Positions 1 through 64,000 of a stretch of 64,000 nucleotides of DNA are shown here, one piece after another. Position 1 is the first letter of the stretch. Every line of letters begins with the position of its first letter. Location: the NCBI RefSeq assembly GCF_030378065.1, contig NZ_JAUCGJ010000007.1:1-64000 (forward strand), in the 5' to 3' direction. Under the pieces are notes generated by a model. The model worked only from the letters and a program-made list of their open reading frames with translations, made no database searches and had not been told where the DNA came from. The DNA comes from Candidatus Venteria ishoeyi. GTDB taxonomy: Bacteria > Pseudomonadota > Gammaproteobacteria > Beggiatoales > Beggiatoaceae. The position numbers and the translations under genes are program-made.

Positions 1-580
1 TCTGGACCTGGGTGAAGACAGCGTTGCTGAAGACGAGCTGAGCCTGGGCGATGACGATATGAGTCTGGACCTGGGTGAAGACAGCGTTGCTGAAGACGAG
101 CTGGATCTGGGCGATGACGATATGAGCCTGGACCTGGGTGAAGACAGCGTTGCTGAAGACGAGCTGAACCTGGGCGATGACGATATGAGTCTGGACCTGG
201 GTGAAGACACTGGTGCTGAAGACGAGCTGGACCTGGGTGATGACGATATGAGCCTGGACCTGGGTGAAGAGAGCGGTGCTGAAGACGAGCTGAGCCTGGG
301 TGATGACGATATGAGCCTGGACCTGGGTGAAGAGACTGTTGCTGAAGACGAGCTAGGCCTGGGCGATGACGATATGAGCCTGGACCTGGGTGAAGAGATT
401 GGTGCTGAAGACGAGCTGGACCTGGGCGATGACGATATGACCCTGGACCTGGGTGAAGACAGCGTTGCTGAAGACGAGCTGGATCTGGGTGATGATGACA
501 TGAGTCTGGACCTGGGTGAAGACAGCGTTGCTGAAGATGAGCTGAGCCTGGGTGATGACGACATGAGTCTGGACCTGAGT
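1..580 (+). repeat. 63-bp coding tandem repeat array in fimV
   Basis: Units begin with ATG at 59, 122, 185, 248, 311, 374, 437, 500 and 563 (the last degenerate), an exact 63-bp period, and a further unit is cut by the left edge. Each unit encodes 21 residues rich in Asp and Glu. Units differ by a few substitutions, mostly at codons for the S/T/I-V/G and D/N/S/G positions, while the phase is kept. Near-identical DNA units of this kind usually change copy number by slippage or recombination. Confidence 0.95.
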
Positions 581-835
581 GATGACAGTACTGGCGATGA
601 TGATTTGGATAGCCTGTTAAGTCAGTTAGGTGATGATGATGAAGACGATTCGGCGCTGGATATGCTGGATAGTGGGAATGAAGTTGATGGGAAATTTGAT
701 CTCGCACAAATGTATATCAATATTGATGATATGAATAGCGCCCGGAGTACCTTAGAAGAAATTCTTACCGAGGGTGATGATGAGCAGAAATCCCGGGCTG
801 CGCAGATGCTTGAGGGGATACAGGAACCTGCATAA
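1..835 (+). CDS. fimV: FimV, C-terminal part (5' end outside window)
   Basis: This is the 3' part of a fimV-type gene; the frame is open to the left edge, so the start lies outside the window. FimV is an inner-membrane peptidoglycan-binding hub protein tied to type IV pilus function, polar localisation and, in some species, type II secretion. The visible part has two regions. The first is about nine tandem 21-residue acidic repeats, typified by MSLDLGEDSVAEDELDLGDD. The second is a C-terminal domain (FDLAQMYINIDDMNSARSTL, then LEEILTEGDDEQ) matching the TPR-like FimV C-terminal domain. Acidic spacers are usual for FimV, but such a near-perfect repeat array is unusual. The common gammaproteobacterial order is fimV-truA-trpF; here trpF is close but truA is absent, and an opposite-strand lipoprotein gene lies between. 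The identity rests on the C-terminal domain. Confidence 0.88.
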   Translation, partial: LDLGEDSVAEDELSLGDDDMSLDLGEDSVAEDELDLGDDDMSLDLGEDSVAEDELNLGDDDMSLDLGEDTGAEDELDLGDDDMSLDLGEESGAEDELSLGDDDMSLDLGEETVAEDELGLGDDDMSLDLGEEIGAEDELDLGDDDMTLDLGEDSVAEDELDLGDDDMSLDLGEDSVAEDELSLGDDDMSLDLSDDSTGDDDLDSLLSQLGDDDEDDSALDMLDSGNEVDGKFDLAQMYINIDDMNSARSTLEEILTEGDDEQKSRAAQMLEGIQEPA

Positions 836-837
836 AC

Positions 838-1013
838 TTAGGAGTGAGGATGAAATAAATGCAGAAACTGGGTGCAGGATTTTTATTCATTTTCAAGGCG
901 TGAAAACAGGCGCATAGCAAGCTATGTAACTGCCTAAGTCCAAATAGGCACAACGCAGAAAATGGAGAAAAAGACCAGCCAAGTTGCTGAAGTTATAAAA
1001 TTCTCACTCCTTA
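838..1013 (-). repeat. Family A MITE-like repeat, copy A1
   Basis: The copy begins two bases after the fimV stop codon. It has short inverted ends (GGAGTGAGGAT on the left, ATTCTCACTCC on the right) and TTA on both sides, suggesting a 3-bp target duplication. The interior carries CATAGC-AA-GCTATG and a second small palindrome (GCCTAAGTCCAAATAGGC), a variant shared with copy A5. The length between flanks is 170 bp, against 158 bp in A2, A4 and A7. It is in the opposite orientation to all other copies. It encodes no convincing protein. Confidence 0.85.
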
Positions 1014-1137
1014 GTGTAAGAGAAGTCGCATCAGAAGCTGTTGAGTAAATCTACGTTCATGATGGTTTAGTAGCAGCTTTTTGTTTAAAAAGTAACTGAT
1101 TGATAATACATGCCTACGTTGAACTTAGCTTAATTAC

Positions 1138-1168
1138 AAGCGGGAAGTCATGCTTCCCGCTTTTTTTA
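1138..1168 (+). terminator. Rho-independent terminator after fimV
   Basis: AAGCGGGAAG and CTTCCCGCTT pair as a 10-bp GC-rich stem around a TCATG loop, followed by a T tract. It lies 300 bp after the fimV stop, beyond repeat A1, between convergent genes. The remaining bases to 1352 show no gene or clear motif. Confidence 0.75.
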
Positions 1169-1352
1169 TTGGTATCGGACAAACTCAACCTTTCATTCCT
1201 ATTTTTATTATTTTCACCCTATATCTGAAAACCCTGAAAAAGTCCGTAAGCTATTGATTTTATTAGAGGTAAAAAAGTTCTTCGGAGTTTTCAGTACTTA
1301 TATCATCCAGATAAATTTGTGGTTAGATTGTTGATGATGCAGCAACAGTTTC

Positions 1353-1961
1353 TTACATTGAATTCAAATTAATACTGAAGCCACTTTTAATATCCTGAAA
1401 CGGGCCTAATGGCTTTTTATGATCTTCCAATACCAGCGTGTGGGGTTCGCCACCCCAGAGTTTATAAGCCACTTTGTCATTATTAACCACAATTAAAGCC
1501 ATAAAACGCCAGCCTTCCTTGCGATTCCGACGACGGAAATTAAACACATCCAGCATCACATTGCCATAACGTTGCTCATGACTGACCACGGGACTGATCT
1601 GATAGGCATAACAATTTTTACGGGCGCTGATACAAACCTGCAAAGGCTTATCCAGATCATTAACCTGCATGGATTGGTGCGGCATGAAACGCTCAATCAC
1701 TTCCAGATAAGTTAAACGTTTGATATTCGGAGTTTTGAATGGATCAAAACCCATCTTTTCCAGTTCCTGTACCGAAGTTTTACCCGGTATGATGCGATCA
1801 AAGCTGGTTTTTGCCTCATCAAAACTTTGCCAGGGTGATTGGGCAACTGTGATTTTACTGGGTAATAATATGCTGGAGCAAGCGCTTAAAGTCAGTATCA
1901 ACAGGCAGCCACCCAATATCAACAGAGATTTTAAATAATGGGTTTTGGGACGGGGGTGCAT
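1353..1961 (-). CDS. Conserved lipoprotein, function unknown
   Basis: This 202-residue protein has a type II signal peptide: a basic start, a hydrophobic stretch (LLILGGCLLILTLSAC) and a lipobox ending in Cys at about residue 28. It is therefore probably an outer- or inner-membrane lipoprotein. The mature part contains FDRIIPGKTSVQELEKMGF and a later CISARKNCYAYQ segment with two cysteines. I do not recognise a named family; the PGKTSVQELEKMG segment recalls the helix-turn of BamE/SmpA-like small lipoproteins, but that is only a resemblance. The start is supported by AGGA about 10 bases upstream of the ATG. It is convergent with fimV and divergent from trpF. Confidence 0.7.
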   Translation of the reverse strand: MHPRPKTHYLKSLLILGGCLLILTLSACSSILLPSKITVAQSPWQSFDEAKTSFDRIIPGKTSVQELEKMGFDPFKTPNIKRLTYLEVIERFMPHQSMQVNDLDKPLQVCISARKNCYAYQISPVVSHEQRYGNVMLDVFNFRRRNRKEGWRFMALIVVNNDKVAYKLWGGEPHTLVLEDHKKPLGPFQDIKSGFSINLNSM

Positions 1962-2046
1962 GAGTCTTTTATCCTGTTGTGTTAAACTTTTCCAGATTTT
2001 TTAATCCATCAGCAAAATCAATACCAATACTCAGGTTGCTTTATTA

Positions 2047-2679
2047 ATGACGACACGTACCCGTATTAAAATTTGTGGCATCACCCGTTTGGAAGATGCG
2101 CAAGACGCCTGTCATGCCGGTGCGGATGCGCTGGGTTTTGTATTTTATGATAAAAGCCCGCGCGCTGTCAGTATCAAACAGGTGCAAGAGATCATCAGCG
2201 CGGTGCCAGCATTTGTCACCAGTGTTGGCTTGTTTGTTAATCCTGAACCTGAATTCGTTCATGCGGTACTAAAACATATTCCCCTGGACTTATTACAATT
2301 TCATGGTGAAGAAACACCACAGCAATGCGCAGCCTTTTCACGCCCTTATATTAAAGCGATTCGTATGCGTCCCGGCACGGATGTTTATGCACAGGCGGCG
2401 CTTTATCAAAGTGCGCGTGGTTTATTGCTGGATGCTTATGTGCCGGGAGTCAAGGGTGGCACGGGTACCGCTTTTAATTGGAAAGAGATTCCAGCGCAAG
2501 TGGCTAAACCAGTTATTCTCGCAGGTGGTTTGGACGCGAGCAATGTGGCACACGCCATTCATACGGTACGCCCCTGGGCGGTGGATGTCAGCGGTGGTGT
2601 GGAAGTCAAAAAAGGCATTAAAAGTACGGAGAAAATCCGGGAATTCGCCCAACAAGTTAATGACCTGAATTCAATATAA
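2047..2679 (+). CDS. trpF: Phosphoribosylanthranilate isomerase
   Basis: TrpF isomerises N-(5-phosphoribosyl)anthranilate to CdRP, the third step from chorismate in tryptophan synthesis, in the cytoplasm. The 210-residue length is normal. Diagnostic TIM-barrel motifs are visible: [11 protein letters not shown] at the N-terminus with the catalytic Cys, [25 protein letters not shown] with the catalytic Asp, [10 protein letters not shown] and DVSGGVE near the phosphate-binding end. In many gammaproteobacteria trpF follows fimV and truA and precedes trpB or accD. Here it is followed by a repeat and mpl, so the usual cluster is only partly kept. The product is clear; regulation cannot be read from the sequence. 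Confidence 0.95.
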
Positions 2680-2726
2680 GAATTTGAGTTTAAATGACTT
2701 GAATCTGGCACAGATGATCAAAAATT

Positions 2727-2790
2727 TAGCATGAGGTAGAAGTCGTTTTCTGTATCATAACTGCTGAAAGCAGCTTACTCCGAACTCAGG
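2727..2790 (+). repeat. Family B palindromic repeat, copy B1
   Basis: AGCATGAGGTAGAAGTCG, a spacer, then GCTGAAAGCAGCTTACTC and CGAACTCAGGG. The halves are imperfectly complementary and match other copies near 39767, 57210, 59618 and, inverted, 41573 and 60641. It lies between trpF and mpl, ending 15 bases before the mpl start. Confidence 0.7.
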
Positions 2791-2805
2791 GATTATAATT
2801 TTTAG

Positions 2806-4161
2806 ATGCATATTCACATTCTTGGTATCTGCGGCACTTTTATGGGTAGTTTGGCAGTGCTCGCCAAACAAATGGGACATCATGTTAGCGGTTCCGATGC
2901 CAATGTCTATCCGCCGATGAGTACCCAACTGGAACAACAAGGTATTGTTTGTGTTGAAGGTTATAATGCCAGTCAGCTTGAACCGGAGCCTGACATGGTG
3001 GTCATTGGTAATGCCTTAAGTCGCGGTAATCCAGCAGTGGAAGCCGTGCTTAATCAAGGTCTGGCTTATACTTCCGGTGCGCAATGGCTGGCTGAGCAGG
3101 TGTTGGCAAAACGCTGGGTATTAGCCGTGGCAGGTACGCATGGCAAAACCACCAGTAGCAGTATGCTGGCCTGGATTTTAGAAGATGCGGGATTAAACCC
3201 AGGGTTTTTAATCGGTGGCGTACCACAAAATTTCAATATTTCCGCCCGTCTGGGAGACAGTCCATTTTTTGTGGTGGAAGCGGACGAATACGATACGGCA
3301 TTTTTTGATAAACGCTCTAAATTTGTACATTATCACCCGCACACATTGGTGTGTAATAACCTGGAATATGATCATGCGGATATTTTCCCGGATTTGGCGG
3401 CGATTCAGCGCCAGTTTCATCATTTGATTCGCACCGTACCCGGTAATGGTAAAATTCTGTATTTACAACAAAATAGCTTAAAATCAGTATTGGAACAAGG
3501 TTGTTGGTCTGATACCGAAATACTGAATGATTCTGAAACAGGTTGGTTAAGCCATAGCTTAAATGCCGATGGCAGTCATTTTCAGGTTTTTTTTGCGGGT
3601 CAGTTACAAGGCGAAGTACACAGCGTTTTACCTGGCAAACACAATCAGCATAATGCCCTTGCCGCGATTGCCGCAGCACGTCATGCCGGTGTACCAACAG
3701 CGATTGCTTGTGAAGCCCTGGGGCAATTTAAAGGCGTGCGGCGACGTTTGGAACTACGTGGAGAAATCAATCAGATTCGAATTTATGATGATTTTGCCCA
3801 CCATCCAACAGCAATTGCCGAAACATTGGTAGCATTACGCGCCCGGGTTGGCTCAAAACGGATTATCGCTGTCTTAGAACCCCGCTCAAATACCATGAAA
3901 TTAGGCGTACATAGAGACAAACTTGCAGCTTCTCTGCAAGTGGCTGATTTGGTGCGGGTATATCAGCCTGCCGAACAAAACTGGGAATTTCCTGGTGAGC
4001 ATTTACCGATTGCGCAATTTCATCAAATTGAAGATTTGTTAGCGCATTTACTATCAGAGCTTCAGCCTGACGATCAGGTTTTAATTATGAGTAATGGCGG
4101 GTTTGGTAATTTACACCAGCGTCTGTTGGATGCGCTGACTGAGGAGCGCAACATTTTTTGA
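2806..4161 (+). CDS. mpl: UDP-MurNAc:tripeptide ligase Mpl
   Basis: Mpl ligates the recycled murein tripeptide L-Ala-gamma-D-Glu-meso-DAP to UDP-MurNAc using ATP, bypassing MurC, MurD and MurE in peptidoglycan recycling. The 451-residue length is typical. Features follow the Mur ligase fold: an N-terminal Rossmann segment (HILGICGTFMGSLAVLA), the ATP loop AGTHGKTTSSSMLAWIL near residue 110, VEADEYDTAFFDKRSKF, the central HNQHNALAAIAAA segment and the C-terminal YDDFAHHPTAI motif. VEADEYDTAFFDKRSK with the long tripeptide ligase architecture separates it from MurC. It is cytoplasmic. The gene stands alone between repeats. Confidence 0.95.
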   Translation: MHIHILGICGTFMGSLAVLAKQMGHHVSGSDANVYPPMSTQLEQQGIVCVEGYNASQLEPEPDMVVIGNALSRGNPAVEAVLNQGLAYTSGAQWLAEQVLAKRWVLAVAGTHGKTTSSSMLAWILEDAGLNPGFLIGGVPQNFNISARLGDSPFFVVEADEYDTAFFDKRSKFVHYHPHTLVCNNLEYDHADIFPDLAAIQRQFHHLIRTVPGNGKILYLQQNSLKSVLEQGCWSDTEILNDSETGWLSHSLNADGSHFQVFFAGQLQGEVHSVLPGKHNQHNALAAIAAARHAGVPTAIACEALGQFKGVRRRLELRGEINQIRIYDDFAHHPTAIAETLVALRARVGSKRIIAVLEPRSNTMKLGVHRDKLAASLQVADLVRVYQPAEQNWEFPGEHLPIAQFHQIEDLLAHLLSELQPDDQVLIMSNGGFGNLHQRLLDALTEERNIF

Positions 4162-4208
4162 GTTTCATAAGTTATAGATAAATAGCTATCATAATGATGC
4201 TCACCTAC

Positions 4209-4372
4209 TTAGGAGCAAGAATTTTATAACTTCAGCAACCTGGCTGGTCTTTTTCTCCATTTTCTGTGTTCCGAAAACAGTTACATAGCTTGCTATGCGC
4301 CTGTTTTCACGCCTTGAAAATGAATAAAAATCCTGCGCCCAGTTTCTGTATTTATTTTATCCTCACTCCTTA
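4209..4372 (+). repeat. Family A MITE-like repeat, copy A2
   Basis: 158 bp between two TTA flanks, 47 bases after the mpl stop. Left end GGAGCAAGAATTTTATAAC, right end ATCCTCACTCC. The interior has GAAAACAG and CTGTTTTC arms enclosing CATAGC-TT-GCTATG, so a transcript could fold into one long hairpin. Confidence 0.85.
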
Positions 4373-4384
4373 GGAGCGGGAATT

Positions 4385-4453
4385 TTAGGAGCGAGAATTT
4401 TATAACTTCAGCAACCTGGCCGGTTTCTGCACTTCTTTCATCCTCGCGCCTTA
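4385..4453 (+). repeat. Family A repeat, internally deleted copy A3
   Basis: Directly after A2 there is a 69-bp derivative, TTA-GGAGCGAGAATTTTATAAC to ATCCTCGCGCC-TTA. It keeps both ends and flanks but lacks the central hairpin. A short extra GGAGCGGGAATT lies between A2 and A3. The remaining 140 bases to deaD are AT-rich and presumably hold its promoter and leader; I cannot identify a convincing promoter. Confidence 0.7.
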
Positions 4454-4594
4454 GTGCGTAACAGATTTTGCTATCTTTTCTTAAATAAATTGAGTTTGGC
4501 TTCAGGTTAAATAAAAATATCTGCAACAAAAACAAACAAATCCTAATAAAATCGCGTAAAATAAAATGTTTTTGCAATAATTCTGGCAAACCTC

Positions 4595-6484
4595 ATGACA
4601 ACTCAATTTCAAGCGCTTAACCTCTCTCCTTCTATCTTGCAGGCACTAGAGGCTGTCGGCTACGAAACCCCTTCCCCTATCCAAGAAGCCACCATCCCTC
4701 CATTATTGGAAGGACGGGATGTTTTAGGTCAGGCGCAAACCGGTACGGGTAAAACAGCGGCCTTTGCCTTGCCAGTTTTATCATCCATTCAATTGGATGA
4801 TCTGACGCCTCAGGTTTTGGTTTTAACGCCAACCCGTGAGCTTGCGATTCAGGTTGCAGAAGCGTTTCAACGTTATGCGCATTATATGTCAGGGTTTCAT
4901 GTGCTGCCGATTTACGGGGGGCAGTCTTACGAAAACCAATTGCGCCAGTTACGCCGTGGCGTACATGTGGTGGTGGGTACACCGGGGCGGGTGATGGATC
5001 ATATCCGGCGTGGTACTTTACAGCTTAATGGCCTGAAAACGCTGGTGCTGGATGAAGCTGATGAAATGTTGCGCATGGGCTTTATTGACGATGTTGAGTG
5101 GATTTTAGAGCAAATTCCGGAAACCCGCCAGATTGCATTATTTTCCGCAACCATGCCCAGCGTGATTCGTAAAGTCGCCAAGCAATATCTCCACGATCCG
5201 GTGGAAATTAAAATTGCTGCCAAAACCACTACCGCGACCAATATTCGTCAGCGCTACTGGCAAGTCAGTGGTTTACATAAACTGGATGCACTGACCCGTT
5301 TATTGGAAGTTGAAGAGTTTGATGCCATATTGATTTTTGTGCGCACCAAAACTGCAACCCTGGAATTAGCTGAAAAACTGGCAGCACGCGGTTATGCCTG
5401 TGCTGCGCTTAATGGTGATATAGACCAAAAGCAGCGTGAACGCACAGTTGATAAACTTAAAAATGGACAATTGGACATTATCATTGCCACCGACGTCGCT
5501 GCGCGTGGACTGGATGTGCAACGGGTCAGTCATGTCATCAATTATGACATTCCTTCCGATGTCGAATCCTATGTCCACCGTGTTGGGCGCACGGGCCGCG
5601 CTGGACGCAGTGGTGATGCCATTTTATTTGTCGCACCACGCGAACGCCGCCTGTTGTACGCCATTGAACGCAACACCCGGCATAAAATCGAACAAATGCA
5701 AATGCCAACGGCTTCAACCATTAATGAGCAGCGCGTTTCGCGTTTCAAACAACGCATTAATGACGTGTTAACCAATCAGAATCTGGATGTATTCTCTCGC
5801 CTGGTCACGGAGTATGAACAGGAATTTGAAGTTGACCCACTGCAAATGGCGGCAGCGCTGGCATATATGACGCAAGGCAAAGAGCCTTTATTCTTATCCG
5901 ACAAGCCACAGAAAAAACGCCGTGAACGTCACCAGGATGAAGATAGAGGGGATAGGGGCGACAGATCTTATCGTGAGAAAAAAGACTTTCAACGCAGTCC
6001 AAAAACCTGGGTCAAGGGTGCTGAAAAACCCAAGCCCTTAAAAAATTTCCCGGATATTGAAATGGAACGTTTCAAATTAGCCGTGGGTTATAACGATGAG
6101 GTCAAACCGGGTAACATTGTCGGTGCCATTGCCAATGAAGCCGGGGTTGAAAGTCAATATATTGGACATATTGAAATTTATGAAGATTTCAGCACAATTG
6201 ATTTACCGGCGGAAATCACCGATGAATTATTACAGGAATTGAAAAAAACCCGGATTTGTGGACAGCGCATTGATATCAAACGCGCAGCGGATGCCGATCA
6301 GGATGCGGGAAGTTATAAAAAATCACGTTCTGATGGCAAGCCAAGGTCACAGAGCAAATCGCGAAAACCTAAACCACATCGCAAAGGTAATCGTGGTGAG
6401 CAAGATGCAGCAAAATCTAAAGACAGCACACGCTCAAAATCGGGGAAAAAACATAAAAAAAGAATCGGTAAAAGAAAACCATGA
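4595..6484 (+). CDS. deaD: DEAD-box RNA helicase DeaD/CsdA
   Basis: An ATP-dependent RNA helicase of 629 residues, matching DeaD in length. It is linked to ribosome assembly, mRNA turnover and cold adaptation in the cytoplasm. Motifs appear in order: the Q motif region (TPSPIQEATIPPLLEG), Walker A AQTGTGKTAAF, PTRELAIQ, the VLDEADEM box, FSATMP, then the second RecA domain with IIATDVAARGLDV and HRVGRTGRAGR. A C-terminal RRM-like DbpA-type domain follows (MERFKLAVGYNDEVKPGNIV, about residue 490). The strongly basic tail of Arg, Lys and Ser suits RNA binding. Its stop overlaps the tcdA start as ATGA, so the two are probably cotranscribed. Confidence 0.95.
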   Translation: MTTQFQALNLSPSILQALEAVGYETPSPIQEATIPPLLEGRDVLGQAQTGTGKTAAFALPVLSSIQLDDLTPQVLVLTPTRELAIQVAEAFQRYAHYMSGFHVLPIYGGQSYENQLRQLRRGVHVVVGTPGRVMDHIRRGTLQLNGLKTLVLDEADEMLRMGFIDDVEWILEQIPETRQIALFSATMPSVIRKVAKQYLHDPVEIKIAAKTTTATNIRQRYWQVSGLHKLDALTRLLEVEEFDAILIFVRTKTATLELAEKLAARGYACAALNGDIDQKQRERTVDKLKNGQLDIIIATDVAARGLDVQRVSHVINYDIPSDVESYVHRVGRTGRAGRSGDAILFVAPRERRLLYAIERNTRHKIEQMQMPTASTINEQRVSRFKQRINDVLTNQNLDVFSRLVTEYEQEFEVDPLQMAAALAYMTQGKEPLFLSDKPQKKRRERHQDEDRGDRGDRSYREKKDFQRSPKTWVKGAEKPKPLKNFPDIEMERFKLAVGYNDEVKPGNIVGAIANEAGVESQYIGHIEIYEDFSTIDLPAEITDELLQELKKTRICGQRIDIKRAADADQDAGSYKKSRSDGKPRSQSKSRKPKPHRKGNRGEQDAAKSKDSTRSKSGKKHKKRIGKRKP

Positions 6485-7233
6485 GTAACCCTGAAGAATT
6501 TTCTCGGGAAGCCTATTCCCGAACTGAAATTTTACTGGGAAATGAAGCACTGGAAAAACTGAACCAACATCATATTTTAATTGCCGGGCTGGGTGGTGTT
6601 GGCGCTTATGTGGCTGAAAGCCTTGCTCGCATTGGCATACAAAAGCTCACTATTGTCGATCATGATGTGGTTTCAGCATCCAACCTCAACCGGCAATTAT
6701 TGGCTTTGCACTCCACTTTGGGGCAGCCTAAAACCGAGGTGATGGCAGCGCGCTTAAGAGACATCAATCCAGATGTGGAATTACACGCGCTACAACAGTT
6801 TATAGAAAAAGATCAGGTGGCTGATTTTATTGCGCAAGGGCAATTCGACTTCGTGGTGGACTGTATTGATTCCATTGCCTGTAAAGCCGCATTAGTCGCC
6901 GCCTGTTTACAACAGGAAGTGCCGGTAGCTTCCAGCATGGGTGCTGGCAACCGTCTGGATGTGAGTAAAGTTGCAGTTGCCAGCCTGAATCAGACGCATG
7001 GCTGCGCTTTGGCGCGGGAAGTGCGCGCAGCTTTGAAAAAAATGGGTGTGGCACCACGCTATCCCGTGGTTTATTCTCATGAACATGCGCGTAAACCACT
7101 GCCACATCAACCCCTGGAAGGCGATGCACCAGGCCGCCCCCGTGCGGTTAATGGCACAATTGCTTACATGCCGGCCCTGTTTGGGCAGATGTTATCCGGG
7201 ATAGTGGTACAGCACTTGTTATGGAAGAACTAG
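6481..7233 (+). CDS. tcdA: tRNA threonylcarbamoyladenosine dehydratase TcdA
   Basis: An E1/ThiF-like adenylating enzyme that cyclises t6A to ct6A at position 37 of ANN-decoding tRNAs, using ATP. The 250 residues include the nucleotide loop GLGGVGAYVAESLARIG, then DHDVVSASNLNRQ, DFVVDCIDSIACKAALV and ASSMGAGNRLDVSKV, all typical of TcdA (formerly YgdL/CsdL). The C-terminus MPALFGQMLSGIVVQHL is hydrophobic, as in the family. The start ATG overlaps the deaD stop by 4 bp and the gene overlaps the next one by 13 bp, suggesting a three-gene unit. Confidence 0.92.
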   Translation: MSNPEEFSREAYSRTEILLGNEALEKLNQHHILIAGLGGVGAYVAESLARIGIQKLTIVDHDVVSASNLNRQLLALHSTLGQPKTEVMAARLRDINPDVELHALQQFIEKDQVADFIAQGQFDFVVDCIDSIACKAALVAACLQQEVPVASSMGAGNRLDVSKVAVASLNQTHGCALAREVRAALKKMGVAPRYPVVYSHEHARKPLPHQPLEGDAPGRPRAVNGTIAYMPALFGQMLSGIVVQHLLWKN

Positions 7234-7697
7234 AATATAAACGCACCTACCATGACGTCAACCATCGCCCTTGTGTTTTTGCCAAGGCGATTTTATGCCG
7301 TTGCTGTCAATGCAGTTACAGTCTGCGTCTCAGTATTGCTGAACGCGACGCAGTAGCCTGTAGTCGTCAGCAAGCACACCACCGCTGTGAACAATGGCTG
7401 GAAATGCTCTATGATAATGCGCGTTTTGCTTTAAAACTTGCCGCCACCCACGCCCCCCAACCCCATGCCAAAGCCATAAAAGTACAATGTGGCGGGCCAC
7501 GAGGCCTGCAACAAATTTTGTCCAGGCAGGCAGCAGTCATTGAGTCCAATCAACAATCACCTGACCCCGTTGATGATATTGCAGCCTTATTAGATCAAGC
7601 TGAACAGCAATACCAGGATCTCAGTAAATTACCTTATTCCAAGATTGTGCGTTTTATCAGTCATCACCCGATTAAAAAACGCAGTCGGCGAAAATAA
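7221..7697 (+). CDS. Conserved Cys-rich protein, function unknown
   Basis: This 158-residue protein begins 13 bp inside the tcdA end and is probably translationally coupled to it. It has CVFAKAILCRCCQCSYS near the N-terminus, with further Cys at about residues 52 and 60, and a basic C-terminal tail (HHPIKKRSRRK). The Cys cluster could bind a metal, but no known zinc finger or ferredoxin spacing fits. The segment PHAKAIKVQCGGPRGLQQIL looks conserved-protein-like, and I believe similar proteins occur in other gamma- and betaproteobacteria without a known role. Overlap with a tRNA-modification gene may hint at RNA-related work; that is inference. Confidence 0.7.
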   Translation: MEELEYKRTYHDVNHRPCVFAKAILCRCCQCSYSLRLSIAERDAVACSRQQAHHRCEQWLEMLYDNARFALKLAATHAPQPHAKAIKVQCGGPRGLQQILSRQAAVIESNQQSPDPVDDIAALLDQAEQQYQDLSKLPYSKIVRFISHHPIKKRSRRK

Positions 7698-7759
7698 TTA
7701 ACTTTTTTCTTGTATTGTTTCAAATATCTGTGTATCATTCGCGGCCTTGATAGGAATAC

Positions 7760-7836
7760 AGGCACGTAGCTCAGTTGGTTAGAGCACCACCTTGACATGG
7801 TGGGGGTCGGTGGTTCGAATCCACTCGCGCCTACCA
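7760..7836 (+). tRNA. tRNA-Val (GAC)
   Basis: A 77-nt cloverleaf with encoded CCA. The acceptor arms AGGCACG and CGCGCCT pair with one A-C mismatch. The D arm is GCTC...GAGC, the anticodon stem is CCACC/GGTGG around TTGACAT (anticodon GAC), and the T arm GGTGG-TTCGAAT-CCACT (one G-T pair) is standard. A recombinase remnant lies 80 bp downstream, a classic arrangement for integration next to a tRNA 3' end. Confidence 0.97.
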
Positions 7837-7917
7837 ATAAAATCAAGCACTTACCTCTAAAAAATCCCTTTTCTCAAGGAACCCCGCCTTGAAAAATCAG
7901 TGTTTTCAAAAATAAAT

Positions 7918-8305
7918 CTATAAAATCAAAGCCTTAAAAAGAGCTTCCAGTGTTTTATGGCCTTCATCTGGCGATAAATGAGAATAGCGCATGCTTGTAT
8001 TGATATTTGCGTGTCTTGCCACTTGCTTTACACGATTGATATCTTGCCCAGCTTGCACCAGCCAACAATTCATTGACAAAATACCCAAGAGCTATCCAAA
8101 CAATGCTCCATGTGAAAAGCTTCGCGATTGAGTAACGCTATCCTTGAAGGTGGCATTAAAATTAAAGTGCCGTGCTTGCGGCTTTTTTGGTTTTTTGGAT
8201 AGAGGTAAACCCGTGATTTATCAAAATCTATCCGGCTCCATTCTAAATTTAAGACCTCGCCAGACCTTGCGCCAGTATATAAGCTATAGATTCGACCATT
8301 TTGGT
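7918..8305 (-). pseudogene. Decayed tyrosine recombinase (integrase) fragment
   Basis: Read on the minus strand, one frame from about 8305 encodes YTGARSGEVLNLEWSRIDFD, followed by NQKSRKHGTLILM. This matches the catalytic-domain start of phage-type integrases with the first catalytic Arg. After a frame change near 8080 a second frame encodes WLVQAGQDINRVKQVARHAN, then TSMRYSHLSPDEG, the C-terminal block with the nucleophilic Tyr, ending at a TAG (7918-7920). The intervening HxxR motif is missing and the 5' half is absent, so the gene is dead. It points toward the tRNA-Val gene. It is a scar of an integrated element; I found no matching tRNA 3' duplication to mark the other end. Confidence 0.8.
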
Positions 8306-8310
8306 GTCAT

Positions 8311-8363
8311 ATATGATGCACTAGCGCTATCGCTTATGCGTCCTACCGCGCTGAGTTCAGGTA
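8311..8363. repeat. REP-like repeat, left of higBA
   Basis: Contains ATGCACTAGCGCTATCGCTT then ATGCGTCCTACCGCGCTGAG and TTCAGGTA. A related copy (ATGCATCCTGCCGCGCTTAT, then TCTCAGGTA) lies at 9009-9062. The two bracket the higBA genes in the same direction. The sequence resembles REP elements that pair GGATGCG with CGCATCC. Confidence 0.55.
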
Positions 8364-8412
8364 TCATAGGCAAAAATTTGTAGCGCGTCGCGCAACATGC
8401 GATAATTACTGA

Positions 8413-8691
8413 ATGATTAAATCATTTCGCTACAAGGGGCTTAAGAATTTTTACGAGACAGGCAGCACGTCAGGCATACAGGCTAACCATGCCAGTCATC
8501 TTCGTATGCAACTTATTGCTTTTGAGACTGCGCAAGTAATTGAAGACATGAATATCCCTGGCTTTCGCTTACATTTATTGAAAGGGCAACTCAGAAACTG
8601 CTGGTCTATTTCTGTTAGCAGTAATTGGCGACTTACATTTGAATTTTGTGAAGGCCATGTATACATTTTGGATTATGAGGATTATCACTGA
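8413..8691 (+). CDS. higB: HigB-type RelE-family toxin
   Basis: A 92-residue protein of the RelE/HigB superfamily (plasmid maintenance killer type), a ribosome-dependent mRNA endonuclease held in check by HigA. The family pattern is visible: MIKSFRYKGLKNFYETGS at the start, the mid-region FRLHLLKGQLRNCWSISVS, then NWRLTFEFCEGHVYILDYED at the end, where a basic and aromatic pocket normally sits. The toxin precedes the antitoxin, as in higBA and unlike relBE. Its TGA overlaps the antitoxin ATG by one base (TGATG), so expression is coupled. The pair lies in an accessory pocket with a decayed integrase and flanking repeats. Confidence 0.88.
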   Translation: MIKSFRYKGLKNFYETGSTSGIQANHASHLRMQLIAFETAQVIEDMNIPGFRLHLLKGQLRNCWSISVSSNWRLTFEFCEGHVYILDYEDYH

Positions 8692-8984
8692 TGACTATGC
8701 ATAATCCACCCCATCCAGGTGAGTTTATCCGGGTCGTTTACCTGGAACCGTTTAATATCAGTGCGCGTGTTGTGGCTAAAAACCTTGATGTCTCGGCATC
8801 AACTTTTAACCGTGTAATTTCCGGTAAAAGTGGCATTAGTCCTGAAATGGCGTTACGCCTGTCAAAAGCCTTGGGGCGTTCTCCAGAAAGTTGGCTAACA
8901 ATGCAGGATCATTACAACCTCTGGCAAGCAAAACAAAACACGAATCTTGATAATGTTCATCATATGGAGTTTGTCAGCACATAA
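8691..8984 (+). CDS. higA: HigA-type antitoxin (XRE HTH)
   Basis: A 97-residue XRE-family helix-turn-helix protein that neutralises HigB and should autorepress the operon. The HigA signature is clear: HPGEFIRVVYLEPFNIS, then ARVVAKNLDVSASTFNRVIS with the recognition helix, GKSGISPEMALRLSKALGRS and PESWLTMQDHYNLWQA. Length and order are normal for the family. The reading frame is intact, so the module is probably active. Confidence 0.9.
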   Translation: MTMHNPPHPGEFIRVVYLEPFNISARVVAKNLDVSASTFNRVISGKSGISPEMALRLSKALGRSPESWLTMQDHYNLWQAKQNTNLDNVHHMEFVST

Positions 8985-9008
8985 TTTGGCGCTTAAGGCA
9001 ACTTGTAA

Positions 9009-9062
9009 GGTGGATAAGTGATAGCACCTATGCATCCTGCCGCGCTTATAGGTTCTCAGGTA
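9009..9062. repeat. REP-like repeat, right of higBA
   Basis: AGGTGGATAAGTGATAGCAC followed by ATGCATCCTGCCGCGCTTAT and TCTCAGGTA, related to 8311-8363. Together with the palindrome at 9071 it fills the gap after higA. From 9105 to 9300 the sequence is AT-rich and probably holds the carB promoter and leader; I see no further gene there. Confidence 0.5.
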
Positions 9063-9070
9063 AATGCTTT

Positions 9071-9101
9071 ACGGATAACACCCTTCGGAGGGGTGTTATC
9101 C
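9071..9101. repeat. GGATAACACCC palindrome, copy 1
   Basis: GGATAACACCC and GGGTGTTATCC pair as an 11-bp stem around TTCGGAG. The same stem recurs at 39070-39104. It may act as a terminator or mRNA-stabilising hairpin, but it lacks a T tract. Confidence 0.6.
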
Positions 9102-9305
9102 ATTGACTTTCCCGGCACTTAATTAAATGATAAAAACAGGTGTTTTTGTGTTTAAATTAATCCTGAAAAATATTTACTTGCCCATTTTTTGTTATATTCC
9201 AAATGGAAAGTAACGGTAGTCGTTATTGAATTTTAGATATTGAAATCATACACTGCATACAACAACTGATTACACCGCTTAACTTTACTCATAACGAGCT
9301 TAAAC

Positions 9306-12300
9306 ATGCCTAAACGCACTGACATACACAGTATTTTAATTATTGGCGCTGGTCCGATCATTATTGGTCAAGCCTGTGAATTTGACTATTCCGGCGCGCA
9401 AGCCTGCAAAGCGTTGCGCGAGGAGGGTTATCGCGTCATTCTGGTGAACTCCAATCCCGCCACCATCATGACCGATCCCAATATGGCGGATGCGACCTAT
9501 ATTGAACCCATACATTGGGAAACTGTGGCGCGGATTATCGAAAAAGAAAAACCCGATGCCTTGTTACCGACAATGGGGGGGCAGACGGCGTTGAACTGCG
9601 CGCTGGATTTGGATCGCGAAGGGGTGCTGGCAGAGTTTGGCGTTTCCCTGATTGGTGCTTCCAAAGAAGCCATTGATAAGGCGGAAGATCGGGATAAGTT
9701 CCGCGTGGCAATGCGTAAAATTGGCCTGGATATGCCACGCTCTGCAATTGCGCACAGCATGGAAGAAGCCCAGCAGGTGCAGGCTGATATTGGCTTTCCT
9801 TCGATTATCCGGCCTTCGTTTACCATGGGCGGCAGTGGCGGTGGTATTGCTTATAACAAAGAAGAGTTTGCGCTGATTTGTGAGCGCGGCCTGGATGCCT
9901 CGCCCACCAACGAATTGCTGATTGAAGAATCCATTATCGGCTGGAAAGAGTATGAAATGGAAGTGGTGCGGGATCATGAAGATAACTGCATCATTATCTG
10001 TTCCATTGAAAATTTTGATGCAATGGGCGTGCATACTGGTGATTCCATCACGGTTGCGCCGATTCAGACGCTGACTGATAAAGAATACCAAATCATGCGT
10101 AATGCTTCGATTGCGGTGTTACGGGAAGTTGGCGTGGATACCGGTGGCTCGAATGTGCAGTTTGCGATTAATCCTGAAAACGGGCGCATGATCATTATTG
10201 AAATGAACCCCCGCGTTTCCCGCTCTTCGGCACTGGCTTCTAAAGCCACGGGTTTCCCGATTGCTAAAATTGCTGCCAAGCTGGCAGTGGGTTATACCCT
10301 GGATGAACTCGCCAATGAAATGACCGGCGGCGTGACTCCGGCTTCATTTGAGCCAACGCTGGATTATGTCGTCACCAAAATTCCGCGTTTCACTTTTGAG
10401 AAATTTCCCGGCGCTGATCCCACCTTAACCACGCAGATGAAATCTGTTGGCGAAGTAATGGCAATGGGGCGTACCTTCCAGGAATCGCTGCAAAAAGCGT
10501 TGCGTGGCCTGGAAACCGGTATTTATGGTTTATGCCCGATTCTCGATACTGAGGCGGAAGATGCCACGGATACATTGCGCAAAGCCTTGCGTATTCCCAG
10601 TGCCGAGCGTATTCGTTACATTGCTGAGGCTTTCCGTTTGGGTTGGGCGTTGGAAGAGGTGCAAAAAGAAACTGGCATCGATCCCTGGTTTTTATGTCAG
10701 ATTGCCAATTTGATGGATGAAGAAGCGGCGATTGCCATGGGGGGGGTAGCCAGTTTAGACAAAGATCGCATGTGGCAGTTAAAGCGTAAGGGCTTTTCTG
10801 ATAAACGCCTGTCAGCACTCTTAAATACTAAAGAGTCAGCAATTCGTCTGTTGCGCCAGCAATTGAATATTCGCCCGGTGTATAAACGGGTGGATTCCTG
10901 TGCTGCGGAATTTGCCGCCAGCACTGCCTATATGTATTCCACTTATGAGGAAGAATGCGAAGCCTCACCTTCTGAGCGTGAAAAAATTGTAGTTTTAGGG
11001 GGAGGCCCCAACCGGATCGGACAGGGTATTGAGTTTGATTATTGCTGCGTACAAGCGGCTTTATCCTTGCGCGATGATGGTTATGAAACCATTATGATCA
11101 ACTGTAACCCGGAAACGGTTTCAACGGATTATGATACTTCAGATCGTTTGTATTTTGAGCCACTGACCCTGGAAGATGTGCTGGAAATTATTGACCTGGA
11201 AAAACCCAAAGGCGTGATTGTGCAATACGGTGGGCAAACGCCACTGAAATTAGCACGGGATCTGGAAGCCGCTGGCGCGCCGATTATCGGTACTTCACCG
11301 GATTCCATTGATTTGGCGGAAGACCGTGAGCGTTTCCAGCAGCTTATTCAGGATTTGGGTATTAAACAACCCCCCAACCGCACCGCCCGCAACGAAGAAG
11401 AAGCACTGACCCTGGCGGCTGAAATCGGTTATCCCCTGGTGGTGCGTCCCTCTTATGTATTGGGTGGTCGGGCGATGGAAATCGTGCATTATGAGGAAGA
11501 CTTAGCACGTTATATGAGTGAAGCGGTTAATGTTTCCAATGAATCACCCGTATTGCTGGATCATTTCCTGGATGATGCCATTGAAGTGGATATAGACGCG
11601 ATTTGTGATGGTGAAAATTTCCTGATCGGCGGTATTATGGAGCATATTGAACAAGCTGGCATTCACTCTGGTGATTCCGCCTGTTCCCTGCCGCCTTACG
11701 GTTTATCACCCATGATTCAGGATCGGCTGCGTGATAAAATGCAGCGTCTGGCAAAAGCTTTGAATGTGGTGGGTTTGATGAATGCCCAGTTTGCCATCAA
11801 AGGCGAAACCATTTACATACTTGAAGTCAATCCCCGCGCTTCGCGTACCGTGCCGTTTGTGTCCAAGGCCACCGGCTTGTCATTGGCGCAGATTGCTGCG
11901 CGTTGCATGGCAGGTAAATCGCTGGTTAAGCAGGGCATCACCAAAGAATGTATTCCCAGCTTTTATTCTGTCAAAGAAGCCGTATTTCCCTTTGTTAAAT
12001 TCCCCGGCGTTGACCCATTATTAGGGCCGGAAATGAAATCCACCGGGGAAGTGATGGGTATTGGGCGTAGTTTTGGCGAAGCCTTTTTGAAGGCGCAAAA
12101 AGCGGCGAATATGGCCTTGCCAAAAGCCGGACGCGCTTTTGTCAGCGTGCGTGACGAAGATAAAATGGGTGCTTGTGACGTTGCCAGAGAATTGGTTGAT
12201 TTGGGTTTTGATGTGGTTGCCACGCGCGGTACGGCAGTCGCGCTGGAAGAAGCAAAAATACCTTGTCAGCATGTGAATAAAGTGCATGAAGGCCGTCCAC

Positions 12301-12542
12301 ATATTGTCGATCAAATCAAAAATGGTGAAATTGCCTTTATTGTCAATACCACAGAAGACAAACACGCAATTGCAGATTCTGACACCATACGCACTAATGC
12401 TTTGCGAAATAAAGTCACCTACACCACCACCATTGCCGGTGCGCGCGCGACAGTGTTAGCCTTGCGCGCCATGCAAGAAGGTAAAACTATTAACTGTCTG
12501 CAAGACCTGCATCAAGAATTACATGGAGAAAATGGCGCATGA
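9306..12542 (+). CDS. carB: Carbamoyl-phosphate synthase large subunit
   Basis: The synthetase subunit makes carbamoyl phosphate from bicarbonate, ammonia (delivered by the CarA glutaminase) and two ATP, feeding arginine and pyrimidine synthesis. At 1078 residues it is full length. Both ATP-grasp halves are visible: the first with [20 protein letters not shown] and [15 protein letters not shown], the second with [20 protein letters not shown] and [14 protein letters not shown]. The C-terminal allosteric MGS-type domain begins near residue 935 ([16 protein letters not shown]). The usual upstream partner carA is not here; higBA and repeats occupy that place. The stop overlaps the greA start as ATGA. 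Confidence 0.97.
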
Positions 12543-13015
12543 AAAAAGCACCAATGACTATCAGAGGCGCAGAAGCCCTGCGTGGTGAACTGCAAGAACT
12601 CAAAACTGTTTTACGCCCACAAATCACTGCGGCCATTGCCACGGCGCGTGAGCATGGTGATTTAAAGGAAAATGCAGAATATCACGCGGCGCGTGAGCAG
12701 CAGAGTTTTAATGAAGGCCGTATTGCTGAAATTGAACATAAACTGGCAATGGCGGAAGTTATTGATATCACCAAACTCAATGCCAATGGGCGTATTGTAT
12801 TTGGCGCAACGGTTGATCTGGCTGATGAAGACACTGAAGAAGAAGTGACTTATCAGATTGTTGGCGAAGATGAGGCAGACATCAAATTAAACCGTATTTC
12901 AATCGCCTCCCCGATTGCCAGGGCTTTAATTGGTAAGGAAGAAGGTGATGTTGCCGTGGTGCAGGCACCAAGTGGCAGTAAAGAATTTGAGATTCTGGAA
13001 ATCCGATATGTTTAA
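12539..13015 (+). CDS. greA: Transcription elongation factor GreA
   Basis: GreA enters the RNA polymerase secondary channel and stimulates cleavage of backtracked RNA. The 158 residues comprise an N-terminal antiparallel coiled coil, with the acidic tip in [20 protein letters not shown], and a C-terminal FKBP-like domain ([20 protein letters not shown]). Asp and Glu at the coil tip, needed for cleavage, are present. It overlaps carB by 4 bp, the carB-greA order known from Pseudomonas and relatives. Confidence 0.96.
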
Positions 13016-13066
13016 TATGGCTGATTCTTACTTAATTATGGCGATTTTCAGAAGGAGAAAAGGGCA

Positions 13067-13396
13067 ATGAAAATTGGAAAAATTGAACACAAACGGCCCG
13101 CAACAGTCGAAGCTTATATTGATCTGATTGAGCAGGCTTTATTTGAAATTGCTGATACCCGTGAAGCCATTGAATTTGAAGCAGATAGCATGGGGCCGGC
13201 AATTGCGTTTATTACTAACCTGGAAACGAAAGTTAAAGCCATAAAACAATCAATGATTGATGGTACTTATCAGTTTGAAAATAAAGATTTACCCTTTATG
13301 GAAATTGTTAAGATGCAGACTTTACAAACCTTGCCATTTAAACGCTTATTAGAAGATATTAACTGGACTCACCGGGAAGGTCTGCAAATTGACTGA
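13067..13396 (+). CDS. Conserved hypothetical protein
   Basis: A 109-residue soluble, mainly helical protein with no signal peptide, membrane segment or motif that I recognise. It is acidic in the first half (EQALFEIADTREAIEFEADS) and ends INWTHREGLQID. A strong ribosome site (AGAAGGAG) lies about 10 bases before the ATG, so it is very likely expressed. Its 3' end overlaps the upstream region of the EVE-domain gene, and it lies 51 bases after greA, so it may belong to the same transcript. No function is proposed. Confidence 0.7.
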   Translation: MKIGKIEHKRPATVEAYIDLIEQALFEIADTREAIEFEADSMGPAIAFITNLETKVKAIKQSMIDGTYQFENKDLPFMEIVKMQTLQTLPFKRLLEDINWTHREGLQID

Positions 13397-13412
13397 ATTG
13401 CAGGTGACTGAT

Positions 13413-13883
13413 ATGCAGGCTGGCACGCAACGGCAATATTGGTTGATGAAATCAGAACCCAATGAATTCAGCATTCTTGACCTGGCCCGCAAAAAACGCG
13501 AACCCTGGGATGGGGTGCGCAATTATCAGGCGCGTAATATGATGCGTGATCAAATGCATATCGGTGATTTAATCTTTTTTTATCATTCCAATTGCAAGGT
13601 ACCGGGTATTGTCGGTGTCATGGAAGTGGTATCAGAAAGTTATCCTGACCCGACGGCCTTTGATCCCAACGATGGGCATTATGATCCAAAAAGTGATCCT
13701 GATAAACCGCGTTGGTATCTGGTGGATGTTGCTTATGTGGAAACCTTCACGGAAACCATTGCGTTACAGACGCTGAAAGCCTGCCCGGAACTTGAAAATA
13801 TGCCATTGCTGCGTCGTGGTAATCGTCTTTCCGTTATGCCTGTCAGTGAACAGGAATGGCAATTTATTCAATCTTTACGTTAG
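13413..13883 (+). CDS. EVE-domain protein
   Basis: A 156-residue EVE (PUA-like) protein of the thymocyte nuclear protein 1 type. EVE domains bind modified nucleobases in DNA or RNA, and the bacterial role is not settled. Diagnostic segments are YWLMKSEPNEFSILDLARK, WDGVRNYQARNMMRD, GDLIFFYHSNC, PGIVGVMEVV and PRWYLVDVAYVE; the aromatic residues form the base-binding pocket in known structures. In-frame TTG (13389) and GTG (13404) starts are possible; I chose the ATG because the family begins close to the YWLMKSEP motif. The TTG choice would overlap the preceding gene. Confidence 0.9.
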   Translation: MQAGTQRQYWLMKSEPNEFSILDLARKKREPWDGVRNYQARNMMRDQMHIGDLIFFYHSNCKVPGIVGVMEVVSESYPDPTAFDPNDGHYDPKSDPDKPRWYLVDVAYVETFTETIALQTLKACPELENMPLLRRGNRLSVMPVSEQEWQFIQSLR

Positions 13884-14000
13884 GCAATGCGGTAGGGTAA
13901 TAGCGTTTACAAGAAATAATCACGCTTGTTTTGGGAATGCTCCAAGGCTTTCCCGGACAGCTCCGGGAAATCTACTGTGTGTCATTTCCGAGGCAGCTTA

Positions 14001-14873
14001 TTAAGGTTCCCGCCCCCAATGCAACTTATCGCGCAGAGTTGAAAAATAATCGTAGCTGTCAGGATGAATTAAATAAATATGGCGTTTTTTGCGAACCACA
14101 ACGCGATCCCCTGGAAACAGACTTTGACTGGGAACAGCATCGCAGGTTAGTTGTGCTTCCACAGATTGATTGGCACAGACCTGGATTTCAATTTCACTGT
14201 CCCCCTGCACCACGATGGGAGGATTGCTTAAAGTATGCGGAAACATGGATAATAATAACAAGGCATCAACCGAAGGGTGCAGTACCGGGCCGCCACCGGA
14301 AAGATTATAGGCAGTGGAACCGGTGGGCGTGGCAATCAGTATGCCGTCACTGCGCTGTCCACCCAGCAATTTTCCATCTATACTGACGGTAAATGATAAC
14401 ATGTGTGCATTATTCCAGCGCTGAATCACCACGTCATTAAGCGCCCGACAAGTCCCCAGATGTTTATCTTTTCGATATACCTGAGTATCCAGTAAAAAGC
14501 GTTTTTCCTGGGAAAAGCGGCCTTCAAAAACCAAATCCAGGCAAGCGGATAATTGCTTGGGGTGTATATCGGTAAGAAAACCCAGGCGACCAAGATTAAT
14601 GCCCAGTAAACGCGCCTTATAAGAGGTCAGCATTCTTGCGGCATGTAACAGCGTACCATCGCCGCCAATGACAATAATGAGATCACTGCGCTTACCAAGC
14701 TCAATGCTGTCTACCACCGGTATTTCAGAGTCAGGCAAGGCTTCCAGGCTATTTTGATGTAGCATGGTATGTTTATTATGGTGTTTAAGATAAGCAATGA
14801 CTTTCCGCAAAGTGTGGCTGGCTTCTTTGCTGTGTCGTTTAGCAATCAGTCCGATATTTTGAAACAAAAGCAA
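14001..14873 (-). CDS. nadK: NAD kinase
   Basis: NadK phosphorylates NAD to NADP in the cytoplasm. Motifs: VIGGDGTLLHAARML with the GGDG nucleotide site, GINLGRLGFLTDI, CRALNDVVIQR and the glycine-rich ATPTGSTAYNLSGGGP. The frame extends upstream to an ATG at 14951 (316 residues), but homologous sequence begins at FQNIGLIAKRHS. An AAGGA lies just before in-frame TTG codons at 14873 and 14867, so I prefer a TTG start giving about 290 residues, the usual size. The alternative adds a 26-residue basic extension. The gene is divergent from hrcA. Confidence 0.93.
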   Translation of the reverse strand: MLLFQNIGLIAKRHSKEASHTLRKVIAYLKHHNKHTMLHQNSLEALPDSEIPVVDSIELGKRSDLIIVIGGDGTLLHAARMLTSYKARLLGINLGRLGFLTDIHPKQLSACLDLVFEGRFSQEKRFLLDTQVYRKDKHLGTCRALNDVVIQRWNNAHMLSFTVSIDGKLLGGQRSDGILIATPTGSTAYNLSGGGPVLHPSVDALLLLSMFPHTLSNPPIVVQGDSEIEIQVCANQSVEAQLTCDAVPSQSLFPGDRVVVRKKRHIYLIHPDSYDYFSTLRDKLHWGREP

Positions 14874-14978
14874 GGCTTCCTTTCGGTTTTTGTTTTTTAA
14901 ACTTTGGTGTTCTGTCTTGCCAAACCTTATGATTTGTACAAAAAATGGCAATTACGTAACATCCGTTAAATGTTGTCT

Positions 14979-14997
14979 ATAAAATTCTCGCTCCTAA
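14979..14997 (-). repeat. Family A repeat, solo end A8
   Basis: ATAAAATTCTCGCTCCTAA equals the terminal 19 bp or so of the family A element, with no other part nearby. It sits in the nadK-hrcA divergent intergenic region, where it may influence either promoter. Confidence 0.5.
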
Positions 14998-15050
14998 GGT
15001 ATCATAATAGATTCTACTGCGTATCACTTGTATTTTCATCAAACAAAGCA

Positions 15051-16112
15051 ATGACCAAACCATTAAAATCAGTTCCACTAAATGAACGCGCGCTGTCTTT
15101 GCTCAAGACGCTGGTTTCCCGTTATATCAAAGAGGGACAGCCGGTTGGATCGCGTACCTTATCGCGGGATTGTTCACTGGACTTAAGTCCGGCGACGATT
15201 CGTAATGTTATGGCGGATTTGGAAGACTTGGGGCTGATTATTTCGCCACACACTTCAGCAGGGCGCGTGCCAACTGTACAGGGTTATCGTCTGTTTGTAG
15301 ACAGCCTTATCCAGGTTCAACCAGTAGAAATTGAAGAGCGTTTACGCCTGCGTCAGCAACTTTTGGAGCCTACGGAATACAACAGTCAAAGCCTGCTGTC
15401 CCAGGCTTCTGCACTGCTGGCGGATACCACGCACCTGGCAGGGGTGGTGATGCTGCCGCGCCAGGAAGTACAAACGCTGCGTCATGTTGAATTTTTATCC
15501 CTCTCTGGCAAGCGCGTACTGGTGATTCTGGTGATTAATGAAACCAATGTACAAAACAGCATTATTCAAACCCAGCAAGATTTCAGCAGCAGTGAATTAC
15601 AACAAGCCGCCAATTATTTAAATGCCGCTTTTGCGGGCAAAGATATTAAAGCAGTGCGCAAAAATCTGTTAAAAGAGATGAAAGCCGCGCGCATTGATAT
15701 GAATAATCTGATGCAGACACTGGAAGAAGTGGCGACCAAGGCTTTTGAAGAACCCCTGACACCTGCTGCCAATACGGGTGATTACGTATTAGCCGGACAG
15801 ACTAATCTCATGGGCATGGCAGGCGCTGCTGATATGGATAAACTGCGCCATTTATTTGATGCGTTTAACCAGAAACAGGATATTCTGCATTTGCTTGATC
15901 AAGCCTTAAATAGTAACGGTGTACAGATTTTTATCGGGGAAGAATCCGGTTACGATATTCTTGATGAGTATAGCATCGTCACCTCGCCTTACCGGGTTGA
16001 TGGTCAAACCGTTGGCGTATTAGGTGTGATTGGGCCAACCCGCATGGCGTATGAGCGGGTGATCCCCATTGTCGATCTCACCGCGCAGTTACTCAGTTCG
16101 GCCTTGAAGTGA
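15051..16112 (+). CDS. hrcA: Heat-shock repressor HrcA
   Basis: HrcA represses chaperone operons by binding the CIRCE inverted repeat and needs GroEL to fold. The 353 residues begin with a winged HTH (LLKTLVSRYIKEGQPVGSRT, then LDLSPATIRNVMADLEDLGL and SPHTSAGRVPTVQGYR), followed by the GAF-like and insertion domains, ending in GVLGVIGPTRMAYERVIPIV. An in-frame ATG at 14970 would add 27 residues without family support, so I start at 15051. No grpE or dnaK follows, unlike many species, and I saw no CIRCE element upstream. It is the only heat-shock gene in view. Confidence 0.94.
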   Translation: MTKPLKSVPLNERALSLLKTLVSRYIKEGQPVGSRTLSRDCSLDLSPATIRNVMADLEDLGLIISPHTSAGRVPTVQGYRLFVDSLIQVQPVEIEERLRLRQQLLEPTEYNSQSLLSQASALLADTTHLAGVVMLPRQEVQTLRHVEFLSLSGKRVLVILVINETNVQNSIIQTQQDFSSSELQQAANYLNAAFAGKDIKAVRKNLLKEMKAARIDMNNLMQTLEEVATKAFEEPLTPAANTGDYVLAGQTNLMGMAGAADMDKLRHLFDAFNQKQDILHLLDQALNSNGVQIFIGEESGYDILDEYSIVTSPYRVDGQTVGVLGVIGPTRMAYERVIPIVDLTAQLLSSALK

Positions 16113-16136
16113 GCAATTGGGTTGGTATAAATTTTT

Positions 16137-16177
16137 TTCAGCCTCTGGCTGAATAATTAAAAATGCATAGCATTTTT
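16137..16177 (+). terminator. Two tandem hairpins after hrcA
   Basis: TTCAGCC-TCT-GGCTGAA (16137-16153) is followed by AAAAATGC-ATA-GCATTTTT (16159-16177). The second has an A tract and T tract on either arm, so it can serve as a terminator for hrcA. It lies 19 bases before the next start. Confidence 0.5.
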
Positions 16178-16195
16178 AAAGGATAGTTAAACATT

Positions 16196-16576
16196 ATGAA
16201 TCAGGAAAATAGTGCTAAAAATGTTGTTGTTCTGGGCGCTTCCCCCAAACCTGAACGTTATTCCAATCAGGCGGTTGTTGATTTGCTTAAATATGGACAT
16301 CAGGTTTTTCCGGTACATCCACTGGCAGAAGAAATTCACGGGCAGGCCTGTTATACCGCTTTGGATAAAATCGACCAGGCCGTAAATACCATCACTTTAT
16401 ATGTCGGTGCAGCGCGTTCTGACACGCTGGCAGAAAGTATTTTTGCCTTAAAGCCCAAACGCCTGATTATGAATCCCGGCGCGGAAAATGACAAACTGGA
16501 AGCCGAAGCAGAAAAGCGCGGGATTGAGGTTGTACGGGGCTGTACTTTGGTGATGTTGCGTACACAGCAGTTTTAA
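16196..16576 (+). CDS. CoA-binding protein (YccU-like)
   Basis: A 126-residue single Rossmann-fold CoA-binding protein (CoA_binding_2 type). Seen: VVVLGASPKPERYSNQAVVD with the nucleotide loop, GHQVFPVHPLAEEIHGQACY, LYVGAARSDTLAESIF, KRLIMNPGAENDKLEAEAEK and VRGCTLVMLRT. This small family resembles the CoA-binding domain of succinyl-CoA synthetase; its physiological role is not defined. It is cytoplasmic. It is convergent with the minus-strand solute-binding gene, whose stop lies 15 bases away. Confidence 0.88.
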   Translation: MNQENSAKNVVVLGASPKPERYSNQAVVDLLKYGHQVFPVHPLAEEIHGQACYTALDKIDQAVNTITLYVGAARSDTLAESIFALKPKRLIMNPGAENDKLEAEAEKRGIEVVRGCTLVMLRTQQF

Positions 16577-16591
16577 CGGTATGACTGCTTT

Positions 16592-18664
16592 TTAAAACCT
16601 GGGCATTATTTCCAGCTTTTTCCAACGCTTAAAATGAAACATTAAATCCCCACTGCGGGGTTCAGGAATCTTTACATAATTGCCATCGGCTGTCTGCATC
16701 ACAATTTTTTTATCCAGCACCTGGGTTTTTAATGGGGCGTATAAAAAAGTGTAAGCGTGATCGGCTGCAATTTGCTGATGTAATTGTCGGGTGAGTTGTT
16801 GTTGTTTATTCAAATCATAGGTTTCACGAATTTGTTCAATCAACTGATCGGCTTTGGCATTTTGGTAGGCGATAAAATTAAGCTGATGTTTGCCCGACTG
16901 GCTGGAGTGCCAGATTTGATACAAATCGGGATCAATGCCCATGCTCCAACCTAAAACCACGGCATCAAATTGTCCTGGATTGACAAAATCCTGTAAAAAT
17001 ACCGCCCATTCAAAAACCTGGGTATGACAGCGTATGCCGATGCGCCGCCAATGATCCTGCGCAATGCTTAAAATGGCTTTACGCAGCGCATTACCGTGAT
17101 TGGTAATTAAGGTAAATTCCAATATCTTGCCGTCTTTCTCCAGCCAGCCTTCGCGGTTACGCTGCCATCCTAATTCTGCCAACAGGCTTAATGCCATTGC
17201 CGGGTCATATGCCAGCGGTTTTACCTCAGGGTTGTACCAGCGGGTATTTTTCGGGTAAGGGCCGCTGATACGCTCACCCTGTCCATATAACACATAAGCC
17301 ATGATTTCTTCAACATTCAGGGCCAGCCCTAATGCCTTGCGCAGACGAGCGTCCTGAAATAGAGGGCGGCGCTGATTGTAACCGATATAAGTATAGGCGG
17401 TTTGCAGACTGGAAAAATATTGATAATCCGGATCTTGCTGATAACGCTTAACCTGATAAGGCTGCGGATTATAGGCATCAATTGCGCCACTGCGAAATTC
17501 CAGTTCACGGGTCACAGTATCAGGAATAATGCGATAGAAATAATCCTGATACAGCGGCGCGCCTTCCCAATAATGTGCATTGCGCTGTAAATGAATTTGT
17601 TCATCACTGCGCCAGGACACAAACTTAAAAGCCCCCGTGCCAATGGGATGGCGGTTAAAGTCACTGTCACGCAGCCCAAAGTTTTCCGCAGCCTTGCCGC
17701 TGATGCCGCGCTGTTGCTGCTCTTGTAACAATGCCTGCTGATTGAGACGGTGTTCCGGCAAAATACCGATCATCCAGGCATTAATGGCAGGTGAAAACAG
17801 CCGTTTATAAATCACATCCACGGTATGTGCATCGTGAACTTTGAGACTTTTAATTGGCTCAAAATCAGACGTGCGTGGTGAGAGATTTTTAGGATTCATC
17901 AAGGCTTGATAAGTAAATAACACATCCTCAGCATCAAAAACTTCGCCATCATGAAACAAGACATTTTTGCGTAAATAAAAACGTAATACCGGATTATGTT
18001 CAAAAATTGGAAAGTCTTTTTTTACGGCATTAAGTATTACTGGCTTGTGTTGTTCTGGTTTTGGCAGCCATTGTAACCAGGGGCGGTTTTCTTCGTAATT
18101 GTCACCTAACAGCGCGGTCAGTCGCTTAAAAAAGTCCGGTACCACCTGAGATAATTGAAAATGTAGTGTTTCCGGGATATTTAAATTCACCGCAATGCGG
18201 GTTTTATCGGGCAAAAATACCTCAAAACTTTGCTGTTGAGCTGGCAGAATTTGTATTGCTTGCAACAGTTTTTGTAAATCAGCCTGGGTTTTCAGCCAGG
18301 TCTGAATTTTTTCCCGCAATTGTCTGGCATTGGGTTGGCTGCCATCAGCAATGCTTGCATTGTGATTAATGCGTAAATATAAGACTTCATGAGTTTCCCA
18401 GCTTGTTGCCAAGCGTCCACGTAATTGCAGATTGTCATCCAAATCCAGCAGGCCATCAAAAACTTTTTCAACAATGTCACTGCTGGCGCTGTCAGCGTTT
18501 AAGATGGGGTTAAGTATTTTGGCATCACCAATACTGGCGTGAATAAACTGCTGCAAGCGTTGTGGATTCGCCTGACTCTGCCGTGAATAGCTCGGCACCC
18601 AAAAGCCCGATTGCACCAGCAAAGCCATTAACAGCAATGGTGTGAACAGTAAAAAAAACCTCAT
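16592..18664 (-). CDS. Family 5 extracellular solute-binding protein
   Basis: A 690-residue periplasmic binding protein of the DppA/OppA class (SBP_bac_5). After a signal peptide (FFLLFTPLLLMALLVQSGFW) come NPILNADSASSDIVEKVFDG, then VLFHDGEVFDAEDVLFTYQA, HPIGTGAFKFVSWRSDEQI, FQDARLRKALGLALNVEEIM and AVVLGWSMGIDPDLYQIWHS, all family landmarks. It is longer than the usual 500-550 residues because about 130 extra residues (roughly 100-230) lie before the first conserved block. No permease or ATPase genes are adjacent. Its ATG overlaps the stop of the BatD-like gene by 4 bp, so the two are cotranscribed. Confidence 0.88.
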   Translation of the reverse strand: MRFFLLFTPLLLMALLVQSGFWVPSYSRQSQANPQRLQQFIHASIGDAKILNPILNADSASSDIVEKVFDGLLDLDDNLQLRGRLATSWETHEVLYLRINHNASIADGSQPNARQLREKIQTWLKTQADLQKLLQAIQILPAQQQSFEVFLPDKTRIAVNLNIPETLHFQLSQVVPDFFKRLTALLGDNYEENRPWLQWLPKPEQHKPVILNAVKKDFPIFEHNPVLRFYLRKNVLFHDGEVFDAEDVLFTYQALMNPKNLSPRTSDFEPIKSLKVHDAHTVDVIYKRLFSPAINAWMIGILPEHRLNQQALLQEQQQRGISGKAAENFGLRDSDFNRHPIGTGAFKFVSWRSDEQIHLQRNAHYWEGAPLYQDYFYRIIPDTVTRELEFRSGAIDAYNPQPYQVKRYQQDPDYQYFSSLQTAYTYIGYNQRRPLFQDARLRKALGLALNVEEIMAYVLYGQGERISGPYPKNTRWYNPEVKPLAYDPAMALSLLAELGWQRNREGWLEKDGKILEFTLITNHGNALRKAILSIAQDHWRRIGIRCHTQVFEWAVFLQDFVNPGQFDAVVLGWSMGIDPDLYQIWHSSQSGKHQLNFIAYQNAKADQLIEQIRETYDLNKQQQLTRQLHQQIAADHAYTFLYAPLKTQVLDKKIVMQTADGNYVKIPEPRSGDLMFHFKRWKKLEIMPRF

Positions 18665-20394
18665 GCTGCTGGATATAACTCGGGTAAGGGATTACTTTTG
18701 TCATTATCCTGAATGTCTTCATGCAGTCCCATGCGTATACGCTGCCAAGCCTCAGCACCATCCCAGTCTGATGCTGTGCTGCTGCCACCATAAAGATAAC
18801 GCTCCAGCTCCAAGATCGCCTGTTGACTGGCTGTAACGGATAATAAATTGGCAAGTTGCGCCAATCCCCGTGGTTGTTGTGTTGGCCATTGTAATTTTGC
18901 CCAGGCTAATAAGGCTTCGCGAGCTACTTTTGCATCGGTTGCCACACAGGCGCGCTCTATATTTTTACGGGCTGCTTTTAAGTTGCCCAGTCGGGGATTG
19001 ATTTTTTTGTCAGGATTTTGCTGATAATGGCGGGATAACCAGTAAAATAATAAGCCTAAAATCCAGGCACCAGTAAGCAGCAAAGCCAACCAAAACCAAT
19101 AAATAATCGATAAACCCCAGATAGACTCTGCTTTAACCGGGACGACTTGGTTATTTGCCTGATTGGTCTGTGTGCTAGTAATTGGTGCGGTGGTAACAGG
19201 TGTCGGCTTATCGCTTACAGCGGCAGGTAAAACCGTTACCGTGCGCGCTGGCAAACGTGCATAACGTAATTCTCCTTGTTGCGTATCCCACCAGGGCAGA
19301 CTGATTTCAGGCAGGGTAAATTGACCAGCCTGGGTTGGCACTAAAGCGATAGGCTGCTGTTGTTGTGCCATTAGCAAATGCTCACTATCCGTCAGGCGGG
19401 TCTCGGTTTGCGCCTGATCTGGATATTGCTTAAATGTTTCTGGATTTGCCGGTGACAGCGTGGGCAAATGCTCGGCATACAATCCCAGAGCACTTAAAGT
19501 AATGGTGCGCGTTACTGGCTCACCGACCTGAAATTCTAAAGGATTAACCGACCATTGCTCGCCCAGACTCACTGCACGCGCAGGCAACCATACTGCCTGC
19601 TGAGGAAAAACGGATGGACGGGGTAAGATTTTAATACTCAGCGCCTTGGACTTTTTACGCACCGTGCGGCCTGAATCTGAATAAAAACCCATAAATGGGC
19701 GCTTTTGTGTGCGACTGCCCATAACCAGTCCCTGAAACTGTACGGGAGGAATCTGTAAATTGCCGCTTTGCTCTGGGAAAATTGCATAATACTGTTCAAC
19801 GACACCATAATTTTTACCTTCCAGGCGGGTTTGGTAGCGCTTATTTTCCCCCAGTTTTTCCACTCGTGCATGGTTGGGTTGCGGCGGGGTAATCTGCCCG
19901 GAATTCAACGGCAGACTATGATATAAACGCAAAATATAAGTAATCTGACTTTGTAAATAAGCAGTTTCCGGTTTAACTTCCACTTCCAGAAAAATTTCAG
20001 GATAAGCCCCGCTTTGTTCTTTGGTTTTTTCTGGCGTGACTTTTAAAGTCAGGGGTTGGGTTTGTTCCTGCCCCAGTCGAATGGCTGGTATCACCAACTC
20101 GCCACTACTTTTTGGTAATAAGCTTATTTGCCAACGGGTTAAGGACTTGGAGCGCCCATTAATGGTTTGCATCTCAGTACTTTGCGAAGAACTGATCAAA
20201 TCAAAATCCTGCTCCAGAATCGACAAGTCCGGGCTTTCCTGAGATTGTTTGTCAACCTGCAAGGTTAATAGAAAACTATCTTGTTCGCTGATGGTTTGGC
20301 GATCCAGTTTTGCCGTAAATGCTGCCAGTGTAGATGTACTGTAAAGCCATAAGATAATGACAAATGGCGTGGCAAATAATTGATGATTTTTCAT
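18661..20394 (-). CDS. batD: BatD-like oxygen-tolerance protein
   Basis: A BatD-type protein of 577 residues: signal peptide, long beta-rich periplasmic part and a C-terminal transmembrane segment (YWFWLALLLTGAWILGLLFY, about residue 490) followed by a cytoplasmic helical tail. Family segments include AKLDRQTISEQDSFLLTLQV, DFDLISSSQSTEMQTING and ELVIPAIRLGQEQTQPLTLK. BatD normally belongs to the moxR-batABCDE cluster linked to aerotolerance and envelope integrity; none of those partners is here. The frame runs back to 20562, but the first signal-peptide-like start is at 20394 (MKNHQLFATPFVIILWLYS); 20409 is an alternative. It overlaps the following solute-binding gene by 4 bp. Confidence 0.82.
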   Translation of the reverse strand: MKNHQLFATPFVIILWLYSTSTLAAFTAKLDRQTISEQDSFLLTLQVDKQSQESPDLSILEQDFDLISSSQSTEMQTINGRSKSLTRWQISLLPKSSGELVIPAIRLGQEQTQPLTLKVTPEKTKEQSGAYPEIFLEVEVKPETAYLQSQITYILRLYHSLPLNSGQITPPQPNHARVEKLGENKRYQTRLEGKNYGVVEQYYAIFPEQSGNLQIPPVQFQGLVMGSRTQKRPFMGFYSDSGRTVRKKSKALSIKILPRPSVFPQQAVWLPARAVSLGEQWSVNPLEFQVGEPVTRTITLSALGLYAEHLPTLSPANPETFKQYPDQAQTETRLTDSEHLLMAQQQQPIALVPTQAGQFTLPEISLPWWDTQQGELRYARLPARTVTVLPAAVSDKPTPVTTAPITSTQTNQANNQVVPVKAESIWGLSIIYWFWLALLLTGAWILGLLFYWLSRHYQQNPDKKINPRLGNLKAARKNIERACVATDAKVAREALLAWAKLQWPTQQPRGLAQLANLLSVTASQQAILELERYLYGGSSTASDWDGAEAWQRIRMGLHEDIQDNDKSNPLPELYPAA

Positions 20395-20446
20395 CCCTGA
20401 TATTCTCATAATTGGCGCGAAAAGCACTTTTGTTAAGTTGCAATAG

Positions 20447-20521
20447 ATTTCCCGCAGAGACGCTACAAAGCAGAGGACTTTAGCTTTTACCTCCGCGCCC
20501 CTGCACCTCTGCGGGAGAAAT
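20447..20521. repeat. CCCGCAGAG inverted repeat
   Basis: CCCGCAGAG (20451-20459) and CTCTGCGGG (20507-20515) form the arms, with ATTT and AAAT just outside. It lies upstream of batD. Similar CGCAGAG-type repeats are dispersed in many bacterial genomes; this is the only copy I noticed here. Confidence 0.5.
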
Positions 20522-20668
20522 AATTTAAATTCGATGTGACTATTAATTATACTGGAGAGCAAATGCTAATGGACATATACGACGATACAGGGTTAATAGG
20601 GGCAAAATTAGTAACAAGTTGCCCACGTATTTTCTAAATTAAACAAAATTATAACACGGAGCTTATCA

Positions 20669-21286
20669 ATGCAACGGGGCAGTTTATATATCATCGCCGC
20701 ACCTTCCGGTGCGGGCAAAACCAGTCTGGTCAGTGCTTTAATTCAACAAACCGAGCATATCTGCGTTTCCGTTTCCCACACCACCCGCGCCCCGCGCCCC
20801 GGTGAGGAAAATGGCAAGGCTTATTTTTTTGTCAGTCACGAAGCATTTCAAGCGATGCAGGCGCAACAGGCATTTCTTGAACAAGCGCAGGTCTTCGATA
20901 ATCATTATGGCACTTCGAAAGCCTGGGTATCGTCCCAATTAGAACAAGGCATCGATGTTATCTTGGAAATTGACTGGCAGGGTGGACGTCAGGTACGGGA
21001 ACAATTACCGGAAAGCATTGGTATTTTTATTTTACCGCCTTCGCGCATGGAACTCGATAAACGCCTGTGTGGGCGTGGTCAGGACAGCGAAGAAATTATT
21101 GCCCGCCGTATGCGTGATGCCATCAGTGAAATGAGCCATCACGCAGAGTTTGATTATCTGCTTATTAATGATGAGTTTGACCAGGCCTTATTGGATTTGC
21201 AGCATATTATTTACAGCCAGCGTTTGCGCCATGCCAGACAGGCAGCCAATATGGGAGAAAAACTGGAAGCCTTATTACACAGTTAG
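20669..21286 (+). CDS. gmk: Guanylate kinase
   Basis: Gmk converts GMP and ATP to GDP and ADP in purine nucleotide metabolism. Its 205 residues are the normal size. It has the P-loop IIAAPSGAGKTSLVSALIQQ, the GMP-binding SVSHTTRAPRPGEENGKAYF, then VILEIDWQGGRQVREQ and the lid segment EEIIARRMRDAISEMSH. RBS CGGAG lies a suitable distance before the ATG. rpoZ, the usual neighbour, does not follow; the next stretch holds repeats and a small minus-strand gene. Confidence 0.96.
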   Translation: MQRGSLYIIAAPSGAGKTSLVSALIQQTEHICVSVSHTTRAPRPGEENGKAYFFVSHEAFQAMQAQQAFLEQAQVFDNHYGTSKAWVSSQLEQGIDVILEIDWQGGRQVREQLPESIGIFILPPSRMELDKRLCGRGQDSEEIIARRMRDAISEMSHHAEFDYLLINDEFDQALLDLQHIIYSQRLRHARQAANMGEKLEALLHS

Positions 21287-21367
21287 GCTGTACAGAATAT
21301 TTAGATATTTGGTCATAAAAAATCCAAATAAAAAATAACGCCCATAGAGAGGGTCTGAGTTTTGTAG

Positions 21368-21400
21368 GAGGCTACCCGATAAATACAATTCCTGCTGGAA
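21368..21400 (+). repeat. Degenerate GAGGCT-type repeat fragment
   Basis: GAGGCTACCCGATAAATACA followed by ATTCCTGCT resembles the left half of the small inverted-repeat element at 34117-34177 (GAGGCTGTCCGAGAATACAA, then TACCTACT). It is probably a decayed partial copy. Confidence 0.4.
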
Positions 21401-21413
21401 TAAGCGTATTTTT

Positions 21414-21632
21414 TTAATCATCTCCGCGTGGTCGTGGTTCCCGGGTTTCCTTTAATAATAATTCCGCTTCCATCTCATTTTTAGCGAACATGACTTTTAC
21501 TGTGTAATTATCCGCTTCAGTCATACTTGTGCGTAAATCACGTGCTTGTTTTTTTGCATCCTGGAATTTTTCAAAATCAGTGATTTTTTCCAGTTTTTTA
21601 TCAGGGAATACTTTATACAGAAAATAAGGCAT
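21414..21632 (-). CDS. Small conserved hypothetical protein
   Basis: A 72-residue, highly charged soluble protein starting MPYFLYKVFPDKKLEKITDF and ending KETREPRPRGDD. It contains a Lys-rich helix (KFQDAKKQARDLRTS) and a VKVMFAKNEMEAELLL segment resembling a short ferredoxin-like strand-helix unit. There is no signal peptide. I recognise no family. It is supported by its own frame and by sitting between gmk and ilvE with no better competing frame; a GAGAG sequence lies ahead of the ATG. Function unknown. Confidence 0.6.
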   Translation of the reverse strand: MPYFLYKVFPDKKLEKITDFEKFQDAKKQARDLRTSMTEADNYTVKVMFAKNEMEAELLLKETREPRPRGDD

Positions 21633-21656
21633 GGTGTTTCTCTCAAGATGAGTAAT

Positions 21657-21742
21657 GTAGGATGGGCAAAGCGCAGTGTGCCCATCTTTATGGCTTGGAA
21701 TCTATTGGAGGTGATGGGCATGCACTGCTTTGCCCATCCTAC
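21657..21742. repeat. REP-like inverted repeat GTAGGATGGGCAAAGC
   Basis: The outer arms GTAGGATGGGCAAAGC and GCTTTGCCCATCCTAC are exact complements; inner arms GCCCATC and GATGGGC form a second stem. Sequences of this type (GTAGGATGGGC ... GCCCATCCTAC) recur in many proteobacterial genomes. It lies between two minus-strand genes, ilvE and the 72-residue gene. Confidence 0.8.
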
Positions 21743-21774
21743 AGTTTGCCTCCAAGCATGATTTTAGCAAGCGG

Positions 21775-22713
21775 CTATTTTACCAAGGTCAGCCAATTTT
21801 GGTGTTCCGGGCGATTGCTTTGAATACGACCATGCACCAAATCAAAATAACGACTTTGCAGGCGCTCGGTGATTGGCCCACGCGCGCCATTACCAATAAC
21901 CCGACCATCCAGTTCACGAATCGGCGTGACTTCTGCCGCAGAACCTGTGAAAAAGGCTTCATCGGCAATATAGACTTCATCCCGGGTAATATGTTTTTCT
22001 TGTACTGTCAGCCCCATTTCTTTGGCCAATTGCACAATGGTATTACGGGTGATGCCATCTAATGCTGAAGTCAGAAAAGGTGTGTAAATGATACCATCAC
22101 GTACCAGAAAAAAGTTTTCGCCACTGCCTTCTGCGACATAACCTTCAGCATCCAATAACAAAGCTTCATCATAACCACAGCTGATCGCTTCTTGCAGCGC
22201 CAGCATGGAATTTATGTAATTACCGCAAGCTTTGGCTTTACACATGGTAATATTGACATGATGGCGCGTATAGGAGGAAGTGCGGATACGAATGCCTTTT
22301 TCCATGCCTTCCTGTCCAAGATAAGCGCCCCAGGTCCAGGCAGCAACCACCATATGGGTTTTCAGGTTATCAGCGCGCAGGCCCATGCCTTCGGAGCCAT
22401 AAAAGCAGATAGGACGAACATAAGCAGTTTCCAGATCATTTTCACGAACCACGCTGCGACAGGCTTCATTAATCGTTTTTTGATCAAAAGCCACCGGCAT
22501 ATTCATGATTTTTGCCGAATCAAACAAACGCCGGGTATGCTCCTGCAAACGGAAAATAGCGGCCCCTTGTTCGGTTTTATAGGCGCGTAAGCCTTCAAAT
22601 ACCCCCATGCCATAATGTAATGTATGGGTGAGGACATGAATTTTTGCTTCACGCCAGGGTATTAATTCGCCATCAAACCAGATGACACCATCACGGTCAT
22701 CCATCGATAACAT
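21775..22713 (-). CDS. ilvE: Branched-chain amino acid aminotransferase
   Basis: A PLP-dependent class IV transaminase that makes valine, leucine and isoleucine from their 2-keto acids with glutamate. The 312 residues have the IlvE landmarks: THTLHYGMGVFEGLRAY, CKACGNYINSMLALQEA-like ITMCKAKACGNYINSMLA with the PLP Lys, GYDEALLLDAEGYVAEGSGE, and FTGSAAEVTPIRELDGR. The start is supported by AAGGAG nine bases before the ATG. It stands alone between a repeat and a divergent gene. Confidence 0.95.
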   Translation of the reverse strand: MLSMDDRDGVIWFDGELIPWREAKIHVLTHTLHYGMGVFEGLRAYKTEQGAAIFRLQEHTRRLFDSAKIMNMPVAFDQKTINEACRSVVRENDLETAYVRPICFYGSEGMGLRADNLKTHMVVAAWTWGAYLGQEGMEKGIRIRTSSYTRHHVNITMCKAKACGNYINSMLALQEAISCGYDEALLLDAEGYVAEGSGENFFLVRDGIIYTPFLTSALDGITRNTIVQLAKEMGLTVQEKHITRDEVYIADEAFFTGSAAEVTPIRELDGRVIGNGARGPITERLQSRYFDLVHGRIQSNRPEHQNWLTLVK

Positions 22714-22971
22714 AGGCTTTTACTCCTTAAAATAAATACTGAGAATAATAAAAAACAAGCATTTTACAATAGATTTTAAAAAGAGAGGGGTGAAATATTA
22801 TATTCTCATTCCTGAGTACTTATTTTGGACACAATTTTGCAGACTAAATCTAATATAACCTGATTTCGATTCAGGTTAATACAAAAACCAATGATTTACC
22901 CGATATTTTAGAATATTTCATTTTAGAATATCAGGTATGATGAAATTCTGAGCTTACGAAGGAACCATGGT

Positions 22972-24981
22972 GTGTTCTCGTTACGATATAAATTTAGTCT
23001 GATTGTGGTGATATTGTTATTTTTCACCTTAGGCAGCGCCTTCTGGTTGATCCGAGGGGCGCTAAATGATGTGCTAGAGCAACAATTGGCCCAGCACTTT
23101 TCACAGGCACAAGAGCAATTTTCAGAACTGGTGCAACAGCCTGTTAAAGCTTTATATAATATTGCCAGTTATACCAGAACGCACCCGTGGATAACAGATG
23201 CTTTATATGCCAAAGCACTGACACCGGGAAGTCAGGTCTATAAAAATTTGCGCAAAGCATTACCTAACGAGGCGATTTTACTCAATCCTCTGGGGCAAAT
23301 TCTGGAAGCAGGGGAAGGTATCCGATCCTGGGCACCAGAATTGAACAAGCAATGCGTGGAGAATAAAGTCTCTTTTGATAAAGAGCGATTACATCTGTTG
23401 ATGCTCAGTGATATACCCGTTCAGGTTTTAGTTGTACCTATCAGCGATCATCAAAATGAAGGTAAAATCATTGGTACTTTATTATTGGCGCATCTTTTTG
23501 ATGAAACCTATCTTAATCACCTGCGAAAATTGCTGGGGGTGGATATATTGCTGTTGGATGCACAGGAAATTACACTAACCAGTGGCTTATTCAGTGCTTT
23601 GAGTCAACGTCCACTGTTGAACCAATTACAAATACATCTGCAATCACGCACGCCGATACAATTAAAACAACAATATTTGAAATTGCAGCAGGTACAGTTA
23701 AGTAACCGCCTCTGGCATTATATACAAACCACACAAAAGGCTTCAGTACCTGCGCATTTATTTATTCAGCCACTGGATGATCATCAGGGCTTTGTCGCAC
23801 GTATTCAGAATAATCTATTAATGCTGGGTGGTTTATTGCTGATTCTCAGTTTCCTGATGATACGCCCTTTGTTCAGGCAAGTGACCGCCGCAGTGCAAAT
23901 GTTACATACCGCCACGGATCAAATTGAAAAGGAAAATTATCAATTTCGTGCCCGTATTCGTACTTATGACGAACTGGAAAGCTTAGGCCATGCCTTTAAT
24001 CAAATGATGCATAGCCTGGAAGGCAAAGAACATGTGCGTCAGGCAATGGAACATCTGGTTTCGCCAGAATTGGTAATGGATATCTTAAAAAAGCGGCTTT
24101 CTGGAGAAGGACAAACCCGCATTGCCTCTGTTTTGGTCGTTGGTATTCAGGATTTTTCACGGCATACTGCGGGGCGTTCTGCGCAGGACTTACTGTCTTG
24201 GTTAAACAATTATTTTACCCGTATGCAGTTTTGTATCGCAGGGCAGGAAGGCTTTGTCGATGCGTATTCCGGCGATAAACTCACCGCTGCTTTTGGTATT
24301 ACTGGCAACAGCAGTGAACCCCATACAGGTATCTATGCGGCAGTGCTGGCAGCAAAGGAGATGCTTAATGCCTTGACACTGTTTAACCTGGAGGTGATTT
24401 CTCCACAAATCTCATCAACCCAACACGGGTTTGGAAATTACCAGCAAAATACGATTAATATTGGCATTGGTATTGATACCAATAGCTTGATTGCGGGTAA
24501 AATCGGCGCTGAAAATCGCCAACATTATTCAATTATTGGTTCACCCATTAAACGCGCTCAACAATTGGAAAAACTGACCCGGCATTATGGTGTGTCCATT
24601 TTAATCAGCCAATCTGCCTGGGATGCACTGAAAACAGAAATACCTGCAAAGGATTATCCACTGCATCGGGAACTGGATTGCATTGATTTGGATTCAGAAG
24701 CTAAGCCCCTGAATATCTATGAAATTCTACCTGCCTGTGATGAGCGGGAAAATATTAAAGATCTGTTGCAACGTTATCAACAGGCGCGCATCGAATTGCA
24801 ACAAAATCATTTCAAAAAAGCTGAAAATTTATTTCAGCAATTACATGATGACTGGCCGGAAGATAAACCCACGCGTTTATTGTTAGGTCGTAGCCGCCGT
24901 TACCATAATAATATTGAAAAATACACCCAGGAAAATCCACAAGGGGCTTATCGCTTTTTAACACAGCAAAGTTCAAGCTGA
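22972..24981 (+). CDS. Membrane protein with degenerate class III cyclase domain
   Basis: A 669-residue membrane protein: transmembrane segment near residues 8-28, a periplasmic region of about 250 residues, a second segment (NLLMLGGLLLILSFLMI), a HAMP-like linker (HTATDQIEKENYQFRARI) and a class III adenylyl cyclase homology domain from about residue 380. The domain keeps the fold but not the catalytic residues. The first metal Asp (FADI in active enzymes) is Gly in VLVVGIQDF near 390. The second is kept in YSGDKLTAAFG. The specificity/transition-state block, normally GDxVNxAxRLE, reads IGSPIKRAQQLE near 521. It therefore probably does not make cAMP and may act as a sensor or scaffold. A helical, TPR-like tail follows. 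Start GTG, with AAGGA eight bases ahead. Confidence 0.85.
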   Translation: MFSLRYKFSLIVVILLFFTLGSAFWLIRGALNDVLEQQLAQHFSQAQEQFSELVQQPVKALYNIASYTRTHPWITDALYAKALTPGSQVYKNLRKALPNEAILLNPLGQILEAGEGIRSWAPELNKQCVENKVSFDKERLHLLMLSDIPVQVLVVPISDHQNEGKIIGTLLLAHLFDETYLNHLRKLLGVDILLLDAQEITLTSGLFSALSQRPLLNQLQIHLQSRTPIQLKQQYLKLQQVQLSNRLWHYIQTTQKASVPAHLFIQPLDDHQGFVARIQNNLLMLGGLLLILSFLMIRPLFRQVTAAVQMLHTATDQIEKENYQFRARIRTYDELESLGHAFNQMMHSLEGKEHVRQAMEHLVSPELVMDILKKRLSGEGQTRIASVLVVGIQDFSRHTAGRSAQDLLSWLNNYFTRMQFCIAGQEGFVDAYSGDKLTAAFGITGNSSEPHTGIYAAVLAAKEMLNALTLFNLEVISPQISSTQHGFGNYQQNTINIGIGIDTNSLIAGKIGAENRQHYSIIGSPIKRAQQLEKLTRHYGVSILISQSAWDALKTEIPAKDYPLHRELDCIDLDSEAKPLNIYEILPACDERENIKDLLQRYQQARIELQQNHFKKAENLFQQLHDDWPEDKPTRLLLGRSRRYHNNIEKYTQENPQGAYRFLTQQSSS

Positions 24982-25076
24982 GTTTTTCAAGTAAAAAATC
25001 AGACACTGTTTTATTTTTATTGTATTATTGAAATTGCTTATATTCTATTTTTCTAATGCACAAGGAGTGTTTGCTG

Positions 25077-25394
25077 GTGAATAAGATGAATTGCTGGGAA
25101 TATAAACAATGCGGTAGGGAAGCTGGCGGTTATAAAGTGGAAGACTTGGGTATTTGCCCGGTAACGCAGGAAAACCGAACCGATACAGTCAATCACGGTA
25201 AAAATGGTGGCCGCAGTTGTTGGGCCATTCCCGGATCTTTGTGTGAAAACCGGGTGCAAGGCAATTACGTTGAAAAGCTCGATCATTGTATGCAATGTCA
25301 ATTTTATAAATTAATACTGCGGGAAGAAGGCATGGATTTTCAAATTGGCAGTGATATTCTCAAACGACTGGAAATACCTGTGGTTGCAGCTTAA
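25077..25394 (+). CDS. Two-CW domain protein
   Basis: A 105-residue soluble protein with two Cys-Trp modules: MNCWEYKQCGREAGGYK at the N-terminus and SCWAIPGSLCENRVQGNY later, then CMQCQFYKLILREEGMDF. This is the pattern of the two-CW domain family (MxCWExxxCGR ... GxxCW ... CxxCxFY), often found in sulfur- and metal-reducing bacteria and sometimes fused to chemotaxis or GGDEF proteins. The cysteines probably bind metal or a cofactor. The GTG at 25077 is chosen because AAGGAG lies nine bases ahead; an upstream in-frame ATG at 25056 overlaps that site. Confidence 0.85.
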   Translation: MNKMNCWEYKQCGREAGGYKVEDLGICPVTQENRTDTVNHGKNGGRSCWAIPGSLCENRVQGNYVEKLDHCMQCQFYKLILREEGMDFQIGSDILKRLEIPVVAA

Positions 25395-25396
25395 AA

Positions 25397-25424
25397 TTAA
25401 AGATGCGCGAGCGCGCATCTTTAA
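25397..25424. terminator. Bidirectional terminator hairpin
   Basis: TTAAAGATGCGCG-AG-CGCGCATCTTTAA is a perfect 28-nt palindrome between convergent genes (two-CW and the last hydrogenase-operon gene), with TTT on the 3' arm in both directions. Position and symmetry suit a shared terminator. Confidence 0.75.
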
Positions 25425-25426
25425 CA

Positions 25427-25687
25427 TCAGTTTTTAATTTCAGCTTTCTGTTTTTGCTGCCTGGCTTGTACTGTTGGCTTTTCTTGCAGCCATAAATACA
25501 ATTTGTAGCCAAGCAATAGCAACAACCATAGCGCAATAGACAGTGTAATCAGTGGGTACTCCATACCCGGCAGTGTGTGCATCAACTGATACCAAAAGCC
25601 TTCCGGGGCATCATGCCCGAAATGCGCAAATGCAGTTGCAGGCAATAAAACAACAGACAGCCAGATAATGTTTTGCATGATTTTCAT
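25427..25687 (-). CDS. Small membrane protein at end of hydrogenase operon
   Basis: An 86-residue protein with a signal-like first helix (IIWLSVVLLPATAFAHFG), a short periplasmic stretch rich in His and aromatic residues (HFGHDAPEGFWYQLMHTL), and a second transmembrane helix (ITLSIALWLLLLLGYKLYLW) with a basic, Gln-rich cytoplasmic tail. The start at 25687 is preferred because GAGG lies nine bases ahead; the frame continues upstream to 25720 without one. It lies 105 bases after hynL on the same strand and may be an accessory membrane subunit. No family name is recognised. Confidence 0.65.
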   Translation of the reverse strand: MKIMQNIIWLSVVLLPATAFAHFGHDAPEGFWYQLMHTLPGMEYPLITLSIALWLLLLLGYKLYLWLQEKPTVQARQQKQKAEIKN

Positions 25688-25747
25688 GGTTATATACCTC
25701 AATCGTATTTTTTTTATCAAAATAAAACTTGAGTGAAGTGAAGCGTT

Positions 25748-25774
25748 CCGGTCGGGTTTATAAAACCCAACCGG
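25748..25774. other. Intercistronic hairpin after hynL
   Basis: CCGGTCGGGTTT and AAACCCAACCGG pair (one mismatch) around ATA. It lies between the hynL stop and the small membrane gene and could attenuate transcription or stabilise the hydrogenase mRNA. It has no T tract in the direction of the operon. Confidence 0.55.
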
Positions 25775-25792
25775 CCTGTTTATTTATTTGAT

Positions 25793-27526
25793 TCAGCGAA
25801 CTTTAACCTGTATCAGTTCTTCACCTTCCGGATCAGTGACATGTACCGCGCAGGCGATACAGGGATCAAAACTGTGTACAGTGCGCAGAATTTCTACCGG
25901 TTGCTTGGGATCGTGCAGTTCGTGATTATCCTGCAAGGCTGCTTCATAAGCACCTGCAACACCTGCCGGATCACGCGGTCCAGCATTCCAGGTGCTGGGT
26001 ACGACCGCCTGATAATTATCAATCACACCGTCTTTAATCACCACCCAATGTGCCAGCGCGCCGCGTGGGGCTTCCATAAATCCCACGCCTTTAGCTTCTT
26101 TGGGCCAGGTGGAAGGTTCCCACAATTTCTCGTTAAAGGTTTTGCTATCACCGGCTTTAATATTGGCTAATAGCTGATCCATCCAGCCCTGCATACCATC
26201 ACCAATAATTTTACTTTCCAGCGTGCGCGCCGCAGTACGGCCCAAGGTGGAGAATAAGGCGCGTTTATCCACGCCCAGTGTAGTCAATGCATGGTTAACC
26301 AGTTCCACAGTTTGTTCATGACCCTTGGCATACAATACTAATACCCGCGCTAAGGGGCCGACTTCCATAGCCTTGCCTTTCCAGCGCGGAGATTTCATCC
26401 AGGAATAGCCTTTTTCAATATCCAGTTGTTTGTAAGGGGTTTCCGGCCCGCCACGGCCCTGGTAATTGAGATTGGTTTCCCCCTCCCAGGGGTGCAGACC
26501 TGCATCGTTACCATTACTGTAGTCATACCAGGAATGGCTGACAAATTCCTGGATTTCTTCAGGGTTCGCCATATCCACCGGATGTACCGTGGACAAATCC
26601 CGATCTAAAATCACCCCGGAAGGAATGAAATAACTGCTGGCATCATCCATATCCGTACCGGGCAGGTCGCCATAACTCATGAAATTGCCCAGACCTTCGC
26701 CGCGTCCAAACCAGTCTTTGTAAAATCCGGCAATTGCCAGGGTGTCCGGTACATACACCTGATCCACAAAGCTGCGCATGCGGTTGATAATATCCTGTAC
26801 CTGTGCCAGGCGTTTGGCATTAATCGCAGAATCAGAATTTAAGTCAATCGGGCTGGGCGTGCCGCCGACCAGAAACATGGGGTGTGGATTTTTACCCCCA
26901 AAAATTGTGTGTAATTGCACTACATTACGTTGCCATTCCAGGGCTTCCAGATAATGTGAAACTGCCATTAAATTGGCTTCCGCAGGTAATTTATAACTAG
27001 GGTGTCCCCAGTAAGCCTTGGCAAAAATGCCCAGTTGCCCCGCTTCGACAAATTTTTTCAGCTTTTTCTGGGTATCGGAAAAATATCCCACAGAAGATTT
27101 CGGCCAGCTTGGCGAAACAGTCTGCGCCAGTTCTGAAGTGGCTTTAGGATCGGCGCTTAAGGCCGAAACCACATCCACCCAGTCCAGGGCGTGCAAATGA
27201 TAAAAATGCATCACATGATCATGCACATATTGCGCGGCAATCATCAGGTTACGGATAAGCTGCGCATTAGGTGGAATTTTATAATTTAATGCATTTTCCA
27301 CCGCCCGCACTGAGGCAATGCCATGCACCAGGGTGCAGACGCCGCAAATACGCTGAGTATAAGCCCAGGCATCACGCGGGTCGCGCCCTTTCAGAATCAG
27401 TTCAATGCCGCGTACCATAGTACCGGCGGAATAAGCCTGATCAATTCGGTTTCCCTCCATTTTAGCTTCTATGCGCAAATGGCCTTCGATACGGGTGATC
27501 GGATCAACAACAACACGTTCACTCAT
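25793..27526 (-). CDS. hynL: [NiFe] hydrogenase large subunit
   Basis: The catalytic Ni-Fe subunit of a membrane-bound hydrogenase. The 577 residues show the metal motifs: QRICGVCTLVH near residue 59-69 and C-terminal DPCIACAVHVTDPEGEEL, which supply the four Cys ligands. The protein ends 15 residues after the HV of DPCxxCxxH, the usual site where the maturation protease cuts. Other blocks: RIEGHLRIEAKMEG and MEVGPLARVLVLYAKGHE. Gene order hynS-isp1-isp2-hynL places it in the Hyn/Isp class known from Thiocapsa. It overlaps the preceding 153-residue gene by 4 bp. The large subunit has no signal and is carried out with the small subunit. Confidence 0.95.
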   Translation of the reverse strand: MSERVVVDPITRIEGHLRIEAKMEGNRIDQAYSAGTMVRGIELILKGRDPRDAWAYTQRICGVCTLVHGIASVRAVENALNYKIPPNAQLIRNLMIAAQYVHDHVMHFYHLHALDWVDVVSALSADPKATSELAQTVSPSWPKSSVGYFSDTQKKLKKFVEAGQLGIFAKAYWGHPSYKLPAEANLMAVSHYLEALEWQRNVVQLHTIFGGKNPHPMFLVGGTPSPIDLNSDSAINAKRLAQVQDIINRMRSFVDQVYVPDTLAIAGFYKDWFGRGEGLGNFMSYGDLPGTDMDDASSYFIPSGVILDRDLSTVHPVDMANPEEIQEFVSHSWYDYSNGNDAGLHPWEGETNLNYQGRGGPETPYKQLDIEKGYSWMKSPRWKGKAMEVGPLARVLVLYAKGHEQTVELVNHALTTLGVDKRALFSTLGRTAARTLESKIIGDGMQGWMDQLLANIKAGDSKTFNEKLWEPSTWPKEAKGVGFMEAPRGALAHWVVIKDGVIDNYQAVVPSTWNAGPRDPAGVAGAYEAALQDNHELHDPKQPVEILRTVHSFDPCIACAVHVTDPEGEELIQVKVR

Positions 27527-27984
27527 GAGTTTGTTCTCCGGTAAGCTTCAAAAATTTGATATTGCACTTCATTTTCCTGGTTCACTGCGTCATCATCGGC
27601 AGCAATCAGCAAACAGTTTTTTGCCATGCGACAACTCATCACCACCTGCCAGATCGGATCGGCTGCCTGACACATACCAGCCGGTGCTATCATTGCAGCA
27701 GAAGCACGCGCAATAAAATGTGCAGCCTGCTCATTCCAGTTGCAATCCGCACCACACTGGGTGCGACTTTCTATGGTTGCGGCCCGGCACGCTTTAAATG
27801 CCGATAATTGTTCGTTGGTGCTCATATTGGGGTTTTTTGCCAGTACCACGGCACTCACCACGCGTTGATCGGTTTGCTCAGTAATCAGGTTTTCCACGAA
27901 CAGCGAAGTGACGTAGCGCAATGCGTTGGAAGGCAGTGCCTTCAAGGCGGCTTTCAGGGCCTTGTCATTTGTAATCTGTGCCAT
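27523..27984 (-). CDS. Cys-containing hydrogenase-operon protein, unknown
   Basis: A 153-residue soluble protein between isp2 and hynL, coupled to both: two bases after isp2 and a 4-bp overlap with hynL. It begins MAQITNDKALKAALKALPSN and has six Cys, with CGADCNWNEQAAHFIARASA and GMCQAADPIWQVVMSCRMAK. These could bind metal, but no ferredoxin spacing is evident. There is no signal peptide or membrane helix. I recognise no family. The position suggests a role in assembly or maturation of the large subunit or electron transfer to it. The described hynS-isp1-isp2-hynL operon of Thiocapsa, as I recall it, has no such gene. Confidence 0.75.
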   Translation of the reverse strand: MAQITNDKALKAALKALPSNALRYVTSLFVENLITEQTDQRVVSAVVLAKNPNMSTNEQLSAFKACRAATIESRTQCGADCNWNEQAAHFIARASAAMIAPAGMCQAADPIWQVVMSCRMAKNCLLIAADDDAVNQENEVQYQIFEAYRRTNS

Positions 27985-27986
27985 GA

Positions 27987-29297
27987 TCAGTCTCCTGCCG
28001 GTATTTTGATTTTATCATCAGAGGCTTCATCATCGGGCGTTTCCACCAGATGTTCTGCCAGCATTTCGGTTAAGCCCACAACCGGCATATCCATTTGATT
28101 GACTTCCAGTCCTTCTTCCAGTTGCATACGGCAATTAGCGCAGGCAGTTACCAGCGTATCAACATGCAGGCTTTCCAGTTGGACTTTTTTACGTTTAAAG
28201 GCTGTCAAGCGCAGTTCTGCGGCATCTTCATTGGCGCTGACACCACCACCTGCACCGCAACACCAGTTCATTTTGCCGTTATCCTCCATTTCCACAAAAT
28301 TCTGAGAAACCATTTTCAGCAGATTACGCGGTGGTTCAATCACACCGCCACGGCGCACTAACTGACAGGGATCATGGAAGGTCAGACGGGCTTCTTCCAG
28401 CCCTTCGGTTTTTAATAAACCAGCGGTGCGAAACTCATCCAGCACTTCAACGATGTGTTTCACTTCAAAGCTGAACGGTTTGCCAATCAGATTAGGGCCT
28501 TCCCAGCGAATGGCGGTATAAGCGTGACCACATTCGGGACTGATGACGGTTTTTACTTTGAGCTTTTCCGCAGCATCAACCACCCGTTGCACTAATTCTT
28601 TGGCAATATCTGAATTACCCAATTGAATGCCCGAATTAGTGGCCTCAAAAGCTGTAGAGGAAATCGTCCAGGTTTTACCAGCCTGTTTGAATATCCGTGC
28701 AACCGATTCCATGTATTCCGGGAAGTTAATGATTTCCATGGAAGACATCAGCATCAGGTATTCCGCGCCTTCAACATCCACGGGAATGTCAATACCAGTG
28801 TCGTTTTTAACATGCCGCGCCTGGGCCTGTACCGCAGGGAAGCGCACCCCCATGGGGCTGCCGATTTTGACTGCGCGTGTCGTTGCACCCATAATGCCTT
28901 CCGGCGCATTACCTGAAGCCGACATGCCTTCACGCATTTTGCGTATCATGTAGGCCACATCATTGCCCACCGGACATACCATGCTGCAACGCCCACATAA
29001 ACTACAACTGTCATATACCAGCGGTTGCCAGGCCTCAAGTTCTGCATCCGTCACCGGCTTGCTTAAACCCAGCAGGCTTTGCAGGCGTCCGAGCAGGGTA
29101 AATTCCTGCTGCCACAAGCGCCGCATGGGTTCGAGTTTATGAATGGGGGTATATTCAGGATTACCGGTTTCGGTATAAAACAGGCAAGCCTCCGCGCACA
29201 GGCCGCAATGCATACAACTGCTGAAAAAACTTGCAACCGGCGCATCAATTTCTTCGCGCAATGCCTGCAATCCACGTTTTAATGTTGCCGCGCTCAT
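27987..29297 (-). CDS. isp2: Isp2: HdrD/DsrK-like Fe-S subunit
   Basis: A 436-residue cytoplasmic-side iron-sulfur protein. The N-terminal half has two [4Fe-4S] motifs: CMHCGLCAEACLFYTETGNP and CSLCGRCSMVCPVGNDVAYM. The C-terminal half has two CCG-type domains: SPECGHAYTAIRWEGP, DPCQLVRRGGVIEPPRNL and NWCCGAGGGVSANEDAAELR. This is the architecture of heterodisulfide reductase subunit D and DsrK. With Isp1 it forms a membrane module that links the hydrogenase to quinone or thiol-disulfide chemistry. It overlaps isp1 by 4 bp. Confidence 0.92.
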   Translation of the reverse strand: MSAATLKRGLQALREEIDAPVASFFSSCMHCGLCAEACLFYTETGNPEYTPIHKLEPMRRLWQQEFTLLGRLQSLLGLSKPVTDAELEAWQPLVYDSCSLCGRCSMVCPVGNDVAYMIRKMREGMSASGNAPEGIMGATTRAVKIGSPMGVRFPAVQAQARHVKNDTGIDIPVDVEGAEYLMLMSSMEIINFPEYMESVARIFKQAGKTWTISSTAFEATNSGIQLGNSDIAKELVQRVVDAAEKLKVKTVISPECGHAYTAIRWEGPNLIGKPFSFEVKHIVEVLDEFRTAGLLKTEGLEEARLTFHDPCQLVRRGGVIEPPRNLLKMVSQNFVEMEDNGKMNWCCGAGGGVSANEDAAELRLTAFKRKKVQLESLHVDTLVTACANCRMQLEEGLEVNQMDMPVVGLTEMLAEHLVETPDDEASDDKIKIPAGD

Positions 29298-29956
29298 GAC
29301 TGTACTCCTTTTTGTCCCGCCATGAATCCGCTATACCAACGCGCCATGAATAAGGTAAACATGTGTATCAGCTTGGTAAAGGGAATCACAATCAACAATA
29401 ACTCAACACTGAGTATATGCAGACCCAGCATCCAGCCATAAGACAAAAACAAATGATGAAATGCCATATAACCTGTCAAAACCGGTAGAAATGTCAGCAA
29501 CAGCATCAGATAATCTTCCCCGGTAGACAAAAAACGTAATACCGGGTGGGTCAGGCGACGCCATAACAAGGCCATCAAAGCCAGCATGGTCAACACCGTA
29601 AAAAAGTCCACAATAGGACTGGGTAGTGTAGGCCAGGATAAGCCGGTGACAGATTCAATCAACTCTGCATGCGGTGCAAATAAAAAAATCACCACAAACA
29701 ATCCAATATGGAAGCCATACCCTGCAACCACCATAAACAAAGAGCGTTTCAGGGTATTGCTGTCGGCAGGTAAGAAACGGCTGAAGACTGTGCGCATACC
29801 GGATGCCACGCCGTTACCACGCACTGCGGCCAATTCGGGCTTGCGTCCCAGCCACAGAATTTCCATGAAACGCAGCATGATCCCAAATACAAAGATTGCC
29901 AGCGCAATATCAAAACCGATGCCGCGTACCCAGAGTAAGAAATTCACCTCATTCAT
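29294..29956 (-). CDS. isp1: Isp1: membrane cytochrome b subunit
   Basis: A 220-residue integral membrane protein with about five hydrophobic helices, for example GFDIALAIFVFGIMLRFMEI, MVVAGYGFHIGLFVVIFLFA and HILSVELLLIVIPFTKLIH. The conserved His in helices fit heme b ligands as in the NarI/DsrM family. It anchors the hydrogenase and passes electrons to or from quinone. It overlaps hynS by 4 bp upstream and isp2 by 4 bp downstream, in the order hynS-isp1-isp2. Confidence 0.92.
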   Translation of the reverse strand: MNEVNFLLWVRGIGFDIALAIFVFGIMLRFMEILWLGRKPELAAVRGNGVASGMRTVFSRFLPADSNTLKRSLFMVVAGYGFHIGLFVVIFLFAPHAELIESVTGLSWPTLPSPIVDFFTVLTMLALMALLWRRLTHPVLRFLSTGEDYLMLLLTFLPVLTGYMAFHHLFLSYGWMLGLHILSVELLLIVIPFTKLIHMFTLFMARWYSGFMAGQKGVQS

Positions 29957-31056
29957 GACGTCTGCTCCTTTTCCAGATTATCAGCCGTCACGGTTTCATG
30001 TTCCGCACCAGCCTGTTTTTGCTTGTTGCGATTGAGCAAACCGGAAGCAGCGCCCAGGGCGGCACCCGCTGCAACCGCGACACCTGCTGTGGTGGTAAAG
30101 TTGCCGGTTGGTTCTGCCAGAGCCTTGTAGAATCCACCGGCATCCCAGAATTGCGGTTCAGAGCAGCCGATACAGCCATGACCTGCTTCAATCGGGAAAC
30201 TGGTGCCGTTGTTCCATTTCATGGTGGCACAGGCGTTATATGTGGTAGGCCCTTTGCAACCTAATTTATACAGACACCAGCCTTTTTTCGCGCCTTCATC
30301 ATCAAAAGTTTCGGCGAACAAACCCTTGTCATAAAATGGACGGCGATAACAGCGATCATGAATGCTGGTGCCATAAAATGCCTTGGGTCGTCCCAAGTTA
30401 TCCAGTTCCGGCAAACCAAAGGTCAGGAAATGAGCGATAACACCGCTAATAACCACTGGAATGGGTGGACAGCCGGGAATATTCACCACCGGTTTATCCT
30501 TGACCAATTCACTCACAGAAACAGCGCCTGTGGGATTGGGATTGGCTGCGGGCAGGCCGCCAAATGCCGCGCAACTGCCCACGGCAATCACCGCAGCGGC
30601 ACCGGCAACAGTTTCTTTAAGAATTTCCAGATTGGTCATACCGGCGATGGTGGAATAAACCCCGCCATCCTTGACTGGAATTGAACCATCTACCACCACG
30701 ATATACTTGCCATCATTTTCTTTCATGGCAGTGTGTCTGGCTTCTTCTGCGGCATCACCGGAAGCAGCCTGCAAGGTATGATGATAATCCAAAGAAATTA
30801 CATTAAAAATCAGACCTTCTATGCTCGGTGCGTGAGAGCGGGTCAAAGACTCGGTACATCCCGTACACTCCTGAAAAGAAAGCCAAATCACAGATGGACG
30901 ACGAGCTTTTTCCAAGGCCGCCGCAATCGCGGGAATACTGCTGGGTGGCAGTGCCATCATACTGGCAGTTGCCGCGCAGAATTTCAGAAAACCGCGACGA
31001 CTGATACCCTGTGTGCGCAAGGCTTCGCCTACGGTTAAGTCTTTACGTGTCGTCAT
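29953..31056 (-). CDS. hynS: [NiFe] hydrogenase small subunit (Tat-exported)
   Basis: The Fe-S small subunit, 367 residues. A twin-arginine signal (GISRRGFLKFCAATASMMAL, Arg-20 and Arg-21) exports the folded heterodimer. Fe-S ligands are seen in LSFQECTGCTESLTRS, VGSCAAFGGLPAANPNP, NIPGCPPIPVVISG, HDRCYRRPFYDKGLFAE, LYKLGCKGPTTYNACATMK and HGCIGCSEPQFWD. The proximal, medial and distal clusters thus appear complete. A C-terminal Ala/Gly-rich segment with a charged tail (GAALGAASGLLNRNKQKQ) replaces the usual hydrophobic anchor. It is the first structural gene after the maturation genes; a REP remnant lies just upstream. Confidence 0.95.
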   Translation of the reverse strand: MTTRKDLTVGEALRTQGISRRGFLKFCAATASMMALPPSSIPAIAAALEKARRPSVIWLSFQECTGCTESLTRSHAPSIEGLIFNVISLDYHHTLQAASGDAAEEARHTAMKENDGKYIVVVDGSIPVKDGGVYSTIAGMTNLEILKETVAGAAAVIAVGSCAAFGGLPAANPNPTGAVSVSELVKDKPVVNIPGCPPIPVVISGVIAHFLTFGLPELDNLGRPKAFYGTSIHDRCYRRPFYDKGLFAETFDDEGAKKGWCLYKLGCKGPTTYNACATMKWNNGTSFPIEAGHGCIGCSEPQFWDAGGFYKALAEPTGNFTTTAGVAVAAGAALGAASGLLNRNKQKQAGAEHETVTADNLEKEQTS

Positions 31057-31078
31057 GACTTAGACTCCTTTTGATGAT

Positions 31079-31107
31079 GGAATACGCTGTCGCTATTCCA
31101 CCCTACG
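31079..31107. repeat. REP-like sequence at hyaF/hynS junction
   Basis: GGAATACGCTGTCGCTATTCC followed at once by ACCCTACG: GGAATA and TATTCC pair. This is a familiar proteobacterial REP form. It overlaps the 3' end of the upstream maturation gene and could separate expression of maturation and structural genes. Confidence 0.6.
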
Positions 31108-31491
31108 GTTTAAACGTTCCAGCCCGTCTTGTATGTCGGACATAGCACTGGGCACAATATCAGGCACTGGCGTTATCTCGATATAACGCCCGGTTAATTC
31201 ATTGCTGCTGTTGCGATGCTCCACCCACCAGACACCGGCAAACGTGGTTTCTTTAATCATGCTGGGACCCAGGGCATTGATTTGAATTTCCACCTCGCCT
31301 ACGCCCAGTGCATCCTGAATTTGTGCCACATCTCTGTCGCTCAGGGGAATGCTGCGTAAATCAATTTGCGTAGCCTCACCTGTTGTCAATAAGGCTTGCA
31401 GCGCATGTCGCACTTCATTTAACAGCGGGGTGACGTTGTGGGTGGATGGCAGATTTTCCAGTGCAACAGGAATGTCTGTTAAGTGGCTCAT
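31093..31491 (-). CDS. HupH/HyaF C-terminal-domain maturation protein
   Basis: A 132-residue protein matching the C-terminal domain of HyaF/HupH, a factor for small-subunit maturation of uptake hydrogenases. Visible: NEVRHALQALLTTGEATQID, GVGEVEIQINALGPSMIKET and TFAGVWWVEHRNSSNELTGR, then YIEITPVPDI. Family members are usually about 280 residues with two related halves; only one half is here. The ATG at 31491 overlaps the hyaD stop as ATGA. The last bases coincide with a REP remnant, so the end may have been altered by insertion. Confidence 0.8.
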   Translation of the reverse strand: MSHLTDIPVALENLPSTHNVTPLLNEVRHALQALLTTGEATQIDLRSIPLSDRDVAQIQDALGVGEVEIQINALGPSMIKETTFAGVWWVEHRNSSNELTGRYIEITPVPDIVPSAMSDIQDGLERLNRRVE

Positions 31492-32048
31492 GAGTGCCAC
31501 TCCTGTATTAAATCCAGCACAGCTTGCGCGGCCTGAGGAATGGCTTTTGCCACTGCGGGACTGGGTTTATCATCCCATTGCGCCATTGTCAGTGGCTGAA
31601 TACCCACTAAAGCCCGACGTGCTGGCAGGCGCTCACTCAAACGCACCATATCCATCAAATCCACCAGCCCCACTTCATGCACGCTTAATTTACATGCCCC
31701 CAGTTGTGCATCCATCGCCGGGCCGACAAAAGTTTTCACCGTACCCGGAGCGGCGTGCAATTCTGCGGCATCAATGACGATTAGTTCCGGGCTGTTTTCA
31801 ATAAAGCCAGCAATGGAAAAACTCAAAGTACCACCATCTAGCCAGCATACATCGTTGATAGTGTGATGAGACCGCAGATAATGGAGTACGTGAATGCCTG
31901 TGCCTTCATCACTGAGCAGCAAATTACCAATTGCCAGTACCAGTGTTTTTGGATTTTCCCCTTCCATAGCAAGCGTTGTTGTGGAATAGGGCGTAGTTGA
32001 TAAAAGTTTGGAGGAAAAAGCAGTTGGCATCATATCCGGGGGGTACAT
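31488..32048 (-). CDS. hyaD: Hydrogenase maturation protease (HyaD/HupD type)
   Basis: An endopeptidase that trims the C-terminus of the large subunit after Ni insertion. The 186 residues contain LVLAIGNLLLSDEGTGIHVL, WLDGGTLSFSIAGFIENSPE, LIVIDAAELHAAPGTV and SVHEVGLVDLMDMVRLSERL, with the Glu, Asp and His metal ligands of the family. The start at 32048 follows AAGGA by seven bases; about 35 residues precede the homologous part, so a start near residue MEGENPK is also possible. It is the first gene of the operon on this strand; hyp genes are not in the window. Confidence 0.88.
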   Translation of the reverse strand: MYPPDMMPTAFSSKLLSTTPYSTTTLAMEGENPKTLVLAIGNLLLSDEGTGIHVLHYLRSHHTINDVCWLDGGTLSFSIAGFIENSPELIVIDAAELHAAPGTVKTFVGPAMDAQLGACKLSVHEVGLVDLMDMVRLSERLPARRALVGIQPLTMAQWDDKPSPAVAKAIPQAAQAVLDLIQEWHS

Positions 32049-32315
32049 TTTCATTTCCTTGAACCTGTTCCATGCTGATAAATAGATTTTCCTTACCACT
32101 AAAGCATAGTACAAAATAAAGCATATAACTGTTAACTAATATAAAAAATTTTATGCTGATATTCTGGACTGCCATTGAAGGTATCGTTTTATCTGATATG
32201 TTTTATTGGGGGCTGACTTGATAGAGGATATTGCGATGAGGGAAAATAGATAAAGACAGGGGCTTTTATAAAGCTTGGGGCAATACCCCAGAATGAGGAA
32301 ATTAATGTGCCAAAC

Positions 32316-32367
32316 CCTGAAGGGACGCAATAAAGTCCAAGCAGAAACTTTATTGCGCCCCTTCAGG
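32316..32367. repeat. Long 21-bp-arm hairpin
   Basis: Arms CCTGAAGGGACGCAATAAAG plus T, and ACTTTATTGCGCCCCTTCAG plus G, pair with one mismatch around a 10-nt loop. It lies in the 420-bp gap between hyaD and repeat A4. The rest of the gap is AT-rich, presumably the hydrogenase promoter region. No T tract follows on either strand, so it is not a simple terminator. Confidence 0.7.
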
Positions 32368-32470
32368 ACTTAAAAAAATATGGCAGTGAGGCTGTGCCTC
32401 CGTATATTATGGCTTTACTTGATACGCAGCATCCCTCATGACATTATGCCAATCATAACGCACCACCTGC

Positions 32471-32634
32471 ATAGGAGTGAGAATTTTATAACTTCAGCAA
32501 CTTGGCTGGTCTTTTTCTCCATTTTCTACGTTGTGAAAACAGTTACATAGCTTGCTATGCGCCTGTTTTCACGCCTTGAAAATGAATAAAAATCCTGCGC
32601 CCAGTTTCTGTATTTATTTTATCTTCACTCCATA
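32471..32634 (+). repeat. Family A MITE-like repeat, copy A4
   Basis: 158 bp between direct ATA flanks (TTA in other copies). Left GGAGTGAGAATTTTATAAC, right ATCTTCACTCC. The core hairpin GTGAAAACAG ... CTGTTTTCAC enclosing CATAGC-TT-GCTATG is perfect in its outer 10 bp. It lies 38 bp beyond the 3' end of the FlgO-like gene. Confidence 0.88.
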
Positions 32635-32671
32635 CTCGTATTGGAGATTTAATATCTGAAAAATCTATTGT

Positions 32672-33268
32672 TCAATTACGGCGGCGGCGATTATCTTTCA
32701 GTAATTGCTTCATGTTTTCATCAATGGGCTGTGAATAATCAGTTGAGGCAATAATACTGTTATCCCGCGCATCAACTGCTTTTAAGGTGACATAAACGAT
32801 GTCTTTAGCCGCAGCATAGGTACCCACTAAAATAGCCTGGGCATCATGTTCAAAACTGATGTTGCGCAATTCCCGGGAGAGCATAAACTCACCACTGGAA
32901 TGCCCACGCTCAGGATTAGGCACAAAAATATTGCTGCGCATTTTTAACTCAATAACCTTATAGCCATTTTGAGTCAGGCGTGATCCCACCTGTTCCCCAA
33001 TGGTACGGCCAAAGGTTGAGGAATAGCGCACATCATCAACATCTGCCAGACTGGTCACAATAATGGGGCGGGATTTACTGAACTGATAATGCCGATTATT
33101 ATGATTGACCGCGCCAACAATTTTATCCACTGCCTGATAAGTTGCTTGAATCAAATGGGTGCTTTGCATGGACTTATGGTGTGATCTGGATGCGCAACCA
33201 GTTAAAGACAGGCTCAGAACAAATGCCAGTAAACCAGCTAAGACAAGGGTTTTACTTGGTTTATTCAT
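32672..33268 (-). CDS. FlgO-family outer-membrane lipoprotein
   Basis: A 198-residue lipoprotein: signal with lipobox LSLTGCASRSHHK, then a FlgO-like domain (ATYQAVDKIVGAVNHNNR, PIIVTSLADVDDVRYSSTFG, RTIGEQVGSRLTQNGYKVIE, AQAILVGTYAAAKDIVYVTL). FlgO proteins were first linked to the flagellar H-ring outer-membrane region, but homologues occur apart from flagella. No flagellar genes are in this window. It follows its partner lipoprotein gene with no gap (33268/33269), so both are translated from one message. A basic RRRRN tail closes the protein. Confidence 0.82.
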   Translation of the reverse strand: MNKPSKTLVLAGLLAFVLSLSLTGCASRSHHKSMQSTHLIQATYQAVDKIVGAVNHNNRHYQFSKSRPIIVTSLADVDDVRYSSTFGRTIGEQVGSRLTQNGYKVIELKMRSNIFVPNPERGHSSGEFMLSRELRNISFEHDAQAILVGTYAAAKDIVYVTLKAVDARDNSIIASTDYSQPIDENMKQLLKDNRRRRN

Positions 33269-34060
33269 TTATTGATCCACCACTCTCAAAGTTGTACGTC
33301 CATGATCATAATGATCGCCATCACCGGGGCGAATATAAAATATATCTGAGCGGCTAAATACCACCAGATCGCCATCGGTTAAAGCCGTGCTAATCAAAAC
33401 TTCTGATGACGATTCCCGTACCCGCCAGCGATCTTTGTGCTGTACCAGTTCTACGTTGTAATCCAACACTAAAGGCTTACAGTAGCTAGCCTGGGTACAG
33501 AAACTGTTGACACTGCCGGGGTTGGTTGAAACCGCCACCCCTTTTTGTACCAAGTGGGCGCGTAATAAATCGCCAAAACTATGTGCAAATAAGGTTTCCT
33601 GACCACCGCGTGGGGGATTAATATAAATTACCGGACGCACAGGTGCGCTGAAACTGGGTGTTGGTGCACTATAATTGCTTTCCGGCATGGGCGGAATTGT
33701 CAATACCGGCGCATCCATATCCAGGTGTACAACACGCGGTTGTTGTTCAGGTTGCGGGCCGGGTGGTGGTAGTGTGCCGGGCGGCAAATCCGTCAGTGGA
33801 TCACTGCCTGAAGCCGCCATTGCCATCGGTTCTACTGGCGCAGGCGCACTCATGCCAGAGAGTGTTCCGGGTTGATTAGGCAGGTTTGCCTGAATATTAC
33901 TGGCAACCTGCTCTGCTAAACGCTCCCAATGGTGGGCCGCCTGCATATCCAGTTGATTGCTTAGCGGACGAATGGTTTCTACCGGTACCGGTTGATAATA
34001 TTGACTACAGCCAGCGAGTAATGCCGTTAAGACTGCAACGCTCAGATATTGTCGTTTCAT
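33269..34060 (-). CDS. Pro-rich lipoprotein paired with FlgO-like protein
   Basis: A 263-residue lipoprotein with lipobox LTALLAGCSQYYQ. Features: an N-terminal helix (NQLDMQAAHHWERLAEQVAS), a Pro-rich linker (PPGTLPPPGPQPEQQPR), then a folded domain (PVIYINPPRGGQETLFAHSF, GDLLRAHLVQKGVAVST, PLVLDYNVELVQHKDRWRVR). The second half resembles the CsgG/FlgO-type N-terminal region, so the pair may form one outer-membrane complex; inference. GGGGGA lies ahead of the ATG at 34060. An in-frame upstream ATG (34072) is less likely. Confidence 0.72.
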   Translation of the reverse strand: MKRQYLSVAVLTALLAGCSQYYQPVPVETIRPLSNQLDMQAAHHWERLAEQVASNIQANLPNQPGTLSGMSAPAPVEPMAMAASGSDPLTDLPPGTLPPPGPQPEQQPRVVHLDMDAPVLTIPPMPESNYSAPTPSFSAPVRPVIYINPPRGGQETLFAHSFGDLLRAHLVQKGVAVSTNPGSVNSFCTQASYCKPLVLDYNVELVQHKDRWRVRESSSEVLISTALTDGDLVVFSRSDIFYIRPGDGDHYDHGRTTLRVVDQ

Positions 34061-34116
34061 AATTTCCCCCAATTTGGGTGATGCTCAAAATTCAGAATTT
34101 GCTGCTTGTGCAGTAA

Positions 34117-34177
34117 CCAGGAGGCTGTCCGAGAATACAATACCTACTACAGTTTCTATTCTCGGACAGCCTCCCAG
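34117..34177. mobile_element. 53-bp MITE-like element with CCAG flanks
   Basis: Inverted ends GAGGCTGTCCGAGAAT and ATTCTCGGACAGCCTC are exact over 16 bp around a 21-nt centre. The element is bordered on both sides by CCAG, a 4-bp direct repeat. It resembles a minimal non-autonomous remnant of an IS5-type element, judging by the GAGGCTGTC-like end and 4-bp duplication; this family link is inference. It lies between the lipoprotein gene and the SanA-like gene; the rest of the gap contains only a family B fragment. Confidence 0.65.
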
Positions 34178-34262
34178 GATTTTACATCCATGCCGTGTAT
34201 TGCTATTTTTTCATATTAAGCAACAACTAATCAAGCATTCTTTAAGTTATTTATTAACTAAT

Positions 34263-34290
34263 CTGAGTTCGATATAAGCTTCTTTGCGCT
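34263..34290 (-). repeat. Family B fragment
   Basis: CTGAGTTCGATATAAGCTTC followed by TTTGCGCT is the inverted end of a family B repeat (compare the AAGCTTACCTCGAACTCAG end at 39810-39830). The other half is not clear. Confidence 0.4.
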
Positions 34291-34336
34291 TGAGTTATTA
34301 AATTTTCGTTTCTTAGTAGCTGTTGTGTAACAGTGT

Positions 34337-35020
34337 CTAATCCCAACTTTTACGCCCATCACCTATAATGGGAATCACTTCCCCCAGATATTTGGGTGGA
34401 AATCTGAGTATATGTAACTCTATCATGGCTTTAGTGCGCGCCAGCACTTCACGTAAATTGGCTCTGACTAAACTTCGGTGGGTGTAATTGGTATTATGTC
34501 CGGCCTCTACGCCAAATGCCTTCAGCCCAAAAGTCTGCGCGGTGTATACCGAACGTGCCAGATGAAAACCCTGGGTTATCACCAGCGCATCCTTTACCTG
34601 AAAAACATCCCGGGCACGATAAAAACTGTCATAGGTTTTAAAACCTGCGTGATCCATGAACAAGTCTTCTGGTGGCACACCGGCTTTGAGTAGATAACGA
34701 CGCATGGCGTTGACCTCGTCATACCCCACCTGACCATGATCGCCGGATAATAATAATTTTTTTACCCGCCCCTGCCGATAGAGTCGCAGGCCCGTGAGTA
34801 CCCGATCTTCCAACATGTCTGACAACCTGCCATCAGGTGCGACCCAGGCACCGAGGATAACGCCGGTATAAGCGCTGGGCACCTGGGTTTCATCAGCATA
34901 AAGATAAGGGTTGGTCATCAGATAAATATAAACATTGCTGATAATGACCAGGGCAATTCCGAGAAAAATCATCCATTTTAAGGATTTAAAAAAAATGGGA
35001 TATTGACTGAAAAAAGACAT
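34337..35020 (-). CDS. sanA: SanA/YdcF-like DUF218 protein
   Basis: A 227-residue inner-membrane protein with one N-terminal transmembrane helix (WMIFLGIALVIISNVYIYLM) and a DUF218 domain in the periplasm: TGVILGAWVAPDGRLSDMLE, RVLTGLRLYRQGRVKKLLLS, GDHGQVGYDEVNAMRRYLLK and ALVITQGFHLARSVYTAQTF. SanA is connected to envelope permeability and vancomycin resistance in enterics; the biochemical role is not known. An upstream ATG nine bases earlier (35029) is possible, but the AAGGA spacing favours 35020. It lies 28 bases after nrdB and may be cotranscribed. Confidence 0.85.
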   Translation of the reverse strand: MSFFSQYPIFFKSLKWMIFLGIALVIISNVYIYLMTNPYLYADETQVPSAYTGVILGAWVAPDGRLSDMLEDRVLTGLRLYRQGRVKKLLLSGDHGQVGYDEVNAMRRYLLKAGVPPEDLFMDHAGFKTYDSFYRARDVFQVKDALVITQGFHLARSVYTAQTFGLKAFGVEAGHNTNYTHRSLVRANLREVLARTKAMIELHILRFPPKYLGEVIPIIGDGRKSWD

Positions 35021-35057
35021 AAAAACCATGTTCCTTGCAGGCTATTCAAATTCAAGC

Positions 35058-36299
35058 CTAATCCCAATCTAAACTACTACCTACCCGATAATCCCGCACC
35101 CGGCCTTCAAAGAAATTCACTTCCTGTTTCATTTCATATTCTGATAACCAGGACATGGGGTGTTCCTTGATATTAAATAAAGGATTCAGGCCCAGGGTTT
35201 TTAACAGATTATCGCCCATAAGTTGTGCATATTGAGTGTAACTTTTGACCGATAAACCAGGTATACCGCCATTTGGCATACAAGCACTGCCGAATGCAGT
35301 TTCTAATTTCACCGCTTCATTGATAATTTCACGGGTACGCACCTGCATGGAAGCATCCCAGAGTTCCGGATTTTCGCGGATGATTTGTAGAATCATCCAG
35401 CGACCATTGATAGCATGCAGGTTTTCATCACGCCAGATATATTGGTATTGCTGCGCGGTATTGCGTAACTTGCCTTGTCTTGCCAGGGCAAATACCTGAG
35501 AGAACCCCAGCGGGAAAAACAGGTATTCAAACACATAATAACTGATTAAATCTTCCATCAAGGCGCGGTTGGCTTCTCTGGAGCCTTGTGGATGCTCGCA
35601 GTTCACAACATTATTGGTGAAATCCAGATTCCAGTTGAGTTTATTGACCAGTTCCGGTACATCCTGATACAGGCTGAAAATCTGGCCCTGACCTTTTTCA
35701 TCCAGACCGAAAGATTCCAGAATAAAAAAGTAAGACTCAATATGATTGGATTCCTCTGCAATTTGCCAGCGCATGTACTGGCGCATTTCACTGGCGGTGA
35801 TCTGCGCTAAAATCGCATTATCCAGATTATCCGGCACCAGATTATCCGAGGCGGTGAGATAAGAAATATTACATTTGAACATCCATATTTCTTCTTCCGT
35901 CAAATCGCCGGTATTCCATTGAATTTTATCATCGCCCATGGCAATTTCATGTGGCGTCCAGAAATTATTGCGGGCGCTGAGAAAATGCTCGCGCACTGCC
36001 GGGTATTTAATCGGTACTGGCTGGCGCACATCATAGTTTTTACCACCAATAATCCGTATATCATCGGCATGAGGGGCTTTATTGCCGATAGTCACCCGGT
36101 TTAAACTACTGGCAATGGCGGGATCACGACTGGATTTTTTGCTGTTTAGCGTGCTGCTTTCTGGGGGCGTTTGTACGCTTGTGTTTTCTGCTTTTGCAGG
36201 TGGGGGCGCAGCTTTTGGCGCTGCTGGCTCCGGTGCTTTAAATGTGCCTGTCTGGGGCGGGGAAGGGGGCACAAAACGGGTGTTTGCAGAATCAGTCAT
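35058..36299 (-). CDS. nrdB: Ribonucleotide reductase beta subunit, N-extended
   Basis: The class I small subunit that carries the diiron-tyrosyl radical cofactor for dNTP synthesis. The 413-residue protein has an N-terminal Pro/Ala-rich extension of about 85 residues (PPSPPQTGTFKAPEPAAPKA). Then follow WMFKCNISYLTASDNLV, WQIAEESNHIESYFFILESF with metal Glu and His and radical Tyr, YYVFEYLFFPLGFSQVFALA, IWRDENLHAINGRWMILQII with Glu and His. Cofactor ligands seem complete. nrdA is not adjacent. Most small subunits have 340-375 residues, so the extension is unusual. Confidence 0.93.
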   Translation of the reverse strand: MTDSANTRFVPPSPPQTGTFKAPEPAAPKAAPPPAKAENTSVQTPPESSTLNSKKSSRDPAIASSLNRVTIGNKAPHADDIRIIGGKNYDVRQPVPIKYPAVREHFLSARNNFWTPHEIAMGDDKIQWNTGDLTEEEIWMFKCNISYLTASDNLVPDNLDNAILAQITASEMRQYMRWQIAEESNHIESYFFILESFGLDEKGQGQIFSLYQDVPELVNKLNWNLDFTNNVVNCEHPQGSREANRALMEDLISYYVFEYLFFPLGFSQVFALARQGKLRNTAQQYQYIWRDENLHAINGRWMILQIIRENPELWDASMQVRTREIINEAVKLETAFGSACMPNGGIPGLSVKSYTQYAQLMGDNLLKTLGLNPLFNIKEHPMSWLSEYEMKQEVNFFEGRVRDYRVGSSLDWD

Positions 36300-36312
36300 G
36301 TCTTATTTCGCC

Positions 36313-37311
36313 TTAAAAGCGTTGTTGAATATGAAATTGAAAGTCAATATTTTCAGCCAGTTGATTCACAGCCATTGCATAACGACGGCTGTGATTATAG
36401 CGGGTAATGACATAAAAATTGGGCAGTGCAAGCCAGTAAGCCTCACCCGTTTCAGTTTTTAACATCACCAATGAGGCTTTTTGTTTTGCAGGTAATTTTC
36501 CGGAAAACAGCAGCCCTTTTTTGCGTAATTGCGTGAGGTTGTATTTAGGTTTTAAGCCCAGTGCCAGCAGTGCATCGGCAGTGCCTGATTGTACCTGTGT
36601 TGCTTCGATAATTGCCTGTCCCGCTTGCCAGCCGTGGGCTTGCAGGTAATTGGCAACACTGCCGATGGCATCATTAACTTCCCAGATACTGCGCTTGCCA
36701 TCGCCATTAAAGTCCACCACGTACTTGCGGTAACTGCTGGGCATAAATTGCCCGATACCCATTGCGCCTGCATAGGAGCCTTTTGCAGTTAACGGCGGCA
36801 TGGAAATTTCCTGCATTAACAGTAAAAATTCCACCAATTCCTTACGAAAAAAGGTCGCACGTTTGGGATAATGAAAAGCCAGGGTGCTGAGGGCATCTAA
36901 TACCCGGTAACTGCCGGTATTGCGACCATAACGGGTTTCCACGCCAATAATTGCAGCAATAATGGGCGCTGGCACACCATACTGACGTTCTGCCGCTTGT
37001 AAAGCTTTTTGGTGCTGTTTATAAAAGGCTACACCCTGCCGGATTTGTTTGGGGGTGACAAATAGTTTGCGGTACTCAAACCACGGTTTTGCCTCACCTG
37101 GACGGCGCATGGCTTTGAGTATGCTTTGCTTGATTTTCACCTGAGCAAATAATTTCTCTAAATATTTTTTATCGAAACCATGCTGCTGCACCATTTCAGT
37201 AATCAATATTTCGGGTTCTGTGTGCTGCTTCGCTGCCTGAGCAGAAAGCGTCATCGCAACAGTTAAGAGAAGGCATAAGTTGAGCTGGAAAAGGTATACA
37301 ATAATTTTCAT
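36313..37311 (-). CDS. mltB: Lytic murein transglycosylase B
   Basis: A 332-residue periplasmic enzyme that cleaves the MurNAc-GlcNAc bond with 1,6-anhydro product formation. Signal peptide QLNLCLLLTVAMTLSAQAA. Catalytic Glu lies in IIAAIIGVETRYGRNTG (about residue 125), followed by YRVLDALSTLAFHYPKRATF and AGAMGIGQFMPSSYRKYVVD, then NDAIGSVANYLQAHGWQ. No lipobox is evident, so it may be soluble. The stop is 13 bases from the nrdB start, suggesting shared transcription. Confidence 0.93.
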   Translation of the reverse strand: MKIIVYLFQLNLCLLLTVAMTLSAQAAKQHTEPEILITEMVQQHGFDKKYLEKLFAQVKIKQSILKAMRRPGEAKPWFEYRKLFVTPKQIRQGVAFYKQHQKALQAAERQYGVPAPIIAAIIGVETRYGRNTGSYRVLDALSTLAFHYPKRATFFRKELVEFLLLMQEISMPPLTAKGSYAGAMGIGQFMPSSYRKYVVDFNGDGKRSIWEVNDAIGSVANYLQAHGWQAGQAIIEATQVQSGTADALLALGLKPKYNLTQLRKKGLLFSGKLPAKQKASLVMLKTETGEAYWLALPNFYVITRYNHSRRYAMAVNQLAENIDFQFHIQQRF

Positions 37312-37410
37312 GGCATAAAGTATATACGCTTCGTAAAATACTGTAAAAAGTATAAAAAGCTTGCGCCGAATTCAGCTTATTTAATCATTATAAAAAAATG
37401 GAGTAAAATC

Positions 37411-38019
37411 ATGTCCCCAGAAGCTTCGGAATCTTCCGCTGATAATGAATCAGAAATCGATAGCCCGCCTTTTCCGATCTGGAAAAAAGGCTTATTGGTT
37501 CTGGCTCTGCTGCTTTTTATCGCTGGAGGCGCATTGTATCTGATGACACCAGAAAAAGCGCAACCCGATATGCCGCCGCCAATCAGCGCGCAATCCACAG
37601 GCCCTGGCGCGTTTGCCCCCCATTCTTTTGCACCGGATAATGGAATTGATCCCACGCAATGGCAAGGTGGCTCGATTCCTGGCACCACCTCAAAGTCCAG
37701 CACGCAACCAGAGCTTAATGATTGGTCGGTGTTTATGATGAAACTGGGTTTTAGCTTTTTTATTGGTTTTAGTATGGGGTATGCGCTTGCGGGATTTGCC
37801 AAATTAACCTTTTTTATTACCGGCGTGCTTGCGTTGGTTTTATTCGGTTTGCAGTATGTTGGCTTGATTCAGGTGAATTGGTCAGGCATGGAAGGCATTT
37901 ATAATGACTTTATCGCCTGGCTGCAACCACAAATCGGCAGCTTTAAGGATTTTGTCACCAGTAATTTATCTTCTTCTGGCATGGCTGCTGCTGGCCTAGT
38001 GGTAGGTTTTAAAAAGTAG
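37411..38019 (+). CDS. FUN14-domain membrane protein
   Basis: A 202-residue protein with an N-terminal transmembrane helix (KGLLVLALLLFIAGGALYLM), a Pro-rich linker of about 60 residues, and a FUN14 domain with two hydrophobic helices (FFIGFSMGYALAGFAKLTFF, then ITGVLALVLFGLQYVGLIQV) followed by NWSGMEGIYNDFIAWLQPQI. FUN14 proteins (FUNDC1 in mitochondria) are membrane proteins whose bacterial function is not known. Most bacterial members lack this extra helix and linker. Its divergent neighbour is mltB; a repeat-free intergenic region follows. Confidence 0.8.
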   Translation: MSPEASESSADNESEIDSPPFPIWKKGLLVLALLLFIAGGALYLMTPEKAQPDMPPPISAQSTGPGAFAPHSFAPDNGIDPTQWQGGSIPGTTSKSSTQPELNDWSVFMMKLGFSFFIGFSMGYALAGFAKLTFFITGVLALVLFGLQYVGLIQVNWSGMEGIYNDFIAWLQPQIGSFKDFVTSNLSSSGMAAAGLVVGFKK

Positions 38020-38178
38020 GGATATTGATTGATTTCATATCAAACAGCATTGCGCAGGGACAGTTTTTTTTGACGAAAGAAAATCAATCTCGCCAAAAAT
38101 GAAGTCTCTGTGTAATGTCATATCTTAACTTTTATCAATTTATTCATACTGCAATTCAGGTTAAAATGAATTTTTTAA

Positions 38179-38190
38179 CTGTTATAACAG
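38179..38190. promoter_or_regulatory. CTGTTATAACAG palindrome at the ribosome site
   Basis: A perfect 12-bp palindrome ends on the AGGAG ribosome site and 10 bases before the ATG of the PilJ-domain gene. It could be an operator or a leader hairpin. It is too short for the LexA consensus. Low confidence. Confidence 0.25.
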
Positions 38191-38200
38191 GAGTTTTCTA

Positions 38201-39058
38201 ATGATACGAGCATTTTTTCGTTATACCGCTGCTACATTACTGGGTTTAAGCCTCGCTTTTTCTGCACAGGCAAGCAGCAAAACAGAGATGGGCAAGGTTA
38301 TTAACCTTGCGGGTAAGCAGCGTATGCTGACCCAGAAAATGAGTAAAGAAGCCTTATTTATTGCTAAAGGCGTTGACGCAACTGGCAATCAGGGTAATCT
38401 GAAAAAAACTGCCAATTTATTTGATCGTACCTTAAAAGGTCTTAAAGATGGTGATGCAGACTTAGGCTTACCAAAAACTACTGATGCAGGCATTCTCGCG
38501 CAATTAGACGTGGTTGCAAAATTATGGATTACCTTTAAGGGAAATATTGACGCAGTATTGGCAGGTAAGACCAGCCCGGAAGTATTGAGTAATATTGCTG
38601 CACAAAATCTGCCACTGCTCAAAGAAATGAACAAAGCCGTTAAAATGTATGAAAAAGCAGCAGGTTCTACATTAGATGCGGGTATGGCAACCACTATTAA
38701 CCTTGCGGGAAAACAACGTATGTTAACCCAGAAAATGACCAAGGAATTAATGCTGGCTGCAAATGGCATTGACGCACAAGCAAATATTACTAATATGAAA
38801 AAGACAGCCAACCTGTTTGGCAGCACCTTAAACGGTCTGGTTAAAGCTGATAAAGCTATGGGTCTGCCAGGAACTACTGATCAGGCGATTTTAACGCAGT
38901 TGGCGGTTGTCAGTAAAATCTGGGCAGAATATCAGCCGATACTGGAAAAAAATGCTGCTGATGCCAATGCAGATTTCAGTCAGGTAACAAGCTTAAATAT
39001 GACCTTATTAAAAGAAATGAATAAAGCGGTACAAATGTATGCTGCTTCTGTGAAGTAA
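38201..39058 (+). CDS. Periplasmic protein with two PilJ-type sensor domains
   Basis: A 285-residue exported protein: signal peptide ATLLGLSLAFSAQA, then two homologous helical domains. Each begins with the PilJ/NarX-type motif: VINLAGKQRMLTQKMSKEAL at about residue 33 and INLAGKQRMLTQKMTKELML at about 166. Each continues with NLKKTANLF or NMKKTANLF. This matches the N-terminal sensor domain of PilJ (type IV pili chemoreceptor). There is no membrane helix or signalling domain after it, so it is probably a soluble periplasmic ligand-binding protein. A strong CAGGAG site precedes the ATG. It ends at a palindrome. Confidence 0.85.
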   Translation: MIRAFFRYTAATLLGLSLAFSAQASSKTEMGKVINLAGKQRMLTQKMSKEALFIAKGVDATGNQGNLKKTANLFDRTLKGLKDGDADLGLPKTTDAGILAQLDVVAKLWITFKGNIDAVLAGKTSPEVLSNIAAQNLPLLKEMNKAVKMYEKAAGSTLDAGMATTINLAGKQRMLTQKMTKELMLAANGIDAQANITNMKKTANLFGSTLNGLVKADKAMGLPGTTDQAILTQLAVVSKIWAEYQPILEKNAADANADFSQVTSLNMTLLKEMNKAVQMYAASVK

Positions 39059-39069
39059 GCTTACCTATG

Positions 39070-39104
39070 ACGGATAACACCCCTTCTGAAGGGGTGTTAT
39101 CCGT
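39070..39104. terminator. Palindrome after PilJ-domain gene
   Basis: ACGGATAACACCCCTTC and GAAGGGGTGTTATCCGT pair perfectly around a central T, 11 bases past the stop. It lies between convergent genes and could terminate both. The stem is shared with 9071-9101. Confidence 0.6.
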
Positions 39105-39132
39105 AGCGTTATCATTAAAAAATGATAGATAA

Positions 39133-39714
39133 TTAATCTGTCAGATTTGCCGCAACAAAATCCCAATTCACCAGATTCCAGAAAGCTTCCAGATATTTAG
39201 GACGCGCATTACGATAATCAATGTAATAGGCATGTTCCCAGACATCACAGGTCAGCAGTGGTTTGTCATCACTGCTTAATGGCGTCGCAGCATTGCTGGT
39301 ACTGGCTAAGGCCAGACTGCCATCGGCTTTTTTCACCAGCCAGCCCCAACCGGAACCAAAGGTGGTGATCGCATTTTTGCTGAAAGCGTCTTTGAATGCT
39401 GCAAAAGAGCCAAAAGAAGCATTAATCGCATCCGCTAAAGCGCCACTGGGTTCACCGCCACCATTTGGACTTAGGCAATTCCAATAAAAACTGTGATTCC
39501 AGACTTGCGCTGCATTATTAAAAATGCCACCACTGGATTTTTTCACGATCTCTTCCAGGTTCATATTTTCAAACTCAGTGCCTGGAATCAGCTTGTTAAG
39601 ATTGGTCGCATAAGTCTGATGGTGTTTGCCATAATGAAACTCCAGCGTTTCCGCAGAAATATGAGGTTCCAGTGCATTTTTTTCATAAGGCAGCGCAGGT
39701 AATGTATGTTCCAT
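39133..39714 (-). CDS. sodB: Iron superoxide dismutase
   Basis: A 193-residue cytoplasmic superoxide dismutase of the Fe type. Metal ligands: His in [18 protein letters not shown], His in [20 protein letters not shown], and Asp with His in [40 protein letters not shown] fits the FeSOD class. It detoxifies superoxide and pairs functionally with aerotolerance and Fe-S enzymes here. The gene is monocistronic with a family B repeat upstream. Confidence 0.96.
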
Positions 39715-39766
39715 GAAGATTCCTTTTTATTTATGAGTTAAAAAACTATGAACATTAATAAAAATC

Positions 39767-39830
39767 AGCGTGAGGCAAAAGCGGCTTTCAGCGTCTTTAG
39801 TGCTGAATGAAGCTTACCTCGAACTCAGCT
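39767..39830 (+). repeat. Family B palindromic repeat, copy B2
   Basis: AGCGTGAGGCAAAAGCGGCT, TTCAGCG, loop, GCTGAATGAAGCTTACC, then TCGAACTCAG. It is the clearest family member and lies between sodB and the Pro/Gln-rich gene, both on the minus strand. Confidence 0.7.
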
Positions 39831-39894
39831 TGTTATATAGCTTAACATTTGTTAATTCAAGGCAAGTTCTTTTTATACCTGTCATACCTGTTTT

Positions 39895-41508
39895 TTATTG
39901 CTTTGGCGTAACCGCTGTTTTTGGATTTTCTGGCACAGTTTCCTGCCCACTTTTCTGAGCTGCTGTTGTAGTGGGTACTTGCGTGTCTGCGAGCTGCTTT
40001 ACAACAGCTTCATTATTCGGGGTAACGGGTGCAGCCACTTGTTTAACAATGGGTTGGGTGACGGGCAATGGTGTTTTTGTACCGGTAGCAGGTAACTTTG
40101 GTATTTCTAATTCGGGTTTTATAAGCGCTTCTGCCGCAGGTGCTGTTATTACAACTGGTGGCTTGGCAACTGGCTGCTTAACAACGGCTTCCTGGGCTGG
40201 TGCTGCTGGTGCAACAGATACCGGTGGCGCAGGCTGTTTTGTCGTTTCCACAATCACGGGCTGCGTGACAGGTGGCTCTAAAACCATGCCTGGTACAACA
40301 TTTTCCAATTCATGAAAACCGCTATTGGGCATTGAAACTGGTTTTTCAGCCTGAGTATGCGGTACCTGAGCGGTGGTTGGTAATGGGGCCAAGGTGCGCT
40401 CCTGATAAGCGCGGGGATCACCGGGGGCCGGCCCCAGTAATTGCTTTTGTTTGCCTGGGGGTTCGCCAGTGCGTTGCTGATACATCACCGGATCACCCGG
40501 TGCCGGACCTAATATTTCACGCACCTGGTAAGGTTGTTGATGCGCAGGTGCTTGTGGGATTTGCTGCGGCATGTTTTGTCTTGTTGTCTGCGGATAAAGT
40601 TGTGGACGATTGGCTCCCATATCGGGTTGTTGTCCCGTTCCCATATTCGGCATCATTGTTGTCGGCATAGGATTATAAGCAGGATTGGGCATCTGTTGCA
40701 TCATGTTTGGGGTAACAGATTTCATGCCATCCCCCATCATCTGCAAAGGGTTTGTCGGTGCCTGATATTGTTGTATTGCTGCGGGCTGTTGTGTGTAATA
40801 GGAATTAGCAGTACTCGCTGGCGGTGTTTGATATATTGAGGCCGGTCTTGGTGCGTTCTGGCGACTCATATCCGGTTGCATATAATAATCAGGTGCCTTA
40901 TTTCCCGGTGTAGGGGCTGAAGGGTAATAAGCCGGCTGCGGGTTTTGTGGATATTGACCATTATAACGCGGTTGCTGCTGTGGTTGCTGCTGTGGTTGTC
41001 TTGCTGGTATTTGTTGATTGCCATAATAAGGCTGGCTGTTATTCCCCGCGTTATAGCCCTGCTGCGGTGCAACGGAAGGCTGCGGATAAGCATAGGTACG
41101 ACCTGAAGCTTGTGAATAACCTGGTGTTAGCGGTTGTGGGTAGGCTTGTCCACGATAAGAAGGCATTTGTTGTCCCACTTGTCCCATTGGTTGGGGGAAC
41201 GCTCCCTGCTGTTGCGTTGGGTAGTGATGCAATGGCCTTTGTGCTGATGATTGGCTATGCCCCTGATTTGGATAATAACCGGGGCTGGCATCAGGCTGCC
41301 AATAATGTTGATTGGCAGAAGCTGGCGTTGTTTGTTGATTGCGCCAGGGGTTGTTAATCGGGCTGGGCTGTGGTTGCGCTGTTTCAAAAACCTCAGCAGG
41401 CGGCGGTGGTGGCGGCCTCATAAAATTATTATCTGCCATGCTGATAGTGGGGAAAGCCGTCGCCATCAGTGCCGACAAACTGGATAAACAAATTATTTGG
41501 TGTTTCAT
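39895..41508 (-). CDS. Exported Pro/Gln-rich low-complexity protein
   Basis: A 537-residue exported protein with signal peptide (LSSLSALMATAFPTISMA) followed by PPPPPP and a long Pro-, Gln-, Tyr-rich tract (for example RQPQQQPQQQPRYNGQYPQN). Toward the middle a motif occurs twice: ILGPAPGDPVMYQQRT and LLGPAPGDPRAYQERT. The C-terminal part is Pro/Val/Ala-rich (QPVIVETTKQPAPPVSVAPA). There is no recognised domain. Such proteins often span the cell wall or form a matrix. GGAGGAG precedes the ATG at 41508. Function unknown. Confidence 0.72.
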   Translation of the reverse strand: MKHQIICLSSLSALMATAFPTISMADNNFMRPPPPPPAEVFETAQPQPSPINNPWRNQQTTPASANQHYWQPDASPGYYPNQGHSQSSAQRPLHHYPTQQQGAFPQPMGQVGQQMPSYRGQAYPQPLTPGYSQASGRTYAYPQPSVAPQQGYNAGNNSQPYYGNQQIPARQPQQQPQQQPRYNGQYPQNPQPAYYPSAPTPGNKAPDYYMQPDMSRQNAPRPASIYQTPPASTANSYYTQQPAAIQQYQAPTNPLQMMGDGMKSVTPNMMQQMPNPAYNPMPTTMMPNMGTGQQPDMGANRPQLYPQTTRQNMPQQIPQAPAHQQPYQVREILGPAPGDPVMYQQRTGEPPGKQKQLLGPAPGDPRAYQERTLAPLPTTAQVPHTQAEKPVSMPNSGFHELENVVPGMVLEPPVTQPVIVETTKQPAPPVSVAPAAPAQEAVVKQPVAKPPVVITAPAAEALIKPELEIPKLPATGTKTPLPVTQPIVKQVAAPVTPNNEAVVKQLADTQVPTTTAAQKSGQETVPENPKTAVTPKQ

Positions 41509-41572
41509 GACAGTCTCCTCCAAACCGCCCCATGAACCTGGGTTTGATTTGGGTTTATTTTTTTAAATCACA

Positions 41573-41653
41573 GGTGTTATGCAAAGGCTCCTTTTTTGTA
41601 CTTTGATGTACAAAAAAGAGGTGCAAAAAAACCACTATTGCTTCACGCTGAAT
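41573..41653 (-). repeat. Family B palindromic repeat, copy B6 (inverted)
   Basis: GTGTTATGCAAAGGCTCC, TTTTTTGTAC, loop, GTACAAAAAA, then CTATTGCTTCACGCT. It is in the opposite orientation to B1-B4. It sits between the GH57 gene and the Pro/Gln-rich gene. Confidence 0.65.
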
Positions 41654-41657
41654 CTAA

Positions 41658-43130
41658 CTAAAAGTCGTGAAGGATAATTTCACTGCTGCGGCGACAGATT
41701 TCCCGCCCATAATCAGTCCACAATCCCTGCCCCCAATAACGGTAACAACTGGTTTGCGAGGCCATTAGATGATACAGGGCATTACGATAAGCATGGCTAC
41801 GGGTATCTGGTTGCTGGCTTAATACTTTTTTGCTGAATAAAACGCTGCTTTGCTCCATCGGGCCTAACACATTTTCATAACCGGCAACCCAGGAAATATT
41901 ATTAGTCCAACTACCGCCATCCATATGGAAACGATCATCTTCCTGCTTCAGCTTTTTAATACTTTGTTCCAGTTTTTCCGCACCTGATCCCGCATCAAAG
42001 CGTTCCCAGATGTGTTTTTGCAAGACGGGCTGCACCACCGGCAAATCAGACATTTGAATACCTAAAGCAAACAAGTGATCCAGGTATTCGGAAACGTTCA
42101 TCAGCGGCACTTGAGAACCACTGGCTTCGCGCACCACATCCTGATATTTAGGAGGGAATTCATTCATCATCACGCCACCGTTTTCCCCATCGGCAATCTG
42201 AGTCACCAAAGGCGGTACGGCATGTCCTGCCAATGTTTGTCGGTCCAGGCTTTGCGCTTCATACCAGGGCTGCATTTGTGCAACCAGCTTGCTATCACTG
42301 CCCTGGGTTTTGATAATGGCGATGATTTCCGCTGTTTCGCCATTGGAATTAGTGCAGACCAGGCGATGTGGCAAATGTGGATTGCGGATACCGTTCCCGG
42401 TTGCAGGATCTTCGATGGTATGCTCTTGTAGCAGCACCCACTGATAACCCGCATCGTTTAAGGTTTTGACAAATTCATAAGCGACATCAGGATGATTGGG
42501 TAAAGCCATTTCAGAAGGTGAAAACCCCCGCACCCGTGCCAAGGCTTCCGCGCCAAAAATGGCAGCAAAATGATGCTGCCAGGCGCGTACATGCAAGCGA
42601 TAATCCTGCACTGGTGTGGAAGGCGCAACCGCATGTCCCCAGGGGCATCCCAGCCATTCTACCGCATCTTGGTATTGTGGATCACAGGTAATGGTTTGCA
42701 AATGTTCTATAACGGCATCAGCGCCCATCTGCCGCAGAGCAAATAATAAAGTACCGGAATATTCCAGCATTACACGGGGTTGTTTGCCTTCTGCCATCAA
42801 CTCGGGAATAAAACGTCCCATGCGTTGATAACAGTCTTGAAACACGGGTGCATTATGATTGTCACCAATATTCTGGTGCGCCATCATATCCTGCAAGTTA
42901 CCAATAATTTCAGCCGTTTGCAGCTCATCGCCACCGGCGGGAATCAATGGCTGGTGCATGTGCAGGGCAATCGCGCAAGCACTTTTAATCCGCTCAAAGG
43001 CAATAGGGCTGTTTGTCAAAGAAACTGGTTTGCACCGATGTTCAGCAATAAGTGTGCTGAGGTATTGTTCTTCACCACAAATATTCGGTAAACCATTAAT
43101 TTGTTCAGCTAACTGGGGCGAATGAGACAT
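41658..43130 (-). CDS. GH57-like glycoside hydrolase
   Basis: A 490-residue protein of the glycoside hydrolase 57 superfamily, which includes alpha-amylases, 4-alpha-glucanotransferases and branching enzymes. Seen: ACAIALHMHQPLIPAGGDEL (the HxHQP motif), CPWGHAVAPSTPVQDYRLHV, RGFSPSEMALPNHPDVAYEF with the nucleophile Glu, and IADGENGGVMMNEFPPKYQD with DGE. Cytoplasmic. Placed 15 bases after glgA, so it very likely acts on glycogen, perhaps as branching or transferase enzyme since no glgB lies nearby. The exact activity cannot be decided from the sequence. Confidence 0.88.
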   Translation of the reverse strand: MSHSPQLAEQINGLPNICGEEQYLSTLIAEHRCKPVSLTNSPIAFERIKSACAIALHMHQPLIPAGGDELQTAEIIGNLQDMMAHQNIGDNHNAPVFQDCYQRMGRFIPELMAEGKQPRVMLEYSGTLLFALRQMGADAVIEHLQTITCDPQYQDAVEWLGCPWGHAVAPSTPVQDYRLHVRAWQHHFAAIFGAEALARVRGFSPSEMALPNHPDVAYEFVKTLNDAGYQWVLLQEHTIEDPATGNGIRNPHLPHRLVCTNSNGETAEIIAIIKTQGSDSKLVAQMQPWYEAQSLDRQTLAGHAVPPLVTQIADGENGGVMMNEFPPKYQDVVREASGSQVPLMNVSEYLDHLFALGIQMSDLPVVQPVLQKHIWERFDAGSGAEKLEQSIKKLKQEDDRFHMDGGSWTNNISWVAGYENVLGPMEQSSVLFSKKVLSQQPDTRSHAYRNALYHLMASQTSCYRYWGQGLWTDYGREICRRSSEIILHDF

Positions 43131-43145
43131 GGGAAATCCTGTTGT

Positions 43146-44633
43146 TTAAACCTTGGTTACGGAGATATGCTCATAGGCATTGAGATAATTCTGTACGGAT
43201 TGTTTCCAGGAATAGTCACACTTCATGCCATGCACCAATAATCTACGGAAAATATCCGGGTGTGAATTCCATAAACCAATAGCGCGGTGTAAGGCCGATT
43301 CCAGCCCTTCTGGCGTGGCATCGTAAAACACATAACCATTGCGCTGACAATTCGGATTGGGTGATTTATGCTCATCATTCCAATCAAATACCGTATCAGC
43401 AAGTCCGCCGATGGCGCGTACAATCGGCACCGTGCCATAGCGCAAGGCGATAAGTTGGGTTAAACCGCAAGGCTCATACAAACTGGGTACCACAACCATG
43501 TCACTGCCAGCATAGATTAAATGCGCCAGTTCTTCATTAAAGCCAATTTCCAGATGGCAGTCAGGATTATCATTGAGTTCAAATTTTAGTTTCCAGAATT
43601 CATCATTGATACGCGCTTCCGGGCTAGAACCTAATAATACAAACTGCGCACCATTATCCAAGGCATAAAATAAGCTGTGGCGGATGAGAGCGATGCCTTT
43701 TTGTGTATCCAGTCGCCCAATATAAGCGATAATTGGTTTATAGGCTTCCTCTAGCAATAAACGATTGCACAAGGCAATTTTATTGGCATATTTACCATCA
43801 AGATTGTTAACTGTGTAGTTATGCGGTAGCAGTGTATCGGTTTCAGGATTCCAGGCTTCATAATCCAGGCCGTTGAGTATGCCGCCAAACTTGTGTTGAT
43901 GGACATGCAGAATATGCCCTAAGCCATAACCCTGTTCGGTATGGCGTGCTTCCCAGGCGTGGGTGGGGGAAACGGTATTGGCATAGTTAGCATAGACAAT
44001 GCCGCCTTTCATCAGATTAATACGTCGTGGTGAGAAATCATCACCCAGACGATCACGGTTGCCGTAATACTCAGGACGCTGCAAACCAGAGGCCCACAAT
44101 ACCTCCTCATCACATACACCCTGGTGTTTAAAGTTATGAATGGTATAACACACCCGCTGCTGCTGCATACCATGATATTGATACAGCTCATATAACAATA
44201 CCGGCAACAAGCCTGTCTGCCAGTCATGGGCATGGATAATATCCGGGCGTTTGTTGGTTTTCAGCATAAATTCCAGCGCAGCCTTGCTGAAAAAAGCAAA
44301 GCGCATCACTTCATCATGAAAACCATAAAAATTATTGCGGTTAAAGTAGTTATCCTGAGAATGGGGTTCAATAAAAAAACACCGTCTACCATCACTGAAA
44401 CCAAACCAGACCGTGCAATGTATTGCGCCACCATACCAGGGCACCCATAAATCACGGTAAGCAATCTGCAAGTCATAAATATGGTCATAACGCATACAAT
44501 CATATTTAGGCAAAATGATTTCAACAGTGTGTCCGCGTTGATCCAGTTCACCGCTCAGGCTGTGAACCACATCAGCCAACCCTCCAACTTTGGCAACCGG
44601 GGCGCATTCGGAAGCCACCATGATGATATACAT
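43146..44633 (-). CDS. glgA: Glycogen synthase
   Basis: GlgA transfers glucose from ADP-glucose to the end of alpha-1,4-glucan. Family GT5, 495 residues. The ADP-glucose motif KVGGLADVVHSLSGEL is near the N-terminus (ECAPVAKVGGLADV). The C-terminal half has YIGRLDTQKGIALIRHSLFY and the acceptor/nucleotide block SLYEPCGLTQLIALRYGTVP, then IVRAIGGLADTV. It is cytoplasmic and lies between the HTH-ferredoxin-reductase gene (18 bases upstream) and the GH57 gene. No glgC or glgP is in the window. Confidence 0.95.
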   Translation of the reverse strand: MYIIMVASECAPVAKVGGLADVVHSLSGELDQRGHTVEIILPKYDCMRYDHIYDLQIAYRDLWVPWYGGAIHCTVWFGFSDGRRCFFIEPHSQDNYFNRNNFYGFHDEVMRFAFFSKAALEFMLKTNKRPDIIHAHDWQTGLLPVLLYELYQYHGMQQQRVCYTIHNFKHQGVCDEEVLWASGLQRPEYYGNRDRLGDDFSPRRINLMKGGIVYANYANTVSPTHAWEARHTEQGYGLGHILHVHQHKFGGILNGLDYEAWNPETDTLLPHNYTVNNLDGKYANKIALCNRLLLEEAYKPIIAYIGRLDTQKGIALIRHSLFYALDNGAQFVLLGSSPEARINDEFWKLKFELNDNPDCHLEIGFNEELAHLIYAGSDMVVVPSLYEPCGLTQLIALRYGTVPIVRAIGGLADTVFDWNDEHKSPNPNCQRNGYVFYDATPEGLESALHRAIGLWNSHPDIFRRLLVHGMKCDYSWKQSVQNYLNAYEHISVTKV

Positions 44634-44651
44634 AAAGCTGCTCGTCCTTTT

Positions 44652-46163
44652 TCAATCACAAGTATTTGCGTGTTCTGTAAAAAAACAATGCTCAGGATTG
44701 GCCTGACGCGATAATAAAAAATCTTGTACTAAAGTTTGTAAAGGTTCAGGCATGGCAACATAAATATAATAACGCCGTAAATCTGTTAATTTTGAAAAAG
44801 TGCTTTGCAGATAATGGTCTAATGCGTCATTTTCATTGATTGCCAGATTACCCAGATGTAATGGTGTGTAATAAAAATTATCCAGCGCATCTTGCCAGGA
44901 ACGACACAGATTATGCATATAATGTCCCGGCATTTGCTCGCCACTAGTTTCTGTCAGCCAATAGAGATGCCAGCTTTCTGCATTATCTACTGAAACTGTA
45001 TGCTCAATCAAACTTTTAATGGGAGCAAAACCTGTCTCCCAGGCAATCAATAATAACGGTGCCGTCACATCAAAGGGTAAGGTGAAATTACCGCTGGGAC
45101 CTTTTAAGTGCAGATTTTTTTTGGCCTGTGCCTGAGTGAATAAATAAGTGGCTAAATGATCATGTTCAAGTCGTGGAATATGAAATTCCAGATTTTTACC
45201 ATCACAAGGGCAACTGGCAACCGGATAACGATGTTGCCCGACACCTTCCAGACTCAGCACCACATCCTGTCCCGCCATAAAGCGCAATGTCTGAGTATCA
45301 GGGGTTTGAATTTTTAAGATGAGTAAACGATCATTGAGTCGATTGATTTGCTTGATTTCAACCTCAATTTCCTGCTCAGCAATATCTGCCGGACAATGCG
45401 CTTCTCCCGCTTCCAGGGTCACATCTGTGACTGCGGTATAAGAGCACATCAGCATATAGCCCAGATTGAGTTCAGTTTGACTCAATTCATATTCATGATC
45501 GCGAACCTTTAAAACCTCCCCGCCAACCACGCGCGCTTTGCAAGCACCGCAATTTCCCTGTGTACAACCATAATTGACCGCTACGCCAGCATTCAGGGCG
45601 GCTTCCAGAATGGAGCCGGTGCCTTCTGCAAAAAACTCATGACCGCTGGGAATCAGCTTAATCTGTGCAGCCAGCAGGCGTAAAAAGGTATCTTTAACCA
45701 GTAGTTCTGTTTTCTGACGAGGGACTTTAGGGCATTTTGTTTTATTCTGTGCAATCCAGGCATTCAGATCACTTAGTTTTTCCAGAAATTCCGGGGGGCA
45801 GGATTGCTCCACTTCCACCAGTTTTGCTTCCAGTCCCTCAATTAATTCCGCATAATGTCCCAGTAAAGCACGGCTTTCAACCAATTCCCGGCTGAGACTA
45901 CTCAAACGGCTGGCCAGGACTTCCGAAGGCGGTAACTCTGGCAGGTCATGATCGCCACGCTGCGCATTACGCTGAATTTTTTGCACCTTCTCCAGCATGC
46001 GCTCATCTTCCAGATGCGTTTGCGGATAAACCCTTAATAAATCAGAAGCCTTAACCATTCCTTCAAAGGTTGGCAACTCATTTTGATGAATTTTTTTTTG
46101 TAATGCGCCGCGAGTAACGCCAACCAGGCGTGCGGCACGGGATACGGTTAATAATTGTGGCAT
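44652..46163 (-). CDS. HTH-coiled coil-ferredoxin-reductase fusion
   Basis: A 503-residue fusion. Residues 1-50 form a MerR/excisionase-like HTH (LTVSRAARLVGVTRGALQKK). Residues 80-125 are helical and probably coiled coil. Residues 165-255 are a plant-type 2Fe-2S ferredoxin: Cys-200, -205 and -208 in YGCTQGNCGACKARVVGGEV, and Cys-240 in LMCSYTAV. Then comes a ferredoxin-NADP reductase-like module with HRYPVASCPC at the FAD site and LLIAWETGFAPIKSLIEH at the NAD(P) site. The latter departs from the usual GGTGIAP. It could be a redox-responsive regulator or a DNA-linked oxidoreductase. It heads the operon with glgA and the GH57 gene; AAGGGG lies before the ATG. Function is inferred only. Confidence 0.85.
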   Translation of the reverse strand: MPQLLTVSRAARLVGVTRGALQKKIHQNELPTFEGMVKASDLLRVYPQTHLEDERMLEKVQKIQRNAQRGDHDLPELPPSEVLASRLSSLSRELVESRALLGHYAELIEGLEAKLVEVEQSCPPEFLEKLSDLNAWIAQNKTKCPKVPRQKTELLVKDTFLRLLAAQIKLIPSGHEFFAEGTGSILEAALNAGVAVNYGCTQGNCGACKARVVGGEVLKVRDHEYELSQTELNLGYMLMCSYTAVTDVTLEAGEAHCPADIAEQEIEVEIKQINRLNDRLLILKIQTPDTQTLRFMAGQDVVLSLEGVGQHRYPVASCPCDGKNLEFHIPRLEHDHLATYLFTQAQAKKNLHLKGPSGNFTLPFDVTAPLLLIAWETGFAPIKSLIEHTVSVDNAESWHLYWLTETSGEQMPGHYMHNLCRSWQDALDNFYYTPLHLGNLAINENDALDHYLQSTFSKLTDLRRYYIYVAMPEPLQTLVQDFLLSRQANPEHCFFTEHANTCD

Positions 46164-46265
46164 ATCAAATCCCCTTTCCCCGCTTATGAGTTATTGCAAT
46201 TATCGATGTCAAAACAGTTTACGCCATTTTTGCATGAGAATCATTACGGCATTACAATAGCGATT

Positions 46266-46805
46266 ATGTTAGAAAAATTTCAACAATTAGATACACGTGA
46301 ACAGCGCGCTTTGTGGTTTGGCGGCTTGAGTTTATTTTTAATCCTGGCTTACTTCCTGGTGTGGGAACCCCTGCTGCAAAATCGCCAGGTATTACGCACA
46401 CAGCTTGCAGAGCAACAGCAATTATTACACTGGATGCAGCAGGCACAAATGGAAGTTCAAAAATTGCAACACAAGCAAAATGTGCGTCAAGTCACGTTGC
46501 CTGTCGGCATGTCTTTATTATCCGTGGTGGATCAAAGCCTGCGCCAGGGGGCATTGCAGGCCTTAAATAAACAAGTGCAGCCGCATGGTGATAATGGGGC
46601 TGAGCCACAGATTGCTGTGCGTTTTAAGTCCATCGCACTGGATACTTTGTTACAATGGCTGGCAAGTTTATATAATCAATATGGTATTCAAGCCAAGCAA
46701 CTGAATCTGGAACGTCTGAATTTGAAACGTCATAATAAGCCGCAAAAAAAATCAAATCAAGCCACTGATAATCAAGTGAAAGTCAGATTAGTATTAAGCC
46801 AGTAA
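46266..46805 (+). CDS. gspM: Type II secretion protein M (GspM)
   Basis: GspM is an inner-membrane pseudopilus-platform protein that partners GspL. The 179 residues show the family plan: DTREQRALWFGGLSLFLILA, one transmembrane helix near residue 15-32, then a heptad-like coil (QVLRTQLAEQQQLLHWMQQA) and a periplasmic ferredoxin-like domain. It stands without gspL or other gsp genes. The frame opens at 46155, but the family begins at MLEKFQQLDTREQ (46266). It is divergent from the HTH fusion gene and precedes the HD-GYP gene by nine bases. Confidence 0.82.
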   Translation: MLEKFQQLDTREQRALWFGGLSLFLILAYFLVWEPLLQNRQVLRTQLAEQQQLLHWMQQAQMEVQKLQHKQNVRQVTLPVGMSLLSVVDQSLRQGALQALNKQVQPHGDNGAEPQIAVRFKSIALDTLLQWLASLYNQYGIQAKQLNLERLNLKRHNKPQKKSNQATDNQVKVRLVLSQ

Positions 46806-46814
46806 AAATTTATT

Positions 46815-47870
46815 ATGAACTACAACAATCATATTCTTATCGTAGATGATGTACCTGATAATATTCAGGTGGCGATGAATATTTTAAAAGAAGACAACTA
46901 CGCTTTCTCTTTTGCAATGGATGGCAGACAGGCATTAGATCTGGTAGAAAGTAATGGCAGTGGATTTGATCTGATCTTGCTGGATATTATGATGCCGGAA
47001 ATTGATGGCTTTGAGGTTTGTCGGCAGTTAAAGACCAAAACCCTGCACCAGGATGTACCGGTCATTTTTCTCAGTGCCAAAGTGGATGTCGAGTCGATTA
47101 CCCAGGGCTTTGAGGTTGGTGGCGTGGATTATATTACCAAACCTTTCCATGCCAACGAGCTGCTGGCGCGGGTGAAAAATCATATCCAGCTTTATCATTC
47201 AAAAAAATTATTACAACAACATAATATTAATTTACATACCAAAATGAAGTTTGAGCATAATCGTCTGCTCAGTGAACTGGAAGCCAATCAAAAAGATATT
47301 ATTTATATTTTGACAGAATTGATGGAATCCACCTCCGATGAAACCGGTAAACACATTAAGCGTGTGGCTGAATATTGCCGTTTAATGGCGCATTACCACG
47401 ATTGCCTGAATGATGAAGATGCCGAGGTGTTATATCATGCCGCACCCATGCATGATATTGGCAAAATGATGGTCTCACAAGATATTCTACATAAACCCGA
47501 TAAGCTGACAGTTGAAGAATTCAACCTCATCCAACAACATACCTTACACGGACACACCTTGTTGGGTCATTCCGAACGCAAAATCATCAAAGCTGCTGCG
47601 GTGATTGCTTATGAGCATCATGAAAAATGGAATGGAGAAGGTTATCCACAGGGCTTGAAAGGTGAAGAAATCCATATTTATGGACGTATTACCAGTATTG
47701 CCGATGTCTTTGACGCACTGACGCATAAACGTATTTATAAGGACTCATGGGCCGTCGAAGATGCAGTTGCTTATATTGAGCAGCAACAGGGTAGCCATTT
47801 TGATCCCAGTTTAGTGGCCTTGTTTCTCGACCATGTTGATGAATTTATTGCAATATCCCAACAAAATTGA
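46815..47870 (+). CDS. Response regulator with HD-GYP domain
   Basis: A 351-residue cyclic-di-GMP phosphodiesterase-type response regulator. The N-terminal REC domain has [31 protein letters not shown] with the phospho-acceptor Asp, and the Lys in [17 protein letters not shown]. The HD-GYP domain has [20 protein letters not shown] and [19 protein letters not shown] (HHExWNGxGYP with Asn at the usual Asp). It should hydrolyse c-di-GMP when active. The next gene encodes a hybrid kinase starting at the TGATG overlap, so this is its likely partner. Confidence 0.93.
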
Positions 47871-50800
47871 TGCTTATGCGTTTGCAAATATTACCGCTGT
47901 TCCTTGCGCTTGGTTTTTTATTGTGGATACCTTGCGCCTATTGTGAGCAAATACCTCTTGCCAATGAGCAAGAAACACTATTCCTGCAAAACCTGACAGA
48001 GAAATATCTGGAAATTCACAGGAAATGGGAGCGTTTGGAAGATAAGGTAAAGGTACAGCCAGCAGCGGATGCCAAACTGGCCTTAACGCCTGAAGAAAAA
48101 CAATGGTTGGCAGCGCATCCTGTGATTACGATGGGTGGGGAATCTGACTGGCCCCCCTTTGATTTTGTGAATGAATCCGGTCGCTATCATGGCCTGACCG
48201 CAGATTTTATCAAACGTATTGAGCACTATCTGGATATTCATTTTCAAGTCATTACCCAATATAGCTGGGCTGAAATGCTGGAAAAAGCCCGCAACAAAGA
48301 AATTGACATGGTTGGCACCATTGTCCAAACACCAGAGCGTGAAGCAAACTGGTTGTTCACAGATACCTATTTCAGCTCACCCACCGTTATCTTCACCCGT
48401 AAAAATGAATTTCTGATAGAGGATTTATTTGATTTAACCAATAAAACCATTTCCATTGAGGAAGGGTTTTATTTACAGGAACTGATTAGTACTCACTATC
48501 CTGATATTCAAATACATCTGGTTAAAAATACTGTTGAGGCCCTTCATGCACTGTCCTATGGTAAGGTTGACGCTTATATTGGCAATCAGGGGGTTGCTAA
48601 CTGGTGGATTGAACGTCATGTTTTAACCAATCTGAAAATGGTGAATAAAACCAGCCTGGATTTAACCCAGTTCAAATTTGCGGTACGTAAAGATTGGCCA
48701 CTATTTCGGGATATTTTAAATAAAGCCCTGGCCGCCATCAGTGCTGAAGAAAAACGCCAGATGATACGCAAATGGGTGGGGGTTAAAACCCAGGCAGAAT
48801 CCTCGCAACAACACCTGCAACTCAGCACAAATGAGCGCAACTGGTTAAAACAGCATCCCAGTCTGACTTTTACCGGTGATCCCAACTGGTTGCCTTATGA
48901 AGCTTTTGATAGCGATGGACGCCATATCGGCATGGTTGCAGAACATCTGCAATTAATCCAACAGTTATTGGATATTAAACTTCAGATCGTTCCAACGAAC
49001 TCCTGGGCGGAATCCTTGCAAAAGGTCAAACAAGGAGAAATTGATATTTTATCGGAAACGGTGGATTCAGATTTAGGCAGGCAACTGGGCTTCACGCAGG
49101 CTTATCTCTCCAGCCCCATTGTAATTGTTATGCGTGATGACGAGGATTATGTCGAAAATATCCGACAAATTCAGGAGCGTAAACTGGCGGTTATTAAAGA
49201 CTATGGTTATGTGCCTAAAATCTTGAGAAAACATTCTGATATTGATTTTCATCGGGTCAATACGATTCAGGAAGGCTTGACAGCGGTGTCTACTGGTCAG
49301 CAGGATGCCTTGATTTGTACCTTGGCGCAGGCCAGTTATCATATTGCCACACTGGGTATTAACAATATTCGTATCGTGGGTAAAACCAGTTTCAGTACCC
49401 GGCTTGCTTTTGGTATCCGTAAAGAGTTACAAGCGCTGGTTCCTTTATTTAACCGGGCTATCAAACACATCAGCAAAAGCCAGAAACAACAGATCCAAAA
49501 TGCCTGGATTAAGCATCAATATATTGAAAAAACAGATTATTTTTTAATTATTCAGATTTTGGGTATTGGCCTGCTGATTATTTTCATTATTGTGATCTGG
49601 AACCGTAAGCTTGCTTTTGAAATACAGTTCAGAAAGCAGATTCAACAAGAGTTGCATCTGGAAAAAGAAAATTTTAAATCCCTGTTTAATATGTCACCGG
49701 ATGCGATTATGGTGTTACGTGGCGAGTCCTGGTCTGATTGCAATCCTGCGGCTTTACAACTTTTTGGGCTAAACAATAAACATGATTTTCTAAATTTAAG
49801 CCCTTTGGTTTTTTTTCCACAAACCCAACCCAATGGCAAAAAATCATTACTGTTGATCCAAAAATTTGTTGCCATCGCTTATGAAACTGGCACCTGTTTT
49901 TTTGAGTGGGCTTACCGGAAACAGGATACGGGCGAAATCTTTATGGCGGAAGTGCATCTGGCGCTGGTGATGCTGCATGATGTACCGCATATTTATGCAA
50001 TTATTCGGGATATATCAGATCGTAAACAGATAGAAACCGATTTAAAACAAGCCAAAGAAACCGCAGAAGCAGCAAATCGGGCAAAATCGGAATTTTTGGC
50101 AAATATGAGTCATGAAATTCGCACACCAATGAATGCGATTATTGGTTTTACTGAACTCTTAAATGAACAGGTTAAAGAACCCCGTCTGCGCGCCTTTGTT
50201 AAAACCATTCAATCGGCGGGCAATACACTGCTTTCCCTGATTAACGATATTCTGGATTTATCAAAAATTGAATCCGGGAAAATGTGCATTGAAAAAACAG
50301 CCACCAATCCGCACGACTTGTTCACTGAATTATCGAATATTTTTATGATGAATATTCGTAAAAAAGAACTGGATTTAATCCTGGATGTAGCTCCTGAAAT
50401 CCCGGAAAGCCTGATGCTGGACGCTATCCGTTTACGTCAGGTATTATTTAACCTGATCGGCAACGCGGTGAAGTTTACTGACCACGGTTATATCCGGGTG
50501 ACAGCTAAGCCGCTAAATAGCAATGAAATTAAAAGTAAGCTGGATTTATTAATTGAAATTGAAGATACCGGTATCGGTATTCCACAGCAGCAACAGGAAC
50601 AGATATTTAATCAATTTGAACAATCTCATGCTCAGAAATATGGCGGCACGGGTTTGGGGCTGACCATCAGCCGCCGCCTGATGCAAATGATGGGTGGCGC
50701 GATTAGCGTCACCAGTCAACCGGGGCTGGGTACCAAATTCAGTCTGCATCTACACGCAGTTCATGTTGCCAGCATTCAGGCCAAGTCAGCGCTGGAAGAA

Positions 50801-51505
50801 GACAAATTCACGGCACAAGGCATCAAACTCAAACCTGCCACCCTGTTGATTGTTGATGATATTGCCAGCAACCGCAGTTTGGTGATTGAAAATTTTGCCA
50901 ATACGCAGCTTTCTGTGATGGAAGCTGAAAATGGTCGACAAGCTGTTGAGATGGTAAAAATTCATAACATTGATTTGATTTTAATGGATATTCGTATGCC
51001 GGTAATGGATGGTTATCAGGCCGCAAACAGCATTCGGCAATTTTCTAAAGTGCCAATTATCGCCTTGACCGCTTCAGTTATGCATGATGAATACGAACGC
51101 ATTAAAAGCGAGGACTTTGATGCCTATTTAAGAAAACCAGTCTTAAAAACAGAATTAATCAAAGAATTGATTCAATTTTTACCTTATGAACAAATAAAGA
51201 CTGAGCATGAAAAAACACAAAAACTTGTACTTTCTGAACAGGAGCGCCAGATATTACCCCAGATTCTGATATCACTGGAACAATTGCTGCCAGATTTGCA
51301 ACAAATCCAGAAAACAAATAACATCGCTGCGATTCAGATATTTTCAACGCATCTTGATACACTTGCAAAAGAGAGTAAAATCAGTATATTGCATAATTAT
51401 GCAAAGACCCTGAGTGAATCGATCCAGACTTTTGATATTACTGGTATGCAAACCCAGTTGCGTCATTATCCACAACTTTTGGAAATGTTACAGGCGCATA
51501 TCTAA
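47870..51505 (+). CDS. BvgS-like hybrid sensor histidine kinase
   Basis: A 1211-residue membrane kinase. Order: signal peptide; two periplasmic SBP_bac_3 (Venus flytrap) domains at about 65-300 and 315-545, each with a W(P/L)PF/Y-like start ([40 protein letters not shown]); a transmembrane helix ([20 protein letters not shown]); PAS; HisKA with [19 protein letters not shown] (His near 748); HATPase with [10 protein letters not shown] and [18 protein letters not shown] with [15 protein letters not shown]. The last 100 residues look like a helical Hpt domain without a clear phospho-His motif. Ligands are probably amino acids or other small molecules. ATG overlaps the HD-GYP stop; a TTG three bases earlier is possible. 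Confidence 0.93.
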
Positions 51506-51508
51506 TAC

Positions 51509-51613
51509 TTAGGAGTGAGAATTTTATAACTTCAGCAACTTGGCTGGTCTTTTTCTCCATTTTCTGCGTTATGCCTGTTTGGACTTAGGCAGTTACATAG
51601 CTTGCTATGCGCC
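51509..51613 (+). repeat. Family A repeat, left half A5
   Basis: Starts four bases after the kinase stop with TTA-GGAGTGAGAATTTTATAAC and runs to GCTATGCGCC, where it stops matching. It has the A1-type interior (TGCCTGTTTGGACTTAGGCA). The missing right half appears at 52878-52931, in the same orientation. Confidence 0.8.
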
Positions 51614-51657
51614 ATCACCCGATGCTGGAGCGTAACATAAGTGATTGGGTGCATGGC
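51612..51657. repeat. REP-like inverted repeat beside A5
   Basis: CCATCACCCGAT (from 51612) and ATTGGGTGCATGG (to 51657) are imperfect complements. The centre GCTGGAGCGTAACATAAGTG resembles known REP sequences. It replaces the right half of repeat A5 and may have caused the break. Confidence 0.45.
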
Positions 51658-51681
51658 TTTGTGTAGGCCCGATTAGACAAT

Positions 51682-52311
51682 TTAAGATGACAATTCCGGT
51701 AACGCGCCTGTTTTCCGTAAAAGTTTTTCCAGTTCTTCCGCCAGGAACTGATAACCACCGGCATTAGGCAGATTGCTTTGCTTATCCATTTTGTCGATAT
51801 CTGTATAAATTCTACCCAGAACCGCGCCGTGATAAGGTATCTTAAATGCTCTGCCCATACGTCTGTAAAAATGCGGCGGTGCCCGGTGCTTGCCTTCACC
51901 GGGAAAGCCGATTAATACCACACTGACCTGATGCTGCAAGGCGGTATTAATCAGTTGCCGGAAATATTCAACTGTTTGCACCCCATCATCTTTTTCATCG
52001 CTCTGGTATCCACTGTGACATAACAGCAAAATTTTGGGTTGATGCTGTTTCAGCAAAGTGCTCAGGCGCGCTCCAGCGACAGCCAGATCCTCACCATCCA
52101 GGCCAGCATTTATCACCCGCTGAGGAATCCGGCTTTGTAGCTGTGCAGGGTAAGTCTGCGCTGTTGGCACATGTGCGCCCAAGGTTAAGTTATCCCCAAA
52201 TGCCAGTATGACAGCCTCTTTATCTAAAGCCGGTAGCTCTGGCACAGAAGTGCCGCAAGCAGTTAAAAAAATAAGTGAAAATAATAAACTGATATGGAAA
52301 ACTGATTTCAT
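51682..52311 (-). CDS. SGNH-fold lipoprotein, catalytic residues lost
   Basis: A 209-residue lipoprotein (signal FSLIFLTAC) with the fold of TesA-type SGNH esterases: VILAFGDNLTLGAHVPTAQT, TYPAQLQSRIPQRVINAGLD, GEDLAVAGARLSTLLKQHQP, KILLLCHSGYQSDE, and LPNAGGYQFLAEELEKLL. Each catalytic block is altered. The GDSL Ser is Asn-41. The GGND block is SGYQ (about 100-103). The DxxHPN block reads QSNLPN, so His is Leu-181 and Asp is Gln-178. It is probably not an esterase and may bind cell-wall or membrane ligands. It overlaps the asparaginase-like gene by 4 bp. Confidence 0.8.
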   Translation of the reverse strand: MKSVFHISLLFSLIFLTACGTSVPELPALDKEAVILAFGDNLTLGAHVPTAQTYPAQLQSRIPQRVINAGLDGEDLAVAGARLSTLLKQHQPKILLLCHSGYQSDEKDDGVQTVEYFRQLINTALQHQVSVVLIGFPGEGKHRAPPHFYRRMGRAFKIPYHGAVLGRIYTDIDKMDKQSNLPNAGGYQFLAEELEKLLRKTGALPELSS

Positions 52312-52796
52312 ATTTTTACTTGAAAAATCCCTTTTTGTGTATTTTTAATTACCTGATCCCAGTCAAAAATCTGACCATTCATATTGATATAAACGCCAAC
52401 TGGCAGGCATTGTACGGCAGTAATAGCACCCCCTAAATTAAATAAGGCATCCGATCCCTTAAAAACAAAAGGAATCATGGCACCCAGCAATACAATGGTT
52501 TTATTATGGACTTTTTGTGCTAATACTGCCGCCGTTTCTGATAGGGTATCGGTGCCGTGGGTGATAATAATCTGCGTGCTGTCACAACGTAAACAATGCG
52601 TACAAATATAATCTCTGTCTTCAGCATGTATATCCAGACTGTCTTTTAACAAGATGGTTTCTACGGAAATATCTGCCAGACAACGTCCCTGTGCCAACAT
52701 GTCTGGAATCTGTGTACCATCCAAACTTAATCCACCATTAAGTTCATTATAACGTTTATCAATCGTACCGCCGGTTACAAATAATTTAATAGTCAT
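52308..52796 (-). CDS. Single-domain asparaginase-like protein
   Basis: A 162-residue protein equal to the N-terminal catalytic domain of L-asparaginases, which are usually about 330 residues. Seen: LFVTGGTIDKRYNELNG with the first Thr, TQIIITHGTDTLSETA with the Thr-Asp pair, LLGAMIPFVFKGSDALFN, and VIKNTQKGIFQ near the end, where the Lys of the Thr-Asp-Lys triad would lie. No C-terminal domain follows; the stop comes soon after. Such short versions exist as a separate group of asparaginase-domain proteins; activity is unproven. Cytoplasmic. It is followed by the SGNH-like gene on the same message. Confidence 0.82.
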   Translation of the reverse strand: MTIKLFVTGGTIDKRYNELNGGLSLDGTQIPDMLAQGRCLADISVETILLKDSLDIHAEDRDYICTHCLRCDSTQIIITHGTDTLSETAAVLAQKVHNKTIVLLGAMIPFVFKGSDALFNLGGAITAVQCLPVGVYINMNGQIFDWDQVIKNTQKGIFQVKI

Positions 52797-52877
52797 ATTA
52801 TGTCATCTTTTAATTTTTTAGTTTTCTGCAAGGCTGTTATCTCAAATTCAGGCTATTTTACCGTTAGTGAAAAATAT

Positions 52878-52931
52878 AATGAATAAAAATCCTGTGCCCA
52901 GTTTCTGACGTTATTTCATCCTCGCTCCTTA
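52878..52931 (+). repeat. Family A repeat, right half A6
   Basis: AATGAATAAAAATCCTGTGC to ATCCTCGCTCC-TTA matches the right third of the family A element. A further GCTCTTGCTCC-TTA ends at 52955. With A5 it accounts for nearly one whole element; only about 17 bases of the interior are missing. Confidence 0.75.
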
Positions 52932-53078
52932 TTTCATTCTCGCTCTTGCTCCTTAAATCCAGATATAGATGAGTGGATTCTTTTCTCAATACACCATATA
53001 TTGCTTTTTTACGGTATTTCGGTACGATTGCTACAATACCATTGTACATGGGACTGGCAAAACCTGGCCGACTTGATT

Positions 53079-53103
53079 TTTTTAGCCGTTGTGCGGCTAA
53101 AAA
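53079..53103. promoter_or_regulatory. Leader hairpin before modA
   Basis: TTTTTAGCCG and CGGCTAAAAA pair around TTGTG, ending 13 bases before the modA GTG. It lies next to the ribosome site and could affect translation. It has a U-rich 5' arm and A-rich 3' arm, so it is not a terminator. It is not the known Moco riboswitch or a ModE site. Confidence 0.4.
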
Positions 53104-53116
53104 GTGAGAAAATATC

Positions 53117-53863
53117 GTGATTGCATTAAAAAAAATCTGGCTCAGTATACTGCTGGCCTTAATCTTTACCCCTTATGTCGCCGCCGAAGATGTACATATT
53201 GCGGTTGCCGCAAATTTTACTGCGGCAATGAAAGAAATCAGCCGCGTTTTTGAGCGGGAAAGTGGGCATAAAACACGGGTCAGCTTTGGTTCTACTGGCA
53301 AACTGTATGCGCAGATTGTCAACAATGCGCCCTTTGAATTGTTTCTGGCGGCGGGTCAGGAACGCCCGCGTCTGTTGTATGAACAAGCGGTCTCAGAGCA
53401 AAAGCCCATTACCTATGCCATTGGTAAGCTGGTGTTATGGAGCCGTGATGCTCAGCGAGAAGTGAGTCTGGCAGCATTACAAGCCGGTGACTTTAAACGT
53501 CTGGCGCTGGGCAATCCCAAAACCGCGCCTTATGGCACGGCGGCGGCGCAGGTGCTCAAGCATTTGCAACTGGGACAAGCCTTGCGTAAAAAATGGGTTC
53601 TGGGTGAAAGCATTGCCCAGGCTTACCAGTTTGTTGCCACGGGTAATGCGGAACTGGGTTTTGTGGCGCTGGCGCAAGTCAGTCTTAATGATAGCGGCGC
53701 GCGCTGGCTGGTGCCACAAAGCTATTATGAGCCTATTCGCCAGAATGCCATTTTGCTCAAACGTGGCAGGAATAATCCGGCAGCCAGCGCATTCTGGTCT
53801 TATCTGCAAAGTCCGGCGGCGCAAGCCATTATTCAGCAGTTTGGTTATGCAATCCCGCAATAG
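53117..53863 (+). CDS. modA: Molybdate-binding protein ModA
   Basis: The periplasmic molybdate/tungstate receptor, 248 residues. Signal peptide ILLALIFTPYVAAE. Mature sequence begins VHIAVAANFTAAMKEISRVF with the ligand-binding Ser/Thr, then VSFGSTGKLYAQIVNNAPFE, LGNPKTAPYGTAAAQVL and GNAELGFVALAQVSL, all ModA-type. The start is GTG, with a weak GTGAG ribosome site and a hairpin upstream. Molybdate supplies molybdopterin enzymes. Operon modABC on this strand. Confidence 0.94.
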   Translation: MIALKKIWLSILLALIFTPYVAAEDVHIAVAANFTAAMKEISRVFERESGHKTRVSFGSTGKLYAQIVNNAPFELFLAAGQERPRLLYEQAVSEQKPITYAIGKLVLWSRDAQREVSLAALQAGDFKRLALGNPKTAPYGTAAAQVLKHLQLGQALRKKWVLGESIAQAYQFVATGNAELGFVALAQVSLNDSGARWLVPQSYYEPIRQNAILLKRGRNNPAASAFWSYLQSPAAQAIIQQFGYAIPQ

Positions 53864-53878
53864 GACATGGAATAGCGC

Positions 53879-54547
53879 ATGGACTGGCAAGCTATCTGGC
53901 TGACACTGAAGTTGGCCGCAACCACAACTTTTGTACTCCTGCTTATCGGCACGCCGCTGGCCTGGTGGCTGGCGCATTCCCGCGCCTGGTGGAAAGAGAT
54001 TATCGGCGCTCTGGTGGCGCTGCCTTTGGTGTTGCCGCCTACGGTGCTGGGTTTTTATTTGCTGCTGCTGTTGGGGCCTGATGGTGCTGTTGGTAGCCTG
54101 ATGCAACGCCTGGGGCTGGATACTCTGCCTTTTACTTTTCCCGGACTGGTGGTGGGGTCGGTGATTTATTCTCTACCTTTTGTGGTGCAGCCCATTCGCA
54201 ATGCTTTTGTTGCCATTGGTGAGCGTCCGCTGGAAGTGGCGGCAACGCTGCGCGCCAGTCCACTGGATCGTTTTTTTGGGGTGGCTTTGCCGCTGGCCTT
54301 GCCGGGATTTATCACCGGTTCCGTACTGGGGTTTGCGCACACGGTGGGAGAATTTGGCGTGGTGCTGATGATAGGCGGCAATATTCCCGGAGAAACCAAG
54401 GTGCTGTCAGTGGCGATTTATGATCATGTCGAGTCATTGGAATGGACGCAGGCACATTGGCTGGCAGGTGGTATGCTGGTGTTTTCTTTTGTGGTGGTCT
54501 TCAGCATGTATCATCTGGAAAAACGCTTACAGAGGAAAGGCTATTGA
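53879..54547 (+). CDS. modB: Molybdate ABC transporter permease ModB
   Basis: The membrane permease, 222 residues, with five to six helices ([60 protein letters not shown]) and the EAA coupling loop [36 protein letters not shown] is typical of ModB. It begins 15 bases after modA. Its TGA overlaps the modC start (TTGA). Confidence 0.95.
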
Positions 54548-55617
54548 GCCAGATCGAAGTGTCTTTGACACATCGCCAGGGTGATTTTAAGTTGGATGCG
54601 GCTTTCACCACACCCGCATCCGGTGTGACCGCTTTGTTTGGGCATTCCGGTTGCGGTAAGACCACAGTGCTGCGCGCGATTGCCGGTTTATTGCGCGTTG
54701 ATCAGGGGCGCGTGTGCATTAACGGGGAAACCTGGCAAGAGCGCGAACAATTTATACCCACCCACCAGCGCCCTATTGCGTATGTATTTCAGGAAGCCAG
54801 TTTGTTCAGCCATTTATCGGTACGGCGCAATCTGGAATATGGCTGGCGGCGGGTGGCGAAGGAGCAACGCCGGGTACAGTTTGATACGGTGGTGGACTTG
54901 CTGGGTGTAGCGCCCTTGTTAAAACGCGCCACCCATCGTTTATCCGGTGGCGAGCGCCAGCGCGTGGCGATTGCCCGCGCCTTGCTCACCAGTCCACAAT
55001 TATTGCTGATGGATGAACCCTTATCAGCCTTGGATCATAATGCGAAACAAAGCATTATGCCTTATCTGGAAACCCTGCATGATGAGCTGGGCATTCCTTC
55101 TTTGTATGTTTCCCACGATCCCAATGAAGTCGCACGACTGGCGGATCATCTGGTATTTTTGGAGCAGGGCAGGGTAAAGGCCTGTGGTTTGGCCGCAGAT
55201 TTATTGACCCGTCTGGATTTACCGGTTTCCCGTTATGATGATGCGGCAGCAATTCTGGAAGGCCGGGTATCCACTCATGACCCTACTTATCATCTGACCT
55301 GGATAGGCATGGATTGCGGACGTGTCGCGGTCAGCCGTGAAGACTTGCCGGAAGGCCACTATGCCCGCGTGCAGATTCTGGCGCGTGATGTCAGTCTGTC
55401 ATTACGTGCGCATAGTGATACCAGCATTATTAATATTCTGCCTGCCAAGGTGATTGATAGCCGTGACATCAATCCCAGCCAGGTTTTGCTGCGCCTGCAA
55501 TTAGTGGATGGTCAAATGCTGTTATCACGCATCACCCGGCGTTCTGCGGTAGGCCTGGGGATATGCGAAGGGATGACGGTATATGCACAGGTGAAAAGCG
55601 TGGCTTTAATGGTTTAG
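54544..55617 (+). CDS. modC: Molybdate ABC transporter ATPase ModC
   Basis: The ATP-binding subunit, 357 residues: Walker [18 protein letters not shown], signature [16 protein letters not shown], Walker [17 protein letters not shown], switch His in [20 protein letters not shown]. The C-terminus has a Mop/TOBE domain ([20 protein letters not shown]) that senses molybdate. I use a TTG start at 54544, coupled to the modB stop; the frame runs further up without a family match. Its last 12 bases overlap the 3' end of tadA on the other strand. Confidence 0.94.
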
Positions 55618-56076
55618 ATTTTTTTTCATTGCCCGACGTTGCCGGAAAAACTGTTGTAAACGCTGGCGGGAGGCTTCTGCCAACACGCCCCCGGCAACCA
55701 CTACCTGATGGTTATGATGCGGGTCTTGAAGCAATGGAAAAACACTGCCTGCCGCACCGGTTTTGGGATCGCTGGCAGCAAATACCAGACGTTGAATACG
55801 GGCGTGAATCATCGCGCCCACGCACATGATACAAGGTTCCAGCGTGACGTATAAGGTTGTACCGGGTAGACGATAATTACCCGCTTGCTGTCCGGCTTGG
55901 CGCAAGGCTAAAATTTCAGCATGGGCGCAGGGGTCATTTAAGTGAATGGGTTGATTCCAGCCTTCAGCTAATACGACATCGTCTCTGACGACCAGCGCAC
56001 CAACCGGGACTTCCCCCATCGCTGCCGCGCGATCAGCCAGTTGCAAGGCTTGTAACATCCATTGTTCATCATTCAT
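55606..56076 (-). CDS. tadA: tRNA-specific adenosine deaminase TadA
   Basis: TadA deaminates A34 to inosine in tRNA-Arg(ACG). The 156 residues carry the zinc motifs PCAHAEILALRQAGQQ (HAE with catalytic Glu) and EPCIMCVGAMIHARI (PCxxC). RLVFAASDPKTGAAGSVF is typical, and the tail ends [10 protein letters not shown]. Essential in most bacteria. Its 3' end overlaps modC tail to tail by 12 bases. It follows the membrane gene by 15 bases and may be in its transcript. Confidence 0.96.
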   Translation of the reverse strand: MNDEQWMLQALQLADRAAAMGEVPVGALVVRDDVVLAEGWNQPIHLNDPCAHAEILALRQAGQQAGNYRLPGTTLYVTLEPCIMCVGAMIHARIQRLVFAASDPKTGAAGSVFPLLQDPHHNHQVVVAGGVLAEASRQRLQQFFRQRRAMKKNLNH

Positions 56077-56091
56077 TAGGTTAAGCTCAGC

Positions 56092-57105
56092 TTAGTACAG
56101 GATCTGATCCATTTTTTCAGACAATCTTTGCAGCGCATTTTCCGTTTCTTCCAGTTTTTTCGCTTCCGCCGCTTTATATTCTTCGCGCAGCATGGTAATT
56201 TCTTCCTTAAAAGCGCGAAATTCAGCAATGGTTTCTTCCATTTCTTTACTGGGAATGCCACCACCACCACCGCCACCCAGCATCATTGGTGGCAAAGCCA
56301 TTTCAGATTTTGCATCTTCAATATTCACCACATTAACTTCCTTGGGTTTTTCTTTTCCCGCAGGGCGGCGGCTGATACCCTGAATTTGCTGGGCAATAAA
56401 AGATTCTTTGAGTTTATTTTCCTGTTTTTTAAGTTTTTCGCGCAAGCCTTCAAGGGCGATCACATCTGCCAGCTCCTTGTCTTGTACGGGTGTTAAACCA
56501 ATCAGTGCTTTCATTGCCATCATCATCACCAGCAAATCAAAGGCTAACATGGCAACAAACAGCGCAGGAATTTCCAGGCTTTTGGGGTTAAAAAATAAAT
56601 GACCGGAAGAAAAGTACAATAAATAATTCATCAGTAATACAATACTCACCCGTGGCATGTCTTGTTTCATGGCGTAATGCGTCAGGCCAATGGTTAATAA
56701 ACCCATGCCACAGGCGACTGCAAGCTGGATTCTTTCATCCAGGTAAATATAGGCTAAACCGTCAGTGACTGAGCCTGCTGGCGGTACCGGAGTGCGTACC
56801 GCATAAGCGATGCCCAGTATCAATAACAGTAAGGCCATGTTAAAAATACGCTTGGCGGTAATGGGTTCACAAAGATTACTGGTATTATCCAGTAAAATAG
56901 GAATTACCACCGATAACAGACCAATCAGCGCGACCAATTCACCAAAATGATTGGGGGCTATATAACCCAGCAATATGCGATTTTCTTCATACATATTGGG
57001 ATAAAGTAAAAGAAATAATGCGGCTAAGAAATAGGCGGCGCTGATGCCTAGTAACAGGCGTCTCCAGATTTTTAGGTTTAATAATTTTTTTAGAATTGTC
57101 ATCAT
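56092..57105 (-). CDS. Multi-helix membrane protein with coiled-coil tail
   Basis: A 337-residue protein of unknown function. The N-terminal 210 residues form about six helices (LLLGISAAYFLAALFLLLYP, LVALIGLLSVVIPILLDNTS, IFNMALLLLILGIAYAVRTP). The C-terminal third is cytoplasmic and charged: ADVIALEGLREKLKKQENKL, then a Gly run (LGGGGGGGIPSKEMEETIAE) as hinge, then a second coiled coil (EEYKAAEAKKLEETENALQR). The layout suggests a scaffold or sensor. No domain is recognised. It is upstream of tadA on the same strand. Confidence 0.7.
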   Translation of the reverse strand: MMTILKKLLNLKIWRRLLLGISAAYFLAALFLLLYPNMYEENRILLGYIAPNHFGELVALIGLLSVVIPILLDNTSNLCEPITAKRIFNMALLLLILGIAYAVRTPVPPAGSVTDGLAYIYLDERIQLAVACGMGLLTIGLTHYAMKQDMPRVSIVLLMNYLLYFSSGHLFFNPKSLEIPALFVAMLAFDLLVMMMAMKALIGLTPVQDKELADVIALEGLREKLKKQENKLKESFIAQQIQGISRRPAGKEKPKEVNVVNIEDAKSEMALPPMMLGGGGGGGIPSKEMEETIAEFRAFKEEITMLREEYKAAEAKKLEETENALQRLSEKMDQILY

Positions 57106-57209
57106 TGTTTATTTTTCTCAGATTTTACCCAGACAGTTAGTTAAGCTGAACTCGATGCAGGTTTTTTTAAGAAAAAGCAGTGAATGTCTGTACTCACTAT
57201 CAATAACTT

Positions 57210-57273
57210 AGCGTAAGGCGGAAGCAGTTTTCAGTACATTAAACACTGAAAGGCGCTTACGTCGAACTCAGGT
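57210..57273 (+). repeat. Family B palindromic repeat, copy B3
   Basis: AGCGTAAGGCGGAAGCAGTT, TTCAGTAC, loop, CACTGAAAGGCGCTTACG, then TCGAACTCAGG. It lies upstream of engB, ending 17 bases before its start, and may carry part of the leader. Confidence 0.7.
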
Positions 57274-57289
57274 TAGTTAAGGATTTACC

Positions 57290-57895
57290 ATGTCTTCATT
57301 ATATCGGCAAGCAAATTATTTATGCAGTGCCCACACTTTAGCGCAATTGCCACAAGATCAAGGTTTGGAAGTGGCTTTTGCCGGGCGCTCAAATGCCGGG
57401 AAATCCAGCGCCATTAATACGATTTGCCAGCAAAAACGCCTGGCTCGCACCAGTAAAACACCGGGGCGCACCCAGCAAATCATTTTTTTTAATCTGGATG
57501 AAACCCGGCATCTGGTGGATTTACCGGGTTATGGTTATGCCAAGGTACCCATGTCCGTTAAAAATCATTGGCAAAAGGTGCTGCAAAATTATTTGATTTC
57601 ACGCAAGAGCCTGCGTGGTTTGGTGTTGATGATGGATATTCGCCACCCAATGACTGAATATGATCAGAATATGCTGGAGTGGTCGTTAAATTCTGATATG
57701 CCCACACATATTTTACTGACTAAAGCCGATAAGTTAAGTCGTGGTAAAGGTCTGGGGGTATTGCAGAAGGTACGTCAGGTGTGCCAGCAAAATGAAACCG
57801 AGCATACGCCCATCACGGTACAATTATTTTCAGCACTAAAACGGCACGGCATAGAAGAAGTCCATCAACAGTTAAATCACTGGTTGAACATTTGA
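57290..57895 (+). CDS. engB: Ribosome biogenesis GTPase EngB (YihA)
   Basis: An essential-type GTPase linked to assembly of the large ribosomal subunit. The 201 residues carry G1 [20 protein letters not shown]2 [15 protein letters not shown]3 [13 protein letters not shown] and G4 [13 protein letters not shown]. The sequence matches YihA/EngB. It is cytoplasmic. The MCE-family gene starts five bases after its stop, so the three genes to 59567 likely form one operon. Confidence 0.95.
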
Positions 57896-57899
57896 CAGT

Positions 57900-58952
57900 A
57901 TGGATAACAAGGTTAATTATGCTCTGGTTGGCTTTTTTGTTTTGTTTTTGGGTGGTGCTTTCATTTTTATTGCCCTATGGCTGGCTTCAGATCGTGAAAA
58001 TAAACAATGGCTGACTTTTCAGGCACATTTTAATGAATCCGTTTCCGGTTTGAATCACAATGCGCCAGTGAAATACCGTGGCGTTGAAGTGGGTAAAGTC
58101 ACCGGTATTTCACTGCTGCCAGCACAACCGGAAAAAATCCGGGTACTGATGCGTATTGATGCAGTGGTGCCGATTAATGTCGATACCATTGCCACCTTAA
58201 AAACGCAGGGCATTACCGGACTGGCTTTTATTGAGCTGAGTGGCAGTACGATTGAAGCCCCGCGATTACAAGCGCAAGCGGGGGCAGAATACCTGGAAAT
58301 CCAAACCGGGCCATCTTTGTTTGTGCGTATTGATACGGCAATTACTGATTTATTATTAAAATTTGAAACCATGAGCAATGGGGCTGAAACCCTCATGCAG
58401 CAGCTTAAAGTCGTTTCTGAACGTGCCAACCAGTTGATATCTACAGAAAATATTCAACATTTCAGTGAGACTTTACAGCATCTGGATAATTTGGGTAAGC
58501 ACTTGCTGCAACATAAAGAATCGCTGGCGCAGGTGATACAAGCCGTTAACCAGACTACAAAAAACACCCAACAGATTAGTGAAAATATCAAACAGGCCTT
58601 GCCAGGTACGATTAATCAGTTTAATCAGGCAACCGCAATGGCGATAACGGGTTTTAAAAACTTTGATAGAGTGGTGTTAGAATCTGAGCAGACATTGCTG
58701 AACAATCAGGAAACATTACAGCGTACCTTATCCGCAACGGCACGTATCAGCGAGCAAATTGATAGCCTGGTTAAAGATATAAAACCTGATTTACAACGGG
58801 TGGGGGGGGAGACCCTGCCAGGGCTGAACAGTACGGTATTGGAGTTGCGCACAACATTGGTTAATTTAAACCGCATAACGCAACAATTACAACGTAACCC
58901 CAATCAATTGATTTTTGGTAAGCCGATGATTCAACCAGGCCCGGGGGAGTAG
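57900..58952 (+). CDS. MCE-family (MlaD/PqiB-like) transport protein
   Basis: A 350-residue membrane-anchored lipid-transport protein: N-terminal helix (YALVGFFVLFLGGAFIFIAL), a single MCE domain (GLNHNAPVKYRGVEVGKVTG, ISLLPAQPEKIRVLMRID, TLKTQGITGLAFIELSGS) and a long helical tail (residues 150-330). MCE proteins form hexameric periplasmic channels that move phospholipids between membranes. The permease and ATPase normally encoded just upstream are missing; engB lies there instead. The next gene encodes a PqiC-type lipoprotein. Confidence 0.9.
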   Translation: MDNKVNYALVGFFVLFLGGAFIFIALWLASDRENKQWLTFQAHFNESVSGLNHNAPVKYRGVEVGKVTGISLLPAQPEKIRVLMRIDAVVPINVDTIATLKTQGITGLAFIELSGSTIEAPRLQAQAGAEYLEIQTGPSLFVRIDTAITDLLLKFETMSNGAETLMQQLKVVSERANQLISTENIQHFSETLQHLDNLGKHLLQHKESLAQVIQAVNQTTKNTQQISENIKQALPGTINQFNQATAMAITGFKNFDRVVLESEQTLLNNQETLQRTLSATARISEQIDSLVKDIKPDLQRVGGETLPGLNSTVLELRTTLVNLNRITQQLQRNPNQLIFGKPMIQPGPGE

Positions 58953-58958
58953 TGTTTA

Positions 58959-59567
58959 ATGCGTTTATCTCTATTAATCTTTTTGTTATTCAGCTTATCA
59001 GGCTGTGCAATTTTTCCTGGCAGTAATGAAATTAGTCACCTGCAACATTGGTATCTGGATATTCCACTAGAAAAGCCCAATTTTGTCAGTGACGGCCCCA
59101 GTATCAGCGTTGCCATGCCGCGCAGCCCCAGTTTATTGGATAATACGGCTATTTATTATCGTCAGACACCACACCGCATTGAGCCTTATGCCCATAATCT
59201 CTGGAGTGCCGCACCTGCGGAAATGCTGCAACCCTTATTGATTAATCAACTGGAAAGCAGTGGTTTTTTTTCTGTGGTGTTAGCTGCGCCTGAAGCAGCG
59301 CTTTCCAGCCCCTTACGCCTGGAAACTGAGTTATTAAGGCTGTATCAGGACTATCAGCAGCAACCCAGCCAGATTGTCCTGGCCTTGCGTGCGCAATTAT
59401 TGGATGTGGGACAACAGCGGGTTTTAGGCTCACAGTTATTTCAAATTAAGCTGCCCACGCAAACTGACGATATGCAAGGCGGTGTCACAGCGATGAATCA
59501 GGCCATTGGACAACTACTCAAACAACTCCGCTTATTTGTGATCCAACATTTAACTGAGGCGGCCTAA
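58959..59567 (+). CDS. PqiC-like ABC-type transport auxiliary lipoprotein
   Basis: A 202-residue lipoprotein (signal LLIFLLFSLSGCAIFPGS) of the ABC-type transport auxiliary component family (PqiC-like). Seen: HWYLDIPLEKPNFVSDGPSI, VAMPRSPSLLDNTAIYYRQT, EPYAHNLWSAAPAEMLQPLL, LLRLYQDYQQQPSQIVLALR and GGVTAMNQAIGQLLKQLRLF. It would sit at the outer membrane and receive lipid from the MCE tunnel. It is placed six bases after the MCE gene. Confidence 0.85.
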   Translation: MRLSLLIFLLFSLSGCAIFPGSNEISHLQHWYLDIPLEKPNFVSDGPSISVAMPRSPSLLDNTAIYYRQTPHRIEPYAHNLWSAAPAEMLQPLLINQLESSGFFSVVLAAPEAALSSPLRLETELLRLYQDYQQQPSQIVLALRAQLLDVGQQRVLGSQLFQIKLPTQTDDMQGGVTAMNQAIGQLLKQLRLFVIQHLTEAA

Positions 59568-59617
59568 GCTGATTATTTTTAGTTCAAACCTGAGTTTTAT
59601 CTGTTTATTCAAACAGC

Positions 59618-59690
59618 AGCGTGGAGCAATAAGCGGCTTTTTTGTGCCTTAAAGCACAAAAATGAAGCTTTTGCATAACTCCAAAATTTA
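59618..59690 (+). repeat. Family B palindromic repeat, copy B4
   Basis: AGCGTGGAGCAATAAGCGGC, TTTTTTGTGC, CTTAAA, GCACAAAAAT, then GAAGCTTTTGCATAACTCC. The central GTGC/GCAC hairpin is exact. It lies between the PqiC-like gene and dnaQ. Confidence 0.65.
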
Positions 59691-59710
59691 AGCAAAACAG
59701 GACAAAACAC

Positions 59711-60415
59711 ATGAGACAAGTAGTGCTGGATACTGAAACCACCGGTATCAATCACAAAGCCGGACATAAAATTATTGAAATCGGTTGCGTGGAATTACTA
59801 GATCGCCGTTTGACGGGGAAAACTTATCATGAATACCTGCAACCTGATCGGGAAATTGATGAAGGCGCAATCAGGGTGCATGGTATTAACAATGAATTTT
59901 TGCAGGGTAAACCGCGTTTTAGTGACATCAAAGAAGCTTTTCTTGCCTTTATTCAAGGCGCGGAATTAATTATTCATAATGCACCCTTTGACGTGGGATT
60001 TATTAATCACGAACTGCACAGTCTGGATGCCAATGCCAAAACCCTGGAACATTTCTGTACGGTGACAGATACCCTGGTGATGGCCAGAAAAAAACATCCG
60101 GGACAAAAAAATAACCTGGATGCTTTGTGCAAGCGTTATGACATTAATAACAGTCATCGCGACTTGCACGGCGCTTTATTAGACTCGGAAATTCTTGCCG
60201 ATGTTTACCTGGCGATGACCGGAGGACAGACAACCCTGTTTATGAGCCAGGATAATGAACAAGCAGATGCCAGTGCGGGTATCCGCCCGATTTCAACCCA
60301 ACGCACGCCTTTGCCATTGATACAACCCACAGATGAAGAACTGGCAGCCCACCAGAAAAACCTTGAGTTGATAGACAAGGCCAGTGACGGTGCCTGTATT
60401 TGGAAAAGTTTATAA
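59711..60415 (+). CDS. dnaQ: DNA polymerase III epsilon subunit
   Basis: The 3'-5' proofreading exonuclease of the replicative polymerase, 234 residues. ExoI LDTETTGINHKAGHKIIEIG (DxE), ExoII IIHNAPFDVGFINHELHSLD, ExoIII NSHRDLHGALLDSEILADVY with catalytic His and Asp. The C-terminus has the alpha-binding stretch. rnhA, commonly next to dnaQ, is not present. A family A repeat follows three bases after the stop. Confidence 0.95.
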   Translation: MRQVVLDTETTGINHKAGHKIIEIGCVELLDRRLTGKTYHEYLQPDREIDEGAIRVHGINNEFLQGKPRFSDIKEAFLAFIQGAELIIHNAPFDVGFINHELHSLDANAKTLEHFCTVTDTLVMARKKHPGQKNNLDALCKRYDINNSHRDLHGALLDSEILADVYLAMTGGQTTLFMSQDNEQADASAGIRPISTQRTPLPLIQPTDEELAAHQKNLELIDKASDGACIWKSL

Positions 60416-60418
60416 ACC

Positions 60419-60582
60419 TTAGGAGTGAGAATTTTATAACTTCAGCAACTTGGCTGGTCTTTTTCTCCATTTTCTACGTTGTGAAAACAGTTACATAGCT
60501 TGCTATGCGCCTGTTTTCACGCCTTGAAAATGAATAAAAATCCTGCGCCCAGTTTCTGTATTTATTTCATCCTCACTCCTTA
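60419..60582 (+). repeat. Family A MITE-like repeat, copy A7
   Basis: 158 bp between TTA flanks, four bases past the dnaQ stop. Nearly identical to A4, with the complete GTGAAAACAG ... CTGTTTTCAC hairpin. It may serve as a 3' end structure for dnaQ. Confidence 0.9.
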
Positions 60583-60640
60583 AAACATCCAGTGTTTTGG
60601 GCATCGTTTGTATTAATTGGGAATTGGAGATAATTATTTA

Positions 60641-60713
60641 GTGTTACACAAAAGCTTCTTTTTTGCAGGTTTTGAAGTTTTGAAATACAAAAAAACCGCT
60701 TTTGCTTCACGCT
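60641..60713 (-). repeat. Family B palindromic repeat, copy B5 (inverted)
   Basis: GTGTTACACAAAAGCTTCTT, TTTTGCAGG, loop, ATACAAAAAAACCGCTTTTG, then CTTCACGCT, in the same direction as B6. It lies between repeat A7 and the flippase gene stop. Confidence 0.65.
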
Positions 60714-60730
60714 AATTCCCATTTTAAATA

Positions 60731-62245
60731 TTACGAAGCTGATGATGATTGCCAGAATAAAAAGCGCTGGCGATCTTCAGGATGCTGGTAAGCATATAAT
60801 GCGGCAAAAGCTAAAAACATGGGCAGGCTCCAGAATACCAAGGCGAAATAACCTTGAATATTTGGCATCCAGTGCGGGAAATACAACCAGATACCACAGA
60901 AAAATAAAGCCAGCAATAAAGGCAAATAGAGTTGACGCAGATACGCAGCTAAGGGAACTTCTAATATCCGGGTCAGGTACAAGGGTTGTAGAAAGACTTT
61001 TAAGATAAGCATGGGAATCGCGGTGCCTAAAGCTACCCCGAAAATGCCATAAATCGGTGCCAGATAAATACTTAAGGCCACATTCACAACACCTTCTATC
61101 AGAGAAATAACAGCAAACAGTTGATGCCTTTTCAAAGCGTACATCATTGCCACGCTGGTACTTTGCGATAAGGTGACCGCATAAGCAATGGTTAATACCC
61201 AAAATGTGGGTAAAACTTCAACAAATTCAGCGCCAGCCCATAAACGTACAAAAGGCTCTCCCCAGATAAGCATCGGCGTGGCAATGGCAAAACTTAAAAA
61301 AGCACCGATGGACAAGGATTTTAGAAATAGTTTCTGCAAATATGCGCGATCCTGTTCTCCCGCGATACTGGAAAAACGCGGGGTAAACACGGAAATGGTC
61401 GCGGCTGAGATGAATTGTAAATAATAACGTACCAGCACTGCTGCCACGCCGTATATGCCGACTTCTGCAAGCCCCAGCCATTTGCCAATAACAAAACTGT
61501 CAAGATTAAAGCGCATGATGTTGGAAATTTCCATGATGGTGGTTGCAATACCAAAGCCCATCAACATCACCAAAGTTTTCCAGTGTCCACCGAATAAATT
61601 AAACTGCACATGAGGAAACAAGTGGCGACAGAGATAATAGTTCATGCCTAACATCAATACCGCGCTGACCAGATTCGCCCAGCCTATGCCCACCACGCCC
61701 ATATCCATTTCCAGCAAGGCAACCACGATCCCCGCACGCAGCACCAGGATAATAATATCAACCAGATTGGCTTCCAAAAAACGTTCATGGGCTTTGATGA
61801 TGGCACCAAACAAGTTGCCGGGAAACGATAAACCCACGCTGATGCCTAAGATAATAATCAGCTTTTTGAAAGCTTCTACATCAGCCTCTGCCACATCAAA
61901 AAACTGTGCCAGAAAGCCATCAATCCAGAAAGAGGCCAGAATAATACCGCCCCCGATAATACAAAATAAAACCAGCGCAGTATTAATTGTGCTATTGAGT
62001 CCTTCATAGTCTTTTTGTGCGGCGTATCTGGCAACATAACGACTAATGGCTGATTCGATACCCAAATCCAGAATACCGTAATAACCCACGATGGAGCTGA
62101 TTAGCATCCAGATGCCAAAACCGGTTTTTCCCAGTTCACCAATGATATAAGAAGTTAGAAAAAAGCCGATTAAAACAGCGGCGACTAAGCCACTCCAGTT
62201 GCTCATCATATTCAGCAACAGGGATGGGCGGCGAGATGTAGACAT
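60731..62245 (-). CDS. Polysaccharide flippase (Wzx-like)
   Basis: A 504-residue integral membrane protein of the oligosaccharide flippase/MATE superfamily with about 12-14 helices. Seen: VAAVLIGFFLTSYIIGELGK, GFGIWMLISSIVGYYGILDL, ESAISRYVARYAAQKDYEGL and FNLDSFVIGKWLGLAEVGIY. It should move lipid-linked sugar units across the inner membrane for capsule, O-antigen or sheath polymer. No glycosyltransferase lies in the window. It begins nine bases after the hybrid kinase stop on the same strand. Confidence 0.88.
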   Translation of the reverse strand: MSTSRRPSLLLNMMSNWSGLVAAVLIGFFLTSYIIGELGKTGFGIWMLISSIVGYYGILDLGIESAISRYVARYAAQKDYEGLNSTINTALVLFCIIGGGIILASFWIDGFLAQFFDVAEADVEAFKKLIIILGISVGLSFPGNLFGAIIKAHERFLEANLVDIIILVLRAGIVVALLEMDMGVVGIGWANLVSAVLMLGMNYYLCRHLFPHVQFNLFGGHWKTLVMLMGFGIATTIMEISNIMRFNLDSFVIGKWLGLAEVGIYGVAAVLVRYYLQFISAATISVFTPRFSSIAGEQDRAYLQKLFLKSLSIGAFLSFAIATPMLIWGEPFVRLWAGAEFVEVLPTFWVLTIAYAVTLSQSTSVAMMYALKRHQLFAVISLIEGVVNVALSIYLAPIYGIFGVALGTAIPMLILKVFLQPLYLTRILEVPLAAYLRQLYLPLLLALFFCGIWLYFPHWMPNIQGYFALVFWSLPMFLAFAALYAYQHPEDRQRFLFWQSSSAS

Positions 62246-62254
62246 GGGGTTCCT

Positions 62255-64000
62255 TTAGGTAATATTAAATGGCTTTTCAGCAATTGGGTTGGTTGTTTCT
62301 TTTTGCAGAACGGCTTGCACGCGCAGAAATTCCTGTTGAATCTGTGGCAGTAAATCCCTGGCCTGTTGTGCTTCTGATAGTTTGCTAAGCTGCTTACATA
62401 AGGCCATTAGCGTTTTTGCACCAAAGCGTGCATTATTTTTTTGCCAATTATCAACAATACGCGGCAGGCTTGCCATATCATTATGCGCAATAGCCGTTGT
62501 TAATTGCGCCAGGCTTTCCTCAGACTTATGCAGGTACACCTTGATGAGTGACTGATAAATATTTGCTTTACCTGCGCACAGGTTTTTTAATTCCGCCAGT
62601 ATTTCCAGGTTTAATGGTGGCATATCAGTTTGTGATGTCGCACTGCATCGCATATCTGCCGGGGCCAGATATTTTTTTAATAGTACATACAAGGCATCTA
62701 AGGTAAAAGGTTTGCTTAAATAATCATCCATGCCTGCGGCAATGCAAATCGCCTGATCCCCCTTCATGGCATTGGCTGTTAAGGCAATAATCGGGATGTG
62801 CCGTCCACTTTGTTGTTCCTGCTGACGGATGGCCCGGGTTGCTGAAAACCCATCCATTTCCGGCATCTGACAATCCATGAGAATCAAATCATAAGGCTGT
62901 TTTGCCAATGCTTGTAAAACCTCTAGTCCATGATTGGCAATATCTGCGTGCAGGTGCATTTTTTTTAACATATTCACCGCAACCAGTTGATTGACTCTGT
63001 TGTCTTCAGCCAATAATACCAAGCCGCTTAAAGCCTTAATCCTTAAATCATCTTGCTTGTCTGCTGTGCTTAAATGCTGTTCGCTCTCCAGTGGTAAGCC
63101 TGTATCCTGAGATTTACCTTGTCCCAGACAAATGTCAAACCAGAATGTTGTACCCTGACCTTCCTGACTGCGAATACCAATGCGTCCATGCATGAGTTCC
63201 ACCAGTTGCCTGCTGATTGCCAGACCCAAGCCTGTGCCACCATATTTTCGGGTGGTGGCATCATCAGCCTGGGAGAAAGAGTCAAAAATTTTAGCCTGCA
63301 TGGACTCAGGAATGCCGATGCCCGTATCCTGAATTTCAACATGTAGCCAGGTTGCACGTTCAGGCAGTGCTTTCATGTGATGTAATGCACCTTGTTTCAA
63401 GTGCGAGACATGTATTTTGATTGTCCCCTGTTCAGTAAACTTAAAGGCATTGCCTACCAGGTTAATAATAATCTGACGCAAACGTCCGGGATCGCCATAC
63501 AGATTTTCCGGCACTCCGGGTTGTATTAATACTTCCAGAGTCAATTGTTTGCTGTCTGCGCGTTCGTGAAATAATTCTAAAGCATCTTTCAGCAATTCCG
63601 GCAAATTAAAATCAATATATTCCAGCTCTAGTTTTCCGGCCTCAATTTTGGAAAAATCGAGAATGTCGTTAATAATACTTAATAAAGCTTGCCCTGAACG
63701 GGCAATGGTGGCGGTAAACTCGCGTTGTTCTTTGCTTTGCTCGGTCCCCATCAACAACTCAGCCATGCCCAGCACCCCATTCATCGGTGTGCGAATTTCA
63801 TGACTCATGGTGGCTAAAAATGTGCTTTTAGCACGATTGGCTTGTTCAGCTTCTTCTTTTTCTTTACGCAGCTTTTCCTGTTGTTGCAACGCCTTGCTCA
63901 TTTTCTCAAAGGCTTTAAGCAAATCACCAATTTCATCATGGCGCTCAGCTTTGATGTCCAGTGTAAAATGTCCACGCCCAATTTCATCTGTGTAGTGCAT
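62255..64000 (-). CDS. Hybrid sensor histidine kinase (partial)
   Basis: The C-terminal 581 residues of a kinase whose N-terminus lies beyond 64000. Visible: end of HAMP (ERHDEIGDLLKAFEKMSKAL), HisKA with [19 protein letters not shown] (His near visible residue 67), HATPase with NLVGNAFKFTEQG and [23 protein letters not shown] with YDLILMDCQMPEMDGFSATR, and a C-terminal Hpt-type helical domain. The Hpt site, normally AHxLKxxxxxxGA, reads VDNWQKNNARFGAKTL (about 515), so the phospho-acceptor His is replaced by Asp. The phosphate must then pass to another protein or end at REC. Followed closely by the flippase gene. Confidence 0.92.
   Translation of the reverse strand: MHYTDEIGRGHFTLDIKAERHDEIGDLLKAFEKMSKALQQQEKLRKEKEEAEQANRAKSTFLATMSHEIRTPMNGVLGMAELLMGTEQSKEQREFTATIARSGQALLSIINDILDFSKIEAGKLELEYIDFNLPELLKDALELFHERADSKQLTLEVLIQPGVPENLYGDPGRLRQIIINLVGNAFKFTEQGTIKIHVSHLKQGALHHMKALPERATWLHVEIQDTGIGIPESMQAKIFDSFSQADDATTRKYGGTGLGLAISRQLVELMHGRIGIRSQEGQGTTFWFDICLGQGKSQDTGLPLESEQHLSTADKQDDLRIKALSGLVLLAEDNRVNQLVAVNMLKKMHLHADIANHGLEVLQALAKQPYDLILMDCQMPEMDGFSATRAIRQQEQQSGRHIPIIALTANAMKGDQAICIAAGMDDYLSKPFTLDALYVLLKKYLAPADMRCSATSQTDMPPLNLEILAELKNLCAGKANIYQSLIKVYLHKSEESLAQLTTAIAHNDMASLPRIVDNWQKNNARFGAKTLMALCKQLSKLSEAQQARDLLPQIQQEFLRVQAVLQKETTNPIAEKPFNIT

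Follow-up and report, generated by a model that had tools for sequence, protein, structure and literature searches.

Oxygenase reductases of the BenC/T4moF/AntC type ([2Fe-2S]-FAD-NADH; 1krh, 4wqm) share the domain order ferredoxin-FAD domain-NAD domain, four cluster cysteines and fold with a 503-aa protein encoded in a 64,000-nucleotide stretch of Candidatus Venteria ishoeyi DNA, called the window here. Unlike these reductases, the family of the window protein lacks the RxYS and GG motifs and mostly lacks CGPP, while it possesses a Cys-Pro-Cys motif, Cys420 and a putative HTH-coiled-coil head. The BenC/T4moF/AntC proteins are linked to oxygenases, whereas the window family is most probably linked to dsr genes. 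SoxR, a MerR-family [2Fe-2S] redox regulator, provides an analogy as it likewise joins a MerR-type winged HTH, a coiled coil and a [2Fe-2S] cluster in one chain. The SoxR cluster is held in a short CX2CXCX5C loop. Unlike SoxR, the window protein has a complete plant-type ferredoxin and a FNR-fold module, and its domain order is different.

According to published work, little is known of the way in which sulfur-oxidising bacteria sense reduced sulfur (PMC10451225), and what several dsr accessory genes do is likewise unresolved (PMC3368242). In ArsR-type repressors of sulfur oxidation, sulfane sulfur is known to be sensed through the thiols of paired cysteines. Such two-cysteine repressors, SqrR, SoxR-ArsR and sHdrR, resemble the window family in their association with sulfur-oxidation genes and in their paired cysteines (PMC10451225, PMC12423496), but they have an ArsR fold with neither cluster nor reductase scaffold, whereas in the window family both cysteines are placed in a CxC on a FNR fold. 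The genes for DsrR and DsrS come last in dsrLJOPNRS, a position shared by a short form of the window family, but the two proteins show no sequence relation to that family and contain neither HTH nor ferredoxin. DsrR is IscA-like without Fe-S binding and has a reported role in the regulation of sulfur oxidation (cited in PMC11406059). Among the profile libraries and literature searched, no described family joins all these features, the parts themselves being of known kinds, and no description of an HTH-ferredoxin-reductase fusion was found in that literature. The new features are the probable Dsr linkage, the conserved Cys-Pro-Cys of a probable pseudo-reductase, and the fusion and fission with a MerR/Xis-like HTH.

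Gene and domain organization

The 503-aa ORF is real and is situated on the minus strand with its start codon at 46163, while the plus strand of 44652..46163 has stops throughout. The gene and its predicted parts are as follows.

44652..46163, minus strand: whole gene, putative HTH / coiled coil / [2Fe-2S] / degenerate FNR fusion of 503 aa (full-length homologues, Pfam, AlphaFold2)
46023..46163, minus strand: putative MerR/Xis-like winged HTH head, residues 1-47 (AlphaFold2 pattern; weak Foldseek E; profiles below cut-off)
45738..45926, minus strand: long helices predicted to form a coiled coil and probably to dimerise, residues 80-142 (AlphaFold2)
45396..45671, minus strand: plant-type [2Fe-2S] ferredoxin, residues 165-256, with Cys200/205/208/240 (Fer2 E 1.6e-13)
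44673..45374, minus strand: FNR-fold module lacking the FAD and NAD(P) motifs, residues 264-497 (fold match to 1krh/4wqm/FNR; motif counts)

Pfam analysis of the protein identified Fer2 at residues 172-242 (E 1.6e-13) and FAD_binding_6 at 269-360 (E 2.2e-5), and NAD_binding_1 gave no match. In the head, HTH_17 (E 0.0024) and the NCBIfam excisionase-type HTH TIGR01764 (residues 4-31) both matched below their cut-offs. An AlphaFold2 model from a 49-row family alignment (mean pLDDT 87 for the whole protein) is composed of a beta-helix-turn-helix-beta-helix head at 4-45, a coiled coil at 80-142, a ferredoxin and a FNR fold. The predicted secondary structure of the head is a strand at 4-6, helices at 7-14 and 18-26, a strand at 36-38 and a helix at 39-45, and the head modelled separately had a pLDDT of 81. 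Foldseek matched the C-terminal part to BenC/T4moF/FNR with E down to 1e-24. For the N-terminal part it returned Xis 4j2n (probability 0.97) and BldC 6ama (0.96), then MerR, RacA and SoxR, all with E above 0.1. The cysteines 200, 205, 208 and 240 were invariant in 49/49 full-length homologues, and the first three of them in 93/93 family members.

The original prediction, made from the sequence of the window alone, had proposed an HTH, a coiled coil, a plant-type [2Fe-2S] ferredoxin with these four cluster cysteines and a FNR-like module. These domain calls are right, that of the HTH probably so, and the same order is kept at full length in many genomes; the fusion architecture is therefore not due to chance. 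The most natural reading of the putative HTH-ferredoxin fusion is that it binds DNA in a redox-linked role.

Motif loss and family-specific cysteines in the reductase module

The motifs of 93 family members were compared with those of eight ordinary (canonical) paralogues, one of them from Candidatus Venteria ishoeyi and 30% identical. The complete FAD motif R-x-[YF]-[ST] was present in 0/93 members and 8/8 paralogues, and so was the Gly-Gly of the dinucleotide motif GGTGxxP. The catalytic [CS]GP(P) was retained in 10/93 members compared with 7/8 paralogues, and it reads AMPE in the window protein. The positions that distinguish the family are as follows.

45036..45041, minus strand: Trp375-Glu376 where GGTGxxP has its Gly-Gly (Gly at 375 in no member)
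45204..45212, minus strand: Cys318-Pro319-Cys320 at the former FAD-binding RxYS strand (C318 in 93/93 members, C320 in 92/93; paralogues 0/8)
44904..44906, minus strand: Cys420 in NLCRxWxDAL, the third family-specific cysteine (83/93 members, 0/8 paralogues)

The near-invariant Cys318-Pro-Cys320 had been overlooked in the first reading of the sequence. The altered nucleotide loop AWETGFAP noticed there (residues 374-381) is real and forms one piece of a wider motif loss in the module. The suggestion that the protein carries its own electron input was not borne out. In FNR enzymes, the loss of RxYS, GG and CGPP is expected to abolish normal use of FAD and NAD(P)H. As RxYS and GG are absent in all 93 members and the Cys/Ser of CGPP mostly so, NAD(P)H-driven reduction by this module is unlikely judging from its sequence, and the module is in all probability a pseudo-reductase.

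Distribution and phylogeny of the family

Near full-length homologues with 46-57% identity were identified in 18 of the 43 genomes of the order beside the window's own. Candidatus Venteria ishoeyi carries a single fused copy, together with one ordinary reductase paralogue. In a class sample of 369 Gammaproteobacteria genomes, the ferredoxin-reductase part was found in 71 at E<=1e-55, and at least 34 of the 369 carry it fused to the HTH. One more fused case was found outside the class but within the phylum (G633). Spread by plasmids was rejected, as none of the plasmid records covers 80% of the 503-aa protein. A tree of 101 sequences split all members, fused and short, from the ordinary paralogues by a fully supported branch. 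The fused forms cluster in it, save a few losses of the HTH.

Some gene copies are decaying. One (L051, G031) is split by a frameshift and another (L052, G020) retains only the HTH part and stops after residue 148. In a further copy (L050, G019), the ORF begins at the ferredoxin and no HTH part was found. In parts of the order, the gene seems to be dispensable. Two small genes of ~111-130 aa and 136-154 aa recur near the HTH gene in several families, whether it is fused or stands alone (L088, L097, L105, L226, L228); the 136-154-aa gene corresponds to cluster c19/c7 and contains ...LLDSWG...RYRxxTPLPD...

Association with dsr genes

The presence of dsrA was scored with the profile TIGR02064 over the 369 class genomes and a strong match was obtained in 119. 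Genomes with the ferredoxin-reductase part had dsrA in 64/71 cases, against 55/298 genomes without the part (odds ratio 40, kinship ignored). The HTH-coiled-coil profile detected 65 genomes, 59 of them with dsrA, and the stand-alone HTH was present in 31 genomes, 30 with dsrA (odds ratio 84, kinship again ignored). The 65 HTH-coiled-coil genomes represent ~34 families by hand count, and all but two of these families are represented in the sample by at least one genome with dsrA. Among the genomes with the reductase part, dsrA was not detected in seven of the class and one of the order, several of them being incomplete. Many dsrA genomes, including about half of the order, are without the gene; it is thus not essential to Dsr. 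Candidatus Venteria ishoeyi itself possesses dsrA on contig C57 and the fused gene on contig C96.

Gene order provided a second line of evidence. Two loci (L139 in G129, L140 in G057) show dsrL-J-O-P-N-R-S followed directly by the short HTH-less form, which overlaps dsrS by one base in G129. In naming these genes, DsrO was certain, DsrJ and DsrP were weaker (NCBIfam), DsrN was CobB-like, DsrR IscA-like, and DsrS was assigned by position and size. The short form was also situated close after a dsrS homologue (L173, G287) and 2.4 kb from a dsrA copy (L159, G350), while stand-alone HTH-coiled-coil genes were found 4 kb beyond dsrR (L221 and L222, in G150 and G266). The fused gene of G633, from another class, directly precedes a gene resembling dsrL, whose product has 58% identity to other DsrL (L122), and a further fused gene lies 4.4 kb from a dsrS homologue (L123). 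In ~7/71 genomes the gene is within 25 kb of dsrA, which is above chance (binomial 2e-4); in most, including Candidatus Venteria ishoeyi, the two are apart. We conclude with high confidence that the family is linked to sulfur oxidation by reverse dissimilatory sulfite reductase (Dsr).

A search for operators upstream of dsrA in 26 sequences revealed no target site; the palindromes did not exceed those of shuffled sequences, apart from two at 3/26. The sequence AGTATATTA upstream of dsrA occurred in some form in 15/26 but was rejected as an operator, being -10-box-like behind TTGAC and equally common in genomes without the gene. In nine genomes of the order (G025, G028, G031, G032, G034, G035, G036, G039, G040), dsrA is broken at one place, at about model residue 193. 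The interrupted gene is in frame in several (ORF of 591-762 aa) and forms separate ORFs in others (L207-L210 among the loci); the interruption looks like an intein and/or intron.

Fused, adjacent and separate modules

The HTH-coiled-coil and ferredoxin-reductase parts were found in three arrangements: fused (34 genomes), as consecutive genes with a gap of 0-60 nt (seven loci) or far apart in the same genome. The stand-alone HTH-coiled-coil protein of the 31 genomes is ~145 aa long. HTH and reductase part occur together in 54/65 genomes (odds ratio 83), and in 56 after a closer look. Of the 11 doubtful HTH genomes, eight had as best reductase match an ordinary paralogue whose motifs are intact, and two a true Cys-Pro-Cys (CPC) form. 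The HTH is without a CPC reductase in 8-9 genomes and the ferredoxin-reductase part without a detectable HTH partner in 17/71, so neither part strictly needs the other. The seven loci with both as consecutive genes lend Rosetta-stone support to a joint action of the two parts.

Proposed function and alternatives

On balance, the most likely reading of the family is a redox- or sulfane-sulfur-responsive, MerR/Xis-like putative DNA-binding regulator of sulfur oxidisers. Starting from the observed architecture, motif loss and gain, modularity and Dsr linkage, the gene would be the fused version of a two-part, Dsr-linked system of sulfur-oxidising bacteria. The first part, the MerR/Xis-like winged HTH with its coiled coil, would presumably form a DNA-binding dimer. 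The second part, a [2Fe-2S] ferredoxin on a FNR scaffold stripped of cofactor motifs, would be a sensor and not an enzyme. It may respond to the redox state by means of the cluster, or to sulfane sulfur and persulfides by means of the Cys-Pro-Cys thiols, as in SqrR and sHdrR. The signal would then be passed to the HTH, resulting in control of sulfur-oxidation genes. The likeness to the two-cysteine repressors makes Cys-Pro-Cys as a sulfane-sulfur sensor suggestive but no more. Only tentatively may the family be taken as a new class of sulfur-responsive regulator, in which a dead ferredoxin reductase has its flavin site turned into a Cys-Pro-Cys sensor beside the [2Fe-2S] cluster and the HTH controls reverse-Dsr. 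The family is a testable candidate for sulfur sensing and is found over many gammaproteobacterial families. If the proposal is true, it provides a clear case of an enzyme fold without cofactor motifs that was probably reused as a sensor.

The main alternative, which we consider rather unlikely, is a Dsr-linked electron-transfer or sulfur-handling protein in which the HTH is a protein-docking domain. CbpM has a MerR-like HTH which binds the J-domain of CbpA, and the CbpM-CbpA complex 3ucs was also among the N-terminal fold matches. A role of its own for the second part is indicated by the HTH-less form after dsrS and by the genomes without an HTH partner, and the full conservation of the four cluster cysteines would also suit a carrier. 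However, a carrier deprived of FAD and NAD(P) motifs requires another electron donor. Docking is further opposed by the best N-terminal fold matches, which are mostly DNA-binding (Xis, BldC, MerR), and by the stand-alone HTH, which still occurs with dsrA even where a CPC reductase was not found.

It is improbable that the protein works as an NAD(P)H:ferredoxin reductase of BenC/T4moF type to which a DNA-binding head is joined. The fold and the overall similarity to BenC favour this reading, and Pfam matched FAD_binding_6 in 29/49 and NAD_binding_1 in 22/49 family members. In about half of the short forms, the FAD motif retains its Arg and Ser, and some members may therefore bind flavin weakly. 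Against this, RxYS and Gly-Gly are complete in no member and [CS]GP is found in few, while nearly all paralogues keep the three motifs.

A further alternative is that the HTH is unrelated to the ferredoxin part and was fused to it by accident in a few lineages; the HTH genomes without a CPC reductase would fit this, but the 34 fused genomes over many families, the adjacent pairs and the co-occurrence of the two parts make it very improbable.

Genomic neighbourhood and the glycogen genes

The neighbours of the gene in the window are as follows.

43146..44633, minus strand: glgA, glycogen synthase, downstream neighbour (judged without functional link; adjacency only in the Candidatus Venteria ishoeyi genome)
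41658..43130, minus strand: GH57 gene, paired with glgA in relatives as well (Pfam)
46155..46805, plus strand: gspM-like type II secretion gene, divergent neighbour (T2SSM E 9e-25)

The 503-aa gene, glgA and the GH57 gene follow each other in that order on the minus strand, and the 18-base spacing and shared strand described in the original prediction are confirmed (end of the gene at 44652, glgA at 44633..43146). From this arrangement it had been proposed that the gene heads a glycogen operon and could regulate carbon storage. The short gap and common strand in Candidatus Venteria ishoeyi would fit co-transcription with glgA and a redox-sensing control of glycogen synthesis, but the adjacency was seen at no other locus and this reading is hardly credible. 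None of ~58 other gene-bearing loci has glgA or GH57 nearby, which largely refutes the glycogen operon. When domain order and glgA neighbourhood were checked across genomes, the gene was found near carbon-storage genes at the window locus only, and a search for GlgA and GH57 over all fetched loci returned just this locus and the separately fetched glgA loci. Other genes are situated downstream in 17/18 neighbourhoods of the full-length homologues in the order.

The glycogen genes themselves are common, glgA being present in 41/43 genomes of the order. In relatives, the 60-70% identical glgA is on a different contig from the HTH gene, and in the complete genome G041 a distance of 2.7 Mb separates them (1.55 and 4.23 Mb). 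Wherever the glgA flank allowed a check, GH57 was beside glgA (eight of the fetched glgA loci). Relatives thus keep glgA and GH57 as a pair, in another part of the genome than the HTH gene; the latter is therefore its accidental neighbour in Candidatus Venteria ishoeyi. Its place ahead of glgA would be the result of a local rearrangement.

MoaB and RNase II were rejected as partners, as they were upstream in six and five order genomes, respectively, in a single part of the tree and not beyond. Around the gene (positions 36000-58000 of the window), a superoxide dismutase gene (39714..39133), a proline/glutamine-rich 542-aa ORF and gspM were found, along with an HD-domain response regulator (46815..47870) and, next after it, a 1212-aa hybrid sensor kinase that contains two SBP-like domains. 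Two genomes of the order (G003 and G004) each contain a pair of GlgA copies of the 50-60% identity type, plus the distant third copy common to nearly all genomes of the order.
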